Shown here: piece after piece, positions 1-64,000 of the stretch | Numbering within the stretch: the first letter of the stretch is position 1 | Layout: each line of letters opens with the position of its first letter | DNA from: an uncultured Saprospiraceae bacterium | Lineage (GTDB): Bacteria; Bacteroidota; Bacteroidia; Chitinophagales; Saprospiraceae | DNA length: 64,000 bases | Assembly (NCBI GenBank): GCA_937934275.1 | Contig: CALHAM010000087.1 | Span: forward strand, 1-64,000 | Direction of reading: 5' to 3' | Translations under genes and position numbers: made by a program | Notes under the pieces: model-generated | What the model was told of the DNA's origin: nothing | The model's database searches: none | The model's input: the letters and a program-made list of their open reading frames with translations, nothing else

Positions 1-3000
1 ATCGGCCATGTATTCTCTACGGGCGGTGGCGGCATAGCCGGCCTGCGAGTCGTGTGCAACGACCATGCCAAGGCGCGTGGGGTTACTGGAAGACCCGCGC
101 CCGTAGGCGATCCTTTCGACATTGACTACGTGGCTCATGAAATGGGGCATCAGTTTGGCGCCAATCATACGCAGAACAACAGCTGCAACCGCAACGGCAC
201 CACTGCTGTGGAGCCTGGTAGCGGCTCTACCATCATGGGCTATGCAGGCATTTGCGCTCCTAATGTGCAAAGCAATAGCGACGATTACTTTCATGCCATC
301 AGCTTGCAGGAAATACGCCAATACACTGCACTCGGTGCGGGCGACGGGTGTGCTCAAAAGCTGGATGTCAACAATCATGCGCCCACAGTGGCGCCCGTTG
401 GCGGCATGGGGTTTACCATACCGCACTCTACGCCTTTTGTGCTCACAGCTGAGGGCGAAGATGCAGATAGTGATGTGCTGACCTATTGTTGGGAGCAAAT
501 GGATAACCCATCGGCTCCTATGCCACCGCAGCCGAGCAACATTGCGGGGCCGATGTTTCGCTCGCTGAAGCCTACTGCATCGCCCGAGCGCCACTTTCCG
601 GCTTTAGATTTTTTAGTGACCAACGCAATAAATCCTTGGGAGTGCTTGCCGGCTGTAGAGCGCACCCTGTGCTTCCGAGTGACTGTCCGCGACAACCACC
701 TCGGCGGTGGATGTACGGCTTTTGCCGAGGTAAACATCAACGTTGCCGGTAATAGCGGCCCATTTAAAGTGCTGCAGCCAAATGCGGACACGGTCTGGTA
801 CGTTGGCCAGATGCAAACCGTGCGCTGGGACGTAGCCCGTACCGACACAGCGCCTGTGAATTGCACTGAAGTAATCCTGCTGCTTTCAACCGACGGAGGA
901 TGGACGTATCCGCACTTGCTGGCCGGTCCCGTGCCCAACACGGGCGAAGCGCAGATAAAAGTGCCGTTGCTGACCTCCGACAGCTGCCGCGTGCGCGTAC
1001 AAGCCGTGGGCAATGTTTTCTTCGACATCTCTGACCAGAACTTCCGCATCGAGTTGCCACCTGTACCCGACTTTAGGGTAGAAACCAGCTTGCCTAACGC
1101 TGCTGTGCAGCGCTGTGTGGGCGATTCGCTGGCTTTTTGGGTGCACACGCGCAGCATTGGAGGCTTTTCGGGGGAGGTAACACTGGCCTTTGACGGTTTG
1201 CCGCCAGGTGCCACCGCCGCCATTGTGCCCAGTTCCCTTCTAAGCGGCGATAGCACATTCGTCGTTATCGGCGGACTGACGGCGCCCGGTCAATATGCCT
1301 TATCGCTTGTGGGCACGAGCGATACGCTGGTGCGCAAGCACGAAATAGCCCTCCAAGTAGTTGGGACGAAGCCACCCACTCCTACACTTGCGACACCGCT
1401 CAATGGCCAGCGTGGCATCACACCGGAAAGTGCCTTACAGTGGACGTCTGCGGATAATGTTCTTTACCATCACGTACAAGTTGCTCGAAATCCGGCATTT
1501 CATCCCAGCCAAATTGCCTGGGAAACCAGCGTTGTCGATACCGAGGCCTTTGTTAGCTCGCTGCAACCTAACGCTGTCTACTATTGGCGCGTCCGTGCCG
1601 AAAACGCTTGCGGGCAGAGTGAATACTCCCCAGTCTGGGCTTTCCAGACAGCCCAGCCGGCATGCGGCTTTGAGTTTACCAGTGAAGAGGTGCCGGCAGA
1701 CATCTCGAGCGCTCAACCGACAACGGTAACTTCCTCACTGCTTCTCTCCGACCCGCGTCCGTTGGCCGAGGTAGCCGTGTGGATGAACCTCGAGCACACA
1801 TGGGTGGGTGACCTGCGCGCCCGCCTCATCCGCCTCGGCGTCGATACAGTAGTGCTCTTTGACCAACCCGGAGTACCTGCCTCGCCAGCAGGTTGCCCAA
1901 GCGATGATATTTCGGCTACCTTCAATGACAACGCTGCTCTGACGGCAACAGATTTTGAGAACACCTGCAATGCTTTTCCGCCGGCCATTTCAGGCGAATT
2001 TCGGCCCTTAGAAACCCTTCAGCGCTTTTACCTCAAACCAGCATCCGGCACATGGCTCCTCGAAGTAACCGACTTGGCGGAGGAAGATGGCGGTGCTATA
2101 AAGAGCTGGGGAATGCGCTGCTGCTTTTGGGATAGTATTCAGAACGCCTCCCTGTTGAAAAAAGAAACCCTTTTACTCGCTGCTGGGCAAACGGCCACTG
2201 TAGACAGCACACTTTTAGCCTTAGATTTAAGCGGCCAGACACCAGAAAACGGCCTGTTTACGCTAACAGCCCTGCCCCAGCACGGGCAGCTGCTGTTCAA
2301 GGGCTTGCCACTTGCCGTCGGAAATTCTTTTACACAGGCAGACATTGACCACAGCCTCATCGCTTATGCGCACAACGGCAACACCGCCACGCAGGACGCC
2401 TTCGCCTTTGACGCTCTTCACGTTGCTGGAGGCCAGTGGCTCCACGATGCAGTCTTCCACATCCAAATCGCTCAAAATGACCTCGAGGTTTCGCTAACCT
2501 TACTCGACTCGCTGCGCTGCCACAACGCCGCCGACGCGCGTCTGTTGGTCAGTGTACTGGGTGGAAAGCCGCCGTACAGCTATCAACTCTCCTCAGGAGG
2601 TATGGCGCAAGACAGCCCTATTTTTGAAAATCTCGGGCCAGGCACATACGCAGTTATCGTTACTGATGCTTGGGGCTTCACCGCAGTCTCGCCAACGGTA
2701 ATTGTTCCCAACCCCGCCCCTATAGCGGTGCAACTCATCGCCTCCAACGACTCCGTCTTCGTGCAAACATCGGGCGGACATCCTCCCTACTGGTACCGCG
2801 TGGGCGAAGGCAACTATCAGCAGGAGCCAATCTTCGCGGGTTTGCCCAACGGCACCTACGCCGTAGATGTGCTGGATGCCGAAGGCTGTACTGCCACTGC
2901 CCAGGTCATCGTTTACGTCGGACCGTTGGCGGTGCTCGACGTACGAACACAGCCTGTTTCTTGTTATGGCGATAGCAATGGTATGGCCCAAGTGATTGCA

Positions 3001-4524
3001 GGCGGTGGTCTTCCACCTTATGCGTATAGCCTCGACGGCACAAATTTTCAATGGGAAAAGATTTTTGAAAACCTGCCGGCGGGTGAGTACATCGCAGTAG
3101 TTAAAGATAAAAGTGGAACGACGACGACTCAAAACTTCAGCATCGACCAACCCTCAGTCCTCGAAGTGAGTGCTTGGGTCGTGCTAAATCGGATAGAAGT
3201 GATGGCTACGGGCGGAACAGGCGCATTGCTGTACCGCCTAAACGGCGGCCCGTTCCAACAACAGCCGGTATTTAGTGCTTTGCCTAATGGCACCTATACC
3301 GTTACGGTACAAGATGCCAACGGATGTACGGCAGAGATCTCAGTTTTGGTCGAGGTGCCGCCCCTGCAACTGCTGACAGTAGAGATAGTGGGCCAAATAC
3401 TGTGCGCTGGCCAGACGGTGCGCGTACTCGCAAGTGCCGAAGGCGGAGTACCGCCCTATACTTACGCCCTCGACGCAGGAGACTTCCAAACGGAGGGCAC
3501 CTGGGAGGCTGTCGGCGCTGGCCCTCACGCAATAACCGTGCGCGACGCAGCTGGCCATCAAATAAGCAGCGACACTTTTTCCATCCCATCCCCGGATAAG
3601 TTAGAGGTAACCGCTGTTGTATTCGGCCCCACAGCTTCGGTTTTAGCTAGTGGAGGAACGCCTCCCTATCGCTTTGCCTTGGACGACGCCGACTGGACGT
3701 CGGAGCAGTTTTTTGCCAGTCTGAGTAGGGGAATACACTGGGTCGTCGTGGCCGACGCTAACGACTGTACCGATACCGTATTTTTTGAGATCGATTACGC
3801 GCCGATGACTATACTTTTAATGCGCACACCGCCCAGCTGTGCTGGCGCATCCGACGGCCTTCTCGAGGTAGAAATACTCGGCGGCCTGCCGCCTTTCACC
3901 TGTAACGGCGCACCGCTAAGCGACAACCGTTGTGTGCAAGAACATCTAAGCGCCGGGGCGTATTCCATTGCGCTAACCGACGCCGTAGGCGATACGCTCG
4001 TGTTCAGCGCCATACTCGACGACCCGCCAGCGCTCGCCATAACTGCCTCTGCTGCGCTAAATACGTTGACGGCTACCGCCTCGGGCGGCACGGGTGCCCT
4101 CTTGTACAGCCTCGACGGGCTGACGTTTCAGCATTCGCCCATTTTTCCCGACCTGCCTGACGGCACCTACACCGTAACGGTGCGCGATGCTAACGGCTGC
4201 ACGGCAGTATCGGAACCGGTAGTTATCAACACCATTAGCACGCGCGCGCTCTACACCAAGGCCCAAATACGCCTATACCCTAACCCAAACAGCGGGCACT
4301 TCTGGCTCGAATTGAGACAACCCGGAGCAGCAGAAGCGTTGCTGTTGTCTCTGTACGACATGTGCGGGCAATTGGTCTGGCAGCAGCGCCTTTCAGCCCC
4401 TGCGAACAGCGAAGCGTGGGAAATCCACCTGACCGAAATGCCAGAGGGCGCCTATCTGCTCCAAGGCACAGACCGTCGACTGTGGTTTGTAGAGCGCTTA
4501 ATCCTGACCAAAGGCCGCGAATAA
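1..4524 (+). CDS. Secreted multidomain zinc metalloprotease (M12B-like) with P-domain, SprB-like repeats and T9SS sorting domain; 5' end outside window
   Basis: The frame is open from base 1, so the signal peptide, propeptide and part of the catalytic domain lie upstream. The zinc site HEMGHQFGANH (bases 136-168) fits HExxHxxGxxH, and the Met-turn is in STIMGY about 25 residues later, as in reprolysin-like M12B/metzincin peptidases. In order there follow Ig-like segments (about 370-1070), a fibronectin-III-like domain (about 1370-1665), a proprotein-convertase P-domain (about 1665-2120), a CSPG/cadherin-like module (about 2150-2480), eight SprB-like repeats of about 72 residues (2482-4230), and a C-terminal T9SS type A domain starting at LYPNPNSG (about 4276). 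By family knowledge the protein crosses the outer membrane through T9SS and is anchored on the surface or released. The peptidase is inferred to act outside the cell. The substrate is unknown. The M12B/M43 assignment is uncertain because the N-terminus is missing. Confidence 0.9.
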   Translation: MGHVFSTGGGGIAGLRVVCNDHAKARGVTGRPAPVGDPFDIDYVAHEMGHQFGANHTQNNSCNRNGTTAVEPGSGSTIMGYAGICAPNVQSNSDDYFHAISLQEIRQYTALGAGDGCAQKLDVNNHAPTVAPVGGMGFTIPHSTPFVLTAEGEDADSDVLTYCWEQMDNPSAPMPPQPSNIAGPMFRSLKPTASPERHFPALDFLVTNAINPWECLPAVERTLCFRVTVRDNHLGGGCTAFAEVNINVAGNSGPFKVLQPNADTVWYVGQMQTVRWDVARTDTAPVNCTEVILLLSTDGGWTYPHLLAGPVPNTGEAQIKVPLLTSDSCRVRVQAVGNVFFDISDQNFRIELPPVPDFRVETSLPNAAVQRCVGDSLAFWVHTRSIGGFSGEVTLAFDGLPPGATAAIVPSSLLSGDSTFVVIGGLTAPGQYALSLVGTSDTLVRKHEIALQVVGTKPPTPTLATPLNGQRGITPESALQWTSADNVLYHHVQVARNPAFHPSQIAWETSVVDTEAFVSSLQPNAVYYWRVRAENACGQSEYSPVWAFQTAQPACGFEFTSEEVPADISSAQPTTVTSSLLLSDPRPLAEVAVWMNLEHTWVGDLRARLIRLGVDTVVLFDQPGVPASPAGCPSDDISATFNDNAALTATDFENTCNAFPPAISGEFRPLETLQRFYLKPASGTWLLEVTDLAEEDGGAIKSWGMRCCFWDSIQNASLLKKETLLLAAGQTATVDSTLLALDLSGQTPENGLFTLTALPQHGQLLFKGLPLAVGNSFTQADIDHSLIAYAHNGNTATQDAFAFDALHVAGGQWLHDAVFHIQIAQNDLEVSLTLLDSLRCHNAADARLLVSVLGGKPPYSYQLSSGGMAQDSPIFENLGPGTYAVIVTDAWGFTAVSPTVIVPNPAPIAVQLIASNDSVFVQTSGGHPPYWYRVGEGNYQQEPIFAGLPNGTYAVDVLDAEGCTATAQVIVYVGPLAVLDVRTQPVSCYGDSNGMAQVIAGGGLPPYAYSLDGTNFQWEKIFENLPAGEYIAVVKDKSGTTTTQNFSIDQPSVLEVSAWVVLNRIEVMATGGTGALLYRLNGGPFQQQPVFSALPNGTYTVTVQDANGCTAEISVLVEVPPLQLLTVEIVGQILCAGQTVRVLASAEGGVPPYTYALDAGDFQTEGTWEAVGAGPHAITVRDAAGHQISSDTFSIPSPDKLEVTAVVFGPTASVLASGGTPPYRFALDDADWTSEQFFASLSRGIHWVVVADANDCTDTVFFEIDYAPMTILLMRTPPSCAGASDGLLEVEILGGLPPFTCNGAPLSDNRCVQEHLSAGAYSIALTDAVGDTLVFSAILDDPPALAITASAALNTLTATASGGTGALLYSLDGLTFQHSPIFPDLPDGTYTVTVRDANGCTAVSEPVVINTISTRALYTKAQIRLYPNPNSGHFWLELRQPGAAEALLLSLYDMCGQLVWQQRLSAPANSEAWEIHLTEMPEGAYLLQGTDRRLWFVERLILTKGRE

Positions 4525-4581
4525 GTAACTCACGGTCTCTAATCCTAAACAGGCAATTAATGCCTGGGAGGGCGCAAAGCC

Positions 4582-4637
4582 ACCGCTATTCCTATCCTCA
4601 TCTCCTTGAGAGACTCTCTCAATGAGGGCATAGCGGT
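4582..4637. other. Long imperfect hairpin in the intergenic region
   Basis: ACCGCTAT (4582-4589) pairs with ATAGCGGT (4630-4637). Inside it CCTCA (4596-4600) pairs with TGAGG (4623-4627), and TTGAGAG (4606-4612) pairs with CTCTCAA (4616-4622) around a 3-base loop. That gives about 20 base pairs with small one-sided bulges. No T-run follows on either strand, so a simple intrinsic terminator is not assured. It could be a 3'-end processing or stability structure of the upstream protease mRNA, or a leader element of the CBS gene. The rest of 4525-4854 holds only a small CAGGCA/TGCCTG inverted repeat and no convincing gene. Confidence 0.55.
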
Positions 4638-4854
4638 AAAAACGGCAGCGCATGCAACGAAAAGACGAGCTGAGTAACTTTTTCTGTGCAAAAGATATTT
4701 TTTAAGCCAATATTTGTGCCGTCGAAGAGTAAAGAAGAGCATTTCGACATCCAAATACGACGCTCCGTTGTTTGAATGCTGGAGGTTTTCGGCCGAAACA
4801 GGAGACTTTATCCTTGTAACGTCGTCCGATAGTCAGGGAAAAAATACACTCGAT

Positions 4855-5520
4855 ATGACAGCCCAGATGCTCATGGCGCAAAATATTCCGCCGCTGACGG
4901 TGGAACAAACGGGTAAAGATGCCTTCCATGCTCTGAACGACCACCACGTGCGTCATCTACCGGTGGTGCAAGAGGGACGGCTGGTGGGCATTTTGTCGGA
5001 AGAAGACATTTTTAACCACAAACTCTACGAACCCATCGGGCAGTACGAGTTTTCCCAAATGCGCCGCTTTCATGTGCGGCACGACGAACACGTATTCGAT
5101 GTCATGCGCACCATGGGCGAAAATCGGCTGACGGTGATTCCAGTTGTAGATAACGAAGATAAGTACTTAGGTCTAATCACCTTGAGCGATCTGCTCCGCT
5201 TCTTTGCCCAGACAGCTTCCCTAACCGAACCCGGAAGCGTCATTGTGTTGGAAATGCACCGACGCGATTATTCCCTAGCGCTGCTGGCACGCATCGTTGA
5301 GGAGGAAAATACCAAGATTTTAGCGGCTTTTGTTACCTCTCCGCCAGGAGATCATGAGTTGATAGAGGTTACGCTCAAACTGAGCACCCAAAACCTCAGC
5401 CGCGTATTGGCCGCTCTAAATCGCTACGAATACCACGTGAAGCACTCCTTCACTGAGTCAGATTACACCGACGCTTTGCGCGAACGGTACGACTCGCTCA
5501 TGACCTATCTGAACGTTTAA
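4855..5520 (+). CDS. CBS-domain-pair protein (AcuB-like)
   Basis: This is a 221-residue soluble protein. The ATG at 4855 is chosen because the product then begins MTAQMLMAQNIPPL, the usual start of Bacteroidota CBS proteins. The upstream in-frame extension (to about 4714) is low-complexity and unlike the family. Two CBS motifs occupy roughly residues 1-60 and 70-125 (HHVRHLPVV...GILSEEDIF and RLTVIPVVDNE...LGLITLSDLL). A C-terminal ACT-like segment follows (about 140-221). CBS pairs usually bind adenine nucleotides and act as energy or ion-strength sensors. The partner is unknown. The gene stands alone, between a plus-strand protease and convergent lysC, with 19 bases between the stop codons. 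Confidence 0.85.
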   Translation: MTAQMLMAQNIPPLTVEQTGKDAFHALNDHHVRHLPVVQEGRLVGILSEEDIFNHKLYEPIGQYEFSQMRRFHVRHDEHVFDVMRTMGENRLTVIPVVDNEDKYLGLITLSDLLRFFAQTASLTEPGSVIVLEMHRRDYSLALLARIVEEENTKILAAFVTSPPGDHELIEVTLKLSTQNLSRVLAALNRYEYHVKHSFTESDYTDALRERYDSLMTYLNV

Positions 5521-5539
5521 AGATTACGCCCTATTAGCG

Positions 5540-6847
5540 TCAACCTTTTGCCCGTTCCAGCTCCACTTCCCGGCGCTCGACGGCGGGCACGTTTTTGACC
5601 ACCATTTGCAGCGTATTGCGCAGCCGCTCCTCGAAGAGCACAATCCTGCCCTTTTTTAAGTTGGCAATGGTTTCTTCATTGTAGTGGCGCACGGTGATGA
5701 GTTCCAGCCCGTCTTGGCGCTTGACGTAGAATTGATCGGCAATGCGTTGAATAAATTTTTCGATGCGGTCTGGGATGTTCGGCACGCAGATGGTGAAGCT
5801 GATGGCCGTGTTCTGCATCACATTGACGAAGATGCGCAGCTCCGACAGTTCGGCAAATAGGCGAGCGATGTGCTGTTCAGCTACGAAGGAGTAGTCGTTA
5901 GTGATGATGTGGAGCAGCGTTTGGTTTTTTTCTACCACCACAATAGGCGGATAGGTCTCGTCCACATCGCTGCTGATCTCGGTACCCGGAGCCTCAGGGT
6001 CGAGAAAGGATTTGACGTACAGCGGTATACTTTTATTCTGTAGGGGTTTGATGGTTTTGGGGTGAATGACCTGAGCGCCGTAGTAAGTCATTTCAATGGC
6101 CTCGCGATACGACAGGCGGTCCAATTTTATTGTATTTTCAAACAAGCGAGGATCAGCGTTGAGCACGCCGGGTACGTCTTTCCAAATGGTCATGCTTTCG
6201 GCATCCAGACAGAAGGAGAAGATGGCCGCTGAATAGTCAGAGCCTTCGCGGCCCAGAGTTGTGGTAAAGTTTTCAGTAGAAGAAGCGATAAAGCCTTGCG
6301 TCAGCACGAATGGGCTTTTTTCCAACATAGGAGGTATGATGCGCAGAGCATTAGGTTTGGTCTTGTCCCACAGTACCCAACCTTCGCGATAGGTATTGTC
6401 GGTGATGATCACATCTCGGGCGTCGAGCCACTGCGTAGGCAGGCCCACGTAGTTGAGGTATGCCGCTGCAATGCGCGAAGAGACCAGCTCTCCCACGCAA
6501 ACAATTTGGTCGTAGGCGTAGTCGTAGTTGGCGGCAGGCGGCTCTTCGAGTACCCATTCGGCCTCAACGAAGGCATCGTTGACGGCGGCAAAGACCTCGT
6601 GTTTAGGGGGAAAGAGTTCGCGCATTACGGCGTAATGCTGCTCCTTGATGGCATCGAGCAACACCTGCGCTTGGCCATCCTGTTTGTAATGGGCGGCCAC
6701 AACAGCCTCCAAGGCATTGGTGGTTTTGCCCATAGCTGATACAACGATGACGAGAGACTTGTCGCGGTGGCGTTGCAAAATATTAGCGACATTCCGGATG
6801 CCGGCAGCGTCTTTAAGGCTAGCGCCGCCAAATTTGAAAACTTGCAT
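5540..6847 (-). CDS. lysC: Aspartate kinase
   Basis: Phosphorylates L-aspartate to aspartyl-4-phosphate, the first step towards lysine/diaminopimelate, threonine and methionine. The 435-residue product starts MQVFKFGGASLKDA, the conserved KFGGxS nucleotide-binding motif at the extreme N-terminus. This is why the ATG at 6847 is preferred over an in-frame extension to 6973. Further family motifs are LGREGSDYSA (about residue 210) and the segment KDVPGVLNADPR. The C-terminal ~130 residues form the ACT-type regulatory region, so feedback control is likely, although its effector cannot be read from sequence. There is no fused homoserine dehydrogenase. A TACCTTTG -7 box on the minus strand (6884-6891) lies about 37 bases before the start. 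Confidence 0.93.
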   Translation of the reverse strand: MQVFKFGGASLKDAAGIRNVANILQRHRDKSLVIVVSAMGKTTNALEAVVAAHYKQDGQAQVLLDAIKEQHYAVMRELFPPKHEVFAAVNDAFVEAEWVLEEPPAANYDYAYDQIVCVGELVSSRIAAAYLNYVGLPTQWLDARDVIITDNTYREGWVLWDKTKPNALRIIPPMLEKSPFVLTQGFIASSTENFTTTLGREGSDYSAAIFSFCLDAESMTIWKDVPGVLNADPRLFENTIKLDRLSYREAIEMTYYGAQVIHPKTIKPLQNKSIPLYVKSFLDPEAPGTEISSDVDETYPPIVVVEKNQTLLHIITNDYSFVAEQHIARLFAELSELRIFVNVMQNTAISFTICVPNIPDRIEKFIQRIADQFYVKRQDGLELITVRHYNEETIANLKKGRIVLFEERLRNTLQMVVKNVPAVERREVELERAKG

Positions 6848-6883
6848 GGTGTGGAGGAAATCGGGTTTGTCTGTTTTGGCCGG

Positions 6884-6891
6884 CAAAGGTA
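6884..6891 (-). promoter_or_regulatory. Bacteroidota -7 box for lysC
   Basis: On the minus strand this reads TACCTTTG, a full match to TAnnTTTG. The transcript would begin about 7 bases downstream, leaving a leader of about 30 bases before the ATG at 6847. A TTG at the usual 19-21 base spacing is not present (the nearest is 24), so the -33 element is weak. Confidence 0.5.
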
Positions 6892-6962
6892 GGGCATTAG
6901 TGATGGTGCGGAAGTCAACGGCGACAAAGGAGGCCTCAAAATGCCCGCTGCAGACGACACAT

Positions 6963-8000
6963 TCACCCACCAACTACTGATAGTGGATACTGCATCGTTA
7001 CGCAATGGAGCGACCCGTGCTGCTCGATGAGCGGGCGGCAGTCGATGCCGATAACATCTCTATCCGGGAAAAGAGATCTGAAGCAGGCGATGGCTTCGTC
7101 GTCTTGCGGGACGCGATAAGTAGGGACGAGCACGGCGCCATTGATGATAAGGAAGTTAGCATAAGTAGCGGGCAGGCGGTGTCCGTCGGCGGCATAGCAG
7201 GCATCGGGCCAAGGCAGGCGTACCAGCTGGTAGGGTTTGCCCTCTAGGGTCGTCCACTGCTGTAGCTGACGCTCCATAGCGAGCAGCGGCTCGTAGTGCT
7301 CATCCGTAGGGTCGGGACAGTGCATATATGCAATGGTATCGGGTGAGCAGAAACGGGCGAGGGTGTCAATGTGAGCATCGGTATCGTCGCCGGCCAAGTG
7401 GCCATGTTCGAGCCAGAGTACGCGCTGTAGGCCAAAAATATCGCGCAGTTGTTCTTCGAGTTGCTCGCGCCTTAAGTGTGGGTGCCGATTGGGCGACAGC
7501 AGACACTCGGTGGTGGTGAGGAGCGTGCCCTCCCCATCGCTTTCAATGCTGCCGCCTTCGAGCAACAGGCCAACATAGCGGTGCTCAGCCTGCAAAAAGC
7601 CGCGCTCCCAAAGCCGACGAGTAATTCGATTGTCTAAGTGAGCCGGAAATTTAAGGCCCCAACCGGAAAAGAAAAAATCGAGCACGACGGGGCGGCCATC
7701 CTCCCAGATGGTGATCCCTCCGTGGTCGCGCGCCCAAGTGTCGTTAGACGGGATTTCCACAACGAGGAGCCGCTCCGGCGGCACTTCGCGCAGCCAAGGA
7801 AGCACAGCGGCTTCGTCAGAACAAACCACCAAAACCTGCTGGTAGCGCCCAATGGCTGAGGCAATGGCCGAAAAACAGGGTAATACCTCATCGAGCATAT
7901 CTGCCCAGTCGGAGTTAGCGTGCGGAAAAGTGAGTTGCACGGCGCTTTGAGGTGCCCATTCGGCGGGCAGACAGCGTTTCGGAAACGAAGCCTTAGGCAT
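6963..8000 (-). CDS. aguA: Agmatine deiminase / peptidyl-arginine-deiminase family protein
   Basis: Predicted to hydrolyse agmatine to N-carbamoylputrescine and ammonia in the arginine-decarboxylase route to putrescine. The 345-residue product (ATG at 8000) matches the family length. Visible family motifs are WARDHGG (guanidino binding), LLEGGSIESDGEGT, CLLSPNRHP, the catalytic block HGHLAGDDTDAHIDT, and the C-terminal LHCVTMQYP carrying the nucleophilic cysteine. Compared with the usual GGGxxHC, the residues before the cysteine read EQHGSL, and TDGHID is TDAHID. Specificity for agmatine rather than another guanidino compound is therefore inferred. An in-frame TTG at 8018 is an unlikely alternative start. 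The gene lies 115 bases upstream of lysC on the same strand. No N-carbamoylputrescine amidase gene is in the window. Confidence 0.85.
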   Translation of the reverse strand: MPKASFPKRCLPAEWAPQSAVQLTFPHANSDWADMLDEVLPCFSAIASAIGRYQQVLVVCSDEAAVLPWLREVPPERLLVVEIPSNDTWARDHGGITIWEDGRPVVLDFFFSGWGLKFPAHLDNRITRRLWERGFLQAEHRYVGLLLEGGSIESDGEGTLLTTTECLLSPNRHPHLRREQLEEQLRDIFGLQRVLWLEHGHLAGDDTDAHIDTLARFCSPDTIAYMHCPDPTDEHYEPLLAMERQLQQWTTLEGKPYQLVRLPWPDACYAADGHRLPATYANFLIINGAVLVPTYRVPQDDEAIACFRSLFPDRDVIGIDCRPLIEQHGSLHCVTMQYPLSVVGG

Positions 8001-8101
8001 GGAGACAAACCTCTGCAAGAAGGGGAAATTAAGGGCCTTAAAAGGAAAAAACTTGCTCTACTATTGCAACTGTACCTATAGAGCTGCCTCTTCACATTGT
8101 C

Positions 8102-8139
8102 CGAGACCTCATGAAGCGGAGCGGCTTCACGAGGTCTCG
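8102..8139. repeat. Strong intergenic hairpin
   Basis: CGAGACCTC (8102-8110) pairs with GAGGTCTCG (8131-8139), and TGAAGC (8112-8117) with GCTTCA (8124-8129). The stem is 15 base pairs with one A/C mismatch and a 6-base loop. It lies between glnN and the agmatine deiminase gene, both on the minus strand. There is no T-run on either side, so it may be a Rho-assisted or stability element for glnN mRNA or a REP-like dispersed palindrome. No second copy was seen in the window. Confidence 0.6.
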
Positions 8140-8160
8140 ACAGTCTTGTCTCGATTTACC

Positions 8161-10353
8161 TTATCGCGTAAACAGCAGCTCGCGGTACTTCACCAACGGC
8201 CAGTACTGGTCGTCTACAATGCCCTCTAATTCGTCGGCAGCCTGGCGGATGCTTTCCATATGCGTTTTAACTTCGTAGCAGAAGATGCGCGCCTCCGTTA
8301 GCAAGTCGCTCGCTGTGTGGGCCTTGGCTTGAGCAGCCTGTAAGGCCTGAAGGCCTTCGCGAATAGTGTGGAGAAGATGAGCGATCTGCTGAAGGGTTTG
8401 GCGCTGAAGTACAGCAGAGTCCTCCAGACCAGCCTGCTGAAGAGCAGAGAGGTTTTGAGCCAACTCCGTTTGATAACGCACGACAGCAGGTACCACAAGA
8501 GTTTGCACCATTTCCGTCAAAGTCTTGGCTTCAATGTCTAGTTTGGTGCAATAAGCATGCAGCTGGACGTTGAGCAGAGCATCCAGCTCCTTTTTAGAGA
8601 GTACTCCGGAGCGGGAATAGAACGCTTCAGCTTCGGGAGAGGCCAGCACAGCCAATGCTTCGGGAGTGTTGGCGTGGTTCGACAGCCCTCGGCGGACAGC
8701 TTCTTGCTTCCATTCTTCGGAGTAGTTGTTGCCCTCGAAGAGTATGGGCTTCATTTTTCGGATGTACCTTTTGAGCGTCATGAGGATGGCCTCGTCTTTT
8801 TCGATGCCTTTGCCCATGAGGCGGTCCACATCGCGTTTAAAATCGAGTAACTGGAGGCCCACCATGGTGTTCATGACGGTCATGGGTGCTGCGCAGTTTT
8901 GGGAGGAGCCAACCGCTCGAATTTCGAACTTGTTGCCCGTGAAGGCGAAAGGCGAGGTGCGGTTACGGTCGGTATTGTCGAGTTCAAGATTGGGCAATTT
9001 ACTGATGAGGTCCAAGGCGCGTTTAACAGCCGCATCGTCCGTCTTTTTCCCGTCGGCGATGCGGTTGAGCAGGCGGGTCATGGCTTCGCCGATGAAAACA
9101 GAGATGATGGCCGGAGGCGCTTCGTTGGCCCCGAGCCGGTGGTCGTTTCCGGCATGCGCTACGGAAGCGCGCAGAAAGTCGGCATACCGATAGACGGCCA
9201 TGATGGTGTTGACGAAGAAGGTGAGGAAGCGTAGGTTGCGGCTGGGAGAGTCGCCGGGCGACAGGAGATTGACCCCAGTATTGGTGCTTAGGCTCCAGTT
9301 GTTGTGTTTGCCCGATCCGTTGATGCCGGCAAAGGGCTTTTCGTGGAGCAGTATGCGCAGCTTATGACGGCGAGCAATGCGCTCCATGACGTCCATGAGC
9401 AATTGGTTGTGGTCAACGGCCACATTAATTTCCTCGAAAACAGGAGCAACCTCATATTGACCGGGCGCTACTTCGTTGTGGCGCGTGCGCACGGGGATGC
9501 CTAAGCGGTGGCACTCCGTCTCCAAATCGCGCATAAAGTGATAGACGCGTTCGGGGATGGAACCAAAGTAGTGGTCCTCCAACTGTTGGTGCTTGGTCGC
9601 TGGGCGGCCCAGTAGGGTGCGGCCCGTCATGACTAAGTCGGGGCGCGCGTTAAAGAGGGCTTCGTCTATGACGAAGTATTCTTGTTCCCAGCCTAAGGTG
9701 CCCGTTACTTTGGTGATTTGCGAATTAAACAGTTGACAAACAGGCACAGCAGCTCTATCTAAAAACGATTGCGAGCGCAACAGCGGCAGTTTGTAATCTT
9801 GGGCCAAACCATCGTAAGTAACAAAGATAGTCGGTATACACAACGTCTTTCCGCCGCCCACATCCATGATGAAGGCCGGGCTGGAGGGGTCCCACACGGT
9901 GTAGCCGCGCGCTTCGAAGGTGCTGCGCATGCCTCCGGAAGGAAAAGACGAGCCGTCAGGCTCTTGTTGCACCAAGGCAGCACCCGTAAACTCTTCTATG
10001 ACTCGCCCATCGTGCGTCATGGTGAAGAACGAGTCGTGCTTTTCGGCTGTTTTGCCGGTTAGCGGCTGAAACCAGTGGGCAAAATGCGTACAGCCCTTCG
10101 ACTGCGCCCATTCTTTCATGCCAGCCGCCACTACGTCGGCTACCTCTCGGCTCAATTTTTGGCCGCTCTGCACCGCGGCTTTAACGCTCAAATAAGCATT
10201 CTCGGGCAGAAAACGGCGCATAGCTTCGTCATTAAAGACGTTCTGGCCAAAGTACGAGGCAATGCTGGTGCTCTCTGCCTCTACAAAATCGTCGGCTGGC
10301 AGGTCTATGCGGTTTTCAATAGCCTGCAGCGCGCTAAAACGAATGTGGGACAT
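8161..10353 (-). CDS. glnN: Glutamine synthetase type III
   Basis: Condenses glutamate and ammonia with ATP to glutamine. The 730-residue product has the size of the large GS III enzymes typical of Bacteroidota and cyanobacteria (GS I is about 450-470). Family segments include SFPSGGMR, LGWEQEYFVID, TRHNEVAPGQYEVAP, INGSGKHNNWS, and the C-terminal segment from about residue 560. The ATG at 10353 (MSHIRFSALQAIENR) is used because it starts at the conserved domain edge. The longer frame to 10425 is in a basic, unconserved leader. The gene is divergent from the symporter, with about 435 bases between them. No GlnB, GlnK or GlnE gene is nearby. Confidence 0.95.
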   Translation of the reverse strand: MSHIRFSALQAIENRIDLPADDFVEAESTSIASYFGQNVFNDEAMRRFLPENAYLSVKAAVQSGQKLSREVADVVAAGMKEWAQSKGCTHFAHWFQPLTGKTAEKHDSFFTMTHDGRVIEEFTGAALVQQEPDGSSFPSGGMRSTFEARGYTVWDPSSPAFIMDVGGGKTLCIPTIFVTYDGLAQDYKLPLLRSQSFLDRAAVPVCQLFNSQITKVTGTLGWEQEYFVIDEALFNARPDLVMTGRTLLGRPATKHQQLEDHYFGSIPERVYHFMRDLETECHRLGIPVRTRHNEVAPGQYEVAPVFEEINVAVDHNQLLMDVMERIARRHKLRILLHEKPFAGINGSGKHNNWSLSTNTGVNLLSPGDSPSRNLRFLTFFVNTIMAVYRYADFLRASVAHAGNDHRLGANEAPPAIISVFIGEAMTRLLNRIADGKKTDDAAVKRALDLISKLPNLELDNTDRNRTSPFAFTGNKFEIRAVGSSQNCAAPMTVMNTMVGLQLLDFKRDVDRLMGKGIEKDEAILMTLKRYIRKMKPILFEGNNYSEEWKQEAVRRGLSNHANTPEALAVLASPEAEAFYSRSGVLSKKELDALLNVQLHAYCTKLDIEAKTLTEMVQTLVVPAVVRYQTELAQNLSALQQAGLEDSAVLQRQTLQQIAHLLHTIREGLQALQAAQAKAHTASDLLTEARIFCYEVKTHMESIRQAADELEGIVDDQYWPLVKYRELLFTR

Positions 10354-10723
10354 GGGTAAAAGATACGTGAGTTTTGAACGATAGAGGGATATTGATCTAA
10401 AGCACTTCGGCGAAAAATAAGCCAAAAAGCACTGTTTTTTGCGAAAAAGACTTTTTTGATATTTCTTAACGCTTACAAAAGAGCGATTTTGAAGTTCAGC
10501 AGCGAAGGTAAGGCGATAAATTCAGCGAAATTTCCATTTTCCTTAAAAAATCTTCGCCTTTAAGCGCGCTCTTGCCTTACCTCTTTCAGTCGGCAAGGGC
10601 TTTTAACGCCTCTGACACCAGGGACCTTGAACAGAGTTCAATCTACCCTTTTGAGGCGCTTGGCGGCAACAGGTAGCGTCATTTGTTCGAAGTAGGCCCC
10701 ACCTTTTGGAGCTTGCGCTCCTA
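10354..10723. other. Intergenic region upstream of glnN (no gene)
   Basis: AT-rich divergent spacer between glnN and the symporter. On the minus strand, TACCTTCG (10503-10510) is one base off the TAnnTTTG consensus and could serve glnN with a leader of about 150 bases. A 15-base word, TAGGCCCCACCTTTT (10693-10707), recurs at 34895-34909. No coding potential or clear operator was recognised. Confidence 0.4.
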
Positions 10724-10753
10724 TTGCCGGCCTAAAAATGGCCCCTATCTTTG
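10724..10753 (+). promoter_or_regulatory. Bacteroidota-type promoter for the symporter gene
   Basis: TTG (10724-10726), 19 bases, then TATCTTTG (10746-10753). This matches the TTG-N19-21-TAnnTTTG consensus of the primary sigma factor of Bacteroidota. The start site is expected near 10760, giving a leader of about 29 bases. This supports the ATG at 10789 over the in-frame upstream ATG at 10738, which would lie ahead of the transcript start. Confidence 0.75.
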
Positions 10754-10788
10754 CCGCTGCCGGGCTTAAACTCCGGCAAAAGAATGAA

Positions 10789-12381
10789 ATGAGCGGACAT
10801 CTTACACCCGAGTTAGTCCTGGGCATCCTACTGCTCTATTTTGTCCTGCTGGCTGGAGTTGCTTTTCTGACGGGGCGCAACGTAGGCAATGAGGGTTTTT
10901 TCTTGGCCAACCGCCGGGTGCCCTGGTACGTGGTGGCTTACGCGATGATAGGCACCAGCATTAGCGGCGTTACCTTTGTTTCGGTTCCGGGAGCCGTGGG
11001 CTTAGAAACGGGAGCCAATCGGGGATTGGGTTACATGCAGCTTGTGTTCGGCTACCTGTTGGGTTATCTGTTTATCGCCACGGTACTCATGCCCATGTAT
11101 TACCGGCTCCAATTAACTTCGATTTACACGTATTTGGAGCATCGGTTGGGCTATTGGTCGTACAAAACAGGGGCGGCGTTCTTCTTGCTTTCGCGCACCT
11201 TGGGGTCGGCCACACGCATGTTCTTGGCGGCAATGGTGCTCCAGCGTTTTGTTTTTGAGCCATTGGGCGTTCCCTTTACACTGACGGTTGTTTTCATGTT
11301 GGCGCTCATTTACGGCTACACCTTTCGAGGCGGCCTGAAAACAATTATCTGGACGGACACTATCATGACTACCTTCTTTTTGGTCGCTGTGGGCTGGACG
11401 GTAGTTACGGTAGGCAAGGTACTTTCTTTAGAAGCACTCGACATTTGGCCCGCTGTGCGCAATAGCCGATACGGACAAATGTTTTTTTGGGACAATTTTG
11501 CCGGCGATCCCAACCACTTCGTTAAGCAGTTTATAAGCGGTGCTCTCATCGCCATAGTGATGACGGGCTTAGACCAAGACTTGATGCAGAAAAACTTAGC
11601 TTGCAAAAACATTCGCGCTGCCCAAAAGAACATGTTTGTTTTCTGCATCTATTTGGTCGTTATCAACCTAGCTTTCTTAATCCTGGGAGCGCTTTTGTAC
11701 ATGTACGCCACCACTGTGGGCATCGAACCACCGGCGCGCACCGACGAGCTGTATCCTCAAATTGCCTTTTACCATTTGAGCACTGCTGCCGGTGTTTTCT
11801 TCGTGCTTGGGCTTATTGCCAGTACCTATGCCAGTTCCGACAGCGCACTCACAGCACTTACGACCTCCTTTTGCGTAGATTTTTTAAACTTTGAAAAGAA
11901 ATCTCGTCACCCCGATCCATACGCCAGTGAGGAAGAAAAGCGCGCCTACTTAGATGCTACAGTAGCCCAGCAACGCCGGGCGCGCATGTGGGTGCATCTG
12001 AGTTTTTCCGTAATTTTTGTTCTCGTCATTCTCCTGCTCAAAGCCCTCAGCAGCGGTGCTGTGATTACGCTAATCTTTCAAATCGCGGGCTATACCTATG
12101 GGCCTCTGTTAGGGTTGTACGGCTTTGGGCTTTTTACCCAACGCAAGTTGCACTCGTGGTCGTTGCGCCTACCGAGACCGGGAGGTGTGCCGCTAGTGAT
12201 TCCAGCAGTGGTAGTGGTGTGCGTGTTGGCTCCTCTGATTACGTGGGCCATTGAAATGGGATGCAAAAGGTGGTTCGATGTTGGTTTTCTAACCATTCTT
12301 ATCAACGGCCTACTGACGTTTTCCGCCCTGTGGGCAATGTCGTATCGCCCCAGGGATGAGCAGATGCCGGAGTCGCCTTAG
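10789..12381 (+). CDS. Sodium:solute symporter family transporter
   Basis: A 531-residue inner-membrane protein of the SSS family (SLC5-like), which drives uptake of sugars, amino acids or other solutes with sodium. Hydrophobic segments fill the length, consistent with about 13 membrane helices. The N-terminal FFLANRRVPWYVVAYAMIGTSISG segment is the signature around TM1-TM2, shown here in part as AMIGTSISGVTFVS. The segment LDQDLMQKNLACKN around residue 265 resembles the DQDxxQR motif of sodium/glucose-type members. A short cytoplasmic, charged stretch follows near residue 370-400. The substrate cannot be told. The gene is probably monocistronic from its own promoter. The M16 peptidase follows after 134 bases. 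Confidence 0.88.
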   Translation: MSGHLTPELVLGILLLYFVLLAGVAFLTGRNVGNEGFFLANRRVPWYVVAYAMIGTSISGVTFVSVPGAVGLETGANRGLGYMQLVFGYLLGYLFIATVLMPMYYRLQLTSIYTYLEHRLGYWSYKTGAAFFLLSRTLGSATRMFLAAMVLQRFVFEPLGVPFTLTVVFMLALIYGYTFRGGLKTIIWTDTIMTTFFLVAVGWTVVTVGKVLSLEALDIWPAVRNSRYGQMFFWDNFAGDPNHFVKQFISGALIAIVMTGLDQDLMQKNLACKNIRAAQKNMFVFCIYLVVINLAFLILGALLYMYATTVGIEPPARTDELYPQIAFYHLSTAAGVFFVLGLIASTYASSDSALTALTTSFCVDFLNFEKKSRHPDPYASEEEKRAYLDATVAQQRRARMWVHLSFSVIFVLVILLLKALSSGAVITLIFQIAGYTYGPLLGLYGFGLFTQRKLHSWSLRLPRPGGVPLVIPAVVVVCVLAPLITWAIEMGCKRWFDVGFLTILINGLLTFSALWAMSYRPRDEQMPESP

Positions 12382-12515
12382 TTTTCCCTTTGCTTTGGCA
12401 CTCTTCGGTCATAAGCGGCCCTTTTCGCCCTAGCCCATCGCTCGAAAAGATGCATTTTTGTATTGGCATTTGCCTTCACTAACTTTCTACATAAAAAACA
12501 AGACATTCGAACGCT

Positions 12516-13832
12516 ATGAAAACAAAGGCGCTGATCTTGATGCTCACGCTAAATGCGGCCGTTTCACTGCTGGGGCAGAACATCCAATTTGTGGAATATA
12601 CGCTGCCCAATGGCCTGCACGTCATCTTACACGAAGACCATTCGACACCTATTGTGGCCGTGTCAGTGATGTACCACGTGGGGTCTAAGAACGAAAAACC
12701 CGACCGTACCGGCTTTGCTCACTTCTTTGAGCATCTGCTTTTTGAAGGCTCTGAAAATATCGCCCGCGGCGAATTCGACGACTACATCAGCCGGGCTGGC
12801 GGCTACAACAATGCCAATACGTGGTACGACCGCACGTATTATTACGAGGTCCTGCCCAGCAATCAATTGGCATTAGGTCTATGGCTCGAAAGCGAGCGGA
12901 TGCTGCACGCTAAAGTCGAAAAGATCGGCATCGAAACCCAGCGCCAAGTCGTCAAGGAAGAGCGTCGCCAGCGCATGGACAATCGGCCTTACGGACGCCT
13001 CTTGGAGGAGACCATGAAGCGCCTCTTTTCCGTGCACCCCTACAAGAACTCCGTGATCGGCTCGATGGAACACTTGGATGCCGCCCAAGAGGAAGACTAT
13101 GTGCAGTTTTACAAAGACTTTTATCGGCCCGACAACGCTATCCTCTCTATCGCTGGGGATATTGACATTGAGCAAACGAAGAAGCTGATTGAGCTGTACT
13201 TTGGCGACATCCCGCGCGGCCAGGGCGAAATTTACCGGCCCAAAATCACAGAGCCTCCGCTGATGAGCGAGGTGCGCGACACGTTCTACGACATCGTGCA
13301 ACTGCCAGCGGTCATCTTGGCTTACCGTATTCCGGCTCAAGGCACGCCCGATTACTACGCTGTGCAGATGCTGTCTACTCTGCTCAGTCGGGGCGAAAGT
13401 AGCCGCATGCAAAAACGCATGGTTAACGAAGAGCAGAAAGCCTTGGCTGCAGGCTCCTTCCCGCTGTCGTTGGAAGACCCTGGCGCCCACATCATGTTCG
13501 CCATCGCCAACATCGGTGTGGACCCTGCAGACTTGGAAGCCTCAATGAATGCCATCATCACCGACGTCCAGGAAAACCTCATTTCAGAGCGCGAATACCA
13601 AAAAGTTCTCAATCAGATTGAAAACGACTTCATCACCTCGAACAATACGGTGGCCGGCATCGCCGAAAGTTTGGCCAACTATAAAATGTACTTTGGGGAC
13701 GCCAACCTGATCAACACTGAGATTGAGCGCTATCGCAAGGTAACGCGCCAAGACCTTCAGCGGGCGGCGCGCGAGTACTTCAAACCTAACAGCCGCGTTG
13801 TTCTCTACTGGCTGCCTCAACAACGCAGCTGA
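12516..13832 (+). CDS. Secreted M16 (pitrilysin/insulinase) family zinc peptidase
   Basis: A 438-residue protein with an N-terminal signal peptide (MKTKALILMLTLNAAVSLLG, residues 1-20). The inverted zinc motif HFFEH (69-73) fits HxxEH. The distal glutamate lies in VVKEERRQRMDN (148 or 149), the spacing expected for M16, so it should be active. Residues 75-250 form the catalytic half and 250-438 the second M16 half (contains RGESSRMQKRMV). It is predicted to be periplasmic and to degrade peptides. Many Bacteroidota carry a second, non-catalytic M16 gene directly downstream, but none is present here. A strong terminator follows at 13850. Confidence 0.92.
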   Translation: MKTKALILMLTLNAAVSLLGQNIQFVEYTLPNGLHVILHEDHSTPIVAVSVMYHVGSKNEKPDRTGFAHFFEHLLFEGSENIARGEFDDYISRAGGYNNANTWYDRTYYYEVLPSNQLALGLWLESERMLHAKVEKIGIETQRQVVKEERRQRMDNRPYGRLLEETMKRLFSVHPYKNSVIGSMEHLDAAQEEDYVQFYKDFYRPDNAILSIAGDIDIEQTKKLIELYFGDIPRGQGEIYRPKITEPPLMSEVRDTFYDIVQLPAVILAYRIPAQGTPDYYAVQMLSTLLSRGESSRMQKRMVNEEQKALAAGSFPLSLEDPGAHIMFAIANIGVDPADLEASMNAIITDVQENLISEREYQKVLNQIENDFITSNNTVAGIAESLANYKMYFGDANLINTEIERYRKVTRQDLQRAAREYFKPNSRVVLYWLPQQRS

Positions 13833-13849
13833 CCTCCTCTTCTCCAAAA

Positions 13850-13897
13850 CAGCGGCGCAGGTGTTTTGGAACAAAACGCCAGCGCCGCTGCCTTTTT
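13850..13897 (+). terminator. Intrinsic terminator after the M16 peptidase gene
   Basis: CAGCGGCGC (13850-13858) pairs with GCGCCGCTG (13882-13890). The pairing continues inward as GGTGTTTT with AAAACGCC after one A/A mismatch, for about 17 pairs, closed by a GGAAC-type 5-base loop and followed by CCTTTTT. Confidence 0.85.
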
Positions 13898-14065
13898 AGA
13901 AAGCCCAGATAAACCAGTTCTTTTTTCTTGTTTAGGGTCAAAGAAAAGGCCGCCAAAGCCCAGTTTTATCCAGTAGTAGCGCCGCTTTATCGAAAGAAAA
14001 ATCAGCCTAAATGAGAATTTGTTCCTTTCCTTTCCAAAAACTATTAACAATAGCGGCCAAACAAC

Positions 14066-15109
14066 ATGAAAGCGCAACACATCCTTGAGCGCCTATATGC
14101 CTGGCTCAGTTACCGACCGGTGTATCACGGGCTGTTCTGGTTGACGCTGCTGGGCTTGTTGTTTTGGGCCGACTACGCTCCGGGCTCAGCGTGGTGGGTT
14201 GTCCTCACCAACGCATTTATCAGCATCTTCTTCTTTATCGGGCTAGTGTATTTTAATTTATATTACCTTATTCCACGTTATCTGGCCCGGCATGCGTTGC
14301 TCTACTTAGGGCTGGTGTTGCTTGCCTGCGCGGTCGTGACACCCATCCGCGTATTAGCCTTATACCTCAAATTCTCAGGACATCCGGAGTGGCAAAGAGC
14401 CTTGGTAGATACGCAGCTCAACCTCTATGTAGGTAGCGTGCTCGTTACCCTAACCTCCACGGTACTGCGCGTTATTACCGACTGGTGGCGCTATCAGCAA
14501 GAAAAGCAAGCCCTCCAGACGCAGACCATACAGTCGGAGTTGCGCTTCTTGAAGAGCCAGATCAACCCTCACTTCTTGTTCAACACCTTGAACAACCTGT
14601 ATGCTCTGACGCTCAAAAAAAGCGACAAAGCGCCCGAAATTGTGCTCAAGCTATCGGAAATCATGCGCTACATGCTCTACGAGTGCAATGAAAAGCAAGT
14701 GCCGCTGGAGCGCGAGGTGCAATACATCCAGAACTACCTAGATTTAGAGCGCCTTCGTCAGCCCAAAGGTGCCGATATTCAGTTCGTTACAGAGGGCCTT
14801 ATCAGCCACCAGATGATTGCCCCGCTCATCTTTGTCCCCTTTTTGGAAAATAGCTTCAAACACGGGCTTAACCACCATACGCGCGGCGGTGGCTACGTAC
14901 ACCTGCACCTAAAGGTAGAGGGGGAACAATTAATGTTTTTTATTGAAAACAACAAACCCGACCCCACTCCTCCGCCCAGCACCAGTGGTGGCATCGGCCT
15001 AGCTAACGTCCGCCAACGTTTAGACCTCCTGTACCCAGGCAAATACACCCTGGAAATTCAGGACGAACCTCTCCGCTATGCCGTAACCTTGCGCATGACC
15101 TTAGATTAA
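14066..15109 (+). CDS. LytS-type membrane sensor histidine kinase
   Basis: A 347-residue histidine kinase with four N-terminal membrane segments (about 22-37, 46-66, 76-100, 120-137) and almost no extracytoplasmic loop. A short coiled coil leads to the HisKA_7TM/His_kinase domain. The phospho-acceptor is H169 in SQINPHFLFNTLNN. The ATPase part shows FVPFLENSFKHGL (N box) and GGIGLANVRQRLDLLYP (G box). It is predicted to phosphorylate the LytTR regulator encoded 122 bases downstream. The signal is unknown; the membrane domain suggests an intramembrane or envelope cue. Confidence 0.92.
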   Translation: MKAQHILERLYAWLSYRPVYHGLFWLTLLGLLFWADYAPGSAWWVVLTNAFISIFFFIGLVYFNLYYLIPRYLARHALLYLGLVLLACAVVTPIRVLALYLKFSGHPEWQRALVDTQLNLYVGSVLVTLTSTVLRVITDWWRYQQEKQALQTQTIQSELRFLKSQINPHFLFNTLNNLYALTLKKSDKAPEIVLKLSEIMRYMLYECNEKQVPLEREVQYIQNYLDLERLRQPKGADIQFVTEGLISHQMIAPLIFVPFLENSFKHGLNHHTRGGGYVHLHLKVEGEQLMFFIENNKPDPTPPPSTSGGIGLANVRQRLDLLYPGKYTLEIQDEPLRYAVTLRMTLD

Positions 15110-15231
15110 GTAAAATCATTCGCCTATAAATCCTATGCACTCTTGTCCGATTAGCGCTTTATCCTCATTTTAGCTGTTCGCTTCTAAAAACGGATTACTC
15201 TACTCACCACACCCCACACCACATTCGCCCT

Positions 15232-15957
15232 ATGTTGAACACCTTAATTGTAGACGACGAGCCGTTGGCTTTGGATGTGCTCGAAACTTACATTAACCAG
15301 ATCTCTGATCTAAAACTCATTCAACGCTGCGCAAACGTACTGGAAGCCAATGAAGCCCTTAAAAAACACGACATCGATCTGATATTCCTCGACATACAGA
15401 TGCCTCAGCTGACGGGTATTGACTTTGTCAAAACCTTAAGCAAGCCTCCGATGATTATTTTTACTACGGCTTATGCTAACTATGCGCTGCAAGGCTTCGA
15501 GCTCAATGCTTTAGACTACCTGCTTAAGCCCATATCCTTTGAGCGGTTCCTCAAAGCCGTCAATAAGGCCTTAGAGCAAGCCGATTTGCTCGAGCGCGAG
15601 AGCCAGCTGCTGCGCGGCTTTGAGTCGGGAGAGTTTTTCTTTGTGAAAGCCGATAAAAAGCTCATCAAGATCAACTTCGACGATGTCCTCTACATTGAGG
15701 GCCTGAAAGACTACGTCATTATCAGCCAAGTACAGGGCCGGATTGTCACCCTTCAAACCATGAAAAGCTTAGAGGAAAGGCTTCCGCCTGGGCGTTTTCG
15801 GCGCATCCACCGCTCTTACATCGTAGCCTTAGATAAAATTACGGCTGTGGATGGCAACGTAGTAGAGGTTATGGAAAAAGGCAAGCCCAAGCAATTGCCC
15901 ATCGGGAAAAACTACCGAGACGAACTTTTTGAATTGATTGAAAAAAATCGCCTCTGA
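15232..15957 (+). CDS. LytTR-family response regulator
   Basis: 241 residues. The receiver domain occupies about 1-120, with acidic pocket D8/D9, phospho-acceptor D54 in LIFLDIQMP, the conserved TTAY switch region and the K in LLKPISF. The LytTR DNA-binding domain occupies about 135-238 (FFVKADKKLIKI, IEGLKDYVII, RIHRSYIV). It is the partner of the upstream LytS-type kinase. LytTR regulators usually bind paired direct repeats upstream of target genes. The FAD oxidase starts 24 bases after the stop codon, so it may be co-transcribed with the pair. Confidence 0.94.
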   Translation: MLNTLIVDDEPLALDVLETYINQISDLKLIQRCANVLEANEALKKHDIDLIFLDIQMPQLTGIDFVKTLSKPPMIIFTTAYANYALQGFELNALDYLLKPISFERFLKAVNKALEQADLLERESQLLRGFESGEFFFVKADKKLIKINFDDVLYIEGLKDYVIISQVQGRIVTLQTMKSLEERLPPGRFRRIHRSYIVALDKITAVDGNVVEVMEKGKPKQLPIGKNYRDELFELIEKNRL

Positions 15958-15981
15958 TGACAATAACCAAATGGTTGGGTT

Positions 15982-17283
15982 ATGCAGCGCAAGAGGCGAG
16001 AGTTGAGCAATTGGGGGCACTACCCTACTACAAAAGCTGAAATCTGCTTCCCCTCTTGTGAGGAAGAGGTGCGCCGCGAAGTTCTGCAGCAGCACCGGCT
16101 TATTGCCCGCGGCAACGGGCGCTGTTACGGCGATGCCGCACTCGCCTCGAACGTCCTGAGTACGCTTCGGCTCAATCGCATCCTCAGCTTCGATGCGCGA
16201 CAGGGCATCGTAGAGGTCGAAGCGGGCGTGTTGCTGGCAGACCTGTTGGACCTCATCGTGCCAGCAGGCTGGTTTTTTCACGTAACACCCGGCACGCGCT
16301 TCATCACCGTAGGCGGTGCTATTGCCTGCGATGTACACGGCAAAAATCACCCACACAAGGGCTGTTTTTCCAACTGGTTGCTCGATTTTGTGCTGATGCG
16401 CGCCGATGGCTCAGTGGTACAATGCTCGCGCCAACAGAACCGCGACCTCTTTTGGCAAACTTGTGGAGGCATGGGCTGGACGGGCATTATCTTATCGGCG
16501 CGCTTCCAACTCATGCCCATTTCGTCGGTATTTTTGCGCCAACGCACTCTAAAAGCCTCCCGTTTAGAGGCGCTCATAGATGCTTTTGAGACCAATCGCT
16601 CTTGGCCCTATGCCGTTGCCTGGATAGATGGGCTGGCACGTCGGGAACAGCTTGGGCGCGGGGTTGTTTTATTGGCTGAGCACATGGAAACTCCTAAAGT
16701 ACGTGCTCTTGCTTTCCCTAAACGGCTTGCGCTGAATGTACCGGTTTACGCACCGCATTTCCTCCTCAACCCTAAGGCCATTTGGATGCACAACCAACTC
16801 TACTTCGCCCGTGCCCGCAACGGCGAACGGCAAATTGACTTAGAGCAGTGTTTTTACCCCCTAGATCGCCTTCGCAACTGGAGCCGCCTGTACGGACGCC
16901 GAGGCTTCGTGCAGTATCAGTTTGGGCTACCTGAAGCACAATGTCTGACGGGCTTCCAGCAAGTGTTGGCACTGCTGCACCAAAGTCAGGATGTCCCCTT
17001 TTTGGGTGTCGTCAAGCGACACGGCGAACGGCCTGCGGAAGCAGTGCATAGCTTCCCGGAACGCGGCTATTCGCTGGCGCTCGACTTTCCGCGCACGCCA
17101 ACACTGCCCGCCTTGATCGCGCGCTTAGACGACCTTGTTTGGTCCTTAGGAGGAAAAGTATATCTAGCCAAAGACGCCTGCTCAGCTCCTCGAATGAGTC
17201 GCATCCGACCAGAGACTTTTGCCGCTGATAAGTTCTGGTCGCTCCTGCGCGAGCGAATTCAACGATCAGCACCAACCACTTAG
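15982..17283 (+). CDS. FAD-binding oxidase of the DprE1 / aldonolactone oxidase family
   Basis: A 433-residue flavoprotein with an N-terminal PCMH-type FAD domain. ARGNGRCYGDA (residues 42-52) is the ADP/flavin-binding loop, and DVHGKNHPHKG (117-127) matches the FAD-contacting HGKNH motif of decaprenylphosphoryl-ribose oxidase. In the C-terminal half YGRRGFVQYQFGLP (about 303-316) corresponds to the substrate-domain segment of DprE1. The family oxidises a sugar C2 hydroxyl or an aldonolactone. A polyprenyl-phosphate pentose is plausible but not shown, and the usual reductase partner DprE2 is not adjacent. The gene is 24 bases downstream of the LytTR regulator. The first residues are basic, with no signal peptide. 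Confidence 0.8.
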   Translation: MQRKRRELSNWGHYPTTKAEICFPSCEEEVRREVLQQHRLIARGNGRCYGDAALASNVLSTLRLNRILSFDARQGIVEVEAGVLLADLLDLIVPAGWFFHVTPGTRFITVGGAIACDVHGKNHPHKGCFSNWLLDFVLMRADGSVVQCSRQQNRDLFWQTCGGMGWTGIILSARFQLMPISSVFLRQRTLKASRLEALIDAFETNRSWPYAVAWIDGLARREQLGRGVVLLAEHMETPKVRALAFPKRLALNVPVYAPHFLLNPKAIWMHNQLYFARARNGERQIDLEQCFYPLDRLRNWSRLYGRRGFVQYQFGLPEAQCLTGFQQVLALLHQSQDVPFLGVVKRHGERPAEAVHSFPERGYSLALDFPRTPTLPALIARLDDLVWSLGGKVYLAKDACSAPRMSRIRPETFAADKFWSLLRERIQRSAPTT

Positions 17284-17441
17284 TAAGGTAGTGCTTCTCC
17301 TTCTTCAAAGGAAAAGTTCCCCGCTCCCACGACCCTACCTTGCAGGAGGCTCTGCCGGTTTTCACCGATTCCCTACCTTCGCCGCATACAATAGGCTGCC
17401 CTCTACCTGAAGTTTATGGGCCGAACCCACTTCTCTTTTTT

Positions 17442-19934
17442 ATGAAACCAGCGCTACGCTTTCACGCCTTGGCCGTCGCCTTACTGACGGTGGTGTCTTT
17501 AGGCTATTTCATGCCCAATGCCTTTCAGGGCAAGGTATTGCCCCAACCCGACAACCAAAAAGCCCGCGGCATGCAGGCCGAAATCAAAGCCTATCAAGAA
17601 TCAGAAGGTAAGGTTCCGCTTTGGACGAACAGCGCCTTTGGTGGCATGCCATCGTATCAGATTTATAGCGGCGCAAAGGGCAACCTAACTGCTCCCATAT
17701 TTAATGCACTGCTTTGGGGCACAGATATCATGACCAAGGTGTGGCCTCAAGTATTGCTGGCCATGTTGACGATGTACTTTTTCCTGATAGTGTTGGGCGT
17801 CGACTGGCGCGTAGGGCTGTTAGGGGCCGTTGGTTACGGCATCACCACGTACAACGCCGACATCATAGAGGCAGGCCACACCACAAAGATGATCGCTCTG
17901 GCGCTGGCTCCGGGTATGCTGGCCGGCATGACCTTGGCTTTTGGGCGCTATTGGTTGCTGGGTGCAAGCGTATTGGCGTTGTTCACTGCCATGCAAGTGT
18001 ACATCAATCACGTGCAAATCACGTACTACACGCTCATGCTCTTTGGTTTTTTTGTGCTGGCCAAAGGCATAGAGGCTATTGGGCAAAAAAATTGGAAGCA
18101 ATGGGGCCGGGCAGTAGTTGCTTGTATTATTGCCCTTGCGCTGGGCTTTGCCGCCAACACCTCGCGCCTATGGCCCACCTATGAGTACAGTCAGGAAACC
18201 ATTCGAGGTCGCTCAGAACTGAGCAGTAAAAAAAGCAAAGGCGATGGCTTAGACACAGACTATCTGTTTGGCTGGAGCTACGGCATTTCGGAGAGTATGA
18301 CGCTGTTGGTTCCTCATTTCGCCGGCGGTGGTGCAGGCGAGTCATACCGCCACACGCGTCTGTATACCAGCGTGGACCCGCAGTACCGCAACCAAATAAG
18401 CGGACTTTTCTACACCGGCGAACAGCCATTCGTGGGCACAGCTATCTATTTTGGCGCCGTAGTGGTGTTTTTGTGCCTTTTAGGCGCTTTCCTCGTACCC
18501 GGCGCGCTCAAATATTGGCTAATGGCCGGCGGGCTGTTCATGCTTTCGCTGGCCTGGGGCAAGCACTTCTTCCTCAATTTCGTGTGGTACGACTATTTGC
18601 CCATGTTCAAGAAATTTCGAGCCGTCTCTATGGCGCTTGGCATAGCGCAGCTGTGCTTTGCTGCGTTGGCGGCGTTGGGCGTTCAGCAACTGCTGAGTGC
18701 TGAGGTTTCTAAAGAACAAAAAAAGAAAGCCCTCCAGTGGTCGGTAGGCATTGTAGCCCTGCTCCTATTGAGCGCCTTCGCCCTGCACTCGGAAAGCGGC
18801 CCCTACGACGGCAACCTACCACCCGAACTGCTCAGTCTGCTCAAGCAAGACCGAGCTGACCTGCTGCGCTCCGACGTGTTACGCTCCTTGGCCTTTGTAG
18901 CCATGACGGCTGCTCTTATCTGGCTCTACTTGCGCGGTGCGCTCAAAGCAGCATTTGTGGCAGTAACCTTAGTAGTGCTGGCGTTAGCCGACCACTGGCC
19001 CGTCAGCATGCGCACTCTCTCTTGGGACAAATATCGGAGCCCAGGTGTTGAGACTTTTGCTCCAGCTCCCGAGCCATTTGACCTTGAAATCAAAAAAGAC
19101 CCAGACCTCCATTACCGCGTGCTCGACCTGTCGCGTGGAGGCATTACGAGCAACGCCATCACGTCGTTTTTCCACAAAAGCCTTAGCGGTTATCACGCCG
19201 CTAAGCTGCAGCGCTTCCAGGAAGTGGTGGACACCTTCCTGAGCAGCAACCTCGGCCAAAGCCTGCACCTAGTAGGCATGCTCAACGGCAAGTACTTGGT
19301 TACTCAAGACAAACAAGTCATGCGCCTGCCCGAGGCTTGTGGCAACGCTTGGTTTGCGCAGCGATACACCTTGGTGCCCGACGCTGATGCAGAGTTGCAA
19401 GCCCTTCGCTCGTTCGACCCTAAAGTGGAAGCCATCATCCAAGAAAAATACGCCGGCCAACTCAACGGCTGGACGCCTACTTTCGACAGTACAGCCGCCA
19501 TACGCCTTACGCGATATCACCCCGAGCGCATGGAGTACGAGTACTCCGCTACTGCCGATCAGTTGGCCGTCTTCTCCGAAATCTATTACCCACCTGCTAA
19601 AGGCTGGAAGTGTTACCTCAACGGTCAACCCGCCCCCGACTTTTTCCCGGCCAATTACCTGGTGCGCGCCATGCGCCTGCCCGCCGGCCAGAACATGCGC
19701 CTGGAAATGCGCTTCGAGCCGCGCTCATTTTATTTGGGCGAAACGGTTTCTTATGCAGCCTCTACAGTATTGCTGTTGCTGCTCCTAATCGCCATATGGT
19801 TGTGGCAGCGCAGCAAACCCACACTTACTTCAATGCCGCTGGCCGATGAAGCTTCGGCCCCCCGGCCACCTTCCACTTCCTCGAAGCAAGCCCAACGTTC
19901 GGGAACCAAAGCAGGCAAGTCACAAAAGAGATAG
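17442..19934 (+). CDS. YfhO-like polytopic membrane protein
   Basis: 830 residues starting at the ATG at 17442 (MKPALRFHALAVALL). The upstream in-frame extension to 17340 lacks conservation. About 12 membrane segments alternate with soluble parts. TSAFGG-type loops after TM1 (LWTNSAFGGMPSYQIYSG) and the C-terminal ~280-residue extracytoplasmic beta-rich domain (YYPPAKGWKCYLNG) are typical of the YfhO/GT-C-like family. Family members are implicated in glycosylating cell-wall polymers or lipids; a function here is inferred only. The C-terminal tail is short, basic and Ser/Pro-rich (about 800-830) and likely cytoplasmic. The large minus-strand adhesin gene converges 37 bases away. Confidence 0.8.
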   Translation: MKPALRFHALAVALLTVVSLGYFMPNAFQGKVLPQPDNQKARGMQAEIKAYQESEGKVPLWTNSAFGGMPSYQIYSGAKGNLTAPIFNALLWGTDIMTKVWPQVLLAMLTMYFFLIVLGVDWRVGLLGAVGYGITTYNADIIEAGHTTKMIALALAPGMLAGMTLAFGRYWLLGASVLALFTAMQVYINHVQITYYTLMLFGFFVLAKGIEAIGQKNWKQWGRAVVACIIALALGFAANTSRLWPTYEYSQETIRGRSELSSKKSKGDGLDTDYLFGWSYGISESMTLLVPHFAGGGAGESYRHTRLYTSVDPQYRNQISGLFYTGEQPFVGTAIYFGAVVVFLCLLGAFLVPGALKYWLMAGGLFMLSLAWGKHFFLNFVWYDYLPMFKKFRAVSMALGIAQLCFAALAALGVQQLLSAEVSKEQKKKALQWSVGIVALLLLSAFALHSESGPYDGNLPPELLSLLKQDRADLLRSDVLRSLAFVAMTAALIWLYLRGALKAAFVAVTLVVLALADHWPVSMRTLSWDKYRSPGVETFAPAPEPFDLEIKKDPDLHYRVLDLSRGGITSNAITSFFHKSLSGYHAAKLQRFQEVVDTFLSSNLGQSLHLVGMLNGKYLVTQDKQVMRLPEACGNAWFAQRYTLVPDADAELQALRSFDPKVEAIIQEKYAGQLNGWTPTFDSTAAIRLTRYHPERMEYEYSATADQLAVFSEIYYPPAKGWKCYLNGQPAPDFFPANYLVRAMRLPAGQNMRLEMRFEPRSFYLGETVSYAASTVLLLLLLIAIWLWQRSKPTLTSMPLADEASAPRPPSTSSKQAQRSGTKAGKSQKR

Positions 19935-19970
19935 CGTTGGGTACTCTGAGAGCGCTTTCCCAGCCGTTGG

Positions 19971-22900
19971 TCAGCGCAGCAGCATAACGTCGCCTTTGAA
20001 CGTTTGTTGCTCGCCATTGGCAAATCGCACCACGGCAAAGTAGGCATAAACGTCGCTTGGCGCGGGTTGCCCATTAACGCGGCCATCCCAGGCGCGTTGG
20101 TTGGGCGATAGAGCAAAGACCTGCTCACCCCAACGATTGAATACGCGCAAATCAAGTACTTCAAAGCTGCCCTCCCCAAAAGACACCGGGCCGCCGAAGG
20201 TATCGTTATTGCCGTCGCCGTCAGGCGTGAAGGCGTTGGGAAATATAAGGCAACGGCGCACCAACACAGAAAATAGGTTAGAAGTATCGCGGCAGCCGTC
20301 GGCGTTTTCGGCCACGACGAAGTAAGCAACTGGTAATGGCTCCACGTTGCCCGCAGGCATGCGCATAAGTGAGTCGGCAGTAGCCCCCACAATGGGCTGA
20401 CCGTTTTCGAACCACGTCAGCCTAGCGTCAGGCGGTGTAACCCCTATGCGCAATTTCAGAGGGCTGCCCTCGCAAATAACCGGGCCAGAGAAGGAGTCGG
20501 CGCTCAGTGCCGCAAGCGTTACGCCAGGCAACACCCATACTGTCAAACTATCCGCAGCTAAGCAGTTAGGGGCAAAGCTATACACTGCTGTATAAGTGGT
20601 AGTTACCGTGGGTTCCACAGCAAGAGATGGTCCGGTGCCTGGGCCAGGTTGCCACACAATAGTGCCTGTAACTCCGGGTGAGGTGATAACCTGGGCGCTG
20701 AGCGCTACAGGAATACCCGGACATACGGTGAGATCTGGGCCTACCTCTACGGTGGCGCTATTGACGGTAACCGTAACTTCACCCTGACGCGAACACTGGC
20801 CGGTGACGCTAACGCGGTAAGTCGTTGTGAAGGCTGGGTTGACCACTGGGCTAGGAGCGGTAGCGTCGCTCAGGCTATTAGCATCTCCGGGCGGCACCAC
20901 CGTCCAAGTATAGCTGTCGGCCGGATGGGTCGGGATATTGTTGAGGCGTACTGCATCGCCCTGACAGAGGATAGGCGGCGTTAGGTCAAGCGCGGGTAGA
21001 GGAAGCACTGCCACACTTACCGTCAGGGCGCTAGGACAGTTAGCCCCTGGGGTTGTTGCCCTGTATACCGCAGTGGTGGTGGGAGAAGCGACAGGGTCGA
21101 GACAATTCTTACACGATAGCGAGCCAGTAGGATCTTCCCATTCAATGGATTGCGAGGGCGGGTTAACGGAGAGCTGAATTTGCGCCGTCTGACCTGGGCA
21201 AATGGCTTGAGGCATTACGGCGGCATTCAACACAGGTGGTGTGTCCACCGGCACCAATACCTCAGCCTCATTCAGGCAGGCACCTGTAATGCTGCGCGTC
21301 TGCCGGCGGAAGATGTGCGTTTGCGTAGCCAAGATGACCATATTCCAGTTCTCCACTGGTGTCAGCTGGCCGGCAAACGGCTCCCAGCGGTGCTGAAGAC
21401 CCGGAAAATCAGCTGGATCATACGTTTTGGAAAGCAAATAGATAGTATCGCCGGGACAGTACACCTCTTTAAAAGGCTCTAAGCGTATCTTTAAATCGGG
21501 CAGTGAGTCCACGCGGATGTGTACTGAGTCTGCCGCTAAGCAGTTGTTGATGAAATATGAAACGTATAGCGTAGAAGTCTCTGTTGGTTGAGCTATAACG
21601 ACACTGCCCGTGTCTGCCGATAGCCACAAGGTAGGCTGCCAGCGGATGACCGCTCCGGGCGGCGATGCCTGGGCTTGCAGCACCACCGAGTCGCCCAAGC
21701 ATAGGGCCAGCGTATCGGCACTCAGAATCCTCACCGCAGAGGGCACCACGAAGACCGTTGCTGAATCTGTGCGGGAGCAAGCGCCATTGGCGCTAACGGC
21801 CGTCAGCACGTAAGTTATTGTCTGTCGCGGCGTAGCAATGGGGCTTGGGCTGTTCGGGTCATTCAACCCTGTGTCGGGCAGCCATTGGTATTGAGAGGAA
21901 GTAGGCATCTGCAGACTAGCTAATGGGACGGAGGTGCCCTCGCACACGGTTGTGTCGGGCGCTAATTGAGGAAAGAAAAGCGTGTCCACTATCAAAGTAA
22001 CAGCCGACGTTGTTGGCGGGCAGCCAGCAACTTGCACTGAAGCCGTATACGTTGTTGTCGTTAGCGGATAAGCCAGTGTGGCGTCTGCATTAGGCGCGCT
22101 CAAACGCGATTTCGGCTTCCAATCGACCGGCAACCCAGGGGGTACCGTCAGGGCAAACAGCGACACGGTGTCGCGCAGACACAGCAGCGTATCGGGCGCA
22201 ACAATTGCAATGTCGGCAGACTCAATGCGCTTCAAAAAGACGTCTGCCGTATCCAGGCAAACGCCTAACGCACCGATAACGCGCAGGTGCAGGTCTTGCG
22301 CAGGCATGACCAAAGGGTTGCTGATGTTTGGGTTGTTGACCGCCGCCGGCGGCATCCAAAAATACGTTTCTGCTCCGCTGACTTGCAGTTGCACTGTAGC
22401 TCCGGGGCAAAAGAAGAGAGTGTCCGCACCGTCGTTGATTTGCACCCGAATACCGTCTAATAGTTGGAGTTCGAGGGTTTGAAAAACGGTTTCACCGCAG
22501 CCGAAGTCAGCCGAAAGGGCCACGGTAATGCTCTCTTTGCCCTCCTGGATAGAGTCGGATATGGGCGTAATGGTAAACACGAATACCGAGTCACCCGGCT
22601 GAAAGGTTAACGTAGGCGGCAGATTGGTCGTGTAATCTTCATCCTTAACCGCTGTCCCCCCCAAGGTTAGGGTATAAGTAGCAGCCTTGCTCTTGGGCTT
22701 GCGCAAACGCACGAAGATGCGGCTTTCACCCGATGAGCAGTCTTCAACCAAGTAGTCTAAATCGTTGGCGAGTTGAGCGGCCAACTCCGGCGCACCCGCG
22801 CGTACCTCTGAGATGAAGACGCCGGAGTCGAAAAGCGGGTCTTGCCGATCGGCAATAGCCAATTTGAGGCGATAGGTGTTGCACGGGATAACCTCTACAC

Positions 22901-24443
22901 GCGCCGTTAGACTTTTCTTAACGCCTAAAAAATCACTGGTAAAGCCATCGTACTGAAGTGTCGGTGAGATTTCCGTATTTCGGTAGTACTCCCAATTGAC
23001 GATGTTATTTATGCTGTTGATCTGTACAGGAGTGTTCAAATTCGGCAATACGGCAATGTTCACCGCTCCACCGAGATTAGGGTCACCGACAATGCCCGGC
23101 CCGGAGGCGAAGAAGGCAAAGATGTCGTTGTAAAGAGAGTTAGCGTATTCGGGATACTCTTCTGAGCCAAAGATGTATTCAAAAGCCAGTTCGTCGGAGG
23201 CCACGAACACGTCGAGTTCAATGATGCACGCATCTTCGGAAGGCAGACCATTGCCCTGAATGACGGATAAGTAGTCTAAGTCTGGGTCACCCGGCGTCTG
23301 GTGCGGAAAGGTAGCACCGCCGCTGCTGTTAGGACCAGGAATGAAGTCTACCAGGCCAGTAGTCAGCACTAAGCCTCGACGCAAGCCCAATTCATTGTTG
23401 TCGGAGTCAAAAGCAAAGGTTCCGTAAGCACCGTAAGGGCATCGTATAGGTTCATGCACCGTAACTGCAGCACCCGGCGCCGTAATGGCACTAACAATAT
23501 CCTGGAGGATGACGTCCTTTTCGATCGAGATAGCTTCATAGGGTACACAGGGCTTGTCGCTGCACTTCCAAATACCTTTGAAGCCTTGGTACTGCTCAGC
23601 GGCATCAGATTGGAATTGCACGGTCAAGCAACCACTGCTGGCCTGCACGCGGAAACAAACACCACCACCGCCGTCCATCGCCGTCCCTACGCTTAGGCCG
23701 TTGATTTGCGCTAAAATGGGACTACCCGTATCGGGGCCGTCGTAAAGCGTGAGCACGTCGAAGCCTGGAGAAAAAGCATCGCCAGCATCCAATTGGTAAT
23801 ACTCTAAGGTGAACTCGATGCAAGCAGAGGGTGCGCTGGGGCAAATGACGAAGGCATAGTCTTCCCCAGGGCCGTAATTACCGTCAGGCCCACCTGTATC
23901 GTAGAGGGTGCCCGAGCAAAGCGTAGAGCCGCCCTGATCAATGGTCAATATCGGCGGTATTTCGTTGACGCAAAGGCTGAACGAGCCAGCATTGGCTATT
24001 GCACCCGCCGAAGAGACGCGCAGGTAATAAACAGCGCCTGGCGTTAAACCCTGCACATCGAGCAGAAGTGCTCCAGCACCAGCCACACAGTCTAACTCCG
24101 CCAAACCATCTGGGCTGCACTCGCCCCGATATACGGCCAGCTGTGGGTTTAGGATGGGATCTGTACCTGTAGGCGTTAGTTCAATGCGAAAATCGAGAGG
24201 GGCGGGGGGGCACACGAACGTGAACCATACATCATGGCCGCCGTCGGCTGTGCCAAAACACGAAGGCTGATTATTGCTCCCAATGTTTGAGGGCGTAGCG
24301 TCCGCATTGCTGTATTCGTTGGGCAGGCACACCGGCGCTACTCCTAAGGCTAAGGGATGGGTACACTCGTCATTGAGGGGCACTTGCGCCAGCGCCACTC
24401 CACCCAGAAAGCACAGCAATAAGAGTAAAATCGGATTTTTCAT
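19971..24443 (-). CDS. Giant T9SS type B (gliding motility-associated C-terminal) secreted adhesin-like protein
   Basis: 1490 residues with a signal peptide (MKNPILLLLLCFLGGVALAQ). After an N-terminal beta module (about 25-160) come a CUB-like domain (about 165-300; YDTGGPDGNYG...YDGPDTG), a choice-of-anchor-L domain (about 310-555; ASDELAFEYIFGSEEYPEY), and a Calx-beta domain (about 575-665; KDEDYTTNLPPTLTFQPGDS). A long row of Ig/PKD-like domains follows (about 670-1390), many with paired cysteines, then the ~90-residue type B sorting domain (FPNAFTPDGDGNNDTFG...FNRWGEQVF...WDGRVNGQ). Type B domains are exported by T9SS with PorP/SprF-type partners; none is in this window. A surface adhesin or matrix role is inferred. 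On the minus strand a TATTTTTG box (24475-24482) lies about 32 bases before the ATG. Confidence 0.95.
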   Translation of the reverse strand: MKNPILLLLLCFLGGVALAQVPLNDECTHPLALGVAPVCLPNEYSNADATPSNIGSNNQPSCFGTADGGHDVWFTFVCPPAPLDFRIELTPTGTDPILNPQLAVYRGECSPDGLAELDCVAGAGALLLDVQGLTPGAVYYLRVSSAGAIANAGSFSLCVNEIPPILTIDQGGSTLCSGTLYDTGGPDGNYGPGEDYAFVICPSAPSACIEFTLEYYQLDAGDAFSPGFDVLTLYDGPDTGSPILAQINGLSVGTAMDGGGGVCFRVQASSGCLTVQFQSDAAEQYQGFKGIWKCSDKPCVPYEAISIEKDVILQDIVSAITAPGAAVTVHEPIRCPYGAYGTFAFDSDNNELGLRRGLVLTTGLVDFIPGPNSSGGATFPHQTPGDPDLDYLSVIQGNGLPSEDACIIELDVFVASDELAFEYIFGSEEYPEYANSLYNDIFAFFASGPGIVGDPNLGGAVNIAVLPNLNTPVQINSINNIVNWEYYRNTEISPTLQYDGFTSDFLGVKKSLTARVEVIPCNTYRLKLAIADRQDPLFDSGVFISEVRAGAPELAAQLANDLDYLVEDCSSGESRIFVRLRKPKSKAATYTLTLGGTAVKDEDYTTNLPPTLTFQPGDSVFVFTITPISDSIQEGKESITVALSADFGCGETVFQTLELQLLDGIRVQINDGADTLFFCPGATVQLQVSGAETYFWMPPAAVNNPNISNPLVMPAQDLHLRVIGALGVCLDTADVFLKRIESADIAIVAPDTLLCLRDTVSLFALTVPPGLPVDWKPKSRLSAPNADATLAYPLTTTTYTASVQVAGCPPTTSAVTLIVDTLFFPQLAPDTTVCEGTSVPLASLQMPTSSQYQWLPDTGLNDPNSPSPIATPRQTITYVLTAVSANGACSRTDSATVFVVPSAVRILSADTLALCLGDSVVLQAQASPPGAVIRWQPTLWLSADTGSVVIAQPTETSTLYVSYFINNCLAADSVHIRVDSLPDLKIRLEPFKEVYCPGDTIYLLSKTYDPADFPGLQHRWEPFAGQLTPVENWNMVILATQTHIFRRQTRSITGACLNEAEVLVPVDTPPVLNAAVMPQAICPGQTAQIQLSVNPPSQSIEWEDPTGSLSCKNCLDPVASPTTTAVYRATTPGANCPSALTVSVAVLPLPALDLTPPILCQGDAVRLNNIPTHPADSYTWTVVPPGDANSLSDATAPSPVVNPAFTTTYRVSVTGQCSRQGEVTVTVNSATVEVGPDLTVCPGIPVALSAQVITSPGVTGTIVWQPGPGTGPSLAVEPTVTTTYTAVYSFAPNCLAADSLTVWVLPGVTLAALSADSFSGPVICEGSPLKLRIGVTPPDARLTWFENGQPIVGATADSLMRMPAGNVEPLPVAYFVVAENADGCRDTSNLFSVLVRRCLIFPNAFTPDGDGNNDTFGGPVSFGEGSFEVLDLRVFNRWGEQVFALSPNQRAWDGRVNGQPAPSDVYAYFAVVRFANGEQQTFKGDVMLLR

Positions 24444-24474
24444 AAAAAAAAGACAAACGGTTTTTTCCTAGCTC

Positions 24475-24482
24475 CAAAAATA
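24475..24482 (-). promoter_or_regulatory. Bacteroidota -7 box for the type B adhesin gene
   Basis: On the minus strand this reads TATTTTTG, a full TAnnTTTG match 32 bases before the start codon. No TTG is seen at the right distance upstream. The remaining 24483-24759 divergent spacer shows no gene. Confidence 0.4.
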
Positions 24483-24759
24483 GGGATAAGGCACGCCAAT
24501 GAGCATCGGCCTCCCGACTTTTTGAAGGATGAACTCCGAAAAACAGACTTCTTACCACCTGAGGTCTTCACACAAAACGACGCCACTGACAGCGTTAGCG
24601 ATGATTTACCTTCTGCATAAGTAAATATTGCTCCGAAGTCGAGACCCTTTCAGGCCAGGAGAGGAGGGAAAAACGACCAGAGACGCCCGCATCTTGCGAA
24701 AAAGGCTTTTTGAACCCCCACGCAATACCTCAGGAGCAGCACCACTATATTTTATAATT

Positions 24760-24767
24760 TACCTTTG
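24760..24767 (+). promoter_or_regulatory. Bacteroidota -7 box for the FkbM methyltransferase gene
   Basis: TACCTTTG, a full TAnnTTTG match. The start site is expected near 24774, which supports the ATG at 24801 rather than the in-frame TTG at 24765. The -33 element is not recognisable. Confidence 0.5.
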
Positions 24768-24800
24768 GGCCTCACAGCGAAAATCGCGTGCCAATTCCCT

Positions 24801-25490
24801 ATGTTTGAGTATTTAAAGAGGCAACTTATCGCTATAGCCGACTATTTTCGCTATCGTCGTTCCTATGCCCAAGACGGAGAGGATATGGTTTTTTTGTCCT
24901 TCTACGAAGGCGTGAAGGGCTACCGAGGCTTTTATGTGGATGTCGGGGCGCATCACCCTGTCCGATTTTCCAACACGTTGGCCCTGTATCGCCGCGGCTG
25001 GTGCGGCATTAACATAGACCCTACTCCCGGAAGTATGCGCCCCTTTCGCTGGCTGCGTCCGCGCGATATTAACTTAGAGTTGGCCATTGGCGCGCATCCG
25101 GGCACAGCGCATTTTTTCTGTTTCAACGAACCCGCTCTGAATACGTTTGACGAAAATACCGCAAACGCACACCTTCAGAACCCTCGCTACCGCATTGTTA
25201 AAACCGTAGAAGTGCGCGTGCAGTCGCTTGCTGATGTGTTGCGAAGCCACCTTCCCGCCCAGCGAAAGATAGACCTGTTGTGCGTTGACGTTGAGGGCTT
25301 CGACCTCCAAGTACTGCAATCAAACGACTGGCTGCTGTATGCCCCACAATTTGTCATGGTAGAAGATCTGAATTTTTCCTTGGAAAACTACCAGCAATCC
25401 GACATCTACAGGTTTTTGAAGGAAAAGGGATATGCTTTGGTGGCCGTTATGAAGCGCAGTCTGCTCTTCCGACAATCAGCACCTCTTTGA
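24801..25490 (+). CDS. FkbM-family SAM-dependent methyltransferase
   Basis: 229 residues. YAQDGEDMVFLSF opens the domain. GFYVDVGAHHPVRFSNT is the SAM-binding motif I, and NIDPTPGS the acidic strand-2 end. IDLLCVDVEGFDLQVLQSNDW carries the conserved DxEGxD segment of FkbM proteins. The family O-methylates sugars in polyketides, lipopolysaccharide or glycans. With no glycan cluster around it, the acceptor is unknown. It is cytoplasmic (no signal peptide). The C-terminus (VAVMKRSLLFRQ) resembles the family end, so the gene appears complete. Confidence 0.88.
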   Translation: MFEYLKRQLIAIADYFRYRRSYAQDGEDMVFLSFYEGVKGYRGFYVDVGAHHPVRFSNTLALYRRGWCGINIDPTPGSMRPFRWLRPRDINLELAIGAHPGTAHFFCFNEPALNTFDENTANAHLQNPRYRIVKTVEVRVQSLADVLRSHLPAQRKIDLLCVDVEGFDLQVLQSNDWLLYAPQFVMVEDLNFSLENYQQSDIYRFLKEKGYALVAVMKRSLLFRQSAPL

Positions 25491-25570
25491 CTCACCGAGA
25501 GAACACGTGACAACATGCCTGCGCTCCATGCGAGGTGCATCGCTCTTGCCCTTCTCATCGGGAAGGCTAC

Positions 25571-26752
25571 TCAGGCTCTGGCTTTGACAACTCTTCGCGT
25601 AACCGTCTGCCCTCCTAATTGGCATTTGACGAAGTAAACACCGGGCGAAACATTGGGCAATTCGACGCGGTACTGCCCAGCATTAAGGCTTCTGTAGGGC
25701 AGGAGCACCGCAACGCGGGTGCCGCTTTCGCTGGTCATCTCGATAGCCGCAGGGGTGGCTTTGTCCAGAGCAAATTCCACAAACGCTTTTTCTAAGTAAG
25801 GGTTGGGGTAGATCTTTATCTCGACCGCATTAGCCAAAGCACCCGTGCCAGCATAGAGTTGTTCCTCTACGCGGCGCACTGGACGGGCAACAGTGCTGAT
25901 ATTAGTCTCGTTTTCACGCAATTGCCCCATTTCTTCCGGCGCGGAGAAGCTGCAAGCAGAAGCAGGACAAAGCCAACACACACTATTAGCAAGTATTTGC
26001 GAGGTTACTGGCTCATCGTAGTAGTATTCGATGCCCACATACAGCACTTTGCCGGCTCCCAGAGGTTTGTAGCCAATAGTAGAATAGCCGCGCACGCTAG
26101 CTAAGGAGACATAGGCCTGATCCGATATATCTAACGGATACACGTAGTTGATGGGCACAAAATCCTCGGGCGTATCTCGGAAGATGGGGTGGGCTTTGTC
26201 ATCCTCGTGCACATTGACCTCATGGCAAAAGTAGCCGAAATCGAGGTCGAAAAGGTTGTATTGTTGCAGAATGCCAAACTTATCGGTGCCGCAGAACACC
26301 ACAGCTCCACCACGCAACACATACTGACGCAATACCTTGCCATAGGCACGGGCCAATCGCTCACGGTCATTGGCTGGGTAAGGAACTACTACCACGTGAT
26401 GCTGCCCCAACTGAGCGGCCAGTTCCTGAGGTGAACCTTTCCAAAACACCGTTAGTTCGGCTTTGGGAAGCAAACGCGCTAAGATGGCGTATACTTTTCC
26501 CGCGTAGGCACTATCGTAAGCGCTGTAATTGAGCAACAGGATTTTCGGAGTATTCGACGCTCTGTAGCTGGCACAGAGCAACATTTCCTGCTCCCACTCC
26601 GTCAGCGCATCTAAAAGCCATGGAAAGGTACCTTGGGCAGCTGTAGCCACAACAGGCCTGACTCGCACTTCGCTTCGAGGGCCGGCGACCGCAAAAGCCG
26701 TAGATATCCACAATAATGAGGCTAATCCAGCCAAAGCAGTAGCTCGAAACAT
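25571..26752 (-). CDS. Secreted T9SS type A protein with glutamine-amidotransferase-like fold
   Basis: 393 residues with a signal peptide (about 1-23, ending TAFAVAG). Residues 65-260 look like a ThuA/DUF4350-like, class I amidotransferase-type Rossmann domain: KILLLNYSAYDSAYAGKVY, then HVVVVPYP, LRGGAVVFCGTDK and GAGKVLYVGIEYYYDEP. A Cys-containing stretch (about 260-275) and a linker follow. The last ~80 residues are a T9SS type A domain (KIYPNPYLEKAFVEF...GQYRVELP...GVYFVKC). The catalytic residues of a glutaminase are not evident, so a binding role is as likely as an enzymatic one. No specific family was recognised with certainty. A minus-strand TACCTTTG box lies at 26846-26853. Confidence 0.75.
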   Translation of the reverse strand: MFRATALAGLASLLWISTAFAVAGPRSEVRVRPVVATAAQGTFPWLLDALTEWEQEMLLCASYRASNTPKILLLNYSAYDSAYAGKVYAILARLLPKAELTVFWKGSPQELAAQLGQHHVVVVPYPANDRERLARAYGKVLRQYVLRGGAVVFCGTDKFGILQQYNLFDLDFGYFCHEVNVHEDDKAHPIFRDTPEDFVPINYVYPLDISDQAYVSLASVRGYSTIGYKPLGAGKVLYVGIEYYYDEPVTSQILANSVCWLCPASACSFSAPEEMGQLRENETNISTVARPVRRVEEQLYAGTGALANAVEIKIYPNPYLEKAFVEFALDKATPAAIEMTSESGTRVAVLLPYRSLNAGQYRVELPNVSPGVYFVKCQLGGQTVTRRVVKARA

Positions 26753-26845
26753 ACGGTGGATATATATTTTTTCAATAACGAAATTTTCACCTCTAAACGC
26801 TAAAGGCTTGCCGCTTCTTGCAAAGAAGATACCATTTTATTAGCG

Positions 26846-26853
26846 CAAAGGTA
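26846..26853 (-). promoter_or_regulatory. Bacteroidota -7 box upstream of the amidotransferase-like T9SS gene
   Basis: On the minus strand this reads TACCTTTG, a full consensus match. It lies just after the yceI terminator in the direction of transcription, about 93 bases before the ATG at 26752. That is the arrangement expected for an independent promoter. Confidence 0.5.
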
Positions 26854-26868
26854 AGGACAATACTCGCC

Positions 26869-26908
26869 AAAAAAATGCCGCTCACGGCAAAAGAGCCGTG
26901 AGCGGCAT
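26869..26908 (-). terminator. Intrinsic terminator of yceI
   Basis: ATGCCGCTCACGGC (26875-26888) pairs perfectly with GCCGTGAGCGGCAT (26895-26908), giving a 14-base-pair stem with a 6-base loop. On the minus strand a T-run (26869-26874) follows directly. It ends the yceI transcript 32 bases after its stop codon. Confidence 0.93.
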
Positions 26909-26940
26909 ACACACCATAAAAGGCACAATGGGGCTAAACC

Positions 26941-27525
26941 CTATTTCTTGGCCACAATAGTTACGTTTAAGTCAAACTCGTCGTAAATCGTTTTGTCACC
27001 GAGGTTATCAAAAAACGAACCCGAACCATAGCGCACGTTGTAGTCCGAGCGGTCAATCGTCAACTTCCCGCTGGCTTTCACCTGATTGCTGTTTTCGGTA
27101 ACCTGGGCATTGAAGCGCACTTCTTTAGTGGTCTCTTTGATGGTTAGATTGCCTACAATGCGATAATTGCCCTTCGTGTCGGTTGGAAAGGCCTTAGTGA
27201 TGACAAAACGAGCCGTTGGGTATTTCTGCACGCCGAAGAAATCGTCGCTCTTTAAATGGCCAACCAGCTTCTCCGCCGTAGGGCCTTCCAAATCAGTACA
27301 GGTGATCGTGGTCATGTCAGCCTCAAATGAGCCGCCCGTTAGCTTGCCGTCGGTAAACTGTAATTCGCCACTTTTGAGCCTTACTGTGCCGGTGTGCTCA
27401 CCGGTTACCTTGTAGCCCTTCCACACGATAACACTGCCGGAAGTATCTACCTGATAGGTTACTGTGCTGAGGGCAGACATGCCAATTAGAGCGGCAAAAG
27501 GCAAAAGAAGAAGTAGTCTGTTCAT
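26941..27525 (-). CDS. yceI: YceI family periplasmic lipid-binding protein
   Basis: 194 residues with an N-terminal signal peptide (MNRLLLLLPFAALIGMSALS). The mature part shows the YceI lipocalin-like beta-barrel pattern: YQVDTSGSVIVWKGYKVTG, then GSFEADMTTI, HLKSDDFFGVQKYPTARF and GNLTIKETTKEV. YceI proteins bind isoprenoid or other amphiphilic molecules in the periplasm, and some are stress-induced. A substrate is not deducible. It is monocistronic, with a strong terminator 32 bases downstream. Confidence 0.93.
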   Translation of the reverse strand: MNRLLLLLPFAALIGMSALSTVTYQVDTSGSVIVWKGYKVTGEHTGTVRLKSGELQFTDGKLTGGSFEADMTTITCTDLEGPTAEKLVGHLKSDDFFGVQKYPTARFVITKAFPTDTKGNYRIVGNLTIKETTKEVRFNAQVTENSNQVKASGKLTIDRSDYNVRYGSGSFFDNLGDKTIYDEFDLNVTIVAKK

Positions 27526-27695
27526 GTTTCCGTAAAAGCAATTTTAGCGATGAAGAATATAAGCGACTTCAGAACACCAACGGCAAGGCAGATGTTTAAA
27601 GAAGGGAGGTTTTTGCGTGTTAAAACATCTATCTTTTTACTAGAAACTGTTTTTCAGGCTCTTGCCTTTAGTTTTCGAAGCGATATCGGCGGCCT

Positions 27696-30600
27696 TTAGG
27701 CCGGGTCATCCAAGGAAGTATCGGCGTCGCGGTTGATTTCCTGCAGAACCAGAGCGCTGTATCCGTGCAATTGACACCAAGGGCAATGGCTTTGCTGGCA
27801 TCCGCGGTCAAAAGTTGCCGCTTGGATGCTAGCCCAGGCATCGGCGATGATTTTTTCCATGAAAGCGAGATCTTGGGCTTGAAATTCGAGAACCACTCTG
27901 GGCAGCGTACAGGTTCGGTCGGGTTCGAGCCACTGGACGACGGCTTGGCGTACGGGTTCGGCAAAGAGGGGGCTGTTTTTAAGGAGTAGGCTGTAGAAGG
28001 CCATTTGTCGCCAATACTCGCCACCATAAGGTTGCTGTTCAGAAGGCGGAGCTGCCTTAGAGAGGTCGGGCGTACCAGTTTTAAAATCCACTAGGCGGAT
28101 AGTGTTGTTGTCGAGCCACTCAATGCGGTCAATGACACCGCTCAAGGGGATGCCGTTGAGGTGGACGCGATCGATTCGGCGTTCGGCCATGGCGCGCTGA
28201 GGCCAAGAGGGGATTTGCTCTTCCCAGAGTTTTTGCAGTATTTGACATCCAAAAGCCAATCGCTGCTGAAAGTGGGCTGGCATAAAGTAGTTGCGCCAGC
28301 GCTCCATTTCTTCGCGGAAGAGGCGCTGCAGGGCAGTAGCTGAAGACATTTGCTGCGCTTTAGGCAAGGTAAGCAAGCGCTGTAAAGTGCGGTGTACGGC
28401 TAAGCTAAAGGCCGCTGGTTCGGACGTGGCGGTAGGTATTTTCAGCAAGTCTTCGTAGTAGAAAGCGAGCGGGCAGCGCAAATAGCGATTAAGTGCCGTA
28501 ATGTTCAGCGACAGGTTGGCCAGCAAGTTGTCCCACGCATGAGTTTCGGGCAAGGGTGGCGCTAACGACTTCCTCGGGCCAAGCAGAGCGCTGAGGCTGT
28601 CTAGCTGTGCTTGGGCCTCTACCTCTACGGGGACTACGGGCAGGGCGGTTTCCGCCACGAATCGCGAGGCAATGCGCGGTTTTCCGTCGTCGGTAGTTTG
28701 GGCATACGAGAGGTACAGGGCGCGCTTGGCCCGAGTCATAGCCACATAGAACAGTCGGCGTCGGGCCTCTAAAGCATCGGCCTCAGCAGCGGGTTGTAAG
28801 TCGGGCGGCAGGTTAAAGTGATCGCGGCGTTGGCTGTTTTGTTTTTCCCAGAAATCTTCGACGCAATCAATAAGGAAGACGTGCTCAAATTCCAATCCTT
28901 TTGCGCCATGAGCGGTCAGCAATTGCACAGCAGACCCAGCCTGTAGGGGGGAGAGCAACGGCAACGATAAGCGATTGTCGGCCATACTCTGCAGCAGGCT
29001 GAGAAACCGGCGAAGCTGGGCTGCCGGATAAGTTGCTGACTCGGAGGGCATTTCGGCACTGCGAAGCGTTTCAGCGCTGGCAAAGTCGAGGAAAGTTTTC
29101 AAGACTTGGAGGGTTGTCCATTTGTCGGGTTGGCGTGCTGCCCACTGCAGGAGGCCGGTTTGTGCATACAAGCGTTCGAGGAGCTGAGGCAGCGGTTCGC
29201 ACTGAGCTGCGGCTACCCAATGGTCAAGGTGTTCAGCCAGGTAGAGAAACGCGCCGAGTTGGCGTAACGGCAATTTTTGAAGGCGTTCGGGGGAAGTCAG
29301 CCAGATGCGCCACGGAAAAGCGGCCTTTTCTGCGTTACGAGGGGGGTGAACAGCTACGGCCAGGGTGACAAGGTCGGCCGGATGGAATTGCCAAAAAGGG
29401 GCGTGCAACAATCGGAACAGGCGATGTTCGCCCGAATACGGATGCTCGGCCTCGTCGGCCAAATAGTGCAGAAGTTCGCGAAGTTGGTCGATCAGGGGCA
29501 GCTTCAGGATGTTCAAAGGGCGCTTGGCCTGATAAGGGATGTTTTGGCGCGCCAGCAAAGGTTGCAGATCGTCGGCTTGACGATGCTGAGCATAGATAAC
29601 AGCAATTTCGTGAGGAGCGACACCTTGGCCGAGGAGGGCCTCAATGCGAGCAACGACATCCGTCAACTCAGCCATACGGGTAGCGTAACGACGCACTTCG
29701 ATGTGCCCCATCTGCTCGGTGTTGGCGAGTAAGCGCTTATCGAAGGGGGTGCCGTCTGGCTGTGTGGCGCGCAAGGTGTTGTGTTGAATGAGACGTGCCG
29801 CAACGTCGAGAATGCTCTGAGCCGAGCGGTAGTTTTGGCGCAACACTACGGTGGTTAAGCCTTCGCGATAGCGCCGCTGAAAGTCGGTCAAATGCTCCAA
29901 GCGGGCGCCCTGAAATTCGTAGATGCTCTGGTCGTCGTCGCCCACAATAAGCACGTTAGGAGTTGGCCAATAAGCCAACAGTTGGTTGAGCAAGTCGTAC
30001 TGCGCGCCGTTAGTGTCTTGAAATTCGTCTACCAACACGTACAAGAACTGTTCTTGGTAGGTGCGCAGAAGGACCTCGTGCTTTTGGAAGGCGCGCAACA
30101 CCCAAAGAATCATGTCCTCAAACTCGTAGCGGCCGGCGCGTTCCAAAGCGCGTTGGTATTCGGGATACAAGTCTGCGGCGGCCTTCAGGCGCTCCATGCG
30201 CGCGATAGCCTCCTCGATTTGAACGGTCTTTGGCTCACCTTTGCGAGCGGCAGTGGTGTTGCGCTGATAGACAAATTCCGGATGAGTGGGCAAGTGCTTG
30301 ATCCAGCGGTTGGCGCTGCGGCGTATGTGGCCCGGCGTCCAGTTTTCGGCTTTCATTCGCGCAAACAGGTTGCGCAGGCGTCTTTCAAAGACGAAAGGGT
30401 CTTTGTACCCCTTGCGCAACGGATGCTCAGGCGACAGTCGGCTCAACAACTGGCGCACCACTTCGATGCGCTCCAATTCAGTTGCAGCCTCCAGGTCGGC
30501 AAAGCCGAAATACTCCGGATTATCTTGAACGATGCGGTGGCAAAAGCTGTGAAACGTCGTGATCGGTACGCGGTAGGCCTCTGGGCCGATCATCTGCAAC

Positions 30601-30902
30601 AGCCGCGCGCGCAGAGCGCTCACAGCCGCATCGGTAAAGGTTAAGCACAAGATACTTTGCGGCGACGCATCCGTGTCCAACAGTATTTTGCCCACCCGAG
30701 CAGCCATCAGGTGGGTCTTACCCGTACCGGGACCTGCCACCACCATCACCGGACCCTCAATGTGGTCAACCGCCCTGCGTTGCTCAGCATTCAGCGTTTG
30801 GAGCAAGTCCAGAAAAGCCTTGTTGTACGGACTTTGAGCCATCGAATATCCTATCCTTAGCGGTAAAGATGCCGCTTTATCGGCACTTTTGGCAGCGCTC
30901 AT
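27696..30902 (-). CDS. UvrD/RecB-type helicase fused to a C-terminal PD-(D/E)XK nuclease with probable Fe-S cluster
   Basis: Up to 1068 residues. The Q-motif (LNAEQRRAVDHIEG) and Walker A (AGPGTGKTH) lie near residues 38-65. Later SF1A motifs include LVDEFQDTNGAQ (motif II), GDDDQSIYEFQGA (motif III), VLRQNYRS (IV), TAHGAKGLEFEHVF (V) and VAMTRAKRALYLS (VI). The C-terminal third is a RecB-like nuclease: YLRCPLAFYYEDLL, an HRTLQRLL histidine, SGVIDRIEWL, RLVDFKTG, and a final cysteine group CQQSHCPWC. One distant cysteine plus this triplet is the pattern of the AddB/AdnAB iron-sulfur 'staple'. A double-strand-break end-processing role is inferred. A second in-frame ATG at 30842 (MAQSPYNKAF), preceded by AAGGATAGGA, may be the true start. 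The M50 protease gene ends 8 bases before it. Confidence 0.9.
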   Translation of the reverse strand: MSAAKSADKAASLPLRIGYSMAQSPYNKAFLDLLQTLNAEQRRAVDHIEGPVMVVAGPGTGKTHLMAARVGKILLDTDASPQSILCLTFTDAAVSALRARLLQMIGPEAYRVPITTFHSFCHRIVQDNPEYFGFADLEAATELERIEVVRQLLSRLSPEHPLRKGYKDPFVFERRLRNLFARMKAENWTPGHIRRSANRWIKHLPTHPEFVYQRNTTAARKGEPKTVQIEEAIARMERLKAAADLYPEYQRALERAGRYEFEDMILWVLRAFQKHEVLLRTYQEQFLYVLVDEFQDTNGAQYDLLNQLLAYWPTPNVLIVGDDDQSIYEFQGARLEHLTDFQRRYREGLTTVVLRQNYRSAQSILDVAARLIQHNTLRATQPDGTPFDKRLLANTEQMGHIEVRRYATRMAELTDVVARIEALLGQGVAPHEIAVIYAQHRQADDLQPLLARQNIPYQAKRPLNILKLPLIDQLRELLHYLADEAEHPYSGEHRLFRLLHAPFWQFHPADLVTLAVAVHPPRNAEKAAFPWRIWLTSPERLQKLPLRQLGAFLYLAEHLDHWVAAAQCEPLPQLLERLYAQTGLLQWAARQPDKWTTLQVLKTFLDFASAETLRSAEMPSESATYPAAQLRRFLSLLQSMADNRLSLPLLSPLQAGSAVQLLTAHGAKGLEFEHVFLIDCVEDFWEKQNSQRRDHFNLPPDLQPAAEADALEARRRLFYVAMTRAKRALYLSYAQTTDDGKPRIASRFVAETALPVVPVEVEAQAQLDSLSALLGPRKSLAPPLPETHAWDNLLANLSLNITALNRYLRCPLAFYYEDLLKIPTATSEPAAFSLAVHRTLQRLLTLPKAQQMSSATALQRLFREEMERWRNYFMPAHFQQRLAFGCQILQKLWEEQIPSWPQRAMAERRIDRVHLNGIPLSGVIDRIEWLDNNTIRLVDFKTGTPDLSKAAPPSEQQPYGGEYWRQMAFYSLLLKNSPLFAEPVRQAVVQWLEPDRTCTLPRVVLEFQAQDLAFMEKIIADAWASIQAATFDRGCQQSHCPWCQLHGYSALVLQEINRDADTSLDDPA

Positions 30903-30909
30903 ACAGTCG

Positions 30910-32055
30910 CTACTGGCGTATTTTCAAAAATTGCGACAACCCCATTTCATCAATAACGCCTACCAGCTCCCCTTGATGTGCCACAGCGATTAGGCGCACT
31001 CCCTGTTGCTGTATGAGATAGTAGACATACTGCAATTGCGCCTCTTGGGAAATCACCTGCACCCGCCCACGCATATACTTTTCTACCGGCGCGGTGTAGT
31101 CGCGGCGCCGAAGTGCCTCTATGGTGCTAGCCTCTTCCAACACGCCGGTAAGGTGGTCCTGCATATCAAACACCAGGAAGTGCCGTTCTAAGCCCACTTG
31201 TAGGTAGTGAATGGGCGTTTGCATCCAATCGGTCGTACACAAGCGCGTAAAAGAGGGCCGCATCAAGTCGGCCGCTTTATACTGACGCAGTACTGAGTCA
31301 AGCCGAACATTGCGATTTTCAGCCCGCGCCAGCGTGAAAACAAACACGCCCACCAACGCCAACGCAAAAGCCCCCTGCCACAAACCTATCGCTATAAACA
31401 AAGCAGCAATACCCTGCCCCAACCACGCCGCCACTTGGGTAGCGCGTACGCGACTCATGCGCACGGCCAGCATGGCTCGAAAAATACGGCCTCCATCCAT
31501 CGGAAAAGCGGGTATCAGATTAAAGATAACCAAAGCCACATTGGCGGCTATTAGCGCAGAAAAGTAGAAAAGCCCTCCACTGGCCAACGGCGCCAGCACA
31601 TAGTGCAATTCGTCTGGCTCACTTTGACCAAAAAGCAAGTGCTGTTCCATGAGCCACTGAAAAATAAACCAATGCTCTTCCGAAAAAAGCAACCACGCTA
31701 GAAAGTAAAGCCCTAACGCCAAAAACACATTGACCAAAGGGCCGGCAATGGCTACGATCAATTCCTGCATCGGTTTTTCAGGCATATACTCTAAGCGAGC
31801 AACGCCACCAATAGGAGTCAGGATGATGTCTTGCGTTTGCACACCGTAGCGCCGAGCAGCTAGAGCATGACCGTACTCGTGTAAGAGGACACAGGCAAAA
31901 AGCGCCAAAAAAAAGCCCGTTATCCACAGCGTATTCCAAAGACCCAAATCATTGGAATGCCCCAGCCAAAAAGCATAGGCAAAAATGAGCAGGAACGTCC
32001 AATGGATGTACACTGGAATGCCGAGCCACGTAAAAATTCTTAGCGAGCCACGCAT
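30910..32055 (-). CDS. Site-2-protease-like M50 membrane metalloprotease with C-terminal CBS pair
   Basis: 381 residues. The zinc motif HEYGH lies in TM helix 2 (VLLHEYGHALAARRYG, residues about 58-73). The distal aspartate is in FNLIPAFPMDGGRIFRAML (about 176-194), the NxxPxxPxDGG signature. About six membrane helices occupy 10-245. The C-terminal 130 residues are a pair of CBS domains (DHLTGVLEEASTIEAL, GELVGVIDEMGLSQFL), as in Rip3/YwhC-type proteases. Such enzymes cut transmembrane substrates in the membrane, and the CBS pair may gate activity with nucleotides. The gene overlaps nothing. A lipoprotein gene ends 28 bases upstream and the helicase starts 8 bases downstream, so co-transcription with the helicase is plausible. 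Confidence 0.92.
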   Translation of the reverse strand: MRGSLRIFTWLGIPVYIHWTFLLIFAYAFWLGHSNDLGLWNTLWITGFFLALFACVLLHEYGHALAARRYGVQTQDIILTPIGGVARLEYMPEKPMQELIVAIAGPLVNVFLALGLYFLAWLLFSEEHWFIFQWLMEQHLLFGQSEPDELHYVLAPLASGGLFYFSALIAANVALVIFNLIPAFPMDGGRIFRAMLAVRMSRVRATQVAAWLGQGIAALFIAIGLWQGAFALALVGVFVFTLARAENRNVRLDSVLRQYKAADLMRPSFTRLCTTDWMQTPIHYLQVGLERHFLVFDMQDHLTGVLEEASTIEALRRRDYTAPVEKYMRGRVQVISQEAQLQYVYYLIQQQGVRLIAVAHQGELVGVIDEMGLSQFLKIRQ

Positions 32056-32083
32056 GTCTAGAAGGAGCCTCTAAGGTAGTCAG

Positions 32084-32824
32084 TTAGGGCTTTTGAGCAA
32101 TAAGAATATACTGATAGTCGAGACTTTCTTGGTCTATTTCAAGAATTTGAAAACCCGCTGCTTCCAACTCACGCGCAGCCTCAGTAATGGCAACTTTGAA
32201 TTCATCGGAGGGACCAACAGGCAGGTGATTCTTCTTGAAATCAATAACAAGCAATCGGGCTTGGGGTTTCATACCTGCCGAAAGCCGCTGAAGATACGCA
32301 ACCCGATTGCGTATGTAACCGTAAGTGTTAACAATGATGACGGCATCGGCTTCTTCGGCGTTTAGCATAGGGTTGTCGGGCTTAGCCAAGCGCGTCTCGA
32401 AACGGTGCTGATAGATTGGCGACAACCGCACCTTGATGCTGTCCATAAAGTTGATGAAGCGCGGGTCAATGTCCACAGCAATAACTTTTTGGGCTTCGGG
32501 CACCAGGCGAAAAGCAAAATAACCCGTGCCGGCACCGATGTCGGCTACGGTTTTATCCTTCAAGTCGCCCAATAAGGAAATAACCAATCCCGGCTTTTGC
32601 CAGATGACGCGGTCTTTACTCTCGTAGTCGGCGACCAGACTTTCAAAGCTGTTGGCATTGGGCGGCAAGGCAGGCGATTTAAGCGCGTCAAGGCCTGCCG
32701 ACGGCTTTTCCCGAGCCATAGGGAGAGCGTGGTCATCTTTCTGAGCGGGTTGGCTAGCGTTTGGCCGGCAGGCATATAGCCCAACAGCCAGCAGAAAGGA
32801 CAATAAAAGAGCGCTGAAGTGCAT
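32084..32824 (-). CDS. Predicted lipoprotein with class I SAM-methyltransferase fold
   Basis: 246 residues when started at the ATG at 32824 (MHFSALLLSFLLAVGLYAC). This start creates a proper lipoprotein signal with the lipobox VGLYAC, whereas the longer frame to 32902 buries it behind basic residues. The body shows a class I methyltransferase: KTVADIGAGTGYFAFRLV (motif I), KVIAVDIDPRFINF (motif II), AVIIVNTYGYI and RLLVIDFKKN. The family is UbiE/Methyltransf_11-like. An exported SAM-binding domain is puzzling because SAM is cytoplasmic. It may be a binding or scaffold protein, or be retained on the inner side. A TATTTTTG box occurs on the minus strand at 32882-32889. Confidence 0.8.
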   Translation of the reverse strand: MHFSALLLSFLLAVGLYACRPNASQPAQKDDHALPMAREKPSAGLDALKSPALPPNANSFESLVADYESKDRVIWQKPGLVISLLGDLKDKTVADIGAGTGYFAFRLVPEAQKVIAVDIDPRFINFMDSIKVRLSPIYQHRFETRLAKPDNPMLNAEEADAVIIVNTYGYIRNRVAYLQRLSAGMKPQARLLVIDFKKNHLPVGPSDEFKVAITEAARELEAAGFQILEIDQESLDYQYILIAQKP

Positions 32825-33034
32825 GAAACGAATTCGTTGGATCAACCGGGGCCGCAAAGTTTCAATGCGCCCATGACGCCTCAAAAATAGGTAATGTTGC
32901 ACGGCTGCGCATGGCGAGACATATCTTCAAAACTCATAAGCCGTTTCGCTTCGCTCTCGAATTGAGTGGATGAGGGCGCTTTTCCTAACCTCCTCTTCTG
33001 TAGCTTTTCTACTAAGAAGCCATCCTAAAGTGCT

Positions 33035-34363
33035 TCACAACGCATGGTGCTGTAAGTAGAAGGCACCCACGCCTGCCAAATAGCCGATGATGGCATACAA
33101 GCTGATGCGTCTGAGATACCAGATGAAATTGATCCTTAGAAGGCCCATTGCGGCTACGCCCGCTGCCGAACCAATGACTAACATGCTGCCGCCCGTCCCC
33201 GCGCAGTAGGCCAGTAGTGCCCAAAAGTCGTGGTCGGTAGGGTACTTGTCCAGCGGATACATGCCCATAGCGGCGGCCACTAACGGCACGTTGTCTACAA
33301 CGGCCGAGAGCATGCCAATGAGCGTATTCAGCGGGTAGATGTTGCCTTGGAAGACGTGGTCTAAATTGTCGGCCAACACTGAAAGATGCCCTGACGTGGA
33401 GAGTGCGCCCACTGCTAACAGGATGCCCAAAAAGAATAACACGCTGGGCGTGTCGATGCGGCGCAGGATATTCGCTACCGAAAATCCGGTGCGTATCTCT
33501 TCAGGTTTATCCCGGTGGATGTATTCCGTTACATACCAGATGAAGCCCAAAGACAGCAGCACACCCATGAAAGGCGGATAGTGCGTAACAGCCTTAAAGA
33601 CCGGAACAAAAAGCAGACCAAGCGTGCCCATGGCAAAAATCAGGTGCTGCTCGTGCACCGCCCAGGCGTATCCGTTGTGTTCCTCTCCGTTCTTGTCCGG
33701 CGGCTCCACTTGTCCTTTCAGCGTGTAAGAAGCGATGAGCAAGGGCACCAGCAAACAAACAAGAGAGGGCATTAACGTTGCTTTTATCACATGTAAGGTC
33801 GTGATCTGGCCACCAATCCAGAGCATAATCGTCGTAACATCGCCAATAGGCGACCAGGCACCTCCGGCATTAGCAGCCAAGACGACAAAGCCTCCTGCCA
33901 ACCACATATCCTCCTGGTTCTTGAGCAAGCGTCGAATCAGGGCGCACAAAACGATGGTCGTCGTCAGGTTATCTAAAATGGCAGAGGCAATGAAGCCGAT
34001 AATCGAGATAATCCACAGCAATCGCACCCGACTGAGCGAGCGAATGCGATCGGTGATTACGCGAAAGCCCTCGTGTTGGTCAACCAGTTCCACAATGGTC
34101 ATGGCACCAATGAGGAAAAAGAGAATTTCCGCAATCTCACCCACGTGTTCAAAAAGGCTATGATCGAGGAAACGAAGAATGTCGGCGCGCTGCTCTTCAT
34201 TTAGACTGCTGTAAACCGGCATTTGCTCGATGCCGAAAAGCAGCACCAACCAACACAGAACGCCAGTAAGCAAGGCAGAAGCCGATTTATCAATTTTGAG
34301 CGGATGCTCTAAGGCGATAAACGTGTAACCAATGATAAAGACGACTATAATAAGTAAATCCAT
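33035..34363 (-). CDS. nhaD: NhaD-type sodium:proton antiporter
   Basis: A 442-residue polytopic protein of the ArsB/NhaD ion-transporter superfamily with about 11-12 helices. Supporting segments: ALEHPLKIDKSASALLTGVL at the N-terminus, GAMTIVELVDQHEGF, SAILDNLTTTIVLCAL with the conserved Asp-Asn, AANAGGAWSPIGDVTTIMLW, and SAVVDNVPLVAAAMG. It is expected to exchange sodium (or lithium) for protons across the inner membrane. In family terms it acts in alkaline pH and salt tolerance. The 34421-34855 CBS gene lies 57 bases upstream on the same strand and may form an operon with it, possibly as a regulatory partner (inference). Confidence 0.92.
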   Translation of the reverse strand: MDLLIIVVFIIGYTFIALEHPLKIDKSASALLTGVLCWLVLLFGIEQMPVYSSLNEEQRADILRFLDHSLFEHVGEIAEILFFLIGAMTIVELVDQHEGFRVITDRIRSLSRVRLLWIISIIGFIASAILDNLTTTIVLCALIRRLLKNQEDMWLAGGFVVLAANAGGAWSPIGDVTTIMLWIGGQITTLHVIKATLMPSLVCLLVPLLIASYTLKGQVEPPDKNGEEHNGYAWAVHEQHLIFAMGTLGLLFVPVFKAVTHYPPFMGVLLSLGFIWYVTEYIHRDKPEEIRTGFSVANILRRIDTPSVLFFLGILLAVGALSTSGHLSVLADNLDHVFQGNIYPLNTLIGMLSAVVDNVPLVAAAMGMYPLDKYPTDHDFWALLAYCAGTGGSMLVIGSAAGVAAMGLLRINFIWYLRRISLYAIIGYLAGVGAFYLQHHAL

Positions 34364-34420
34364 GCTTATGTGTGGCTTATACTACCCGATGTGTGCGAAA
34401 CATCGGGCTGTCGTAAACGA

Positions 34421-34855
34421 TTAAATGCCCGAAATGTACTGCTCCAAGAATTGGATATGAGCGCTCTGTTCGCGGATGATAGCGTGCACGATATCACCTA
34501 TACTGAGCAGGCCAACCACCCTGTCGTCTTCTACTACGGGTAGGTGCCGAATGCGCTTGTCGTCGAACAGGCGCATGCAATCCTCGATGTTCATGTCTGG
34601 CGTCACCGTAAACACCTCACGCGTCATCACTTCTGATACAAGGGTGCTTTTTGATTCTCGCCCTTGAAGAATTCCGCGGCGCGCGTAGTCGCGTTCCGAA
34701 AAAATGCCCTTCAGCATGTGGTCATCCATGACCAGTACGGCACCGATGTTTCTTTGAGCCATCAGCTGCAGCGCATCAAACACCGTGCAGTCAGGCGGCA
34801 CCGACCAAATGTTGGCGTTGTTCTTACCTTCTAAGATCTTCCTTACTGGCAACAT
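34421..34855 (-). CDS. Two-CBS-domain protein (small, IMPDH-like CBS pair)
   Basis: A 144-residue soluble protein made almost entirely of two CBS repeats (about 8-65 and 75-135): IGAVLVMDDHMLKGIFSERD and RIRHLPVVEDDRVVGLLSIGD. The C-terminal IVHAIIREQ...FLEQYI helix is typical of stand-alone CBS proteins near transporters. It would bind adenylate ligands. It is likely co-transcribed with nhaD (57-base gap). The ATG at 34855 is the only reasonable start. A 15-base word shared with the symporter upstream region lies 40 bases before it (34895-34909). Confidence 0.88.
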   Translation of the reverse strand: MLPVRKILEGKNNANIWSVPPDCTVFDALQLMAQRNIGAVLVMDDHMLKGIFSERDYARRGILQGRESKSTLVSEVMTREVFTVTPDMNIEDCMRLFDDKRIRHLPVVEDDRVVGLLSIGDIVHAIIREQSAHIQFLEQYISGI

Positions 34856-35000
34856 ACGTGTGGAATAAGATCAGGATGAAACTTTGAGGCAAAATAGGCC
34901 CCACCTTTTCATACGCGGCCAAACTTTCGGCACACGTATTTGTTCGGACAAAGAAAGCCCAAAAAGGCGCGCCAAATGTCGTCCAATTTTTCCATTGGAT

Positions 35001-35008
35001 TACCTTTG
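35001..35008 (+). promoter_or_regulatory. Bacteroidota -7 box for the small membrane protein gene
   Basis: TACCTTTG, a full TAnnTTTG match, 20 bases before the ATG at 35028. The predicted leader is about 13 bases. No clear TTG stands at the -33 distance. Confidence 0.5.
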
Positions 35009-35027
35009 AGCTAAAATTCTGTTTCTC

Positions 35028-35237
35028 ATGCTTCTCGTTGTTACTGCCTTGGCCATTGCCTTTGTGCTGTTTGCTTTTTTTCTCTTCAGTCTCCGCATTC
35101 TCTTCGTGAAAGGCGGCCAATTTCGAGGCACGTGTGCCAATAACAACCCTTTCTTGCAGCAGCAGGGAGCTACTTGTGGTGTTTGCGGACGAACCGCTGG
35201 AGAACCCTGTGGCAAAGAGCCCGCTGCTCGATCTTAA
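35028..35237 (+). CDS. Small single-pass membrane protein with a C-terminal cysteine cluster
   Basis: 69 residues. One N-terminal transmembrane helix (about 2-22, LLVVTALAIAFVLFAFFLFS) is followed by a short cytoplasmic or periplasmic tail with four cysteines, at TCANNNP, ATCGVCGR and EPCGK. It resembles a small, widely conserved Bacteroidota family of about 70 residues annotated only as a membrane or secreted protein. The cysteine spacing (C-x13-CxxC-x7-C by eye) suggests metal or Fe-S binding. No function is known to me. It is separated from its neighbours and has its own -7 box. The frame ends before an unrelated protease gene 133 bases away. Confidence 0.72.
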   Translation: MLLVVTALAIAFVLFAFFLFSLRILFVKGGQFRGTCANNNPFLQQQGATCGVCGRTAGEPCGKEPAARS

Positions 35238-35370
35238 GACATTGGCCTGACGACCGTACGTCGTCTCGTTTTGCTAATCGCAGACACCTCGCAGGTTAGT
35301 TCCACATTTTAGGAGCAAATGCTGATCTTTTGAAGGACCCCTTGGGCGTTCATTTACGTCATTGGTTTTT

Positions 35371-36927
35371 ATGAAAAAGACACTCCTTCTTGTAGTCTCT
35401 TCTTTTCTGTGGATCTCCTCTGCTGCCCTGTTAGCCCAGCCGTTACGCGGCGTGTGCGGCACGAGTCTGGAGGACCAGCTGTTTATGGAGCCGCGCCTAT
35501 TGGCCAATTTGGAGCGCACCAGTGGCAGTGGTGTTCAGGAGCGCGGTAGTATCCAATATGTGCCTGTGCATTTTCACTTGGTGGGCGACAATGCGGGCCA
35601 GGGCCGAGTACTCGAGTCGCGGGTGCTGGATCAGCTGTGTGCCCTCAACGAGGCTTTTGCCCCTATGAATATTCGCTTTTTCTTGCGGCCGCATCCGGTC
35701 CACGGCAAGCTTTTTAACTATAATATCAACAACAACAACGTCTACGATAACCAGACCGCCTGGTTTACGATGCAGTCGCAACGGCATCCGAATGCAATAA
35801 ACGTTTACATCGTCAATCAGGCAGCAACAAATTCCAACCAAACAGGAGTTACCTTAGCCTACTACAACCCACAGCGCGATTGGATCGTCAGCCGCAAAGA
35901 CCAAATCAACGGCTCGAAGAGTAACTCTACGCTCCCTCATGAGTTTGGGCACTTCTTTAGCCTGCAACATACTTTTTTCGGTTGGGAAAGCAAACCTTTT
36001 GACAATAGCTTTCCTTCTTGGCCCAATGCTCCGGCGACGTCGCCAGGAGGCGTTGCCACGGAGCGCGTGAACGGCACCAACTGTACCACTGCTGCGGATA
36101 AGATCTGCGATACACCGCCTGACTATAACTTTGGCTTCGGCGCAACGGGCTGTAGCTACAATGGCGGTGCTCGCGATCCTTTGGGTGAACTCGTCTCTCC
36201 GATGGCGAACAATATGATGGGCTATTTTAACTTCTGCAGCGAGTACGTGTTTACCGAGCAGCAACGAAGCGTCATTTTAGCTGATCGCGCCTCCAACCAG
36301 CGCAATTATTTGAACAATAATTTCAGCCCAATAGCTACGGAGATCAATACCCCTACTCAGCTGCTCATAGCGCCTGTTGGCGGTGCCAACGTACCTTTCT
36401 TCGATGAAGTAACGGTCGAATGGCGATCTGTTGTCGGCGCCAACTATTATCTAGTAGAGTTCGACATCGTTGGATCCTTCTCTTCTTCGTTTGCTCAGGC
36501 CTTTATCACCTCCGACACATCACTGGTGGTGCGAACACTTCAGCCCAACCGCAATTACCAATGGCGGGTGAGGCCGTTTAACGAATACGTAACTTGTGCA
36601 GCAGCTCGACAGTCGAGTTTCCGCACGTCCGGCACTTCAGCGAATCGGGAAATCGAAGCGCTAGCGCGTTGGCATCTAGCTCCTAATCCGCTTAAAGCAG
36701 GTGTGCCACTACAGCTATGGGTCGAAACAAGTGCTCCTTTTCAGGGCGATGTTCTCGTCTTCGATGCTGCAGGTCGGCTGACCTATGCTCAGAGGGGCTG
36801 GTACTTCACCACAGGTAAGCAAACGCTTGAACTCCCAGCCGAAGCCTTTAGCCAGGCAGGGCTGTACTTCGTGCTGTTGCAAGGCTCGGGCGGCCGTTCG
36901 GCCCAGCGAATAGCTGTAGTTCGTTAG
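35371..36927 (+). CDS. Secreted M43 (pappalysin)-type metalloprotease with fibronectin-III domain and T9SS sorting domain
   Basis: 518 residues with a signal peptide (MKKTLLLVVSSFLWISSAALLAQ). The TTG at 35362 is rejected. An M43 catalytic domain spans about 55-315. Its zinc motif PHEFGHFFSLQHTF has S where the consensus HExxHxxGxxH has G, the Met-turn is in NNMMGYFNFC, and paired cysteines lie near CDTPPDY and CSYNGG. A fibronectin-III-like domain (about 325-420) and a T9SS type A domain (about 430-518; LAPNPLKAGVPLQLW, GLYFVLLQ) follow. It is exported by T9SS and predicted extracellular. A self-processing or nutritional role is only inference. The HEFGH loop difference needs modelling. Confidence 0.9.
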   Translation: MKKTLLLVVSSFLWISSAALLAQPLRGVCGTSLEDQLFMEPRLLANLERTSGSGVQERGSIQYVPVHFHLVGDNAGQGRVLESRVLDQLCALNEAFAPMNIRFFLRPHPVHGKLFNYNINNNNVYDNQTAWFTMQSQRHPNAINVYIVNQAATNSNQTGVTLAYYNPQRDWIVSRKDQINGSKSNSTLPHEFGHFFSLQHTFFGWESKPFDNSFPSWPNAPATSPGGVATERVNGTNCTTAADKICDTPPDYNFGFGATGCSYNGGARDPLGELVSPMANNMMGYFNFCSEYVFTEQQRSVILADRASNQRNYLNNNFSPIATEINTPTQLLIAPVGGANVPFFDEVTVEWRSVVGANYYLVEFDIVGSFSSSFAQAFITSDTSLVVRTLQPNRNYQWRVRPFNEYVTCAAARQSSFRTSGTSANREIEALARWHLAPNPLKAGVPLQLWVETSAPFQGDVLVFDAAGRLTYAQRGWYFTTGKQTLELPAEAFSQAGLYFVLLQGSGGRSAQRIAVVR

Positions 36928-37111
36928 TACTGGGGTCGGTCTTTTTCCGGTGCTTTTGAACAGCTCATCCCTCTGTTTTGAGGAACAGGGGGTGAAAAAG
37001 TTTTATCGTTTTATTAAAAATTTCGTTTCTTTGACAGCAGCATCGCCCTGTACTCCGCGGAACTGCACATAAATCCAATAAAATTTCTTTTCTCAAACAG
37101 AAACGCCGCCT
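36928..37111. other. Spacer between protease and antiporter genes
   Basis: The only structure seen is an imperfect hairpin, CATCCCTCTGTT pairing with AACAGGGGGTG, in about 36966-36994. It may end the protease transcript, although no clean T-run follows directly. The rest (about 36995-37111) is A/T-rich. No promoter box matches TAnnTTTG. Confidence 0.35.
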
Positions 37112-38971
37112 ATGTTCTTAAAGCAAGCCATTATCTACTTAGCTGCAGCGGTTTTGTGTGTGCCTATCACTAAACGTTTAGGCTTGAGTTCGGTACTAGG
37201 CTATTTGTTAGCGGGTATGCTCATAGGCCCCTTTGGGTTAGGGCTGGTGGGCGAAGAGCGGGCTGAACTGATGCACTTTGCGGAGATGGGCGTGGTGATG
37301 ATGTTGTTCCTCATTGGGCTAGAGCTAGAGCCGGACCAGTTTTGGGCGATGCGGCGCTCTATCTTAGGGTTGGGTCTTACTCAAATGGGGCTTACGACCC
37401 TTCTGCTGAGCGCCTTTTTCCTGTACTTAGGTTGGTCATGGCCAGTAGCGCTAACGATTGGGCTGGCCTTTTCCATGTCTTCAACAGCGATTGTGCTCCA
37501 AACACTCAAAGAGCGCGGCAATGCGCGCTCGCTTATGGGCCAGTCTTCTTTTTCGGTATTGCTTTTTCAAGACATCGCTGTCATTCCGATATTGGCGCTG
37601 TTGCCGCTTTTGTCTGCTGGAGGGGCTTCAGCAAGTGTAGAAGTCCACAGTCATTCGCAAATAGACAGTCTGCCGGGCTGGTTGCAAACGCTGGCGGTAG
37701 TGGGCGTAGTGGGCGGCATTTTTTTTCTGGGTAGGTATATTTTCATCCCTGTGTTGAGAGCAGTAGCGCAAACACGCCTCCACGAATTGTTTACGGCGGC
37801 TTCCTTATTGTTAGTGTTAGCCATCTCGTATCTCATGGAGGTCGTCGGCCTAAGCCCTGCCTTGGGCGCCTTCTTGGCTGGAGTCGTGTTGGCCAACAGC
37901 GAGTTTCGCCACGAGTTGGAGAGTGATATTTCGCCTTTCAAGGGGCTTCTTTTAGGGTTGTTCTTCATTGGCGTGGGTGCAGCCCTAAATTTCGATTTAG
38001 TGTTGGAGTCGCCTGGGCTAATTTCCTTGTTAGTTGTCGTGGTCTTGCTCATCAAGAGCGCAAGCTTGTTAGCCGTTGGACGTTTCTTTCGCATCAGCAG
38101 CGACCAAAACATTCTCTTTGCCTTGGCGATGAGCCAAATTGGCGAGTTTGCCTTTGTCTTAGTCAGTTTTGCACAACAGATTTCTTTAGTACCTGAGGAG
38201 TTGGCCAACCAGCTGATGTCGGTTACAGCCATCAGCATGTTTGTAACGCCGTTCTTACTGCTAATCAACGACCGCTTTATAGATCCTTATTTTGGGGTCA
38301 AGCAAAATCCAGAGCCGCGCCTCAGCGACACAGTCGAGGAACAACACCCCATCATTATTGCCGGGTTCGGGCACTTCGGAAGCACCATTGGTCGCCTATT
38401 GCGCGCTAACAAGATCGAGGCAACCATCCTCGACCACGACTCGGACCGCGTAGAGCTGCTGCGCAAAATGGGCTTCAAGGTTTACTACGGCGACGCTACA
38501 CGCTTAGAAATGCTGCGAGCAGCTGGAGCAGAACGGGCCCGTGTTTTTATTGCCGCGGTAGACTCGCCCGAAATCAACGCCCGCATCATCGAAACCCTGC
38601 GCAAACACTTCCCCCACCTGCGCATTTTCGCCCGTGCCCGCAACCGAATGGACGCCTACGACCTCATCGAGCACAACGTTGAAAACGTCTATCGCGAAAC
38701 GCTCTACACTGCCGTGAGTCTGGGAGCTGACGTCCTCGTCGCTATGGGCTTTCGCCGATATACAGCTCACAGACAGGCCCAGCGCTTCATCCGTTACGAC
38801 GAGCGCTCGTTGCGCAAACTGGCCGCTGCTCGCCGCGAAGCGCGCGACTACGTGCTGACCGTCCGAGAGGAGATCGAACTCCAGGAGCGCCTCTTGCAAG
38901 ATGACCTAATGGCCAACCTCAGCACCGACGACCACGCTTGGGATAGCGAACCCATGCGCATCGAAAAGTGA
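37112..38971 (+). CDS. KefB/KefC-type (CPA2) cation:proton antiporter with TrkA-N domain
   Basis: A 619-residue protein. About 12 membrane helices (1-390) carry the CPA2 pattern LGYLLAGMLIGPFGLGL, GVVMMLFLIGLELEPDQFW, FSMSSTAIVLQTL and LSPALGAFLAGVVLANSEFRHELE. A RCK/TrkA-N NAD-binding domain (about 405-520) shows IIAGFGHFGSTIGRLL and GDATRLEMLRAAG. A C-terminal helical tail (520-619) follows. It is predicted to exchange potassium or sodium for protons, gated by nucleotide binding. There is no ancillary flavoprotein gene such as kefG nearby. Its stop codon abuts the elaA stop at a TGATCA palindrome. Confidence 0.92.
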   Translation: MFLKQAIIYLAAAVLCVPITKRLGLSSVLGYLLAGMLIGPFGLGLVGEERAELMHFAEMGVVMMLFLIGLELEPDQFWAMRRSILGLGLTQMGLTTLLLSAFFLYLGWSWPVALTIGLAFSMSSTAIVLQTLKERGNARSLMGQSSFSVLLFQDIAVIPILALLPLLSAGGASASVEVHSHSQIDSLPGWLQTLAVVGVVGGIFFLGRYIFIPVLRAVAQTRLHELFTAASLLLVLAISYLMEVVGLSPALGAFLAGVVLANSEFRHELESDISPFKGLLLGLFFIGVGAALNFDLVLESPGLISLLVVVVLLIKSASLLAVGRFFRISSDQNILFALAMSQIGEFAFVLVSFAQQISLVPEELANQLMSVTAISMFVTPFLLLINDRFIDPYFGVKQNPEPRLSDTVEEQHPIIIAGFGHFGSTIGRLLRANKIEATILDHDSDRVELLRKMGFKVYYGDATRLEMLRAAGAERARVFIAAVDSPEINARIIETLRKHFPHLRIFARARNRMDAYDLIEHNVENVYRETLYTAVSLGADVLVAMGFRRYTAHRQAQRFIRYDERSLRKLAAARREARDYVLTVREEIELQERLLQDDLMANLSTDDHAWDSEPMRIEK

Positions 38972-39433
38972 TCACACCCATTCCAGCACCATAGCCGTGT
39001 GAGGAATGCCGTCCTCCAAATATTCCTCTCCGGTAGAGCGAAAACCAAAGCTTTCGTAAAAGCGCAGCAAATACGTCTGCGCACTAATCTTCAGCGGCAC
39101 CGGCCCAAACAGGTGCTTGCATAGGGCGAGGCTGTGTGCCACAATAGTACGCCCTGCTCCTGTGCCTCGCACCATAGGTGCGCTAACTACTCGCCCAATG
39201 GAGGCATGACTTTCGTAGCTGACACCCGCGGGCAGCAATCGGGCATAAGCCACCAAACGCCCTTGCCCATCGCGGCCCAACACATGCCACGCCTGTAAGT
39301 CTTTGCCGTCGGCATCTAAGTACGGGCAGTGCTGCTCTACAACAAACACTTCTTGGCGAAGAGCCATGATTTCATACAAAGCGTAGACGGTCAGTGCCTC
39401 GAAGGGCTGGAAAGTAACCTTTATCTGGTGCAT
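38972..39433 (-). CDS. elaA: ElaA-type GNAT acetyltransferase
   Basis: 153 residues, the length of the ElaA subfamily. Characteristic segments are YEIMALRQEVFVVEQHCPYLDADG near the N-terminus, HVLGRDGQGRLVAYARLLP, SIGRVVSAPMVRGTGAGRTIV (acetyl-CoA pyrophosphate loop), and the C-terminal YESFGFRSTGEEYLEDGIPH. Substrates of this GNAT branch are unknown. The gene converges on the antiporter gene with directly abutting stop codons. It is divergent from the EAD-like protein gene. Confidence 0.93.
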   Translation of the reverse strand: MHQIKVTFQPFEALTVYALYEIMALRQEVFVVEQHCPYLDADGKDLQAWHVLGRDGQGRLVAYARLLPAGVSYESHASIGRVVSAPMVRGTGAGRTIVAHSLALCKHLFGPVPLKISAQTYLLRFYESFGFRSTGEEYLEDGIPHTAMVLEWV

Positions 39434-39558
39434 ACATCGCTGACAAACCTCCGCAAAGATCCATTAAAAACGACAAAAACCCTCTCCATACCACCATAGT
39501 CCAGTTCCTTGCCCTCTGCGCCCCCTCATTTGCCAACTCTTTCGATGGGCATTTCGAC

Positions 39559-39566
39559 TATCTTTG
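39559..39566 (+). promoter_or_regulatory. Bacteroidota -7 box for the EAD-like membrane protein
   Basis: TATCTTTG, a full TAnnTTTG match. A TTG exists upstream (39530-39532), but the spacer of 26 is longer than usual. The start site is expected near 39573, giving a very short leader to the ATG at 39589 and making the in-frame TTG at 39568 unlikely. Confidence 0.5.
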
Positions 39567-39588
39567 TTTGAAAAATTGGCTTTGGCGC

Positions 39589-41043
39589 ATGGACGAACTC
39601 AAATCAAAACTCAAGCACCTGCTGATGGAAGGCCTCGACCAAGCCTTGCAGTATATGGCAGAAGTCCTAAGCAGCCAGTCGCAGCAGTACAATGCCTACT
39701 TAAGCCTGCGCGGGCGGTACACTACTTATCTGACCGAGCGAATCCAGGGTGTCCGCTCTAATGCCGAACTCGATGTCCTGTACAACCGGCTCTTGGCGGA
39801 CTTTCTCGCCCTCGTGGACTGCCTGAGCCCTTCTGACTTACGAGGTACGGAAGCACCACAGGTACCTCAACGACCCAAACGCGGCCACTTGCTGTATCAC
39901 ATCCCGAACGCTATGGCTCTCGAGCGGGAGCACGCCTGCCGAGTACGCATTGCCTACCAGCAAGAACACTTGCTGGTCAACTGGAAGGAACGCACAGGCC
40001 AGACACAGCAGAGCATCCGCGCAGCGGAAATCATGGCCGTTGAGATACTCAACGTTTTAGAAAGCAAACCCTTTCACATCCGCTCTATCTCCGAAACCAT
40101 TCAATTTTTAGATGAAGCAGACTACACCGAGTGGCTGTTCTACGTCCGACCTCTACAAGAGGGTGCTTTCCCCTTATTGCTCAAGATATCGGTTATAGAA
40201 ATTATCGGAGGGCGAGAGTTGCGTAAAGACGTCGTCATCGAGGAACAGGTAGTAGTCTCGAACGTTTTTGAAAGATATGCAGAAGGCTTTCGAAGCTCAG
40301 GTTTCGAAATGACCCTCTACGCTCACAACAAACAGGGCTGGCCGGGCGAAAAAGTCATGGAGCCACCCCTATTGTCAAAGGAGGTGTTGGCAATGCCACC
40401 TCCTTCCGCTGCACCTCGCGCTGCGCCGCACAGGCGCTGGTCGCCAGCCTTGCTCCTGCTGGCTTTTATGGCTTGTGCCTTAGGGCTAACCTGGAGCCTC
40501 ACTACGCGCATTCAGCGCGACTATTGGGCAGCTGCTTGGCGCGATACCGAAGAGGCCTACACTACCTATATCAATGAACACAAAGACAACCCAGCGTTCT
40601 TCTTCGCGCCACAATGTGAGAAGGCCTATTTCCGCCGCATAGAACGCTCCGACAACCCATTGTTTGTCCGAAAGTATTTAGAAAAATTTGGTCAGTCGCC
40701 TTTAGCCACACCCGAGCGCCGGGAGTACGCCCAACAGCGCCTCCACACATTGGAGCAAGCATGGGTAGAACGCCTACGCACCGCTCCGACCAGCGAAAAC
40801 ATCCAAGAGTACGTGCGCCAATTCCCTGAAATGAACCTACTGCCTGAGGTATTAACCGTTTTGCGAGCACATCCGCAAAGGTACCTTGAACAATTAGACC
40901 TCTTGGAACAGACTGTGGTACAGCAAGCGCAAACCGATACCTTAACCCCTCGTAGAAGGGAGTTTCTTCGCCACGCCTGGCCCGATAACGAGCGCGTGCA
41001 ACAGGCTGTGGAAGCCCAGCAAGCCGAGCGAGACCAGGAATGA
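39589..41043 (+). CDS. Transmembrane protein with N-terminal effector-associated-domain-like helical domain
   Basis: 484 residues. Residues 1-80 form an all-helical domain (LKSKLKHLLMEGLDQALQYM...LRGRYTTYLTERIQGV...ALVDCL). By eye this matches the pattern of the small 'effector-associated domains' that recruit partners in Bacteroidota conflict systems (EAD11-type; inference). Residues 95-235 look like the beta-sandwich domain found after such domains (IPNAMALEREHACRVRIAY; ADYTEWLFYVRPLQEG). A Pro/Ala linker and one membrane helix follow (about 285-304, ALLLLAFMACALGLTW). A helical tail (310-484) has WxxAxxxxxxxxYxxYxxxP-type repeats. The protein would link a cytoplasmic recruitment domain to an extracytoplasmic helical domain. 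No effector gene is adjacent. Function unknown. Confidence 0.6.
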   Translation: MDELKSKLKHLLMEGLDQALQYMAEVLSSQSQQYNAYLSLRGRYTTYLTERIQGVRSNAELDVLYNRLLADFLALVDCLSPSDLRGTEAPQVPQRPKRGHLLYHIPNAMALEREHACRVRIAYQQEHLLVNWKERTGQTQQSIRAAEIMAVEILNVLESKPFHIRSISETIQFLDEADYTEWLFYVRPLQEGAFPLLLKISVIEIIGGRELRKDVVIEEQVVVSNVFERYAEGFRSSGFEMTLYAHNKQGWPGEKVMEPPLLSKEVLAMPPPSAAPRAAPHRRWSPALLLLAFMACALGLTWSLTTRIQRDYWAAAWRDTEEAYTTYINEHKDNPAFFFAPQCEKAYFRRIERSDNPLFVRKYLEKFGQSPLATPERREYAQQRLHTLEQAWVERLRTAPTSENIQEYVRQFPEMNLLPEVLTVLRAHPQRYLEQLDLLEQTVVQQAQTDTLTPRRREFLRHAWPDNERVQQAVEAQQAERDQE

Positions 41044-41081
41044 CCCTTAGCAACGCGACCTAGAATAGTGTGGCGTGTTTA

Positions 41082-41116
41082 GTTAAAAACTGTTAATCCG
41101 TTAATTGCCGGTTAAT
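41082..41116. repeat. Cluster of GTTAAT/GTTAAA repeats
   Basis: GTTAAA at 41082 and GTTAAT at 41092, 41100 and 41111 form four direct copies spaced 8-11 bases apart, about one helical turn, just before the gene at 41170. This could be an operator for a repeat-binding regulator. Confidence 0.4.
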
Positions 41117-41169
41117 CTCCTCCCACACTTGCCCGACGATTATTTCTTTGTCGGTCAAAAACGCACGCC

Positions 41170-41505
41170 ATGAAACACTTATTCATCACCGCGCTGGGCC
41201 TTTTGTGGAGTACTCTGCTCAGTGCCCAGCTGTACGTAGAGGGCACACTGCTCACGCCTTCAAACACGGGTGCCTACATGGAAATAAGGCCGCTGCGCAA
41301 CTCTGACAAGTCATTTCTCATCAGCGTAGATTATGGCCAACGCCGCAGTCAGCGCCCTTTTGATTGTCTGACTGACGACAAAGGTCGACGCTACGAGTTC
41401 CACAGCGCCGTAGATGCCCTAAACTTTTTGTACGACAACGGCTGGGAAGTAATTGCTGTTTATACCGTACAAGAAATGCGACGTTATCTGCTGAGGCGCC
41501 GTTAG
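41170..41505 (+). CDS. Small secreted protein of unknown function
   Basis: 111 residues with a clear signal peptide (MKHLFITALGLLWSTLLSAQ). The mature ~90 residues contain beta-strand patterns (YVEGTLLTPS, FLISVDYG) and end in a basic stretch MRRYLLRRR. It does not carry a T9SS domain. I do not recognise a family. The alternating polar/hydrophobic pattern suggests a small periplasmic beta protein. It is flanked by the EAD-like membrane protein and an M36 protease, but no link is evident. Confidence 0.6.
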   Translation: MKHLFITALGLLWSTLLSAQLYVEGTLLTPSNTGAYMEIRPLRNSDKSFLISVDYGQRRSQRPFDCLTDDKGRRYEFHSAVDALNFLYDNGWEVIAVYTVQEMRRYLLRRR

Positions 41506-41570
41506 AATTAAAAAAATAAGATGGCACCCGTGCTTTGAGAATGCAGGCATGAGCATAGAGAGAAGTTCTC

Positions 41571-41578
41571 TACCTTTG
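41571..41578 (+). promoter_or_regulatory. Bacteroidota -7 box for the M36 fungalysin gene
   Basis: TACCTTTG, a full TAnnTTTG match. It lies inside the upstream in-frame extension of the fungalysin frame, so it supports the ATG at 41648 as the start, with a leader of about 63 bases. No TTG sits 19-21 bases upstream. Confidence 0.55.
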
Positions 41579-41647
41579 GGCACCTTTTGGCTAAGTGTCC
41601 AAGAGGCGTATTTTTTCACCAAACTAATAATTCACTCGCTCTGTCTT

Positions 41648-44600
41648 ATGCTTACTAAGCTAACACTCCGCCTAGGTCTGCTGGCGGCTGCTTGTTTTTG
41701 GGCGTTTTTCCCACAGGCCCATGCACAAGACCTGAACGCTGCTCAGGAGACGGCTCTGCGCTTTTTGCGCGCCCAGCCGGAGCAATTTCTTTTAACCGCT
41801 CAAGATGTGGCCGATGTGCGCATCAGCGACGTCTACCGGAGCCAGCATAACCGCGTGGTTCACGTCTGGGTGCAGCAACAACACGCCGGTATTCCAGTGT
41901 ACAATGCGCTTTTCGGCCTCCACGTCCGCGATGGCCAAGTGTATCATTTAGGCCACCGTTTCGTGCCTCAGCTAGCGCAGCGCGTCAACACTACCCTACC
42001 CTCTTTGGGCGCTGCCCGAGCTTTGGAATTGGCCTTGCTGCACCTGGGCTTTGCAGCGGCTGACCTGCCGCGTCTAAAGCAGAAAGTCAGCGATCGCCGC
42101 TGGATTTTCGATGCCGGCAAAGTGGCCCGCCAAGAAATTCCGGTGGAAATCTGCTACGACCTCAACGACCAAGAACAGCCGCGCTTAGCGTGGAAACTCT
42201 TCCTGGACCAGGCGAACACTTCGGATATGTGGACCATCACCGTAGACGCCGTAACGGGCCAGATTTTGCGCCAACACAACCACACCGTATACTGTAAAGT
42301 TGGGCATGTCCACCGCTTAGACGGGGATTGCCGAGAATATGCTGAAGAAGCCTCTATCCCCGCTGCTGGGGAGCAACAGCAGGCGACGTTAACAGGTGTG
42401 GATGAGGCCTATCGCGTATTTGCCCTACCCATAGAAAGCCCTGCCCATGGTAATCGCTCCCTGGTGGTGAACCCAGCACACCCGGTGGCCTCGCCTTACG
42501 GATGGTTAGATACCGACGGCCAACCCGGCCCAGAATACAGCTATACGCGTGGCAACAATGTGTGGGCCTACGAAGACCGCGCGAACGACAACACCCCCAG
42601 CGTCAATGAATCGGCCATGGGTACCAACTATGTATTCGACTTCCCGTACGATCCCAATGCCGAGCCAAATACCAACTTAGAGGCGGCCATCACAAACCTG
42701 TTCTACATGAACAACATGATGCACGACATCACCTATCGGTTTGGTTTCGATGAGCCGGCTGGTAATTTTCAGCAAAACAATTACGGCCGCGGAGGCTTGG
42801 GCAACGACTTTGTGCGCGCCGAAGCCCTGGATGGCGGTGGTGAGAACAACGCCAACTTCTCTACTCCTCCCGACGGCGGTAACGGCCGCATGCAGATGTA
42901 TCTGTGGAGCGGTGCGAGCGGCAACGTGGTTCAGGTCAACGGTCCTGTGTTCGTTCAAGGCAGCTATTACGGCCAAGCGGCAAGCGGCTGGGGTGCTCCG
43001 ATCACGACGACGCCCGTGACGGGTGATGTTGTCATCACCGACGACGGCTCGGGCAGCGACGACGCAACGAAAAATTGCAACCCGCCCGTTAACGACCTGC
43101 AGGGCAAAATTGCCATGATTGACCGCGGCGTATGCCAATTTGGGCTAAAAGCTTTGCTGGCCCAGCAAGCGGGAGCAGTGGGTTGCATCATTTGCAACTT
43201 TGAAGATGCTACGATTGGCATGGCTGCCGGCAATTATGGCGCCCAAGTCACCATACCGGTGGTCATGATGACCAAGCCCACCTGCGATTTGCTGCGTCAA
43301 TATGCGGGCTTAGGGCTAAACATTTCATTAGTGCGCCCCACCGTCAGCGGTCCGCAAAGATTGGACGGCAGCTTCGACAACGGCATTATTGCACACGAGT
43401 ACGGCCACGGCGTATCGAACCGCCTCACGGGCGGTCCTAGCCAAGCCGGCTGCTTGGGCAATGCAGAGCAAATGGGAGAAGGGTGGAGCGACTGGTTCAC
43501 CCTCATCTCCAGTGTGCGCCCGGGCGACGTGCCCAAACAACGCCGCGGCGTGGGCACCTTCGTCTTGCGCCAACCAAACGACGGCGTAGGCATTCGCCGA
43601 GTGCCTTACACGACTGACATGAGCATTAACCCCCACACCTACGGCACTGTGGCCAACAGCGCCGGCGTACACGCCATCGGCGAAGTTTGGGCTACCGTTA
43701 CGTGGGACCTCTACTGGGCCTTAGTGGAAAAATACGGTTATGACCCCGACTGGAACAACACCAACAGCGGTAACTACCGAGCCGTTCAACTGGTCATGGA
43801 CGGCATGAAGCTCCAGCCCTGCAGCCCGGGCTTTATAGACGGTCGCGATGCCATCATGCTGGCTGATATCCTCAATTACAACGGCGAAGACACCTGCTTA
43901 ATTAGCGAAGTCTTCGCCCGCCGCGGCATGGGCCTGTTTGCTAACCAAGGCAGTAGCAACAGCTCAAGCGATGGTGTGGAGGATTTCTCCCCCATTCCCA
44001 CGTGCATCAAGGAGCTCAAAATCAGCAAAAGCACCTCGACGCCGCTCATCGAGCCGGGCGGTACGGCTTCCTTCTCCATTACCGTCATCAACCACAAAGA
44101 CGAAACGGCCGAAGGTGTGGTCGTTACCGACCCCTTGCCGCAAGGGCTGTCGCTGATGGCTGCCTCCCACGGCGGCACCGACGTAGGTGGTGTGGTCACT
44201 TGGAACTTAGGTAGCCTGCCGTCGGGTGCTCAAGTAACGCTGACGTACACCGCAAAGTCGGACCCGGCCGTCAAATCTACGCTTTACTTCCGCGACGACA
44301 TGGAAGAAGAAGGCGATAGATGGGCATCCTTTTCCTTAGAAGACAACAGCACAAATACCTTCTACCTACAAGATACCGAGGTGCGCGTGGGTCAACGGGC
44401 TTGGCGCGTCAATGCGCCCGCCGCGGAGACCGACCAAGTACTGTATAACTACCTGCCCGTAACCATTCAGGGAGCTAAGCCAGTCCTGCGCTTTTGGCAT
44501 CGCTACAACACAGAACCGAGTGCTGATGCGGGATTCTTGGAAGTCCAGGTAGACGGAGAGTCCAGCTGGCGGCGTTTCGACCGCAGCAAGGTATTCCGCG

Positions 44601-45193
44601 GCAGCTATACCGGCGGCATCCAGTACGGTACCTTTGCCATCCCATTTTTGAGCGGCTTTTCGGGCAACTCTAACGGCTGGGTCCGCTCGTACTTTGACAT
44701 GAGCGACTTCGCCGGCAAGAGCATAACCTTCCGCTTCCGCTTCGGCACGGATGCAAACGACACGCCTCCTGACGCCAACTGGACCATTGACCAGGTGGAC
44801 ATCTTCGACATGTTCCACTACGATACCGAAGCGTGTGTGCGCTCTAGTGCGGGAGACCAAGCCTGTGCCCGTGCAGATGCCCGTGGTGTTATTGTGGATA
44901 CAGACGACATCATCGGTACAAAAGAAGTTGGCACGGACAATCCGCTAAGCATTCGCGTACAGCCCAATCCAACTGCAGATTGGGCAGCAATAGCTTTCGG
45001 TACCCCTATTAACGGCTCCGTGTTAGTCAACCTCCTGAGCGCGGATGGTCGCCTGATTTCCCAAAAGCGCATAGAGGGTGTGCATGCCGGTCAAGTAACA
45101 CCACTCGACGTGCGCCCATTGCCTTCCGGCGTGTATATCCTGCGCATTGAAAGCAGCATCGGTACTAGTAGTATTAAAGTGATAAAGCAATAA
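41648..45193 (+). CDS. Secreted M36 fungalysin-like metalloprotease with PA, DUF11 and T9SS domains
   Basis: 1181 residues with a signal peptide (MLTKLTLRLGLLAAACFWAF...AHAQ). The propeptide with an FTP-like fold occupies about 25-230. The M36 catalytic domain (about 260-760) carries the zinc motif AHEYGHGVSNRLTGG and the downstream ligand in MGEGWSDWFTL. A protease-associated (PA) insertion lies at about 440-575 (KIAMIDRGVCQFGLKALLAQQAG). A DUF11-type Ig-like repeat (about 790-880), a large carbohydrate-binding-like beta domain (about 880-1060), and a T9SS type A domain (about 1095-1181, VQPNPTADWAAIAFG) follow. It is predicted to be secreted by T9SS and activated by propeptide removal. It probably degrades external proteins. 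A strong terminator follows. Confidence 0.94.
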   Translation: MLTKLTLRLGLLAAACFWAFFPQAHAQDLNAAQETALRFLRAQPEQFLLTAQDVADVRISDVYRSQHNRVVHVWVQQQHAGIPVYNALFGLHVRDGQVYHLGHRFVPQLAQRVNTTLPSLGAARALELALLHLGFAAADLPRLKQKVSDRRWIFDAGKVARQEIPVEICYDLNDQEQPRLAWKLFLDQANTSDMWTITVDAVTGQILRQHNHTVYCKVGHVHRLDGDCREYAEEASIPAAGEQQQATLTGVDEAYRVFALPIESPAHGNRSLVVNPAHPVASPYGWLDTDGQPGPEYSYTRGNNVWAYEDRANDNTPSVNESAMGTNYVFDFPYDPNAEPNTNLEAAITNLFYMNNMMHDITYRFGFDEPAGNFQQNNYGRGGLGNDFVRAEALDGGGENNANFSTPPDGGNGRMQMYLWSGASGNVVQVNGPVFVQGSYYGQAASGWGAPITTTPVTGDVVITDDGSGSDDATKNCNPPVNDLQGKIAMIDRGVCQFGLKALLAQQAGAVGCIICNFEDATIGMAAGNYGAQVTIPVVMMTKPTCDLLRQYAGLGLNISLVRPTVSGPQRLDGSFDNGIIAHEYGHGVSNRLTGGPSQAGCLGNAEQMGEGWSDWFTLISSVRPGDVPKQRRGVGTFVLRQPNDGVGIRRVPYTTDMSINPHTYGTVANSAGVHAIGEVWATVTWDLYWALVEKYGYDPDWNNTNSGNYRAVQLVMDGMKLQPCSPGFIDGRDAIMLADILNYNGEDTCLISEVFARRGMGLFANQGSSNSSSDGVEDFSPIPTCIKELKISKSTSTPLIEPGGTASFSITVINHKDETAEGVVVTDPLPQGLSLMAASHGGTDVGGVVTWNLGSLPSGAQVTLTYTAKSDPAVKSTLYFRDDMEEEGDRWASFSLEDNSTNTFYLQDTEVRVGQRAWRVNAPAAETDQVLYNYLPVTIQGAKPVLRFWHRYNTEPSADAGFLEVQVDGESSWRRFDRSKVFRGSYTGGIQYGTFAIPFLSGFSGNSNGWVRSYFDMSDFAGKSITFRFRFGTDANDTPPDANWTIDQVDIFDMFHYDTEACVRSSAGDQACARADARGVIVDTDDIIGTKEVGTDNPLSIRVQPNPTADWAAIAFGTPINGSVLVNLLSADGRLISQKRIEGVHAGQVTPLDVRPLPSGVYILRIESSIGTSSIKVIKQ

Positions 45194-45219
45194 CATTTTG
45201 CCGCTTGCGTGAAAAAAAG

Positions 45220-45260
45220 AAGAGGTTTGCAAAGCCATTCGGTTTTGCAAACCTCTTTTA
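45220..45260 (+). terminator. Intrinsic terminator after the M36 protease gene
   Basis: AAGAGGTTTGCAAA (45220-45233) pairs perfectly with TTTGCAAACCTCTT (45244-45257), a 14-base-pair stem with a 10-base loop followed by TTTA. A near-consensus TACCTTCG (45259-45266) at its end may be the -7 box of the following penicillin-binding-protein gene. Confidence 0.9.
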
Positions 45261-45298
45261 CCTTCGCATAGCTATTTGCACCAGGACCAATTCATCGC

Positions 45299-47944
45299 AT
45301 GCTAAAGCTTCTTTCCTCGCTTCGAGAAAATCGTCGCGTTCAGTCCCTCTTGGCTTCTGTGAGCTCCGCCCGAAAAAGGACGGCGGCGGCATTGGCACCG
45401 GTACGAAACGCTTGGGCCTCTCTGACGGCACCCGTGAATGCTGCTTGGCAGCGCTTTGGCGCGCGCTACCCTCGGGCGGCAAGAATGTTATCGGTCGCGG
45501 GCTTTCTGATTCGTTGGGGCGTCTACTGCTTGCTTTTTCTGATTGCAAGCGTGTGGCTCGGCTTTTTCGGCCGCCTGCCTGACAGCGAAGAGTTGCGCTC
45601 CATAGAAACGGCCAATGCTACGGAGATTTACTCCGCCGACAGCGTTCTATTGGGCAAGTTTTACGTTGAAAATCGCACCACTATCCCTTTAAGTAAGATC
45701 TCACCCTACGTGGTAACGGCGCTGCTCGCCACCGAAGACCGGCGCTTCTTTGAGCACAGCGGCATTGACTTGACCAGTTGGGCACGCGTGGCGTTTGGCC
45801 TTATCGCACGCGATAACAAAGGTGGCGGCTCCACCTTGAGCCAGCAACTGGCCAAAAACCTGTACCCGCGCAAGCGCTATCTCATACCAGGCATTAGCCT
45901 GCTCATTAATAAAATTCGAGAGAACTTTATCTCCATGCGCTTAGAGCGTATCTACACCAAAGCCGAACTGCTCAACCTGTACTTGAACACTGTGCCCTTT
46001 GGAGGGGATCGCTACGGCATTAGTGTGGCTGCGAGACATTTTTACAACAAAAAGGCTCAAGACTTAACGCCCGACCAAGCAGCAACGCTCATCGGGATGC
46101 TCAAGGCCACGACATACTACGATCCGGTGCGCAACCCTGAAAATGCCCTACGGCGCCGAAACCTGGTGCTTAAACAGATGGTGAAAAACAGCGCCTTCAA
46201 TATCTCGGTGCGCAGCGATGAACCGGGCATGGACCAAGTGCGCGCCATGATTGAGCGCGGACGTATTTCGCAAGGAGAATACGAACAACTCGTACGCAAG
46301 CCTTTAGGCGCCCGCCGACATCACGTGGACAGCCACAACGAGGGCTTGGCTACTTATTTTCGGGAATACCTGCGCACCGACGTGCTGCCCAAATTGCTCA
46401 AAGGCCGCACGCACAGCGACGGCACACCTTTTAACCTGTATACCGATGGTCTGAAAGTATACACCACTATTCACAGCCGCGCTCAGCGCTACGCTGAAGA
46501 AGCCGTGCGCCAACATATGAGTCAGCTGCAAGACCTCTTCGAGCGCCACTGGAAAGGCTACAAAGGCGCTGAGAAACCCTGGGGCGACGATCGCTGGATA
46601 GACGAGCAAATGCGCCGTAGTGAGCGCTGGCTCACTCTGCGCGATGCCGGCTGGAGCGAAGCCGACATACGCGCCGACTTTGAAAAGCCCGTGCGCATGA
46701 CGGTTTTTTCTTGGCGTGGGGGGCATGCCGAGATCGACACGGTCATGACGCCTCTGGACAGCGTGCGCTACTATTTCTGCATGCTCAACTGCGGCTTTAT
46801 GGCCATGGAGCACGCCAACGGTTACGTGCGCGCTTGGGTAGGCGGCATCAACTACAAATACTTTAAATACGACCACGTGCGCAGCAGCCGACAGGTAGGA
46901 TCTACGTTTAAGCCTATTGTTTATGCTGCTGCTCTGCAGAATTCTTTTTCGCCTTGCTCGTATTTGCCCAACCAACAGGTAAAAATTGTGGATTGGGAAC
47001 CGCGCAATGCCGACGGCTTCTACGGTGGTTGGTATTCGCTGACGGCCGGGCTGACCAATTCCGTCAACGTCATTGCGGCTCAACTCATCGAGCGCGTAGG
47101 CATAGAGCACACCATCCGATTGGCGCGCAAAATGGGCATCACTTCGCATTTGCCTCGAGAGTACGGCATCAGCCTTGGGGCCGCCAATATCTCCTTGTAC
47201 GAAATGGTACGCGTATACGGCACCATGGCCAACCAAGGAATATGCCCTGAGCCAGTGCTCGTGCTGCGCATTGTTACGCGCACGGGCGAAACGGTATACG
47301 ATTACGCGCAGGAAACAACTCAGTCCTCCCATACACCGGTGCGCGCACTGACGCCTGAACATGCAGCTACTATGACGCGCATGCTGCAGTCGGTGGTGAA
47401 CCACGGCACGGGAGCACGCCTGCGCTATGGCTATGGGCTGCATCAGGGCGATTTTGCTGGCAAAACCGGCACGACACAAAACCAGTCCGATGGGTGGTTT
47501 ATCTGCTACAACCCGCGCTTAGTTACGGGCGCCTGGGTAGGCGCCTCCAGTCCCGCCGTGCGCTTTCGATCCTTAGCCCTCGGGCAAGGGGCGTCCATGG
47601 CATTGCCCATCGTTGGTCTTTTTTGGCATAAAATGGCTAACGATCGCCAATTTATAAAGTGGTATCTGGAGCGATTTCCGGAGCCTCCGCCTCAAGTATT
47701 AGCCCAATTTGGCTGCCCGGGCTTTATTGACATTTCGCCCGACACGCTTCAATTACTGCTTACGGATTCTGTTATGCGCGAAAATCTGCGCCAAAACGGC
47801 TATCAGAACCTTCGAGAGGTGGCTGAACGCTATTTCGAACAACCCGAGAAACCTGACGAAGAGCAAAAGTCCAGCGAGGACCTCCCTAAGCGCACGAACA
47901 TCCTCGATCGCCTCTTCGGCCGCCGGGAAGATCAAGAGCAGTAG
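45299..47944 (+). CDS. Penicillin-binding protein 1A (bifunctional transglycosylase/transpeptidase)
   Basis: 881 residues. A short cytoplasmic N-terminus precedes one membrane anchor (about 66-90). The GT51 transglycosylase domain (about 115-310) carries the catalytic Glu in ATEDRRFFEHSG (E146) and GGSTLSQQLAKNLYPR. The transpeptidase domain (about 480-800) has the active serine in RQVGSTFKPIVYAAAL (SxxK), SVN in TNSVNVIAA and KTGTTQ near residue 720. A Lys/Glu-rich cytosol-like C-terminal tail follows (about 840-881). It synthesises peptidoglycan strands and cross-links them at the inner-membrane outer face. The DUF4350 gene starts 3 bases downstream, so they are likely co-transcribed. Confidence 0.96.
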   Translation: MLKLLSSLRENRRVQSLLASVSSARKRTAAALAPVRNAWASLTAPVNAAWQRFGARYPRAARMLSVAGFLIRWGVYCLLFLIASVWLGFFGRLPDSEELRSIETANATEIYSADSVLLGKFYVENRTTIPLSKISPYVVTALLATEDRRFFEHSGIDLTSWARVAFGLIARDNKGGGSTLSQQLAKNLYPRKRYLIPGISLLINKIRENFISMRLERIYTKAELLNLYLNTVPFGGDRYGISVAARHFYNKKAQDLTPDQAATLIGMLKATTYYDPVRNPENALRRRNLVLKQMVKNSAFNISVRSDEPGMDQVRAMIERGRISQGEYEQLVRKPLGARRHHVDSHNEGLATYFREYLRTDVLPKLLKGRTHSDGTPFNLYTDGLKVYTTIHSRAQRYAEEAVRQHMSQLQDLFERHWKGYKGAEKPWGDDRWIDEQMRRSERWLTLRDAGWSEADIRADFEKPVRMTVFSWRGGHAEIDTVMTPLDSVRYYFCMLNCGFMAMEHANGYVRAWVGGINYKYFKYDHVRSSRQVGSTFKPIVYAAALQNSFSPCSYLPNQQVKIVDWEPRNADGFYGGWYSLTAGLTNSVNVIAAQLIERVGIEHTIRLARKMGITSHLPREYGISLGAANISLYEMVRVYGTMANQGICPEPVLVLRIVTRTGETVYDYAQETTQSSHTPVRALTPEHAATMTRMLQSVVNHGTGARLRYGYGLHQGDFAGKTGTTQNQSDGWFICYNPRLVTGAWVGASSPAVRFRSLALGQGASMALPIVGLFWHKMANDRQFIKWYLERFPEPPPQVLAQFGCPGFIDISPDTLQLLLTDSVMRENLRQNGYQNLREVAERYFEQPEKPDEEQKSSEDLPKRTNILDRLFGRREDQEQ

Positions 47945-47947
47945 ATC

Positions 47948-49291
47948 ATGCCTTTTTCAGTTAAGAACCCCTCTGCTAGAATGCATCGCTGGCTCCTTGC
48001 ATCCGCACTCACAGTGCTAACGGCAGCAGGGGTAGTCGCTTGGCTAAGCAGGAACAATACCTCGAATATCTCTAGGCGCTTCAACTGGTCGCCTGATTAT
48101 GGGGAAAAAAGCGTGCACCCCTTCGGCAATCAAGCGCTATTTCGTTTGCTCGACGAGTATTTTCCAAACCGCTCATTGACGACCATCTCTCAAGATTTGG
48201 AACTGGCTTTACCTCTCTTTTCTGATGAGCCAGCCATCTACTTTTTCATCGGGCATAGGCCCTATTACGACTCGGCCTCTACTGCCCATCTGCTGGCCTT
48301 CGTAGAGGCCGGCAATACGGCTTTCCTGTGCAGTGAGCACATCCCCTTTGACTTGATGTTCTACCTGTATCACGAAGAATGCCCACGAGTGCCTTGGTCG
48401 AACTACTCAACCTTGCCGACCGACACCCTGCGGCTTTCTGTAAAAAACGAGGCACTGAGCAGAGAATGCGCCGTCTATTTCGCCGAACAAAACCGCCCCG
48501 TCCAATACAATTGGTCGTACATTTCTAACGAGTATTTTTGCTCCTTACTGCCGAAAACCCCTCTTGGCTACGCTAACGACTCTTTGGTTAATTTCGCGCG
48601 CTTTCCTTATGGCAAAGGCGCTTTTTACTTGTTCACTACGCCGCTGGCGCTGACGAATTTCCATTTGCTGCGTCCGGAGGTGCAGCGCTACGTTGAAGGC
48701 GTGCTGGCTTATATGCCTGAAGGTAACATCTATTGGGACATCAAGTATCGCGAACCCGAGGAAGTGCAAAGGCTGCGCCATCACGGCCGACGCCCACCCT
48801 CCGAACACCCCATTAAATACATCTTACAACAGCCGCCGTTAGCTTGGGCTTGGTACCTAACCCTGAGCTTAGCAGCGCTGTACGTCTTGTTCCGAAGCAA
48901 GCGCCGCCAACGAGTGATTCCCATATGGCCGCGCAAGGAAAACCATTCGTTTGAATACGTGGATGCTATTGCAAAAATGCACTTCCTGCAGCGGAACTAT
49001 CGCTATCTGTGTGTGCAAATGATGCATAGCTTTCTTCTTCAAACACGCGAGCGCTTCGGCATCGCGCTTCCCGGAAACATCCAAATGCAACAACACATTC
49101 CCAACGAATTCCTCCGAAAGCTTTCGGAGGTATCTGGCGTGCCGATAGGCGATATCCGAGTCATCTTCTCCAATTACGCCGCCATCTTGGTGTATAAACC
49201 CACGGAGCAGAGCGTCATCGCTTTTCGCTCCAACATTCAGCGTTTCTGGGACTTAGTAGAGAAGCAACGGCTCGAAAAGCATCGGTCGTAA
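47948..49291 (+). CDS. DUF4350 domain-containing membrane protein
   Basis: 447 residues with an N-terminal membrane helix (about 15-33). An extracytoplasmic DUF4350-type, class I amidotransferase-like domain (about 50-270) shows SVHPFGNQALFRLLDEYFP, LPLFSDEPAIYFFIG and LAFVEAGNTAFLCSEHIPF. A second membrane helix (about 298-318) and a ~125-residue cytoplasmic domain (about 322-447) follow. DUF4350 proteins often belong to a MoxR-ATPase/DUF4129 membrane cluster, but none of those partners is here. Instead the gene follows PBP1A by 3 bases, suggesting an accessory role in envelope assembly (inference). Confidence 0.8.
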   Translation: MPFSVKNPSARMHRWLLASALTVLTAAGVVAWLSRNNTSNISRRFNWSPDYGEKSVHPFGNQALFRLLDEYFPNRSLTTISQDLELALPLFSDEPAIYFFIGHRPYYDSASTAHLLAFVEAGNTAFLCSEHIPFDLMFYLYHEECPRVPWSNYSTLPTDTLRLSVKNEALSRECAVYFAEQNRPVQYNWSYISNEYFCSLLPKTPLGYANDSLVNFARFPYGKGAFYLFTTPLALTNFHLLRPEVQRYVEGVLAYMPEGNIYWDIKYREPEEVQRLRHHGRRPPSEHPIKYILQQPPLAWAWYLTLSLAALYVLFRSKRRQRVIPIWPRKENHSFEYVDAIAKMHFLQRNYRYLCVQMMHSFLLQTRERFGIALPGNIQMQQHIPNEFLRKLSEVSGVPIGDIRVIFSNYAAILVYKPTEQSVIAFRSNIQRFWDLVEKQRLEKHRS

Positions 49292-49312
49292 CGTTCCTGA
49301 TAGCCATCACTT

Positions 49313-49334
49313 AGGCAGCGGTTCCCTGCTGCCG
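49313..49334. terminator. Possible bidirectional terminator hairpin
   Basis: GGCAGC (49314-49319) pairs with GCTGCC (49328-49333) around an 8-base loop, in the short spacer between the convergent DUF4350 and outer-membrane barrel genes. The T-tract is poor (GTTCTTG), so confidence is low. Confidence 0.35.
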
Positions 49335-49354
49335 TTCTTGCTGCGTGAAGAAGT

Positions 49355-50068
49355 TTAGTCTAGGTAATAGCGCGCCACCAATCCGAAATAGTCTCCCACA
49401 TGCGCTACGGGATGGACGCGCTCGCGGCCGTCGAACTTGCTCAGAAACACTGTATCGTACAGGAAGAAAGGCGTAATGCAATACGCCAAACCGGCGAAAA
49501 AGCCGCCGCGATTTTTAGCGCGAAACTCTAAGCCCAACATGGTCAGGCTGGCTGGCAGGGCAAAGGCTTTGTGCAAGGCGAGTACTTGCAGGTGCTGTTC
49601 TTGGGCGCCCAGATCGCTAGGCAATGTCTGTAGATTGACTCCCGTGCCGAGTGACAGCAACAGCCGTTCGCTCATGCGCTGGTAGTATACCAACAGCAAC
49701 GGCACCTCGTAAAGGGTAGTGTTCAGGCGCGTGCTCAGCGTCTGCTCTTGGTAGGTTGCTGAGCAGGTGTAATTGCGAAGCAATAAAGTGAAGCCCCCCT
49801 GTAGCTGAAAACGCTTCGACAAGCGAAAAGCTGCCAGCCCTCCCACCTGAAAGCCTGTGCTTGGATCAACCTGGTAACGCACACCCTCCGCTTCTCGCAC
49901 TGTGTTGCGCACGCGAAAAAAAGCACTGGGGGTAATAGCTCCTACTTGAACAGCAAAATTGAAGTTGGGATCCTTTAAACCATCAAGCTCCTGGGCAGCA
50001 TTGGTTAGGGGTACGATAGCCAAGAGTAAGCACCCTAAAAGGCATTTTGTCGGCACGGGTATCGGCAT
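49355..50068 (-). CDS. Outer-membrane beta-barrel protein (PorT-like)
   Basis: 237 residues with a signal peptide (about 1-25, ending TNAAQ). The mature part is rich in alternating amphipathic strands with aromatic girdles (FNFAVQVGAITPSAFF, FQVGGLAAFRLSKRFQLQGG, FALPASLTMLGLEF, GDYFGLVARYYLD). Its C-terminus ends in aromatic residues, as in porin-like barrels of the outer-membrane beta-barrel / PorT families. The function cannot be told. It is divergent from ccmB, with 116 bases between their starts. The stop is 63 bases from the convergent DUF4350 gene. Confidence 0.72.
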   Translation of the reverse strand: MPIPVPTKCLLGCLLLAIVPLTNAAQELDGLKDPNFNFAVQVGAITPSAFFRVRNTVREAEGVRYQVDPSTGFQVGGLAAFRLSKRFQLQGGFTLLLRNYTCSATYQEQTLSTRLNTTLYEVPLLLVYYQRMSERLLLSLGTGVNLQTLPSDLGAQEQHLQVLALHKAFALPASLTMLGLEFRAKNRGGFFAGLAYCITPFFLYDTVFLSKFDGRERVHPVAHVGDYFGLVARYYLD

Positions 50069-50184
50069 GGTGCAGTGCTGTTGCGAAAGTATTGGCGAAG
50101 AACGGCATTTACCGCAAATGGCGAAGAGCAGACCGCAGTTTTGTTGTTCCTTTGCCGTCGAATTGGCGTTGCTTGCTTGAGAAC

Positions 50185-50844
50185 ATGAACTGGAGAAATC
50201 TCCTGCCGCTGTTGCACAAAGAAATGGTGCTCGAATGGCGCCAGCGCTATGCCCTCAGCGGCATTGTGTTGTATGTAGTCAGCATGGTTTTCGTGATATA
50301 TATAGCCTCAGTAAAGCCTACACCGCCGATGTGGAATACCCTCTTCTGGCTTATTATTTTGTTTGCCTCCATCAACGCGGTGGTAAAAAGCTTTGTGCGG
50401 GAGAGCGGTGCTCGGCAGTTGTACTACTATCAGCTGGCCGATCCGGCGGTACTCGTGCTGGCTAAAGTACTGTATAATGCTTTTTTATTGTTGATGCTCG
50501 GAGGGTTGGCGACGGTTGCCTTTGCACTGGTGACCAGTAGCCCCGTGCAGCGCTGGTCGTTATTTACTGGTACACTCGCGCTAGGAAGCGTGAGTTTTTC
50601 CATCGCGTTTACTTTCATCTCGGCCATTGCCGCCAAAGCAGACCAAAATGCCACTTTAGTAGCTATTCTGAGTTTTCCAGTGGTACTGCCCATCTTGCTC
50701 ACCCTAATGCGCCTTTCGGCAGCTTGTTTCACTCCAGCGGGCATGCCGGTAGAGACATGGCCCGATGTACGCAACCTCTTGGCCGTAGACGCCATTTTAG
50801 TTGCCCTGGTTTTTGTTCTATTTCCGTACATCTGGCGAGATTGA
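50185..50844 (+). CDS. ccmB: Heme exporter / cytochrome c biogenesis permease CcmB
   Basis: 220 residues with six membrane helices. Supporting segments are LLHKEMVLEWRQRYALSG at the N-terminus, FWLIILFASINAVVKSFVRES and GSVSFSIAFTFISAIAA. The ATG at 50185 is chosen because the extension to 50047 lies over the divergent promoter region and has no conservation. CcmB is the membrane part of the ABC complex that, with CcmA and CcmC, releases holo-CcmE heme for c-type cytochromes. CcmA (ATPase) and CcmE are not next to it. Confidence 0.92.
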   Translation: MNWRNLLPLLHKEMVLEWRQRYALSGIVLYVVSMVFVIYIASVKPTPPMWNTLFWLIILFASINAVVKSFVRESGARQLYYYQLADPAVLVLAKVLYNAFLLLMLGGLATVAFALVTSSPVQRWSLFTGTLALGSVSFSIAFTFISAIAAKADQNATLVAILSFPVVLPILLTLMRLSAACFTPAGMPVETWPDVRNLLAVDAILVALVFVLFPYIWRD

Positions 50845-50944
50845 GGTCGCTGGGCTTAGGTTTGCCAGCTCATTTCAATCGCAACTACACACCTCACTAT
50901 CTCGCCTCCTGCTCTTCATCCTTCATTCCTTTATGTAAAAAAAG

Positions 50945-51994
50945 ATGTGGTGGAAAATAACTTCAGTAGTACTCGTGCTGTACACCATTATAGCCGGCTT
51001 TCTCGTGCCGCTCAAATCGGGCATTGAGCGCGTGGAGCCAAACGTCGCCCAAACCGGTGAGCAAGTGTCTATCCGATTTTTTGGCTACAATACCTTTTTT
51101 ACGCGCCCTACCGAAACGCCTGTTCGGGTTTGGCTGTATTACAACGACCAGTACGCTCTTCGGGCGCAGGCCATTCGCCTCATTAACGATACCATTCTGG
51201 AAGCCACCTTTCAAATGCCGACCAACTTGCCCGAAGAAAAATCTTTCGTCTTACTCAATGCACTGGTAGACCACCCAACAGCAGGCGCCTCGCTGTTGCC
51301 CATAGCCCTCACCCTGCGCCAGACGAAAGTTTCCGAAGGCTCTTTAGACTCGGCGTGGACTATCCATCCTGTTGACAATCTGCACCTACAGAAAGGGTTT
51401 TCCTTTCCCTACCAGAACATCTTGTACGAGACTATTCGGAACACCTACTTCCACGTGCCCATGTGGTTTGTACTGCTATTCCTCCTGGCCGCGTCGGTGT
51501 GGTACAGCATAAAGTATCTGCAGCAACCTGAAGCTGACTACGACCGCTGCGCCGCCACCTATGCCGAAGTAGGCATTCTGTTTGGTCTGTTGGGTCTGAC
51601 AAGCGGCATGGTGTGGGCCAACTACACATGGGGTAAACCTTGGAGCAACGACATCAAGCAGCTGATGACCGCCGTGGCCTTGTTGATTTACTTTGCTTAT
51701 TTCATCCTGCGCGGCTCGTTTAGTGACCCTGAAAAAAGCGCTCGGCTGGCCGCAGTGTACAACATCTTCGCTTTTGCCTCACTCCTCCCTCTGCTCTACA
51801 TCTTGCCGCGCATGTTCGACAGCTTACACCCAGGAGCTACAGGCAACCCCGCCTTCGGAACCCAAGACCTGGACAACACCATGCGCGCAGTGTTTTACCC
51901 AGCCATCATAGGCTGGACCTTACTGGGCTTCTGGATAGCTGACTTGCGCCTGCGTTTGCAACGGCTGAAAGACAAAGCCTTGGGAGTAGACTGA
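50945..51994 (+). CDS. ccmC: CcmC-type heme handling protein with an inserted extracytoplasmic domain
   Basis: 349 residues against about 220 for ordinary CcmC. After TM1 (residues about 5-23) an ~140-residue beta-rich, Ig-like segment (about 24-160; EPNVAQTGEQVSIRFFGYN) replaces the usual short loop. The protein then continues in normal CcmC style: TYFHVPMWFVLLFL with the heme-ligating histidine region (about 167-181), YAEVGILFGLLGLTSGMVW, the tryptophan-rich WGKPWSNDIKQL (229-240) that fits the WWD heme motif in part, and a last helix from about 312. The family delivers heme to CcmE in the periplasm. The insert sits on the periplasmic side. The gene lies 100 bases after ccmB and 59 before the CcmD-like gene. 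Confidence 0.88.
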   Translation: MWWKITSVVLVLYTIIAGFLVPLKSGIERVEPNVAQTGEQVSIRFFGYNTFFTRPTETPVRVWLYYNDQYALRAQAIRLINDTILEATFQMPTNLPEEKSFVLLNALVDHPTAGASLLPIALTLRQTKVSEGSLDSAWTIHPVDNLHLQKGFSFPYQNILYETIRNTYFHVPMWFVLLFLLAASVWYSIKYLQQPEADYDRCAATYAEVGILFGLLGLTSGMVWANYTWGKPWSNDIKQLMTAVALLIYFAYFILRGSFSDPEKSARLAAVYNIFAFASLLPLLYILPRMFDSLHPGATGNPAFGTQDLDNTMRAVFYPAIIGWTLLGFWIADLRLRLQRLKDKALGVD

Positions 51995-52053
51995 AACCGC
52001 ATATCTTGAACCTCACCCGCTTTCTTTTGCCCGTCAAAAAGATTTAATTTTTT

Positions 52054-52266
52054 ATGGCTCGAACGATTTTAACCTTTGTTTTGTGGTTGGGTCTATCTTT
52101 GCCCGCCGCTTTTGCTGAAGGCAACCGTGATTTCATGCGAGAAACCGGAAAGATTTACGTCGTTGTAGCTACCCTCGTCGTCATCTTTTTAGGCATCGTA
52201 GGCTATCTGGTCCGGCTTGAGCGGAAGTTAACTCAATTAGAGCACCTAAAAAAAAATGACGCATGA
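52054..52266 (+). CDS. CcmD-like single-helix protein
   Basis: A 70-residue protein with a signal-like N-terminus (MARTILTFVLWLGLSLPAAF) and a second hydrophobic helix (about 33-53, KIYVVVATLVVIFLGIVGYL), then a charged tail. Position and size fit the CcmD-like peptides that follow CcmC in Bacteroidota. CcmD stabilises the CcmABC complex. Its final TGA overlaps the gdh ATG by four bases (ATGA at 52263-52266), so the two genes are translationally coupled. Confidence 0.72.
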   Translation: MARTILTFVLWLGLSLPAAFAEGNRDFMRETGKIYVVVATLVVIFLGIVGYLVRLERKLTQLEHLKKNDA

Positions 52267-53678
52267 GTGCCAAAGTCAGTTTTTTCAAGAGTGTCGAGCA
52301 GTACATCGACAAAGCTGCGGCCTACACCGACATTCCCAGTGGTCTGGTGGAGCAAATCAAGGTTTGTAACTTGGTACTGCAAATTCGCTTCCCCGTTCGC
52401 ATAGGCGACAATTATCAGGTCATTGAAGCCTATCGCGTACAACACAGCCACCATCGCCTGCCCACCAAAGGCGGCATCCGCTACTCGGAAATGGTAGACC
52501 AAGACGAGGTCATGGCCTTAGCAGCCCTGATGACCTACAAATGTGCCCTAGTAGACGTGCCCTTTGGCGGCGCCAAAGGCGGCATCAAGATCAACCCGAA
52601 CAACTACACCGTCGAACAACTGCAGAACATCACCCGTCGCTATACTACCGAGCTGATTAAGAAAAACTTCATTGGCCCAGGTATCGACGTGCCCGCTCCG
52701 GACTACGGCACTGGTCCGCGCGAAATGGCTTGGATATTAGACACCTATCAAGCTTTCCGCCATGGCGAAATTGACTCCATCGGCTGTGTAACGGGTAAGC
52801 CCATCACTCAAAACGGCATCCGAGGCCGTAATGAAGCCACAGGCCGCGGCGTCTTCTACGGAATACGCGAATGTCTGTCGTATGCCGAAGACATGAAAAA
52901 AATCGGCTTGTCGCCAGGTATTGCCGGTAAGACCATGGTTATTCAAGGCCTGGGCAACGTTGGCAGCCACACGGGCCTCATCAGCCAAGAAGAGGGCGAT
53001 GTGAAAATCGTCGGCGTAGCCGAACGAGAGGGCTCCATCTATGATCCTAAGGGATTAGACATTAAGCAGCTGCTCCAATTCCGAAAGGAGACAGGGTCTA
53101 TCATCGGCTTTCCGGGCTCTCAACACATTGGCGGCCCTTCGGCAGCCCTCGAGCTAGAGTGCGACATCCTTGTGCCCGCAGCCTTGGAAAATCAAATCAC
53201 CATTGAAAACGCCGATCGCATCAAGGCCAAAATTATCGCTGAGGCAGCCAATGGCCCCGTCACGGCAGAGGCTGACGCCATCTTGCGCTCTAAAGGCGTC
53301 CTGATTTTGCCCGATTTCTATATCAATGCCGGTGGCGTAACGGTATCCTACTTCGAGTGGCTCAAAAACCTCTCTCACCACCGCTTTGGTCGTTTAGAGA
53401 ACCGTTTCCAGCGCAGCATCTTTACCGGTCTCTTAAGCAAGGTAGAAGAAATGACCGGCAAACAGGTAACTCAACGCGATCGAGATTTTCTCACGCGCGG
53501 AGGCACCGAGATTGAATTGGTCAACTCCGGCTTGGAAGATACCATGACCAACGCCTATCAGCAGGTGCGCGAAACTTGGCACCAAACCCCCAACATACCC
53601 GACTTGCGCACCGCCGCTTTTGTCTCCGCCCTGCGTAAAATTGCCAGCGACTACATCTCCATGGGCATCTTCCCCTGA
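52263..53678 (+). CDS. gdhA: Glu/Leu/Phe/Val dehydrogenase, probable NAD-dependent glutamate dehydrogenase
   Basis: 471 residues. Substrate and catalytic motifs are RLPTKGGIRYS, VPFGGAKGGIKI (catalytic Lys) and GPGIDVPAPDYGT. The nucleotide-binding fold shows VIQGLGNVGSH and VGVAEREGSIYD, with an aliphatic-acidic pattern that favours NAD (inference). The C-terminal segment INAGGVTVSYFEWLKNL is characteristic. It oxidatively deaminates glutamate to 2-oxoglutarate, feeding nitrogen or carbon metabolism. It is translationally coupled to the CcmD-like gene. A terminator follows at 53737, then the lrp gene. Confidence 0.92.
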   Translation: MSAKVSFFKSVEQYIDKAAAYTDIPSGLVEQIKVCNLVLQIRFPVRIGDNYQVIEAYRVQHSHHRLPTKGGIRYSEMVDQDEVMALAALMTYKCALVDVPFGGAKGGIKINPNNYTVEQLQNITRRYTTELIKKNFIGPGIDVPAPDYGTGPREMAWILDTYQAFRHGEIDSIGCVTGKPITQNGIRGRNEATGRGVFYGIRECLSYAEDMKKIGLSPGIAGKTMVIQGLGNVGSHTGLISQEEGDVKIVGVAEREGSIYDPKGLDIKQLLQFRKETGSIIGFPGSQHIGGPSAALELECDILVPAALENQITIENADRIKAKIIAEAANGPVTAEADAILRSKGVLILPDFYINAGGVTVSYFEWLKNLSHHRFGRLENRFQRSIFTGLLSKVEEMTGKQVTQRDRDFLTRGGTEIELVNSGLEDTMTNAYQQVRETWHQTPNIPDLRTAAFVSALRKIASDYISMGIFP

Positions 53679-53736
53679 TATCTCTTGCAACATTCCTTCG
53701 GGAAAGAAACGCGCTTCAACTCCAGTCGTTTTGCAC

Positions 53737-53770
53737 AAAGGCCCGCCCTTTTTCAGGGTAGGCCTTTTTT
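53737..53770 (+). terminator. Intrinsic terminator after glutamate dehydrogenase gene
   Basis: AAAGGCC (53737-53743) pairs with GGCCTTT (53761-53767), and CCCT (53746-53749) with AGGG (53755-53758), separated by a two-base internal loop. The run TTTTTT (53765-53770) follows. Confidence 0.85.
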
Positions 53771-53811
53771 ATGGGCATGGGCCAGGTGACTGCTTCTAAT
53801 CTGAAATATAC

Positions 53812-53889
53812 TTTTGTCAAACAGCCCGAAGCAGCCTACTCGTTTATTTAAGAATAACGACAAACGACAAAACCAGCTTTTTTGTCAAA
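53812..53889. promoter_or_regulatory. Candidate operator cluster upstream of lrp
   Basis: GACAAA half-sites occur as a direct pair (53859-53864 and 53866-53871). TTTTGTCAAA occurs at 53812-53821 and 53880-53889. GACAAAA (53866-53872) and TTTTGTC (53880-53886) form a 7-base palindromic pair with a 7-base spacer. They lie just upstream of the lrp promoter. This could be an Lrp autoregulatory site (inference). Confidence 0.45.
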
Positions 53890-53916
53890 ATTAACAAACG
53901 ATAATCGATAAAAGTC

Positions 53917-53947
53917 TTGTCCATTATTCGCAGCCGTCATACCTTTG
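53917..53947 (+). promoter_or_regulatory. Bacteroidota-type promoter of lrp
   Basis: TTG (53917-53919), 20 bases, then TACCTTTG (53940-53947). This fits the TTG-N19-21-TAnnTTTG consensus. The start is expected near 53954, about 44 bases before the ATG. The same point argues against the alternative in-frame start at 53917. Confidence 0.78.
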
Positions 53948-53997
53948 TAGAAATTTTTAGTGCAAAATATAATTTCATCAACCGTAATCATATTCTT

Positions 53998-54477
53998 ATG
54001 GCAGACAAGCTCGATAAAACAGACTTGAAGATCCTCCGCATTCTTCAAGAAAACAGCAAGATCACCAACTTAGACCTGTCCAAAAAGATTGGTTTGTCTC
54101 CAGCACCCACTTTAGAGCGGGTGAAGAAGTTGGAAAACAATCGCGTCATACTCAGCTACCACGCTCAGGTAAATCCACAAATGCTGGGCCTGAACGTCAA
54201 GACCTTCGTGTTGGTGTCGCTGGCTTGGAAGCGCGAGAATGCGCTGAATAACTTTTTAGAAAAAATTCAGCGCATCGACGAAATCACCGAGTGCTACATC
54301 ATCACAGGTGAAGCCGATTTCCTGATGAAAATCGTGTGCAAAGACCTGCCCACTTACGAACAGTTGCTTTTCAAAACGCTGAGCCAAATCGACGAAATCG
54401 AACGTCTCCGCACCCTCATGACCCTTTCGACTGTCAAGGATTCTAAGATACTGCCGTTCAATTACGACGAGAAATAG
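53998..54477 (+). CDS. Lrp/AsnC-family transcriptional regulator
   Basis: 160 residues. The N-terminal winged HTH (about 6-65) shows LDKTDLKILRILQENSKITNLDLSKKIGLSPAPTLERVKKLE. The C-terminal RAM effector domain (about 70-155) shows VLVSLAWKRENALNNFLEKI and the GEADFLMKIVCKDL segment. Family members sense amino acids and can self-regulate. The neighbouring gdh gene and the upstream half-site cluster suggest nitrogen or amino-acid control. A terminator (54505-54537) follows. Confidence 0.95.
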   Translation: MADKLDKTDLKILRILQENSKITNLDLSKKIGLSPAPTLERVKKLENNRVILSYHAQVNPQMLGLNVKTFVLVSLAWKRENALNNFLEKIQRIDEITECYIITGEADFLMKIVCKDLPTYEQLLFKTLSQIDEIERLRTLMTLSTVKDSKILPFNYDEK

Positions 54478-54504
54478 CCTTTCAGACATCCATAGGGCCT
54501 AAAA

Positions 54505-54537
54505 AAGGCGGAACAAGGATTTGTTTCGCCTTCTTTT
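54505..54537 (+). terminator. Intrinsic terminator of lrp
   Basis: AAGGCGGAACAA (54505-54516) pairs with TTGTTTCGCCTT (54521-54532) with one G/U pair and a 4-base loop, followed by CTTTT. Confidence 0.9.
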
Positions 54538-54586
54538 ATTATGAGCGCATCGGAAAGCGACAAGGGTTATATCTTAGCCGCCCATT

Positions 54587-55039
54587 ATGGAGCGAGAAAA
54601 AAGGGATAAAGACTTTGTTCACCAGCCCGAATATCCGGGTGGACCGAAGGCGATGAGCCAGTTTATTTACAGCCAACTGCGCTACCCGGCTGAAGCCCTG
54701 GCGGCTGGAGTAAAAGGACGCGTAATCGTGGAATGCGACATCAACGACGAGGGGGCTGTTGTCGCCACTCGCGTGCTTAAGGGGCTAGGACATGGTTGCG
54801 ACGAAGAAGCCGTGCGAGTAGTGCGGATGCTGCGCTTTCGCGTCAAGCGCACGCGCGGGCTTAGGCTGCTGTTTCACAAGAAGATACATGTGCAGTTCAA
54901 ACCGCCTCAACCACTGCCTGCACAGACACCCACAGTGAGCATTCAATACCAAGTTGTGCCTGAGGCACCTCCAGCTTCCGATCATGCGCCTCAGCGCTCT
55001 CCTTCCTATGAGTACACCATAACTTGGAAGTCCTCTTAA
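54587..55039 (+). CDS. TonB C-terminal-domain protein without membrane anchor
   Basis: 150 residues. Residues about 14-95 match the TonB energy-transducer C-terminal domain: PEYPGGPKAMSQFIYSQLRYP, GVKGRVIVECDINDEGAVV and LGHGCDEEAVRVVRMLRF. Ordinary TonB proteins have an N-terminal membrane helix and a proline-rich spacer; this one starts directly before the domain with no helix or signal peptide. A proline-rich tail follows instead (about 105-140). It may be a cytoplasmic relict, a start-codon misreading, or a soluble adaptor. The gene converges on purD. Confidence 0.72.
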   Translation: MEREKRDKDFVHQPEYPGGPKAMSQFIYSQLRYPAEALAAGVKGRVIVECDINDEGAVVATRVLKGLGHGCDEEAVRVVRMLRFRVKRTRGLRLLFHKKIHVQFKPPQPLPAQTPTVSIQYQVVPEAPPASDHAPQRSPSYEYTITWKSS

Positions 55040-55055
55040 GCCCCCCGAAGAGGCT

Positions 55056-56321
55056 TCAGAGGAGATCCCTTCCAATATCGCGTCGGTAGTAGCGACCCTC
55101 AAAACGCACCTCTTCGGCAGCCCGCAGCGACTGCTCGACTGCCGAGGCGATATCGGTCCCCAGCGAAGTAACGGCTAAGACCCGCCCACCGTGAGTGAGC
55201 AACTGACCGTCAGCGTCGCGCCTCGTGCCTGCATGTAAGTATAAGCAATCCGCCTGCGGCTTTAGGTCAATCTTATCGCCTTTGCGATAATTACCTGGGT
55301 AGCCACTTGCTGTTAGCACAATTGTAGCGGCCGCTTCAGGCAGGGTTTCTATGGTCACTTCCGAAAGCCTGCCTTTCACCACTGCGTTAAATAGCTCGGT
55401 CAGGTGGTTCTGCAATCTCGGGAAGACGACCTCCGTCTCCGGATCGCCCATGCGGCAGTTGTACTCGATGACATAGGGATCACCACCTACATTCATTAAA
55501 CCTAAGAAAATAAAGCCTTTATACGGGATACCCTCCTCCTGCAGCCCTTCGATGGTAGGCCGAATAATGCGCTCCTCTACGCGGCGGCGCAATTCGGTAT
55601 CGAAAAACGGCACCGGCGACACCGCCCCCATCCCTCCTGTATTAGGGCCAGTATCGCCCTCGCCCACGCGCTTATAGTCTTTGGCTTCGGGCAAGACCCG
55701 ATAGGTCTGGCCATCGGTCAGCACAAACACCGAAAACTCTATGCCGCGTAAAAACTGCTCAATCACCACTCGACGACTCGCTTCGCCAAACTGACCGCTC
55801 AGCATCCTGTGCAACGCCTGTACAGCGGCTTCGTACTCCTCGAGAATAAGCACGCCTTTACCGGCGGCCAATCCATCGGCCTTGAGGACATACGGCGGCA
55901 AAAGCGCGCGTAGGAACGCCTCACCTTCCTCCACACTGCATACTTCCCGATACGGCGCAGTGGGGATACCCCAACGCTCCATGAATTGCTTGGCAAAGGC
56001 CTTCGAGCCTTCCAGCTGCGCTCCGGCCTTCGGTGGGCCAATCACCGGTACGCGCGACAGCACCGCATCGGCCTGAAAATAATCGACAATGCCACATACC
56101 AGCGGCTCTTCCGGGCCAACAACCACCATCTCAATGCCTTCTCGAAGCACAAAGTCGCCAATGGCCGCAAAGTCTGTGGGCAGCAGCGGCACATTCACCC
56201 CACATTCAGCCGTACCGGCATTGCCCGGAGCAATAAATAAAGCCGAGCAGCCGGGATCTTGAGCTAATTTCCAAGCAAAAGCGTGCTCGCGCCCGCCACT
56301 ACCAATTAGTAAAATACGCAT
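55056..56321 (-). CDS. purD: Phosphoribosylamine-glycine ligase (GARS)
   Basis: 421 residues, the normal PurD length. The ATG at 56321 (MRILLIGSGGREHAFAWKL) is chosen over the extension to 56354. The N-terminal GSGGREHA loop binds the phosphoribosyl group. ATP-grasp features include LKADGLAAGKGVLI and the metal-binding segment GMGAVSPVPFFD, and EYNCRMGDPETEVV is the family signature. It makes glycinamide ribonucleotide, the second step of purine biosynthesis. It converges with the TonB-C gene (16 bases apart) and is 2 kb from purF. Confidence 0.95.
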   Translation of the reverse strand: MRILLIGSGGREHAFAWKLAQDPGCSALFIAPGNAGTAECGVNVPLLPTDFAAIGDFVLREGIEMVVVGPEEPLVCGIVDYFQADAVLSRVPVIGPPKAGAQLEGSKAFAKQFMERWGIPTAPYREVCSVEEGEAFLRALLPPYVLKADGLAAGKGVLILEEYEAAVQALHRMLSGQFGEASRRVVIEQFLRGIEFSVFVLTDGQTYRVLPEAKDYKRVGEGDTGPNTGGMGAVSPVPFFDTELRRRVEERIIRPTIEGLQEEGIPYKGFIFLGLMNVGGDPYVIEYNCRMGDPETEVVFPRLQNHLTELFNAVVKGRLSEVTIETLPEAAATIVLTASGYPGNYRKGDKIDLKPQADCLYLHAGTRRDADGQLLTHGGRVLAVTSLGTDIASAVEQSLRAAEEVRFEGRYYRRDIGRDLL

Positions 56322-56617
56322 AAAAAAAAGAAGTTGGGCTAAACCTAAAGCCAACGCAAAGGAAAGACTTCAGAAACAAAAAAAACTACCCTGCCAACGC
56401 GAAGGAAAAACTCGACCGCGTTGCCGCTGCCGCCTCAGCGGTTATTCCTGCTCTTAGCTTGTCTTGCCCTCCGTCCTGCGAGGACAATGAGCACATGCAT
56501 TTACAAATAATTTGACTCTTTAACACTTTTTCAAAGGGCGCTAACACTGCTTTCACTACAATGGCCCAAACAGGGCCTTTAACTTGCGTCTAAAAGAAGC
56601 GAAAATTCTTTTTCGAT

Positions 56618-57802
56618 ATGAGAAACCATCTGTTCTTTTTTCTCTTTACGGTACTGCTGCTCACTAGCGCTTGCCGGACGCCGCGCTATTACATCGAACA
56701 GGGAAACCCCGACAAGGCCATTTCGATAGCCATCCAACGCTTAAGCGGAAAGAAAAACAAAAAAACGGCGCTTGTCAAAGATTTAGAACAAGCCTTTGCC
56801 AAGGCCCAGTCGCGCGATCTTATGCTAGCACGCAACTTAGCCCAGTCGGGCCGCCCGGAAGAATGGGAGCGCATTAATCGGCTGCATCGGCAAATAGCTG
56901 CTCGCCAGAACCGGATTTCGCCTTTGTTGCCCTTGATCTCAAAAGACGGCTACCGAGCCAAATTTGACTTTGTAGACGTCGCCGAAATGGAAAACGAAAG
57001 TCGTCAGCAAGCAGCCGAGTACCTGTATCAGCGAGCGCAAACATTGCTCGAGCAGGGGCGCCGCGGCGACCGACAAGCCGCCCGCAGTGCTTACGAAGCG
57101 CTGCGCGATATCGAAAACCGCTACTTCAAGCACTATAAGGACAAGGACGACCTCATGCGCGAAGCGCGCTCTTTGGGCATTTCTTACGTGGGTTTTGAAG
57201 TGATCAACCAAAGCGGAAAGATACTACCTGCTCGCTTCAACGACTGCTTGTTGGCCTTTGGCACCCATGAACTCAACACCGAATGGAAGCGATTTTACCT
57301 AAAACCGGATCCAGATGTAGCGTTGGATTACCGAGTTGTCTTTTACATAGATCACATCGACGTCAGCCCCGAGCGCGTGCGCGAGCGCACGTATACCGAC
57401 GAGGCCGACATCGAGGACGGCTGGGAATACGTCCTGGATGAGCGCGGCAACGTGCGCAAAGACTCTGCGGGTAACGACCTTAGAAAGCCGCGCATCGTGC
57501 GCGTGCGAGCCGACGTCGTCGAAGTGCTCCAAACTAAGGCCGTACGCTTGGGTGGCTTGCTCGAAATCCGCGACGACCGCGGCTTCCGCCTCTTCAGTCG
57601 ACCCATGACCGCCGAAGTGCTCTTTGAGAACTATGCCTCCACTTTTCGCGGCGACCAACGCGCGCTGAGCAAGGAGTCGCGCGCTCGAATCGGCAATACG
57701 CCTCTACCCTTTCCCACTGAGGCCGACATGCTGCTGCAGGCCGCCGAACGCCTCAAGCCTCAGATTCGCGATGAATTGCGCTCTAACCGCCACATCTGGT
57801 GA
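56618..57802 (+). CDS. Conserved lipoprotein with helical repeat region
   Basis: 394 residues with a lipobox signal (MRNHLFFFLFTVLLLTSAC). Residues 20-180 are helix-rich with TPR-like spacing (YIEQGNPDKAISIAIQRL, AEYLYQRAQTLLEQGRRGD). Residues 185-394 are beta-rich with conserved acidic stretches (YTDEADIEDGWEYVLDERGN). I recognise a Bacteroidota lipoprotein pattern but no named family. It is probably attached to the outer membrane (inference). The gene stands between purD and purF on the plus strand, with a 296-base spacer upstream that has no consensus promoter. Confidence 0.72.
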   Translation: MRNHLFFFLFTVLLLTSACRTPRYYIEQGNPDKAISIAIQRLSGKKNKKTALVKDLEQAFAKAQSRDLMLARNLAQSGRPEEWERINRLHRQIAARQNRISPLLPLISKDGYRAKFDFVDVAEMENESRQQAAEYLYQRAQTLLEQGRRGDRQAARSAYEALRDIENRYFKHYKDKDDLMREARSLGISYVGFEVINQSGKILPARFNDCLLAFGTHELNTEWKRFYLKPDPDVALDYRVVFYIDHIDVSPERVRERTYTDEADIEDGWEYVLDERGNVRKDSAGNDLRKPRIVRVRADVVEVLQTKAVRLGGLLEIRDDRGFRLFSRPMTAEVLFENYASTFRGDQRALSKESRARIGNTPLPFPTEADMLLQAAERLKPQIRDELRSNRHIW

Positions 57803-57835
57803 GCGATGCCGCTAAATAGAGTACCTGATTCGGAG

Positions 57836-57877
57836 CAGTAAGTTAAGCCCAGTCCTCCCGAAAAACACTTACTGGGC
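57836..57877 (+). other. Pair of mutually exclusive hairpins upstream of purF
   Basis: CAGTAAG (57836-57842) can pair with CTTACTG (57868-57874), and GCCCAGT (57847-57853) can pair with ACTGGGC (57871-57877). The two 3' arms overlap, so only one stem can form. There is no T-run. It may be a terminator of the lipoprotein gene or a small switch. Confidence 0.35.
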
Positions 57878-57964
57878 AAGCGCAAAGGTATTTTGCTTCC
57901 GATTTTTAAAGGTTAAGACCGCGTCTTTGACGACATCTGCTCTCTGGCGTTTGGTCTGCTGACG

Positions 57965-57972
57965 TACCTTTG
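57965..57972 (+). promoter_or_regulatory. Bacteroidota -7 box for purF
   Basis: TACCTTTG, a full TAnnTTTG match. The start site is expected near 57979, a leader of about 27 bases before the ATG at 58006. No TTG is at the standard distance upstream. Confidence 0.5.
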
Positions 57973-58005
57973 TGCACCCGCCGAGGCAACCGACCACCCT
58001 TCTCG

Positions 58006-59907
58006 ATGAGCGACCTAATTCACCATGAGTGTGGCATCGCCATAGTGCGATTGCTCAAGCCACTCGATTTCTATGTAGAAAAATACGGCACAGCCTTCTA
58101 CGGCCTGCAAAAGCTCCAGCTGCTGATGCAGAAAATGCGCAACCGCGGCCAAGACGGCGCAGGGCTGGCAGTCATTAAACTGCATCCCAAACCTGGCGAG
58201 CGCTACATCAGCCGAAAACGCAGCAATACCCCCAATGCCTGCCTGACCCACCTGTTTGAGATGGTCTGGGGGCGCATCCTCCAACTCCCACCCGAACACC
58301 TAAACGATGTGCCCTGGCTCAAAAGCAACGCCCCTTATGCCGGTGAAGTGCTGATGGGCCACTTGCGCTACGCCACCCACGGCGATAATAGCATCGAGCA
58401 GGTACACCCTTTCCATCGCAAAAACAACTGGATCAACCGCAATCTCATACTGGCCGGCAACTTCAATATGACCAACGTGGACGCACTCTTTGAAGAACTC
58501 GTCGAACTGGGCCAGTACCCCAAAGAGAAGAGCGACACCGTAACAGTATTGGAAAAAATAGGTCATTTCTTGGACGACGAAATTCAACGCCTCCACACGT
58601 GGTACAAGCCCGACGGCTACACGAACCAGGAGATTAATCAACTCATTTTCGATAATTTAGATATCGCACGTCTGTTGCGCCGCGCCTGTAAAAAGTTCGA
58701 TGGCGGCTACGTGTTAGGTGGTCTTATCGGACATGGCGACGCCTTTTTGCTGCGCGACCCCAACGGCATTCGGCCCGCTTACTGGTACCACGACGACGAA
58801 ATTATCGTGGCCGCTTCAGAACGCGCAGCCATCCAGACGGTCTTCAACGTTCGCTACCATCAGGTAAACGAACTGAAGCCCGCCCATGCCCTCATCATCA
58901 AATACAACGGCACCTTTAGCGAACAGCCCTTCGCGGAAGGGCGCGAATACCGCGCTTGCTCTTTCGAGCGCATCTACTTTAGCCGTGGCAACGACCGTGA
59001 AATTTATCAAGAGCGTAAAAAACTCGGTGAGTTCCTGGCGCGACCTGCCTTAGAAGCCGTCAATTTTGACATCGACAATACCCTTTTCTCTTTCATCCCA
59101 AATACCGCTGAAGTAGCCTTTCAGGGCCTCGCCGAAGGCCTCAACCGCGAACTCAACTCTTGGAAAGAGGAACAAATCCTGCTGTTGGCTGAAAGCGGCG
59201 AGCTCACTCCTCAAAAGCTCCGCGAGATCCTTGACCACCGCCCGCGCGTTGAAAAACTCATTCACAAGGACGACAAACAGCGCACGTTTATCGCCGACGT
59301 CAAAAGCCGCCACAGCATGGTCAGCTACGTTTACGACGTTACCTATGGGCTTGTGCGCAACGGCCAAGACAACCTCGTGCTCTTAGACGACTCCATCGTG
59401 CGCGGCACAACGCTGCGCGACAGCATTGTCAACATTGCGGCCCGGCTTAATCCGCGCAAAATCATTATTCTATCCAGCGCACCTCAGATTCGCTATCCCG
59501 ACTGTTACGGGATCGATATGAGCAAAATGAAGGACTTTGTCGCCTTTCAGGCACTCCTCGAATTGCTCCACGAAACCAACCAAACCCATCTCATTCAGGA
59601 GACCTACCAGCGCTGCAAGACTTCCGAGAGCCTACCGGTAGAGATGGTACAAAACGAAGTCATCCCGCTGTACAACCATTTCACCTATCAGGAGATCACC
59701 GATCGTATCGCTAAAATCGTAACGCCTAAAGACATCTTGCCCGAAGTGCAGGTGATCTTCCAAACGTTGGAGAACTTGCACAAGGCTTGCCCGAAAAATC
59801 GGGGCGACTGGTACTTCTCAGGGCGCTATCCTACACCGGGAGGCAATCGAGTGGTTAATCGGGCTTTTATCAATTTTGTCGAGGGCCGAGACGAGCGGGC
59901 CTATTGA
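58006..59907 (+). CDS. purF: Amidophosphoribosyltransferase (long Bacteroidota form)
   Basis: 633 residues against about 470-505 for classical PurF. The glutamine amidotransferase domain begins after the peptide MSDLIHHE, so C9 in HECGIA is the likely nucleophile after removal of the short leader. MRNRGQDGAGLAVI and GHLRYATHGDNS fit the class II glutaminase fold. The phosphoribosyltransferase part shows NLVLLDDSIVRGTTLRDSIV, the PRPP loop. It catalyses the first committed step of purine synthesis. Extra segments lie around residues 75-105 and 230-330. A catalytic or regulatory role for the extra parts is unknown. Confidence 0.88.
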   Translation: MSDLIHHECGIAIVRLLKPLDFYVEKYGTAFYGLQKLQLLMQKMRNRGQDGAGLAVIKLHPKPGERYISRKRSNTPNACLTHLFEMVWGRILQLPPEHLNDVPWLKSNAPYAGEVLMGHLRYATHGDNSIEQVHPFHRKNNWINRNLILAGNFNMTNVDALFEELVELGQYPKEKSDTVTVLEKIGHFLDDEIQRLHTWYKPDGYTNQEINQLIFDNLDIARLLRRACKKFDGGYVLGGLIGHGDAFLLRDPNGIRPAYWYHDDEIIVAASERAAIQTVFNVRYHQVNELKPAHALIIKYNGTFSEQPFAEGREYRACSFERIYFSRGNDREIYQERKKLGEFLARPALEAVNFDIDNTLFSFIPNTAEVAFQGLAEGLNRELNSWKEEQILLLAESGELTPQKLREILDHRPRVEKLIHKDDKQRTFIADVKSRHSMVSYVYDVTYGLVRNGQDNLVLLDDSIVRGTTLRDSIVNIAARLNPRKIIILSSAPQIRYPDCYGIDMSKMKDFVAFQALLELLHETNQTHLIQETYQRCKTSESLPVEMVQNEVIPLYNHFTYQEITDRIAKIVTPKDILPEVQVIFQTLENLHKACPKNRGDWYFSGRYPTPGGNRVVNRAFINFVEGRDERAY

Positions 59908-59944
59908 GCCACAAGCGGAGTGCACTGCTTGCGTTGCACCCAAT

Positions 59945-59978
59945 AAAAAAGCCCGCTCCCTTCTTTTAGGGAGCGGGC
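59945..59978 (-). terminator. Strong terminator hairpin with T-run on the minus strand
   Basis: GCCCGCTCCC (59951-59960) pairs perfectly with GGGAGCGGGC (59969-59978) around an 8-base loop. On the minus strand TTTTTT follows directly; on the plus strand no T-run follows. It therefore fits best as the end of a minus-strand RNA coming from 60262 and beyond. It could also act on purF as a T-run-independent terminator. Confidence 0.8.
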
Positions 59979-60118
59979 ACTCCTAACTTATGGAGTTTGA
60001 ATCCCCCGCCAAGGTTACTCTTTTTTTCAATTGAATTTTGGGGCTGGTTTTCTGGGGCTGTTTTCACTGGGTCGGTCGGTGGGACATTAGCCGCACACAA
60101 TAGCACAACAAGTAATCG

Positions 60119-60262
60119 GAACGCAGGGACGGCCCACAAAAAGTCAGTGGAGCAGCCTACGGAAGTTTCCCCGGTTTGTAGGGAGGTATCCGTGATACCC
60201 GCACCGCTGACGGCGTTCATTAGGTGAGTCAAAAGGGCGGGTATTCGCCGAGCGAGGCCCGC
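60119..60262. ncRNA. Candidate structured RNA region
   Basis: Nested pairs: GAACGC (60119-60124) with GCGTTC (60213-60218); GTCAGTGG (60143-60150) with CCGCTGAC (60204-60211); inside these, CCTAC (60156-60160) with GTAGG (60178-60182) and GGTATC (60185-60190) with GATACC (60194-60199). A separate hairpin, GCGGG...TCGCCGAGCGA...CCCGC (60237-60262), follows. The shape is a multi-branched RNA on either strand. The minus strand is followed by the terminator at 59945-59978. No match to a known RNA family was recognised. Confidence 0.4.
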
Positions 60263-60613
60263 TGTTTTCGATTGGCTTTAAGGGGTGGTACCCGTGGGCA
60301 TCGCAGCTTCCCTTCCGCGAACTACCTCTCGGTGGTGTTTTTGGGCGAGAACAGCATGAACAGAACTACTTTCAAAGAACCTCGTTTTCGTTGGTCTGTG
60401 CGATGAGGGACGAGGGAGGGGTTGGTAGTTGCAAAAAATACACTTTGCTTTGGCCATCGGCTGCTGGTGGGATAATTTCGCCGCAGGTCAGGCTTCACGG
60501 TCGTTTGATGACACAAAAGTGGCCCAGATGCCCTCAGGTCGGCAAACACGAAAAAGCGCTTAACTTCCACTGTGCTCCTCCCGGGAGCATCTGCCTTGTT
60601 CGGTTGAAATATT
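60263..60613. other. Spacer before the 582-residue protein gene
   Basis: No open frame here has coding-like composition. A near-consensus plus-strand box TACACTTTG (TAnnnTTTG, about 60439-60447) is the only promoter-like feature. Confidence 0.3.
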
Positions 60614-62362
60614 ATGCACGAAAGCCCATTAGTCCGCACTTTACAGTTGCTTACCTCGGAAGAATTGGACGATTTAGAAAAGTTCGTAGGCTCGCCCATC
60701 TTCAATGAAACCAATCGCTTCCACGACACGGTGCGCTTATTCGAGTATTTGCGCCCTCACTATCCATACTTCAGCGATCCAGCACTGGATAAGACGACCG
60801 CCGGTCGGGCGCTATTTCCCGCGCGCAATCAACCTGAAAACGAGCTGGAGCGCACAATGACCCAGTTGATGCGCGTTGTCAAACAATTCATCAACTTTCG
60901 CTATTCGGCCGTTCGAGGTGGGCGCGCCGTGCGCAGCGGACGCAAGCAAAACGTTTTGCAAGACTCCGTTTCCTTGCTCAACTTCGCTCGCCAACAGTTA
61001 GCCTTGATGCGCTTTTACAGCGAACGCCTGCTCCAAAAACCGGCGGATTTTCCAAAAAATATCGTTTCCGAACCCAAGCCGGAAGGCAAAAAGCGACGGG
61101 TGAAGCGCGCAGAGAACTTCTTCCGTCACCTCTACGAGGAATTAAGGGAGGCCCTGGATACCCCTCAGCGCTTCGACGGTTTTGAGGAATACGAGTTTAG
61201 CGATTTCTACTACTTCCGATATTTAGCCGAACAAGAAAAAGCGATTTACGAAAGCCTGCACGAGTGGTCGGCCCAGGGCGGATTTACCAATTTACTAACG
61301 GCCACCGAACACCTAGATCGCTTCTACCTACTGAGCAAGCTCGACCAGATGTGCCGACTGTTGCACTTGCAGCAGATTGCCATGCCCTTTGCTGAAAACT
61401 CGGGAGAGTACCGAAGGCTCATGCTGAACCAAACGCTGACGACCAAGATGGTCAAGCTGCTGATTAAGAACGGCTACCACAACGAAGATCCCAGCATTGA
61501 GATGTATTTCACACTCCTACAGATGCTGGTCAAGAAAAAGCCCGAAAAGACAGATGCCCTAGCCGAGCGGTTCTTTCAGCTGTTGCGGCAGCATACGGCC
61601 ATAGTGCCGAGGCAGCGCTTTCGCGATTTCAACGTTATGGTGCGCTCCTACTGGACGCGCCGCTACCGACAAACCCGCGAACGCCGTTTTTTGGAGCAAA
61701 TCTTCCTATCGCATCGGGAAGATGTGGAACAAATGCGCCGCAACAACGAAGACATTCAGAGCTCGCATTTTCAGAGTATCCTTTCTAGCGCTATCAAATT
61801 AGGCCATTTGGAGTGGGCCGAAGCCTTTTTGCAAGCGTTTACCCCGCGCATTACGGCTACGCCCGAGCCGCAATTAGTGGCTGATATTGCCCATGCCATG
61901 CTCGCCTTTGCGCGCGGGCAGTACGAGCAAGCGGCTCAACGCCTACCCCACTACTTTTTATACGGCACCACCGACGACCCAACGCTGTATGCGCTGGCTG
62001 CTACGCTCGATATGCGCATCCGATACGAGCTGGGCACGCTCTTTGACGAAGAGAGCATGAATATGCGTCGCGCTACCCACAAGCGCATCAAAGAGAACAA
62101 GATGCTGCTGCCCGAGCGGCGCGCCAGTATTTTGGGTTTTTACAACGCTGCTGTACAGTTGTTCCGTCAGAAAGAAAGGCTAACCCTGCGCTCTGCCCAG
62201 CCCGAACAGGTGCGCCGCGAAGTGGAGCGCGTGTGGAACGACTTAGAGACGGCGCCAGTAGTAGACAGCGAATGGCTGCGCGACAAATGCCGCGAATTGC
62301 TCGCTCTGCTGCCTGCTCAACCGCCTAAAAGACAGCCCGGCGGAGGCCCTCTTAAGCTTTAA
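60614..62362 (+). CDS. Conserved hypothetical helical protein
   Basis: A 582-residue protein with no signal peptide or membrane helix. It is strongly helical and charged, with pairs of long amphipathic helices that look like alpha-solenoid repeats. The N-terminus (about 10-75) shows LTSEELDDLEKFVGSPIFNETN and ALFPARNQPENE, which I recall as a motif in Saprospiria hypothetical proteins, though with no assigned role. A Lys/Arg-rich patch lies at about 155-175 (EGKKRRVKRAENF). Nothing identifies a catalytic site. Its stop overlaps the aldolase stop by four bases in opposite direction (62359-62362). Confidence 0.68.
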   Translation: MHESPLVRTLQLLTSEELDDLEKFVGSPIFNETNRFHDTVRLFEYLRPHYPYFSDPALDKTTAGRALFPARNQPENELERTMTQLMRVVKQFINFRYSAVRGGRAVRSGRKQNVLQDSVSLLNFARQQLALMRFYSERLLQKPADFPKNIVSEPKPEGKKRRVKRAENFFRHLYEELREALDTPQRFDGFEEYEFSDFYYFRYLAEQEKAIYESLHEWSAQGGFTNLLTATEHLDRFYLLSKLDQMCRLLHLQQIAMPFAENSGEYRRLMLNQTLTTKMVKLLIKNGYHNEDPSIEMYFTLLQMLVKKKPEKTDALAERFFQLLRQHTAIVPRQRFRDFNVMVRSYWTRRYRQTRERRFLEQIFLSHREDVEQMRRNNEDIQSSHFQSILSSAIKLGHLEWAEAFLQAFTPRITATPEPQLVADIAHAMLAFARGQYEQAAQRLPHYFLYGTTDDPTLYALAATLDMRIRYELGTLFDEESMNMRRATHKRIKENKMLLPERRASILGFYNAAVQLFRQKERLTLRSAQPEQVRREVERVWNDLETAPVVDSEWLRDKCRELLALLPAQPPKRQPGGGPLKL

Positions 62363-63429
62363 GTATTGCGCCCCAGGCAGTTGAGGTCTTCAAACGCTTG
62401 GCGCAAACGAGCTACAAATGATTTCTCGCCCTCGCGCAACCACACCCGCGGGTCGTAGTGCTTCTTGTTGGGCTTGTCGTCGCCTTCCGGGTTGCCAATT
62501 TGCCCTTGCAAATAGTCTTTCTTTTGGTGGTAGTAGTGGCGAATGCCGTCCCAAAAGGCCCACTGAAGGTCGGTGTCAATGTTCATTTTAATGGCTCCGT
62601 ACGAGATCGCTTCGCGAATCTCCGCTTGGCTGGAGCCAGAGCCGCCATGAAATACAAAGTGCACCGGCTTAGCCTCCGATAGGCCAAATTTTTGGCGGAT
62701 GTATTCTTGCGAATTCTTCAGGATGATAGGCTGGAGCTTGACGTTGCCGGGCTTGTATACGCCGTGCACATTGCCAAAGGCAGCCGCCACGGTAAAGCGC
62801 GGGCTGACGGCGCGCAACGTCTCGTAAGCGTAAGCCACTTCGGCCGGTTGGGTGTATAAGCGCGAAGAGTCTACTCCGGTATTGTCCACACCGTCCTCCT
62901 CACCGCCTGTAACGCCTAATTCGATTTCGAGTGTCATGCCTAAAGGCGCTATGCGAGCCAGGTATTGGCGGCAGATTTCGATGTTTTCGTGCAACGGCTC
63001 TTCCGACAAGTCGAGCATATGGCTGCTGTACAGCGGATAGCCGTGGCGCTCATAGAACTTTTCGCCGAAGTCAATAAGGCCTTTTACCCAGTCAATGATG
63101 TTGAGCGCACAGTGATCTGTGTGCAGCACTACTGGGACGCCGTAGGCCTCGGCCAAAGTATGGATGTGCTGTGCGCCCGAGATGGCGCCCAAAATAGCTG
63201 CGCGCTGGCCCTCGTTGCTCAGCCCTTTACCGGCAAAAAAGGCGGCGCCGCCGTTAGAAAATTGGATAATAATAGGACTTTTGACGGCAGCAGCCGTCTC
63301 TAAAGCTGCATTCACGGAATTAGTACCCACGACGTTGACCGCCGGCAGGGCGTATTCCCGTTCTAATGCATCGTTGAACAGCTCCGTAACTTCGGCGCCG
63401 TGCAAGACGCCTGGACGAAATCGTGCCAT
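62359..63429 (-). CDS. fbaA: Class II fructose-bisphosphate aldolase
   Basis: 356 residues of the class IIA (E. coli FbaA-like) type. VLHTDHCALNIIDWVKG carries zinc-binding histidine and acidic residues (about 105-120). Further metal ligands and family motifs are ELGVTGGEEDGVDN, AFGNVHGVYKPGNV, FHGGSGSSQAEI and MNIDTDLQWAFWDG. It cleaves or forms fructose-1,6-bisphosphate in glycolysis and gluconeogenesis. It is monocistronic, and the start at 63429 fits the family. The convergent neighbour overlaps by four bases. Confidence 0.96.
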   Translation of the reverse strand: MARFRPGVLHGAEVTELFNDALEREYALPAVNVVGTNSVNAALETAAAVKSPIIIQFSNGGAAFFAGKGLSNEGQRAAILGAISGAQHIHTLAEAYGVPVVLHTDHCALNIIDWVKGLIDFGEKFYERHGYPLYSSHMLDLSEEPLHENIEICRQYLARIAPLGMTLEIELGVTGGEEDGVDNTGVDSSRLYTQPAEVAYAYETLRAVSPRFTVAAAFGNVHGVYKPGNVKLQPIILKNSQEYIRQKFGLSEAKPVHFVFHGGSGSSQAEIREAISYGAIKMNIDTDLQWAFWDGIRHYYHQKKDYLQGQIGNPEGDDKPNKKHYDPRVWLREGEKSFVARLRQAFEDLNCLGRNT

Positions 63430-63588
63430 AAGTGCGAAGGATAGGTGTTGGTTATGGTTAGTGGTCGAAGCCGTTGTCGTGAGCAGCCTCTACGGGCCGC
63501 AATGTTACGGCGAAAATAGCAGCGATGCGGGAAAAGGACGGCGCAAAAAGTGTTACGAGATGGCTCCAATACACTGCTGGGAGGCACG

Positions 63589-64000
63589 TCATCCGCGGTT
63601 AATCGACAGCATGACTTCTACAAGTCGCTCCTCGTACCGCTCCCAGGAATACTGCTTGGCCACTTGTGCGGCCTTTAGCCCTTCGGTGGCCAACAGTTCG
63701 GGCTGGTCGGCACAGCGCAGGATGGCCTCGGCAAGAGCTTGCGGGTCGTTGGCCGGGATGATCCAGCCGCCGCCCTGCTCCACAGCCTCGCTCGCTCCCG
63801 TGCGGTTACTGACAATTGCAGGCGTGCCGCAAGCCATGGCCTCCACCACCGTTTGCGCCCAAGAGTCGAGCAACGACGGGAACACAAACAAATCGGCCCA
63901 GCGATAATGCTCGGCCAGGGCCTTGTGGTGCAAAAAAGGCAGGTAGTGGAAGTGGCCGGCGTGTGTGTTCAACAGATCGCGGGCGTCGGCTATGGGGCCA
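63589..64000 (-). CDS. Glycosyltransferase family 4 protein, 3' end only
   Basis: The frame is open to base 64000; only the last ~136 residues are visible. The C-terminal GT-B domain shows HKALAEHYRWADLFVFPSLLDSWAQTVVEAMACGTPAIVSN and GGWIIPANDPQALAEAI. The EAMACGTP(A/V) region is the nucleotide-sugar-binding signature of GT4/GT1-type enzymes. It transfers a sugar in glycan or lipopolysaccharide synthesis; donor and acceptor are unknown. Confidence 0.9.
   Translation of the reverse strand, partial: GPIADARDLLNTHAGHFHYLPFLHHKALAEHYRWADLFVFPSLLDSWAQTVVEAMACGTPAIVSNRTGASEAVEQGGGWIIPANDPQALAEAILRCADQPELLATEGLKAAQVAKQYSWERYEERLVEVMLSINRG

Follow-up and report, generated by a model that had tools for sequence, protein, structure and literature searches.

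A candidate long RNA gene in a Saprospiraceae genus, with an internal protein frame present in some species and absent from others

The window analysed here is a stretch of 64,000 nucleotides from an uncultured Saprospiraceae bacterium (assembly GCA_937934275.1, contig CALHAM010000087.1, positions 1 to 64,000, forward strand), whose genome we call G000. Between a gene for a purF-like class II glutamine amidotransferase and a gene for a 582-residue protein lies a spacer of about 700 bases, the length that an earlier note on this DNA had given. The glutamine amidotransferase product scores 114 bits, far below the purF cut-off of 350. Homologues of the 582-residue protein occur in 52 of 60 relatives, with many paralogues in some genomes, and they appear to form an uncharacterised expanded family.

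The same note had proposed that the spacer encodes a structured RNA on the minus strand with its own terminator, a proposal now supported by a putative promoter and a terminator that are both conserved, by constraint on the sequence and by predicted pairing that is kept in relatives. The terminator is where the note had placed it: an 11-pair stem at 59978-59951 is followed by six T at 59950-59945, and no shuffle out of 200 folds as well as the minus strand of 59940-59990 (z -5.6). Terminator-like sites as such are not unusually frequent in the region (2 found in 59300-61000, 2.0 expected); the window terminator stands out by its strength and conservation, not by site count. The nested inverted repeats noted at 60119-60218 are present too, and the minus-strand fold of 60138-60218 reaches z -3.2, with 1 of 200 shuffles as good, compared with z -1.8 and 10 of 200 for the plus strand. 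Their arms are short and imperfect, and the general repeat finder listed a lone 16-nt pair at 59887/60255. The inner helix (60211-60204/60150-60143) is retained in relatives, but the outer GAACGC/GCGTTC pair is not. The hairpin reported at 60237-60262 does exist, with a more stable fold on the plus strand (z -3.7) than on the minus strand (z -2.4), and it is partly deleted in the relative G010. An 88-residue minus-strand frame at 59966-60232, slightly lipoprotein-like, was rejected as a gene, lacking a start and running into early stops in G035 and G010.

The candidate promoter came to light through the comparison of relatives, a sigma-70 promoter scan being uninformative. The segment 60568-60514 on the minus strand is sharply conserved, and the pattern GGAAGTNA-N11-GTGTTTG-N21-CANCTTTG recurs in relatives at fixed spacing. 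Promoters of the primary sigma factor of Bacteroidota carry TTTG at about -33 and TAnnTTTG at -7, and transcription in Flavobacterium starts 4-5 nt past the -7 box, according to excerpts of two reports (PMC7366714, PMC6847099). GTGTTTG and CANCTTTG resemble these two elements: the window has TTTG and xAnnTTTG at 21-nt spacing, with C instead of the first T of the -7 box. Because starts lie 4-5 nt past that box in Flavobacterium, we infer a start near 60509 and an RNA of about 565 nt, which would make the length first suggested, about 330 nt or longer, too short. Further upstream, the conserved box listed in Table 1 is a possible site of a regulator.

Table 1. Features of the spacer and its two neighbouring genes, in window coordinates.
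Feature	Position	Strand	Basis
Gene for a purF-like class II glutamine amidotransferase, convergent neighbour	57970..59907	+	Gene call, profile score
Putative RNA gene, ~565 nt, from the inferred start to the end of the T run	59945..60509	-	-7 box and terminator; conserved in G035, G018, G010
Intrinsic terminator, 11-pair stem (9 G-C) and U6	59945..59978	-	Fold; a single compensatory change (C-G to U-A) in G010
Small hairpin ACUCC-N8-GGAGU just 5' of the terminator	59979..59996	-	Identical in all 4 rows extending that far
UGAAAAC, the sole UGARARC site of the window RNA	60060..60066	-	Strand-specific motif
Central hairpin (the nested inverted repeats of the earlier note)	60143..60211	-	z -3.2; kept in relatives
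Hairpin UCGCGG-AAGGGAAG-CUGCGA in the most conserved block	60301..60320	-	6 pairs, standard in 5/5 rows
CACTTTTG, -7-like promoter element	60514..60521	-	5/6 near-invariant TAnnTTTG positions; C replaces the first T
GTGTTTG, -33-like promoter element	60543..60549	-	Comparison of relatives; Bacteroidota consensus
Conserved GGAAGTTA box, about -59 to -52, upstream of the -33 element	60561..60568	-	Fixed spacing GGAAGTNA-N11-GTGTTTG in relatives
Gene for a 582-aa protein without Pfam match, divergent neighbour	60614..62362	+	Gene call, Pfam search

The window spacer finds a strong match in four of 60 relatives (G035, G018, G010 and, in pieces, G019) and some match at E 0.1 or better in 14. In the minus-strand alignment of the copies the conserved blocks run from the promoter to the terminator. 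The hairpin at 60301-60320 is almost invariant in sequence, with one A-U to G-U change; the central hairpin is kept in G035 and G018, has its inner half re-registered in G010, and has counterparts in other clades. Over the five rows of the window clade, 92.9% of the pairs in four helices are standard, against 38-49% when the partner is slid, a control that favours the structure because the structure was derived from those same five rows. As to covariation in relatives, which the earlier note had named as a check, both partners differ in 4 pairs, compared with 1.3 in shuffles, and the further pair types show no excess (9 against 9.3). Separately, at 1300-1540 of locus L024 in G019 we find three copies of the AACCTTGGCGGGG block, compared with one in the window, and UGAAAAC sites between the copies, apparently a case of local repeat growth inside the RNA.

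We use the term unit for the putative promoter, the RNA and the intrinsic terminator taken together. Allowing at most two mismatches, all of 12 chosen genomes contain the promoter pattern once or twice, and its reversed control is found 0 times. At three mismatches it is found in 33 of the 42 genomes of the genus, and some of these sites must be chance since the control pattern also matches, once in each of 6 genomes. Across 298 genomes of the order, again with at most two mismatches, 7 of the 8 genus members match, as do 5 of the other 290 genomes, each once at two mismatches, where 3 control matches were seen. The exact pattern is present in 20 stretches of a collection of 84,980 species, each ascribed to these genus genomes. 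A unit could be assigned in 30 of the 42 genomes, all of them with a promoter site at no more than one mismatch, and in 10 of the 12 genomes outside this set there is either nothing close to the pattern or a three-mismatch site at best. G009, where the site lies beside a different gene, and G004, with a one-mismatch site on another contig, were not counted as units. A simple terminator scan found a terminator in 24 of the 30 units, that of G022 being weak and set aside. The six units where the scan found no terminator are those of G026, G031 and G061, and those of G018, G033 and G062, the last three being truncated by contig ends; in G018 a terminator is present on the second contig. The 582-aa gene lies upstream of the unit and divergent from it in 28 of the 30 genomes (0.6-2.5 kb examined), at a distance of about 1 kb in G007 and G013. 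It is not beside the unit in G061 and G019, and G019 has it on another contig.

Additional copies of the unit or of its promoter pattern were observed in several genomes. Two near-identical incomplete unit copies with different neighbours lie at contig ends in G018 (L138 and L139, contigs C103 and C136), and they may be either a real duplication or an artefact of assembly or strain. The promoter pattern is doubled, as a tandem or at short distance (0.3-2.8 kb apart), in G001, G017, G026, G061, G021 and G029 (L090, L096, L134, L126, L133 and L082/L094). A second locus with a similar pattern, at 1-3 mismatches and often with GGAAGC, was seen in G016, G033, G064, G028, G060, G020 and G009 (L124, L125, L127, L128, L131, L132 and L109). 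It follows what we take to be a GroEL-like gene in G016, G028, G060 and G020, and in G016, G020, G033, G064 and G009 it precedes the gene of a related protein that looks secreted and contains 'VGGGCFQISNV'. The pattern may mark a small regulon.

Of the 30 units, 13 also contain a conserved open reading frame of about 130 codons, the copy in G033 being cut by the contig end. The alignment of its product has 21 invariant columns in 11 rows, and the protein has no match in Pfam (three sequences tested) or NCBIfam (one tested). AlphaFold2, given 5 rows, returned an all-beta model with a best pLDDT of 85.7 (39-82 for the other four models), and nothing in the PDB matched the predicted structure in a fold search at a threshold of E 0.001. 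By profile search the protein is found in 13 of the 42 genus genomes, at the units, with one weak partial match elsewhere in G007. A genome-wide profile search that reads through stops finds none in the 17 unit genomes without the frame (G000 included), and none was found in 120 sampled genomes of the family, a sample that held two genus members lacking the frame and no positive control.

The tree of the 582-aa protein served as the trait tree (30 rows, 29 of them labelled; G061 has no row and G004 no label). On this tree the presence and absence of the frame need 5 changes, 4 of which are forced by well-supported branches. We read the five changes as repeated loss of the frame, in the clade of G000 together with G019; in G029; in G030-G005-G015-G034-G027; in G001-G017; and in G016-G028-G020-G060, although the direction, loss or gain, is not proven by the tree.

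The stretches of RNA on either side of the frame persist in sister units that lack it. In clade A, the frame-bearing G064 and G033 share with the frame-less G020, G060, G028 and G016 a near-invariant 5' hairpin domain that contains a three-way junction, and G064, whose contig continues, also shares blocks with these sisters on the other side of the frame. A model built from the frame-less G001 and G017 matches both flanks of the frame in G026 (E 1.3e-30 and 1.8e-13). RNAalifold places a long helix in clade A that is almost invariant and, taken alone, uninformative about covariation. Hairpins with differing arms, spanning 59-122 nt and mostly with CCUG...CAGG at the base, are predicted outside clade A in 11 units from six lineages; such a hairpin was not established in G007, G022, G062, G029 and G061. 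The clade A model matches the hairpin of G008 and G006 (E 2.4e-6), of G063 (0.0025) and of G021 (0.0079), with weak matches in G031 (0.31) and G015 (0.36), and it does not find the hairpin of the window. When the best single stem of each unit was set against 8 shuffled controls, it came out ahead for only some of the units. When the arms were swapped, 1 and 2 of 40,320 permutations were as good, a result that is illustrative only and biased upward because the arms were picked for pairing.

A more quantitative view of constraint is obtained by comparing the body, i.e., the unit without promoter and terminator, to the four-fold sites of the 582-aa gene. No body value is available for G018, where contig ends cut both copies. 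The body is more alike than the four-fold sites in 13 of the 14 pairs of genomes without the frame, for example 372/511 against 104/207 for G000-G035, 299/500 against 78/187 for G000-G010, 397/465 against 43/152 for G020-G016, 382/463 against 63/171 for G020-G028, and 531/560 against 116/199 for G027-G034. The exception is G035-G019, where the body, at 236/520 (0.45), falls below the four-fold sites, at 84/172 (0.49). Gapped alignment to shuffled partners yields 0.42-0.45 in the nine pairs so treated, and the real body is higher in 9 of 9, G000-G019 reaching 0.49 against 0.42. Body values near 0.5 (0.49 for G000-G019, 0.53 for G029-G019) nonetheless mean little because shuffled partners already give 0.42-0.45.

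This comparison bears on the possibility that the unit is simply an mRNA for the 130-aa protein, its UTRs being long and regulatory and the frame-less copies being decaying relics behind an old promoter. The frame is indeed the best conserved part of the unit across distant clades, and between distant genomes without it the likeness of the bodies comes near the floor set by shuffling. However, closer sisters without the frame are far more alike in body than at four-fold sites, as the G020-G016 values illustrate, their hairpins are conserved, and several separate lineages retain the promoter without the frame. We consider decay of this sort unlikely. It might also be that the frame-less units are mRNAs of other proteins, very short or fast-changing. 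A 33-codon GTG frame near the 3' end of the window RNA (60066-59966) is intact in both G000 and G035, and a frame of 57-60 codons is open in G001 and G017. Yet no frame of at least 20 codons keeps its start, frame and stop in all frame-less members of clades A (4), B (5) and 0 (3). G010 has a frame shift in the 33-codon frame, and where G000 and G035 differ within that frame the amino acid is mostly changed, as read from the alignment, which leaves this explanation distinctly improbable.

The units also share a short motif. TGARARC occurs 51 times in the 9,688 nt of sense strand of 16 frame-less units against 2 times on the other strand, copies within a clade not being independent, and 13 times in 4,045 nt of UTR and 0 times in the frames of 7 frame-bearing units; in 34,207 nt upstream it is found 6 and 14 times on the two strands. 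Sites of the form ACC-N(1-3)-UGARARC are repeated in several clades, the clade of G000 has 1-2 copies of UGARARC, G000 itself one and G029 none. In predicted folds the sites are about as unpaired as similar 7-mers (0.577 against 0.553, p 0.25), which lends no support to the idea that they are exposed for binding; the role of the motif in the argument is a supporting one only.

The bias of the motif toward one strand is relevant to whether the conserved element instead works on the plus strand, as a leader or promoter region of the 582-aa gene. Such a role would fit the adjacency of that gene in 28 of 30 genomes, the hairpin at 60225-60275 that folds better on the plus strand, and a weak terminator-like site at 60321-60336 (+). 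The promoter-like elements and the strong terminator, on the other hand, face the minus strand, as does UGARARC with its 51 against 2 occurrences, and the unit of G019 is not next to the 582-aa gene at all; we find a plus-strand role very hard to sustain. A cis-regulatory leader on the minus strand, either riboswitch or attenuator, was also considered and dropped, the next gene after the terminator being convergent, with none downstream on the same strand.

The earlier note had seen no tmRNA, RNase P or SRP motif, and had named an Rfam search as a check. Rfam 15 gives 0 matches at the gathering threshold in the window, and 0 in 20 unit loci of relatives, and ARAGORN finds 0 tRNA or tmRNA genes in the window. 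A loose Rfam scan of the spacer lists five weak matches, and the highest-scoring one covers the terminator alone. The RNase P RNA of this genome (RF00010, 224 bits, over the cut-off) is on another contig, C12. The OLE, ROOL and GOLLD families are in Rfam, and none of them matches in the window or the 20 unit loci. Some known classes are of similar size (in part from PMC12286853), so one may think of a divergent copy of a housekeeping or other large RNA (RNase P, tmRNA, SRP, 6S, OLE, ROOL or GOLLD). Against the lack of any Rfam match at the gathering threshold, the absence of a tmRNA from the window and the presence of the RNase P RNA elsewhere, this hardly seems credible.

The explanation we favour, and consider probable, is that the spacer holds a stand-alone minus-strand RNA of about 565 nt, which would be the RNA-only form of a genus-wide dual-function RNA of the SgrS type that acts in trans. 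The unit would then consist of a dedicated promoter, the RNA and an intrinsic terminator, and some sister species in addition encode the protein of about 130 residues from a frame that has a structured 5' part of the unit before it and a conserved 3' part after it. The frame is missing in about five lineages, that of G000 among them, which nevertheless retain the promoter and much of the RNA body, as well as the terminator in units where the scan detected it. That the promoter and body are kept where the frame is missing argues that the RNA part most likely has a function of its own, as in SgrS homologues without SgrT. Acting in trans, the RNA may use its hairpins and exposed segments to bind a protein or pair with target mRNAs; candidates for this are the central hairpin with its apical region and, for the several clades that repeat them, the ACC-N(1-3)-UGARARC sites. 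A regulator that reads the GGAAGTNA box could control the RNA, and the protein, where present, may serve the same task as the RNA.

More tentatively, and with somewhat less than even confidence, we suggest that an mRNA has here turned into a noncoding RNA several times, the 130-aa frame being an optional insert lost about five times within one genus. If this is true, what selection retains of the gene is the RNA, and promoter and RNA structure have outlasted the frame. Sister species with and without the frame constitute a natural series, which lets one ask which part of a dual-function transcript selection keeps. To our knowledge, few noncoding RNAs are understood in this phylum, to which the unit would add an RNA gene absent from Rfam.

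Among the papers listed in searches of an open-access library there was no report of this RNA of about 565 nt. We regard it as a new RNA gene that falls within a general kind already known, the long regulatory or dual-function RNAs. Titrating RNAs of the CsrB/RsmZ type carry a short motif repeated on one strand, with GGA in loops. The units resemble them in the one-stranded repetition of a short motif in several clades, but the motif here is UGARARC, and in the clade of G000 there are only 1-2 copies. The intergenic GibS sRNA of Bacteroides is likewise a Bacteroidota RNA with conserved promoter and terminator, but it is 145 nt long, largely unstructured and without a protein, as excerpts of its description have it (PMC7366714). 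OLE, ROOL and GOLLD are also long, structured and poorly understood bacterial RNAs; ROOL and GOLLD are phage-linked in the portion of the source at hand (PMC12286853), whereas no phage context was seen for the window unit. VcdRP of Vibrio cholerae is, as proposed for the unit, a dual-function RNA with a small protein, but that protein has 29 residues, the organism is unrelated and no series of losses was seen (from extracts of PMC8672173).

The closest parallel is SgrS/SgrT of enteric bacteria, which has a conserved promoter region and an intrinsic terminator, and whose Yersinia form lacks the protein frame and keeps the RNA (PMC4021124, in part). In both systems a single RNA gene contains a protein frame that is absent in some species while the RNA persists, a likeness of kind and not of homology, the sequence relation having been checked through Rfam only. 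By sequence the unit has its own promoter and terminator, and it encodes a conserved protein in 13 of 30 members, the window's copy not among them. SgrS, as excerpted in the same source, is short and its protein has 43 residues (PMC4021124), compared with an RNA of 500-1000 nt and a protein of about 130 residues with a predicted globular fold in the present case. It is in the size of this optional protein, and in its repeated absence, that the unit is unusual.
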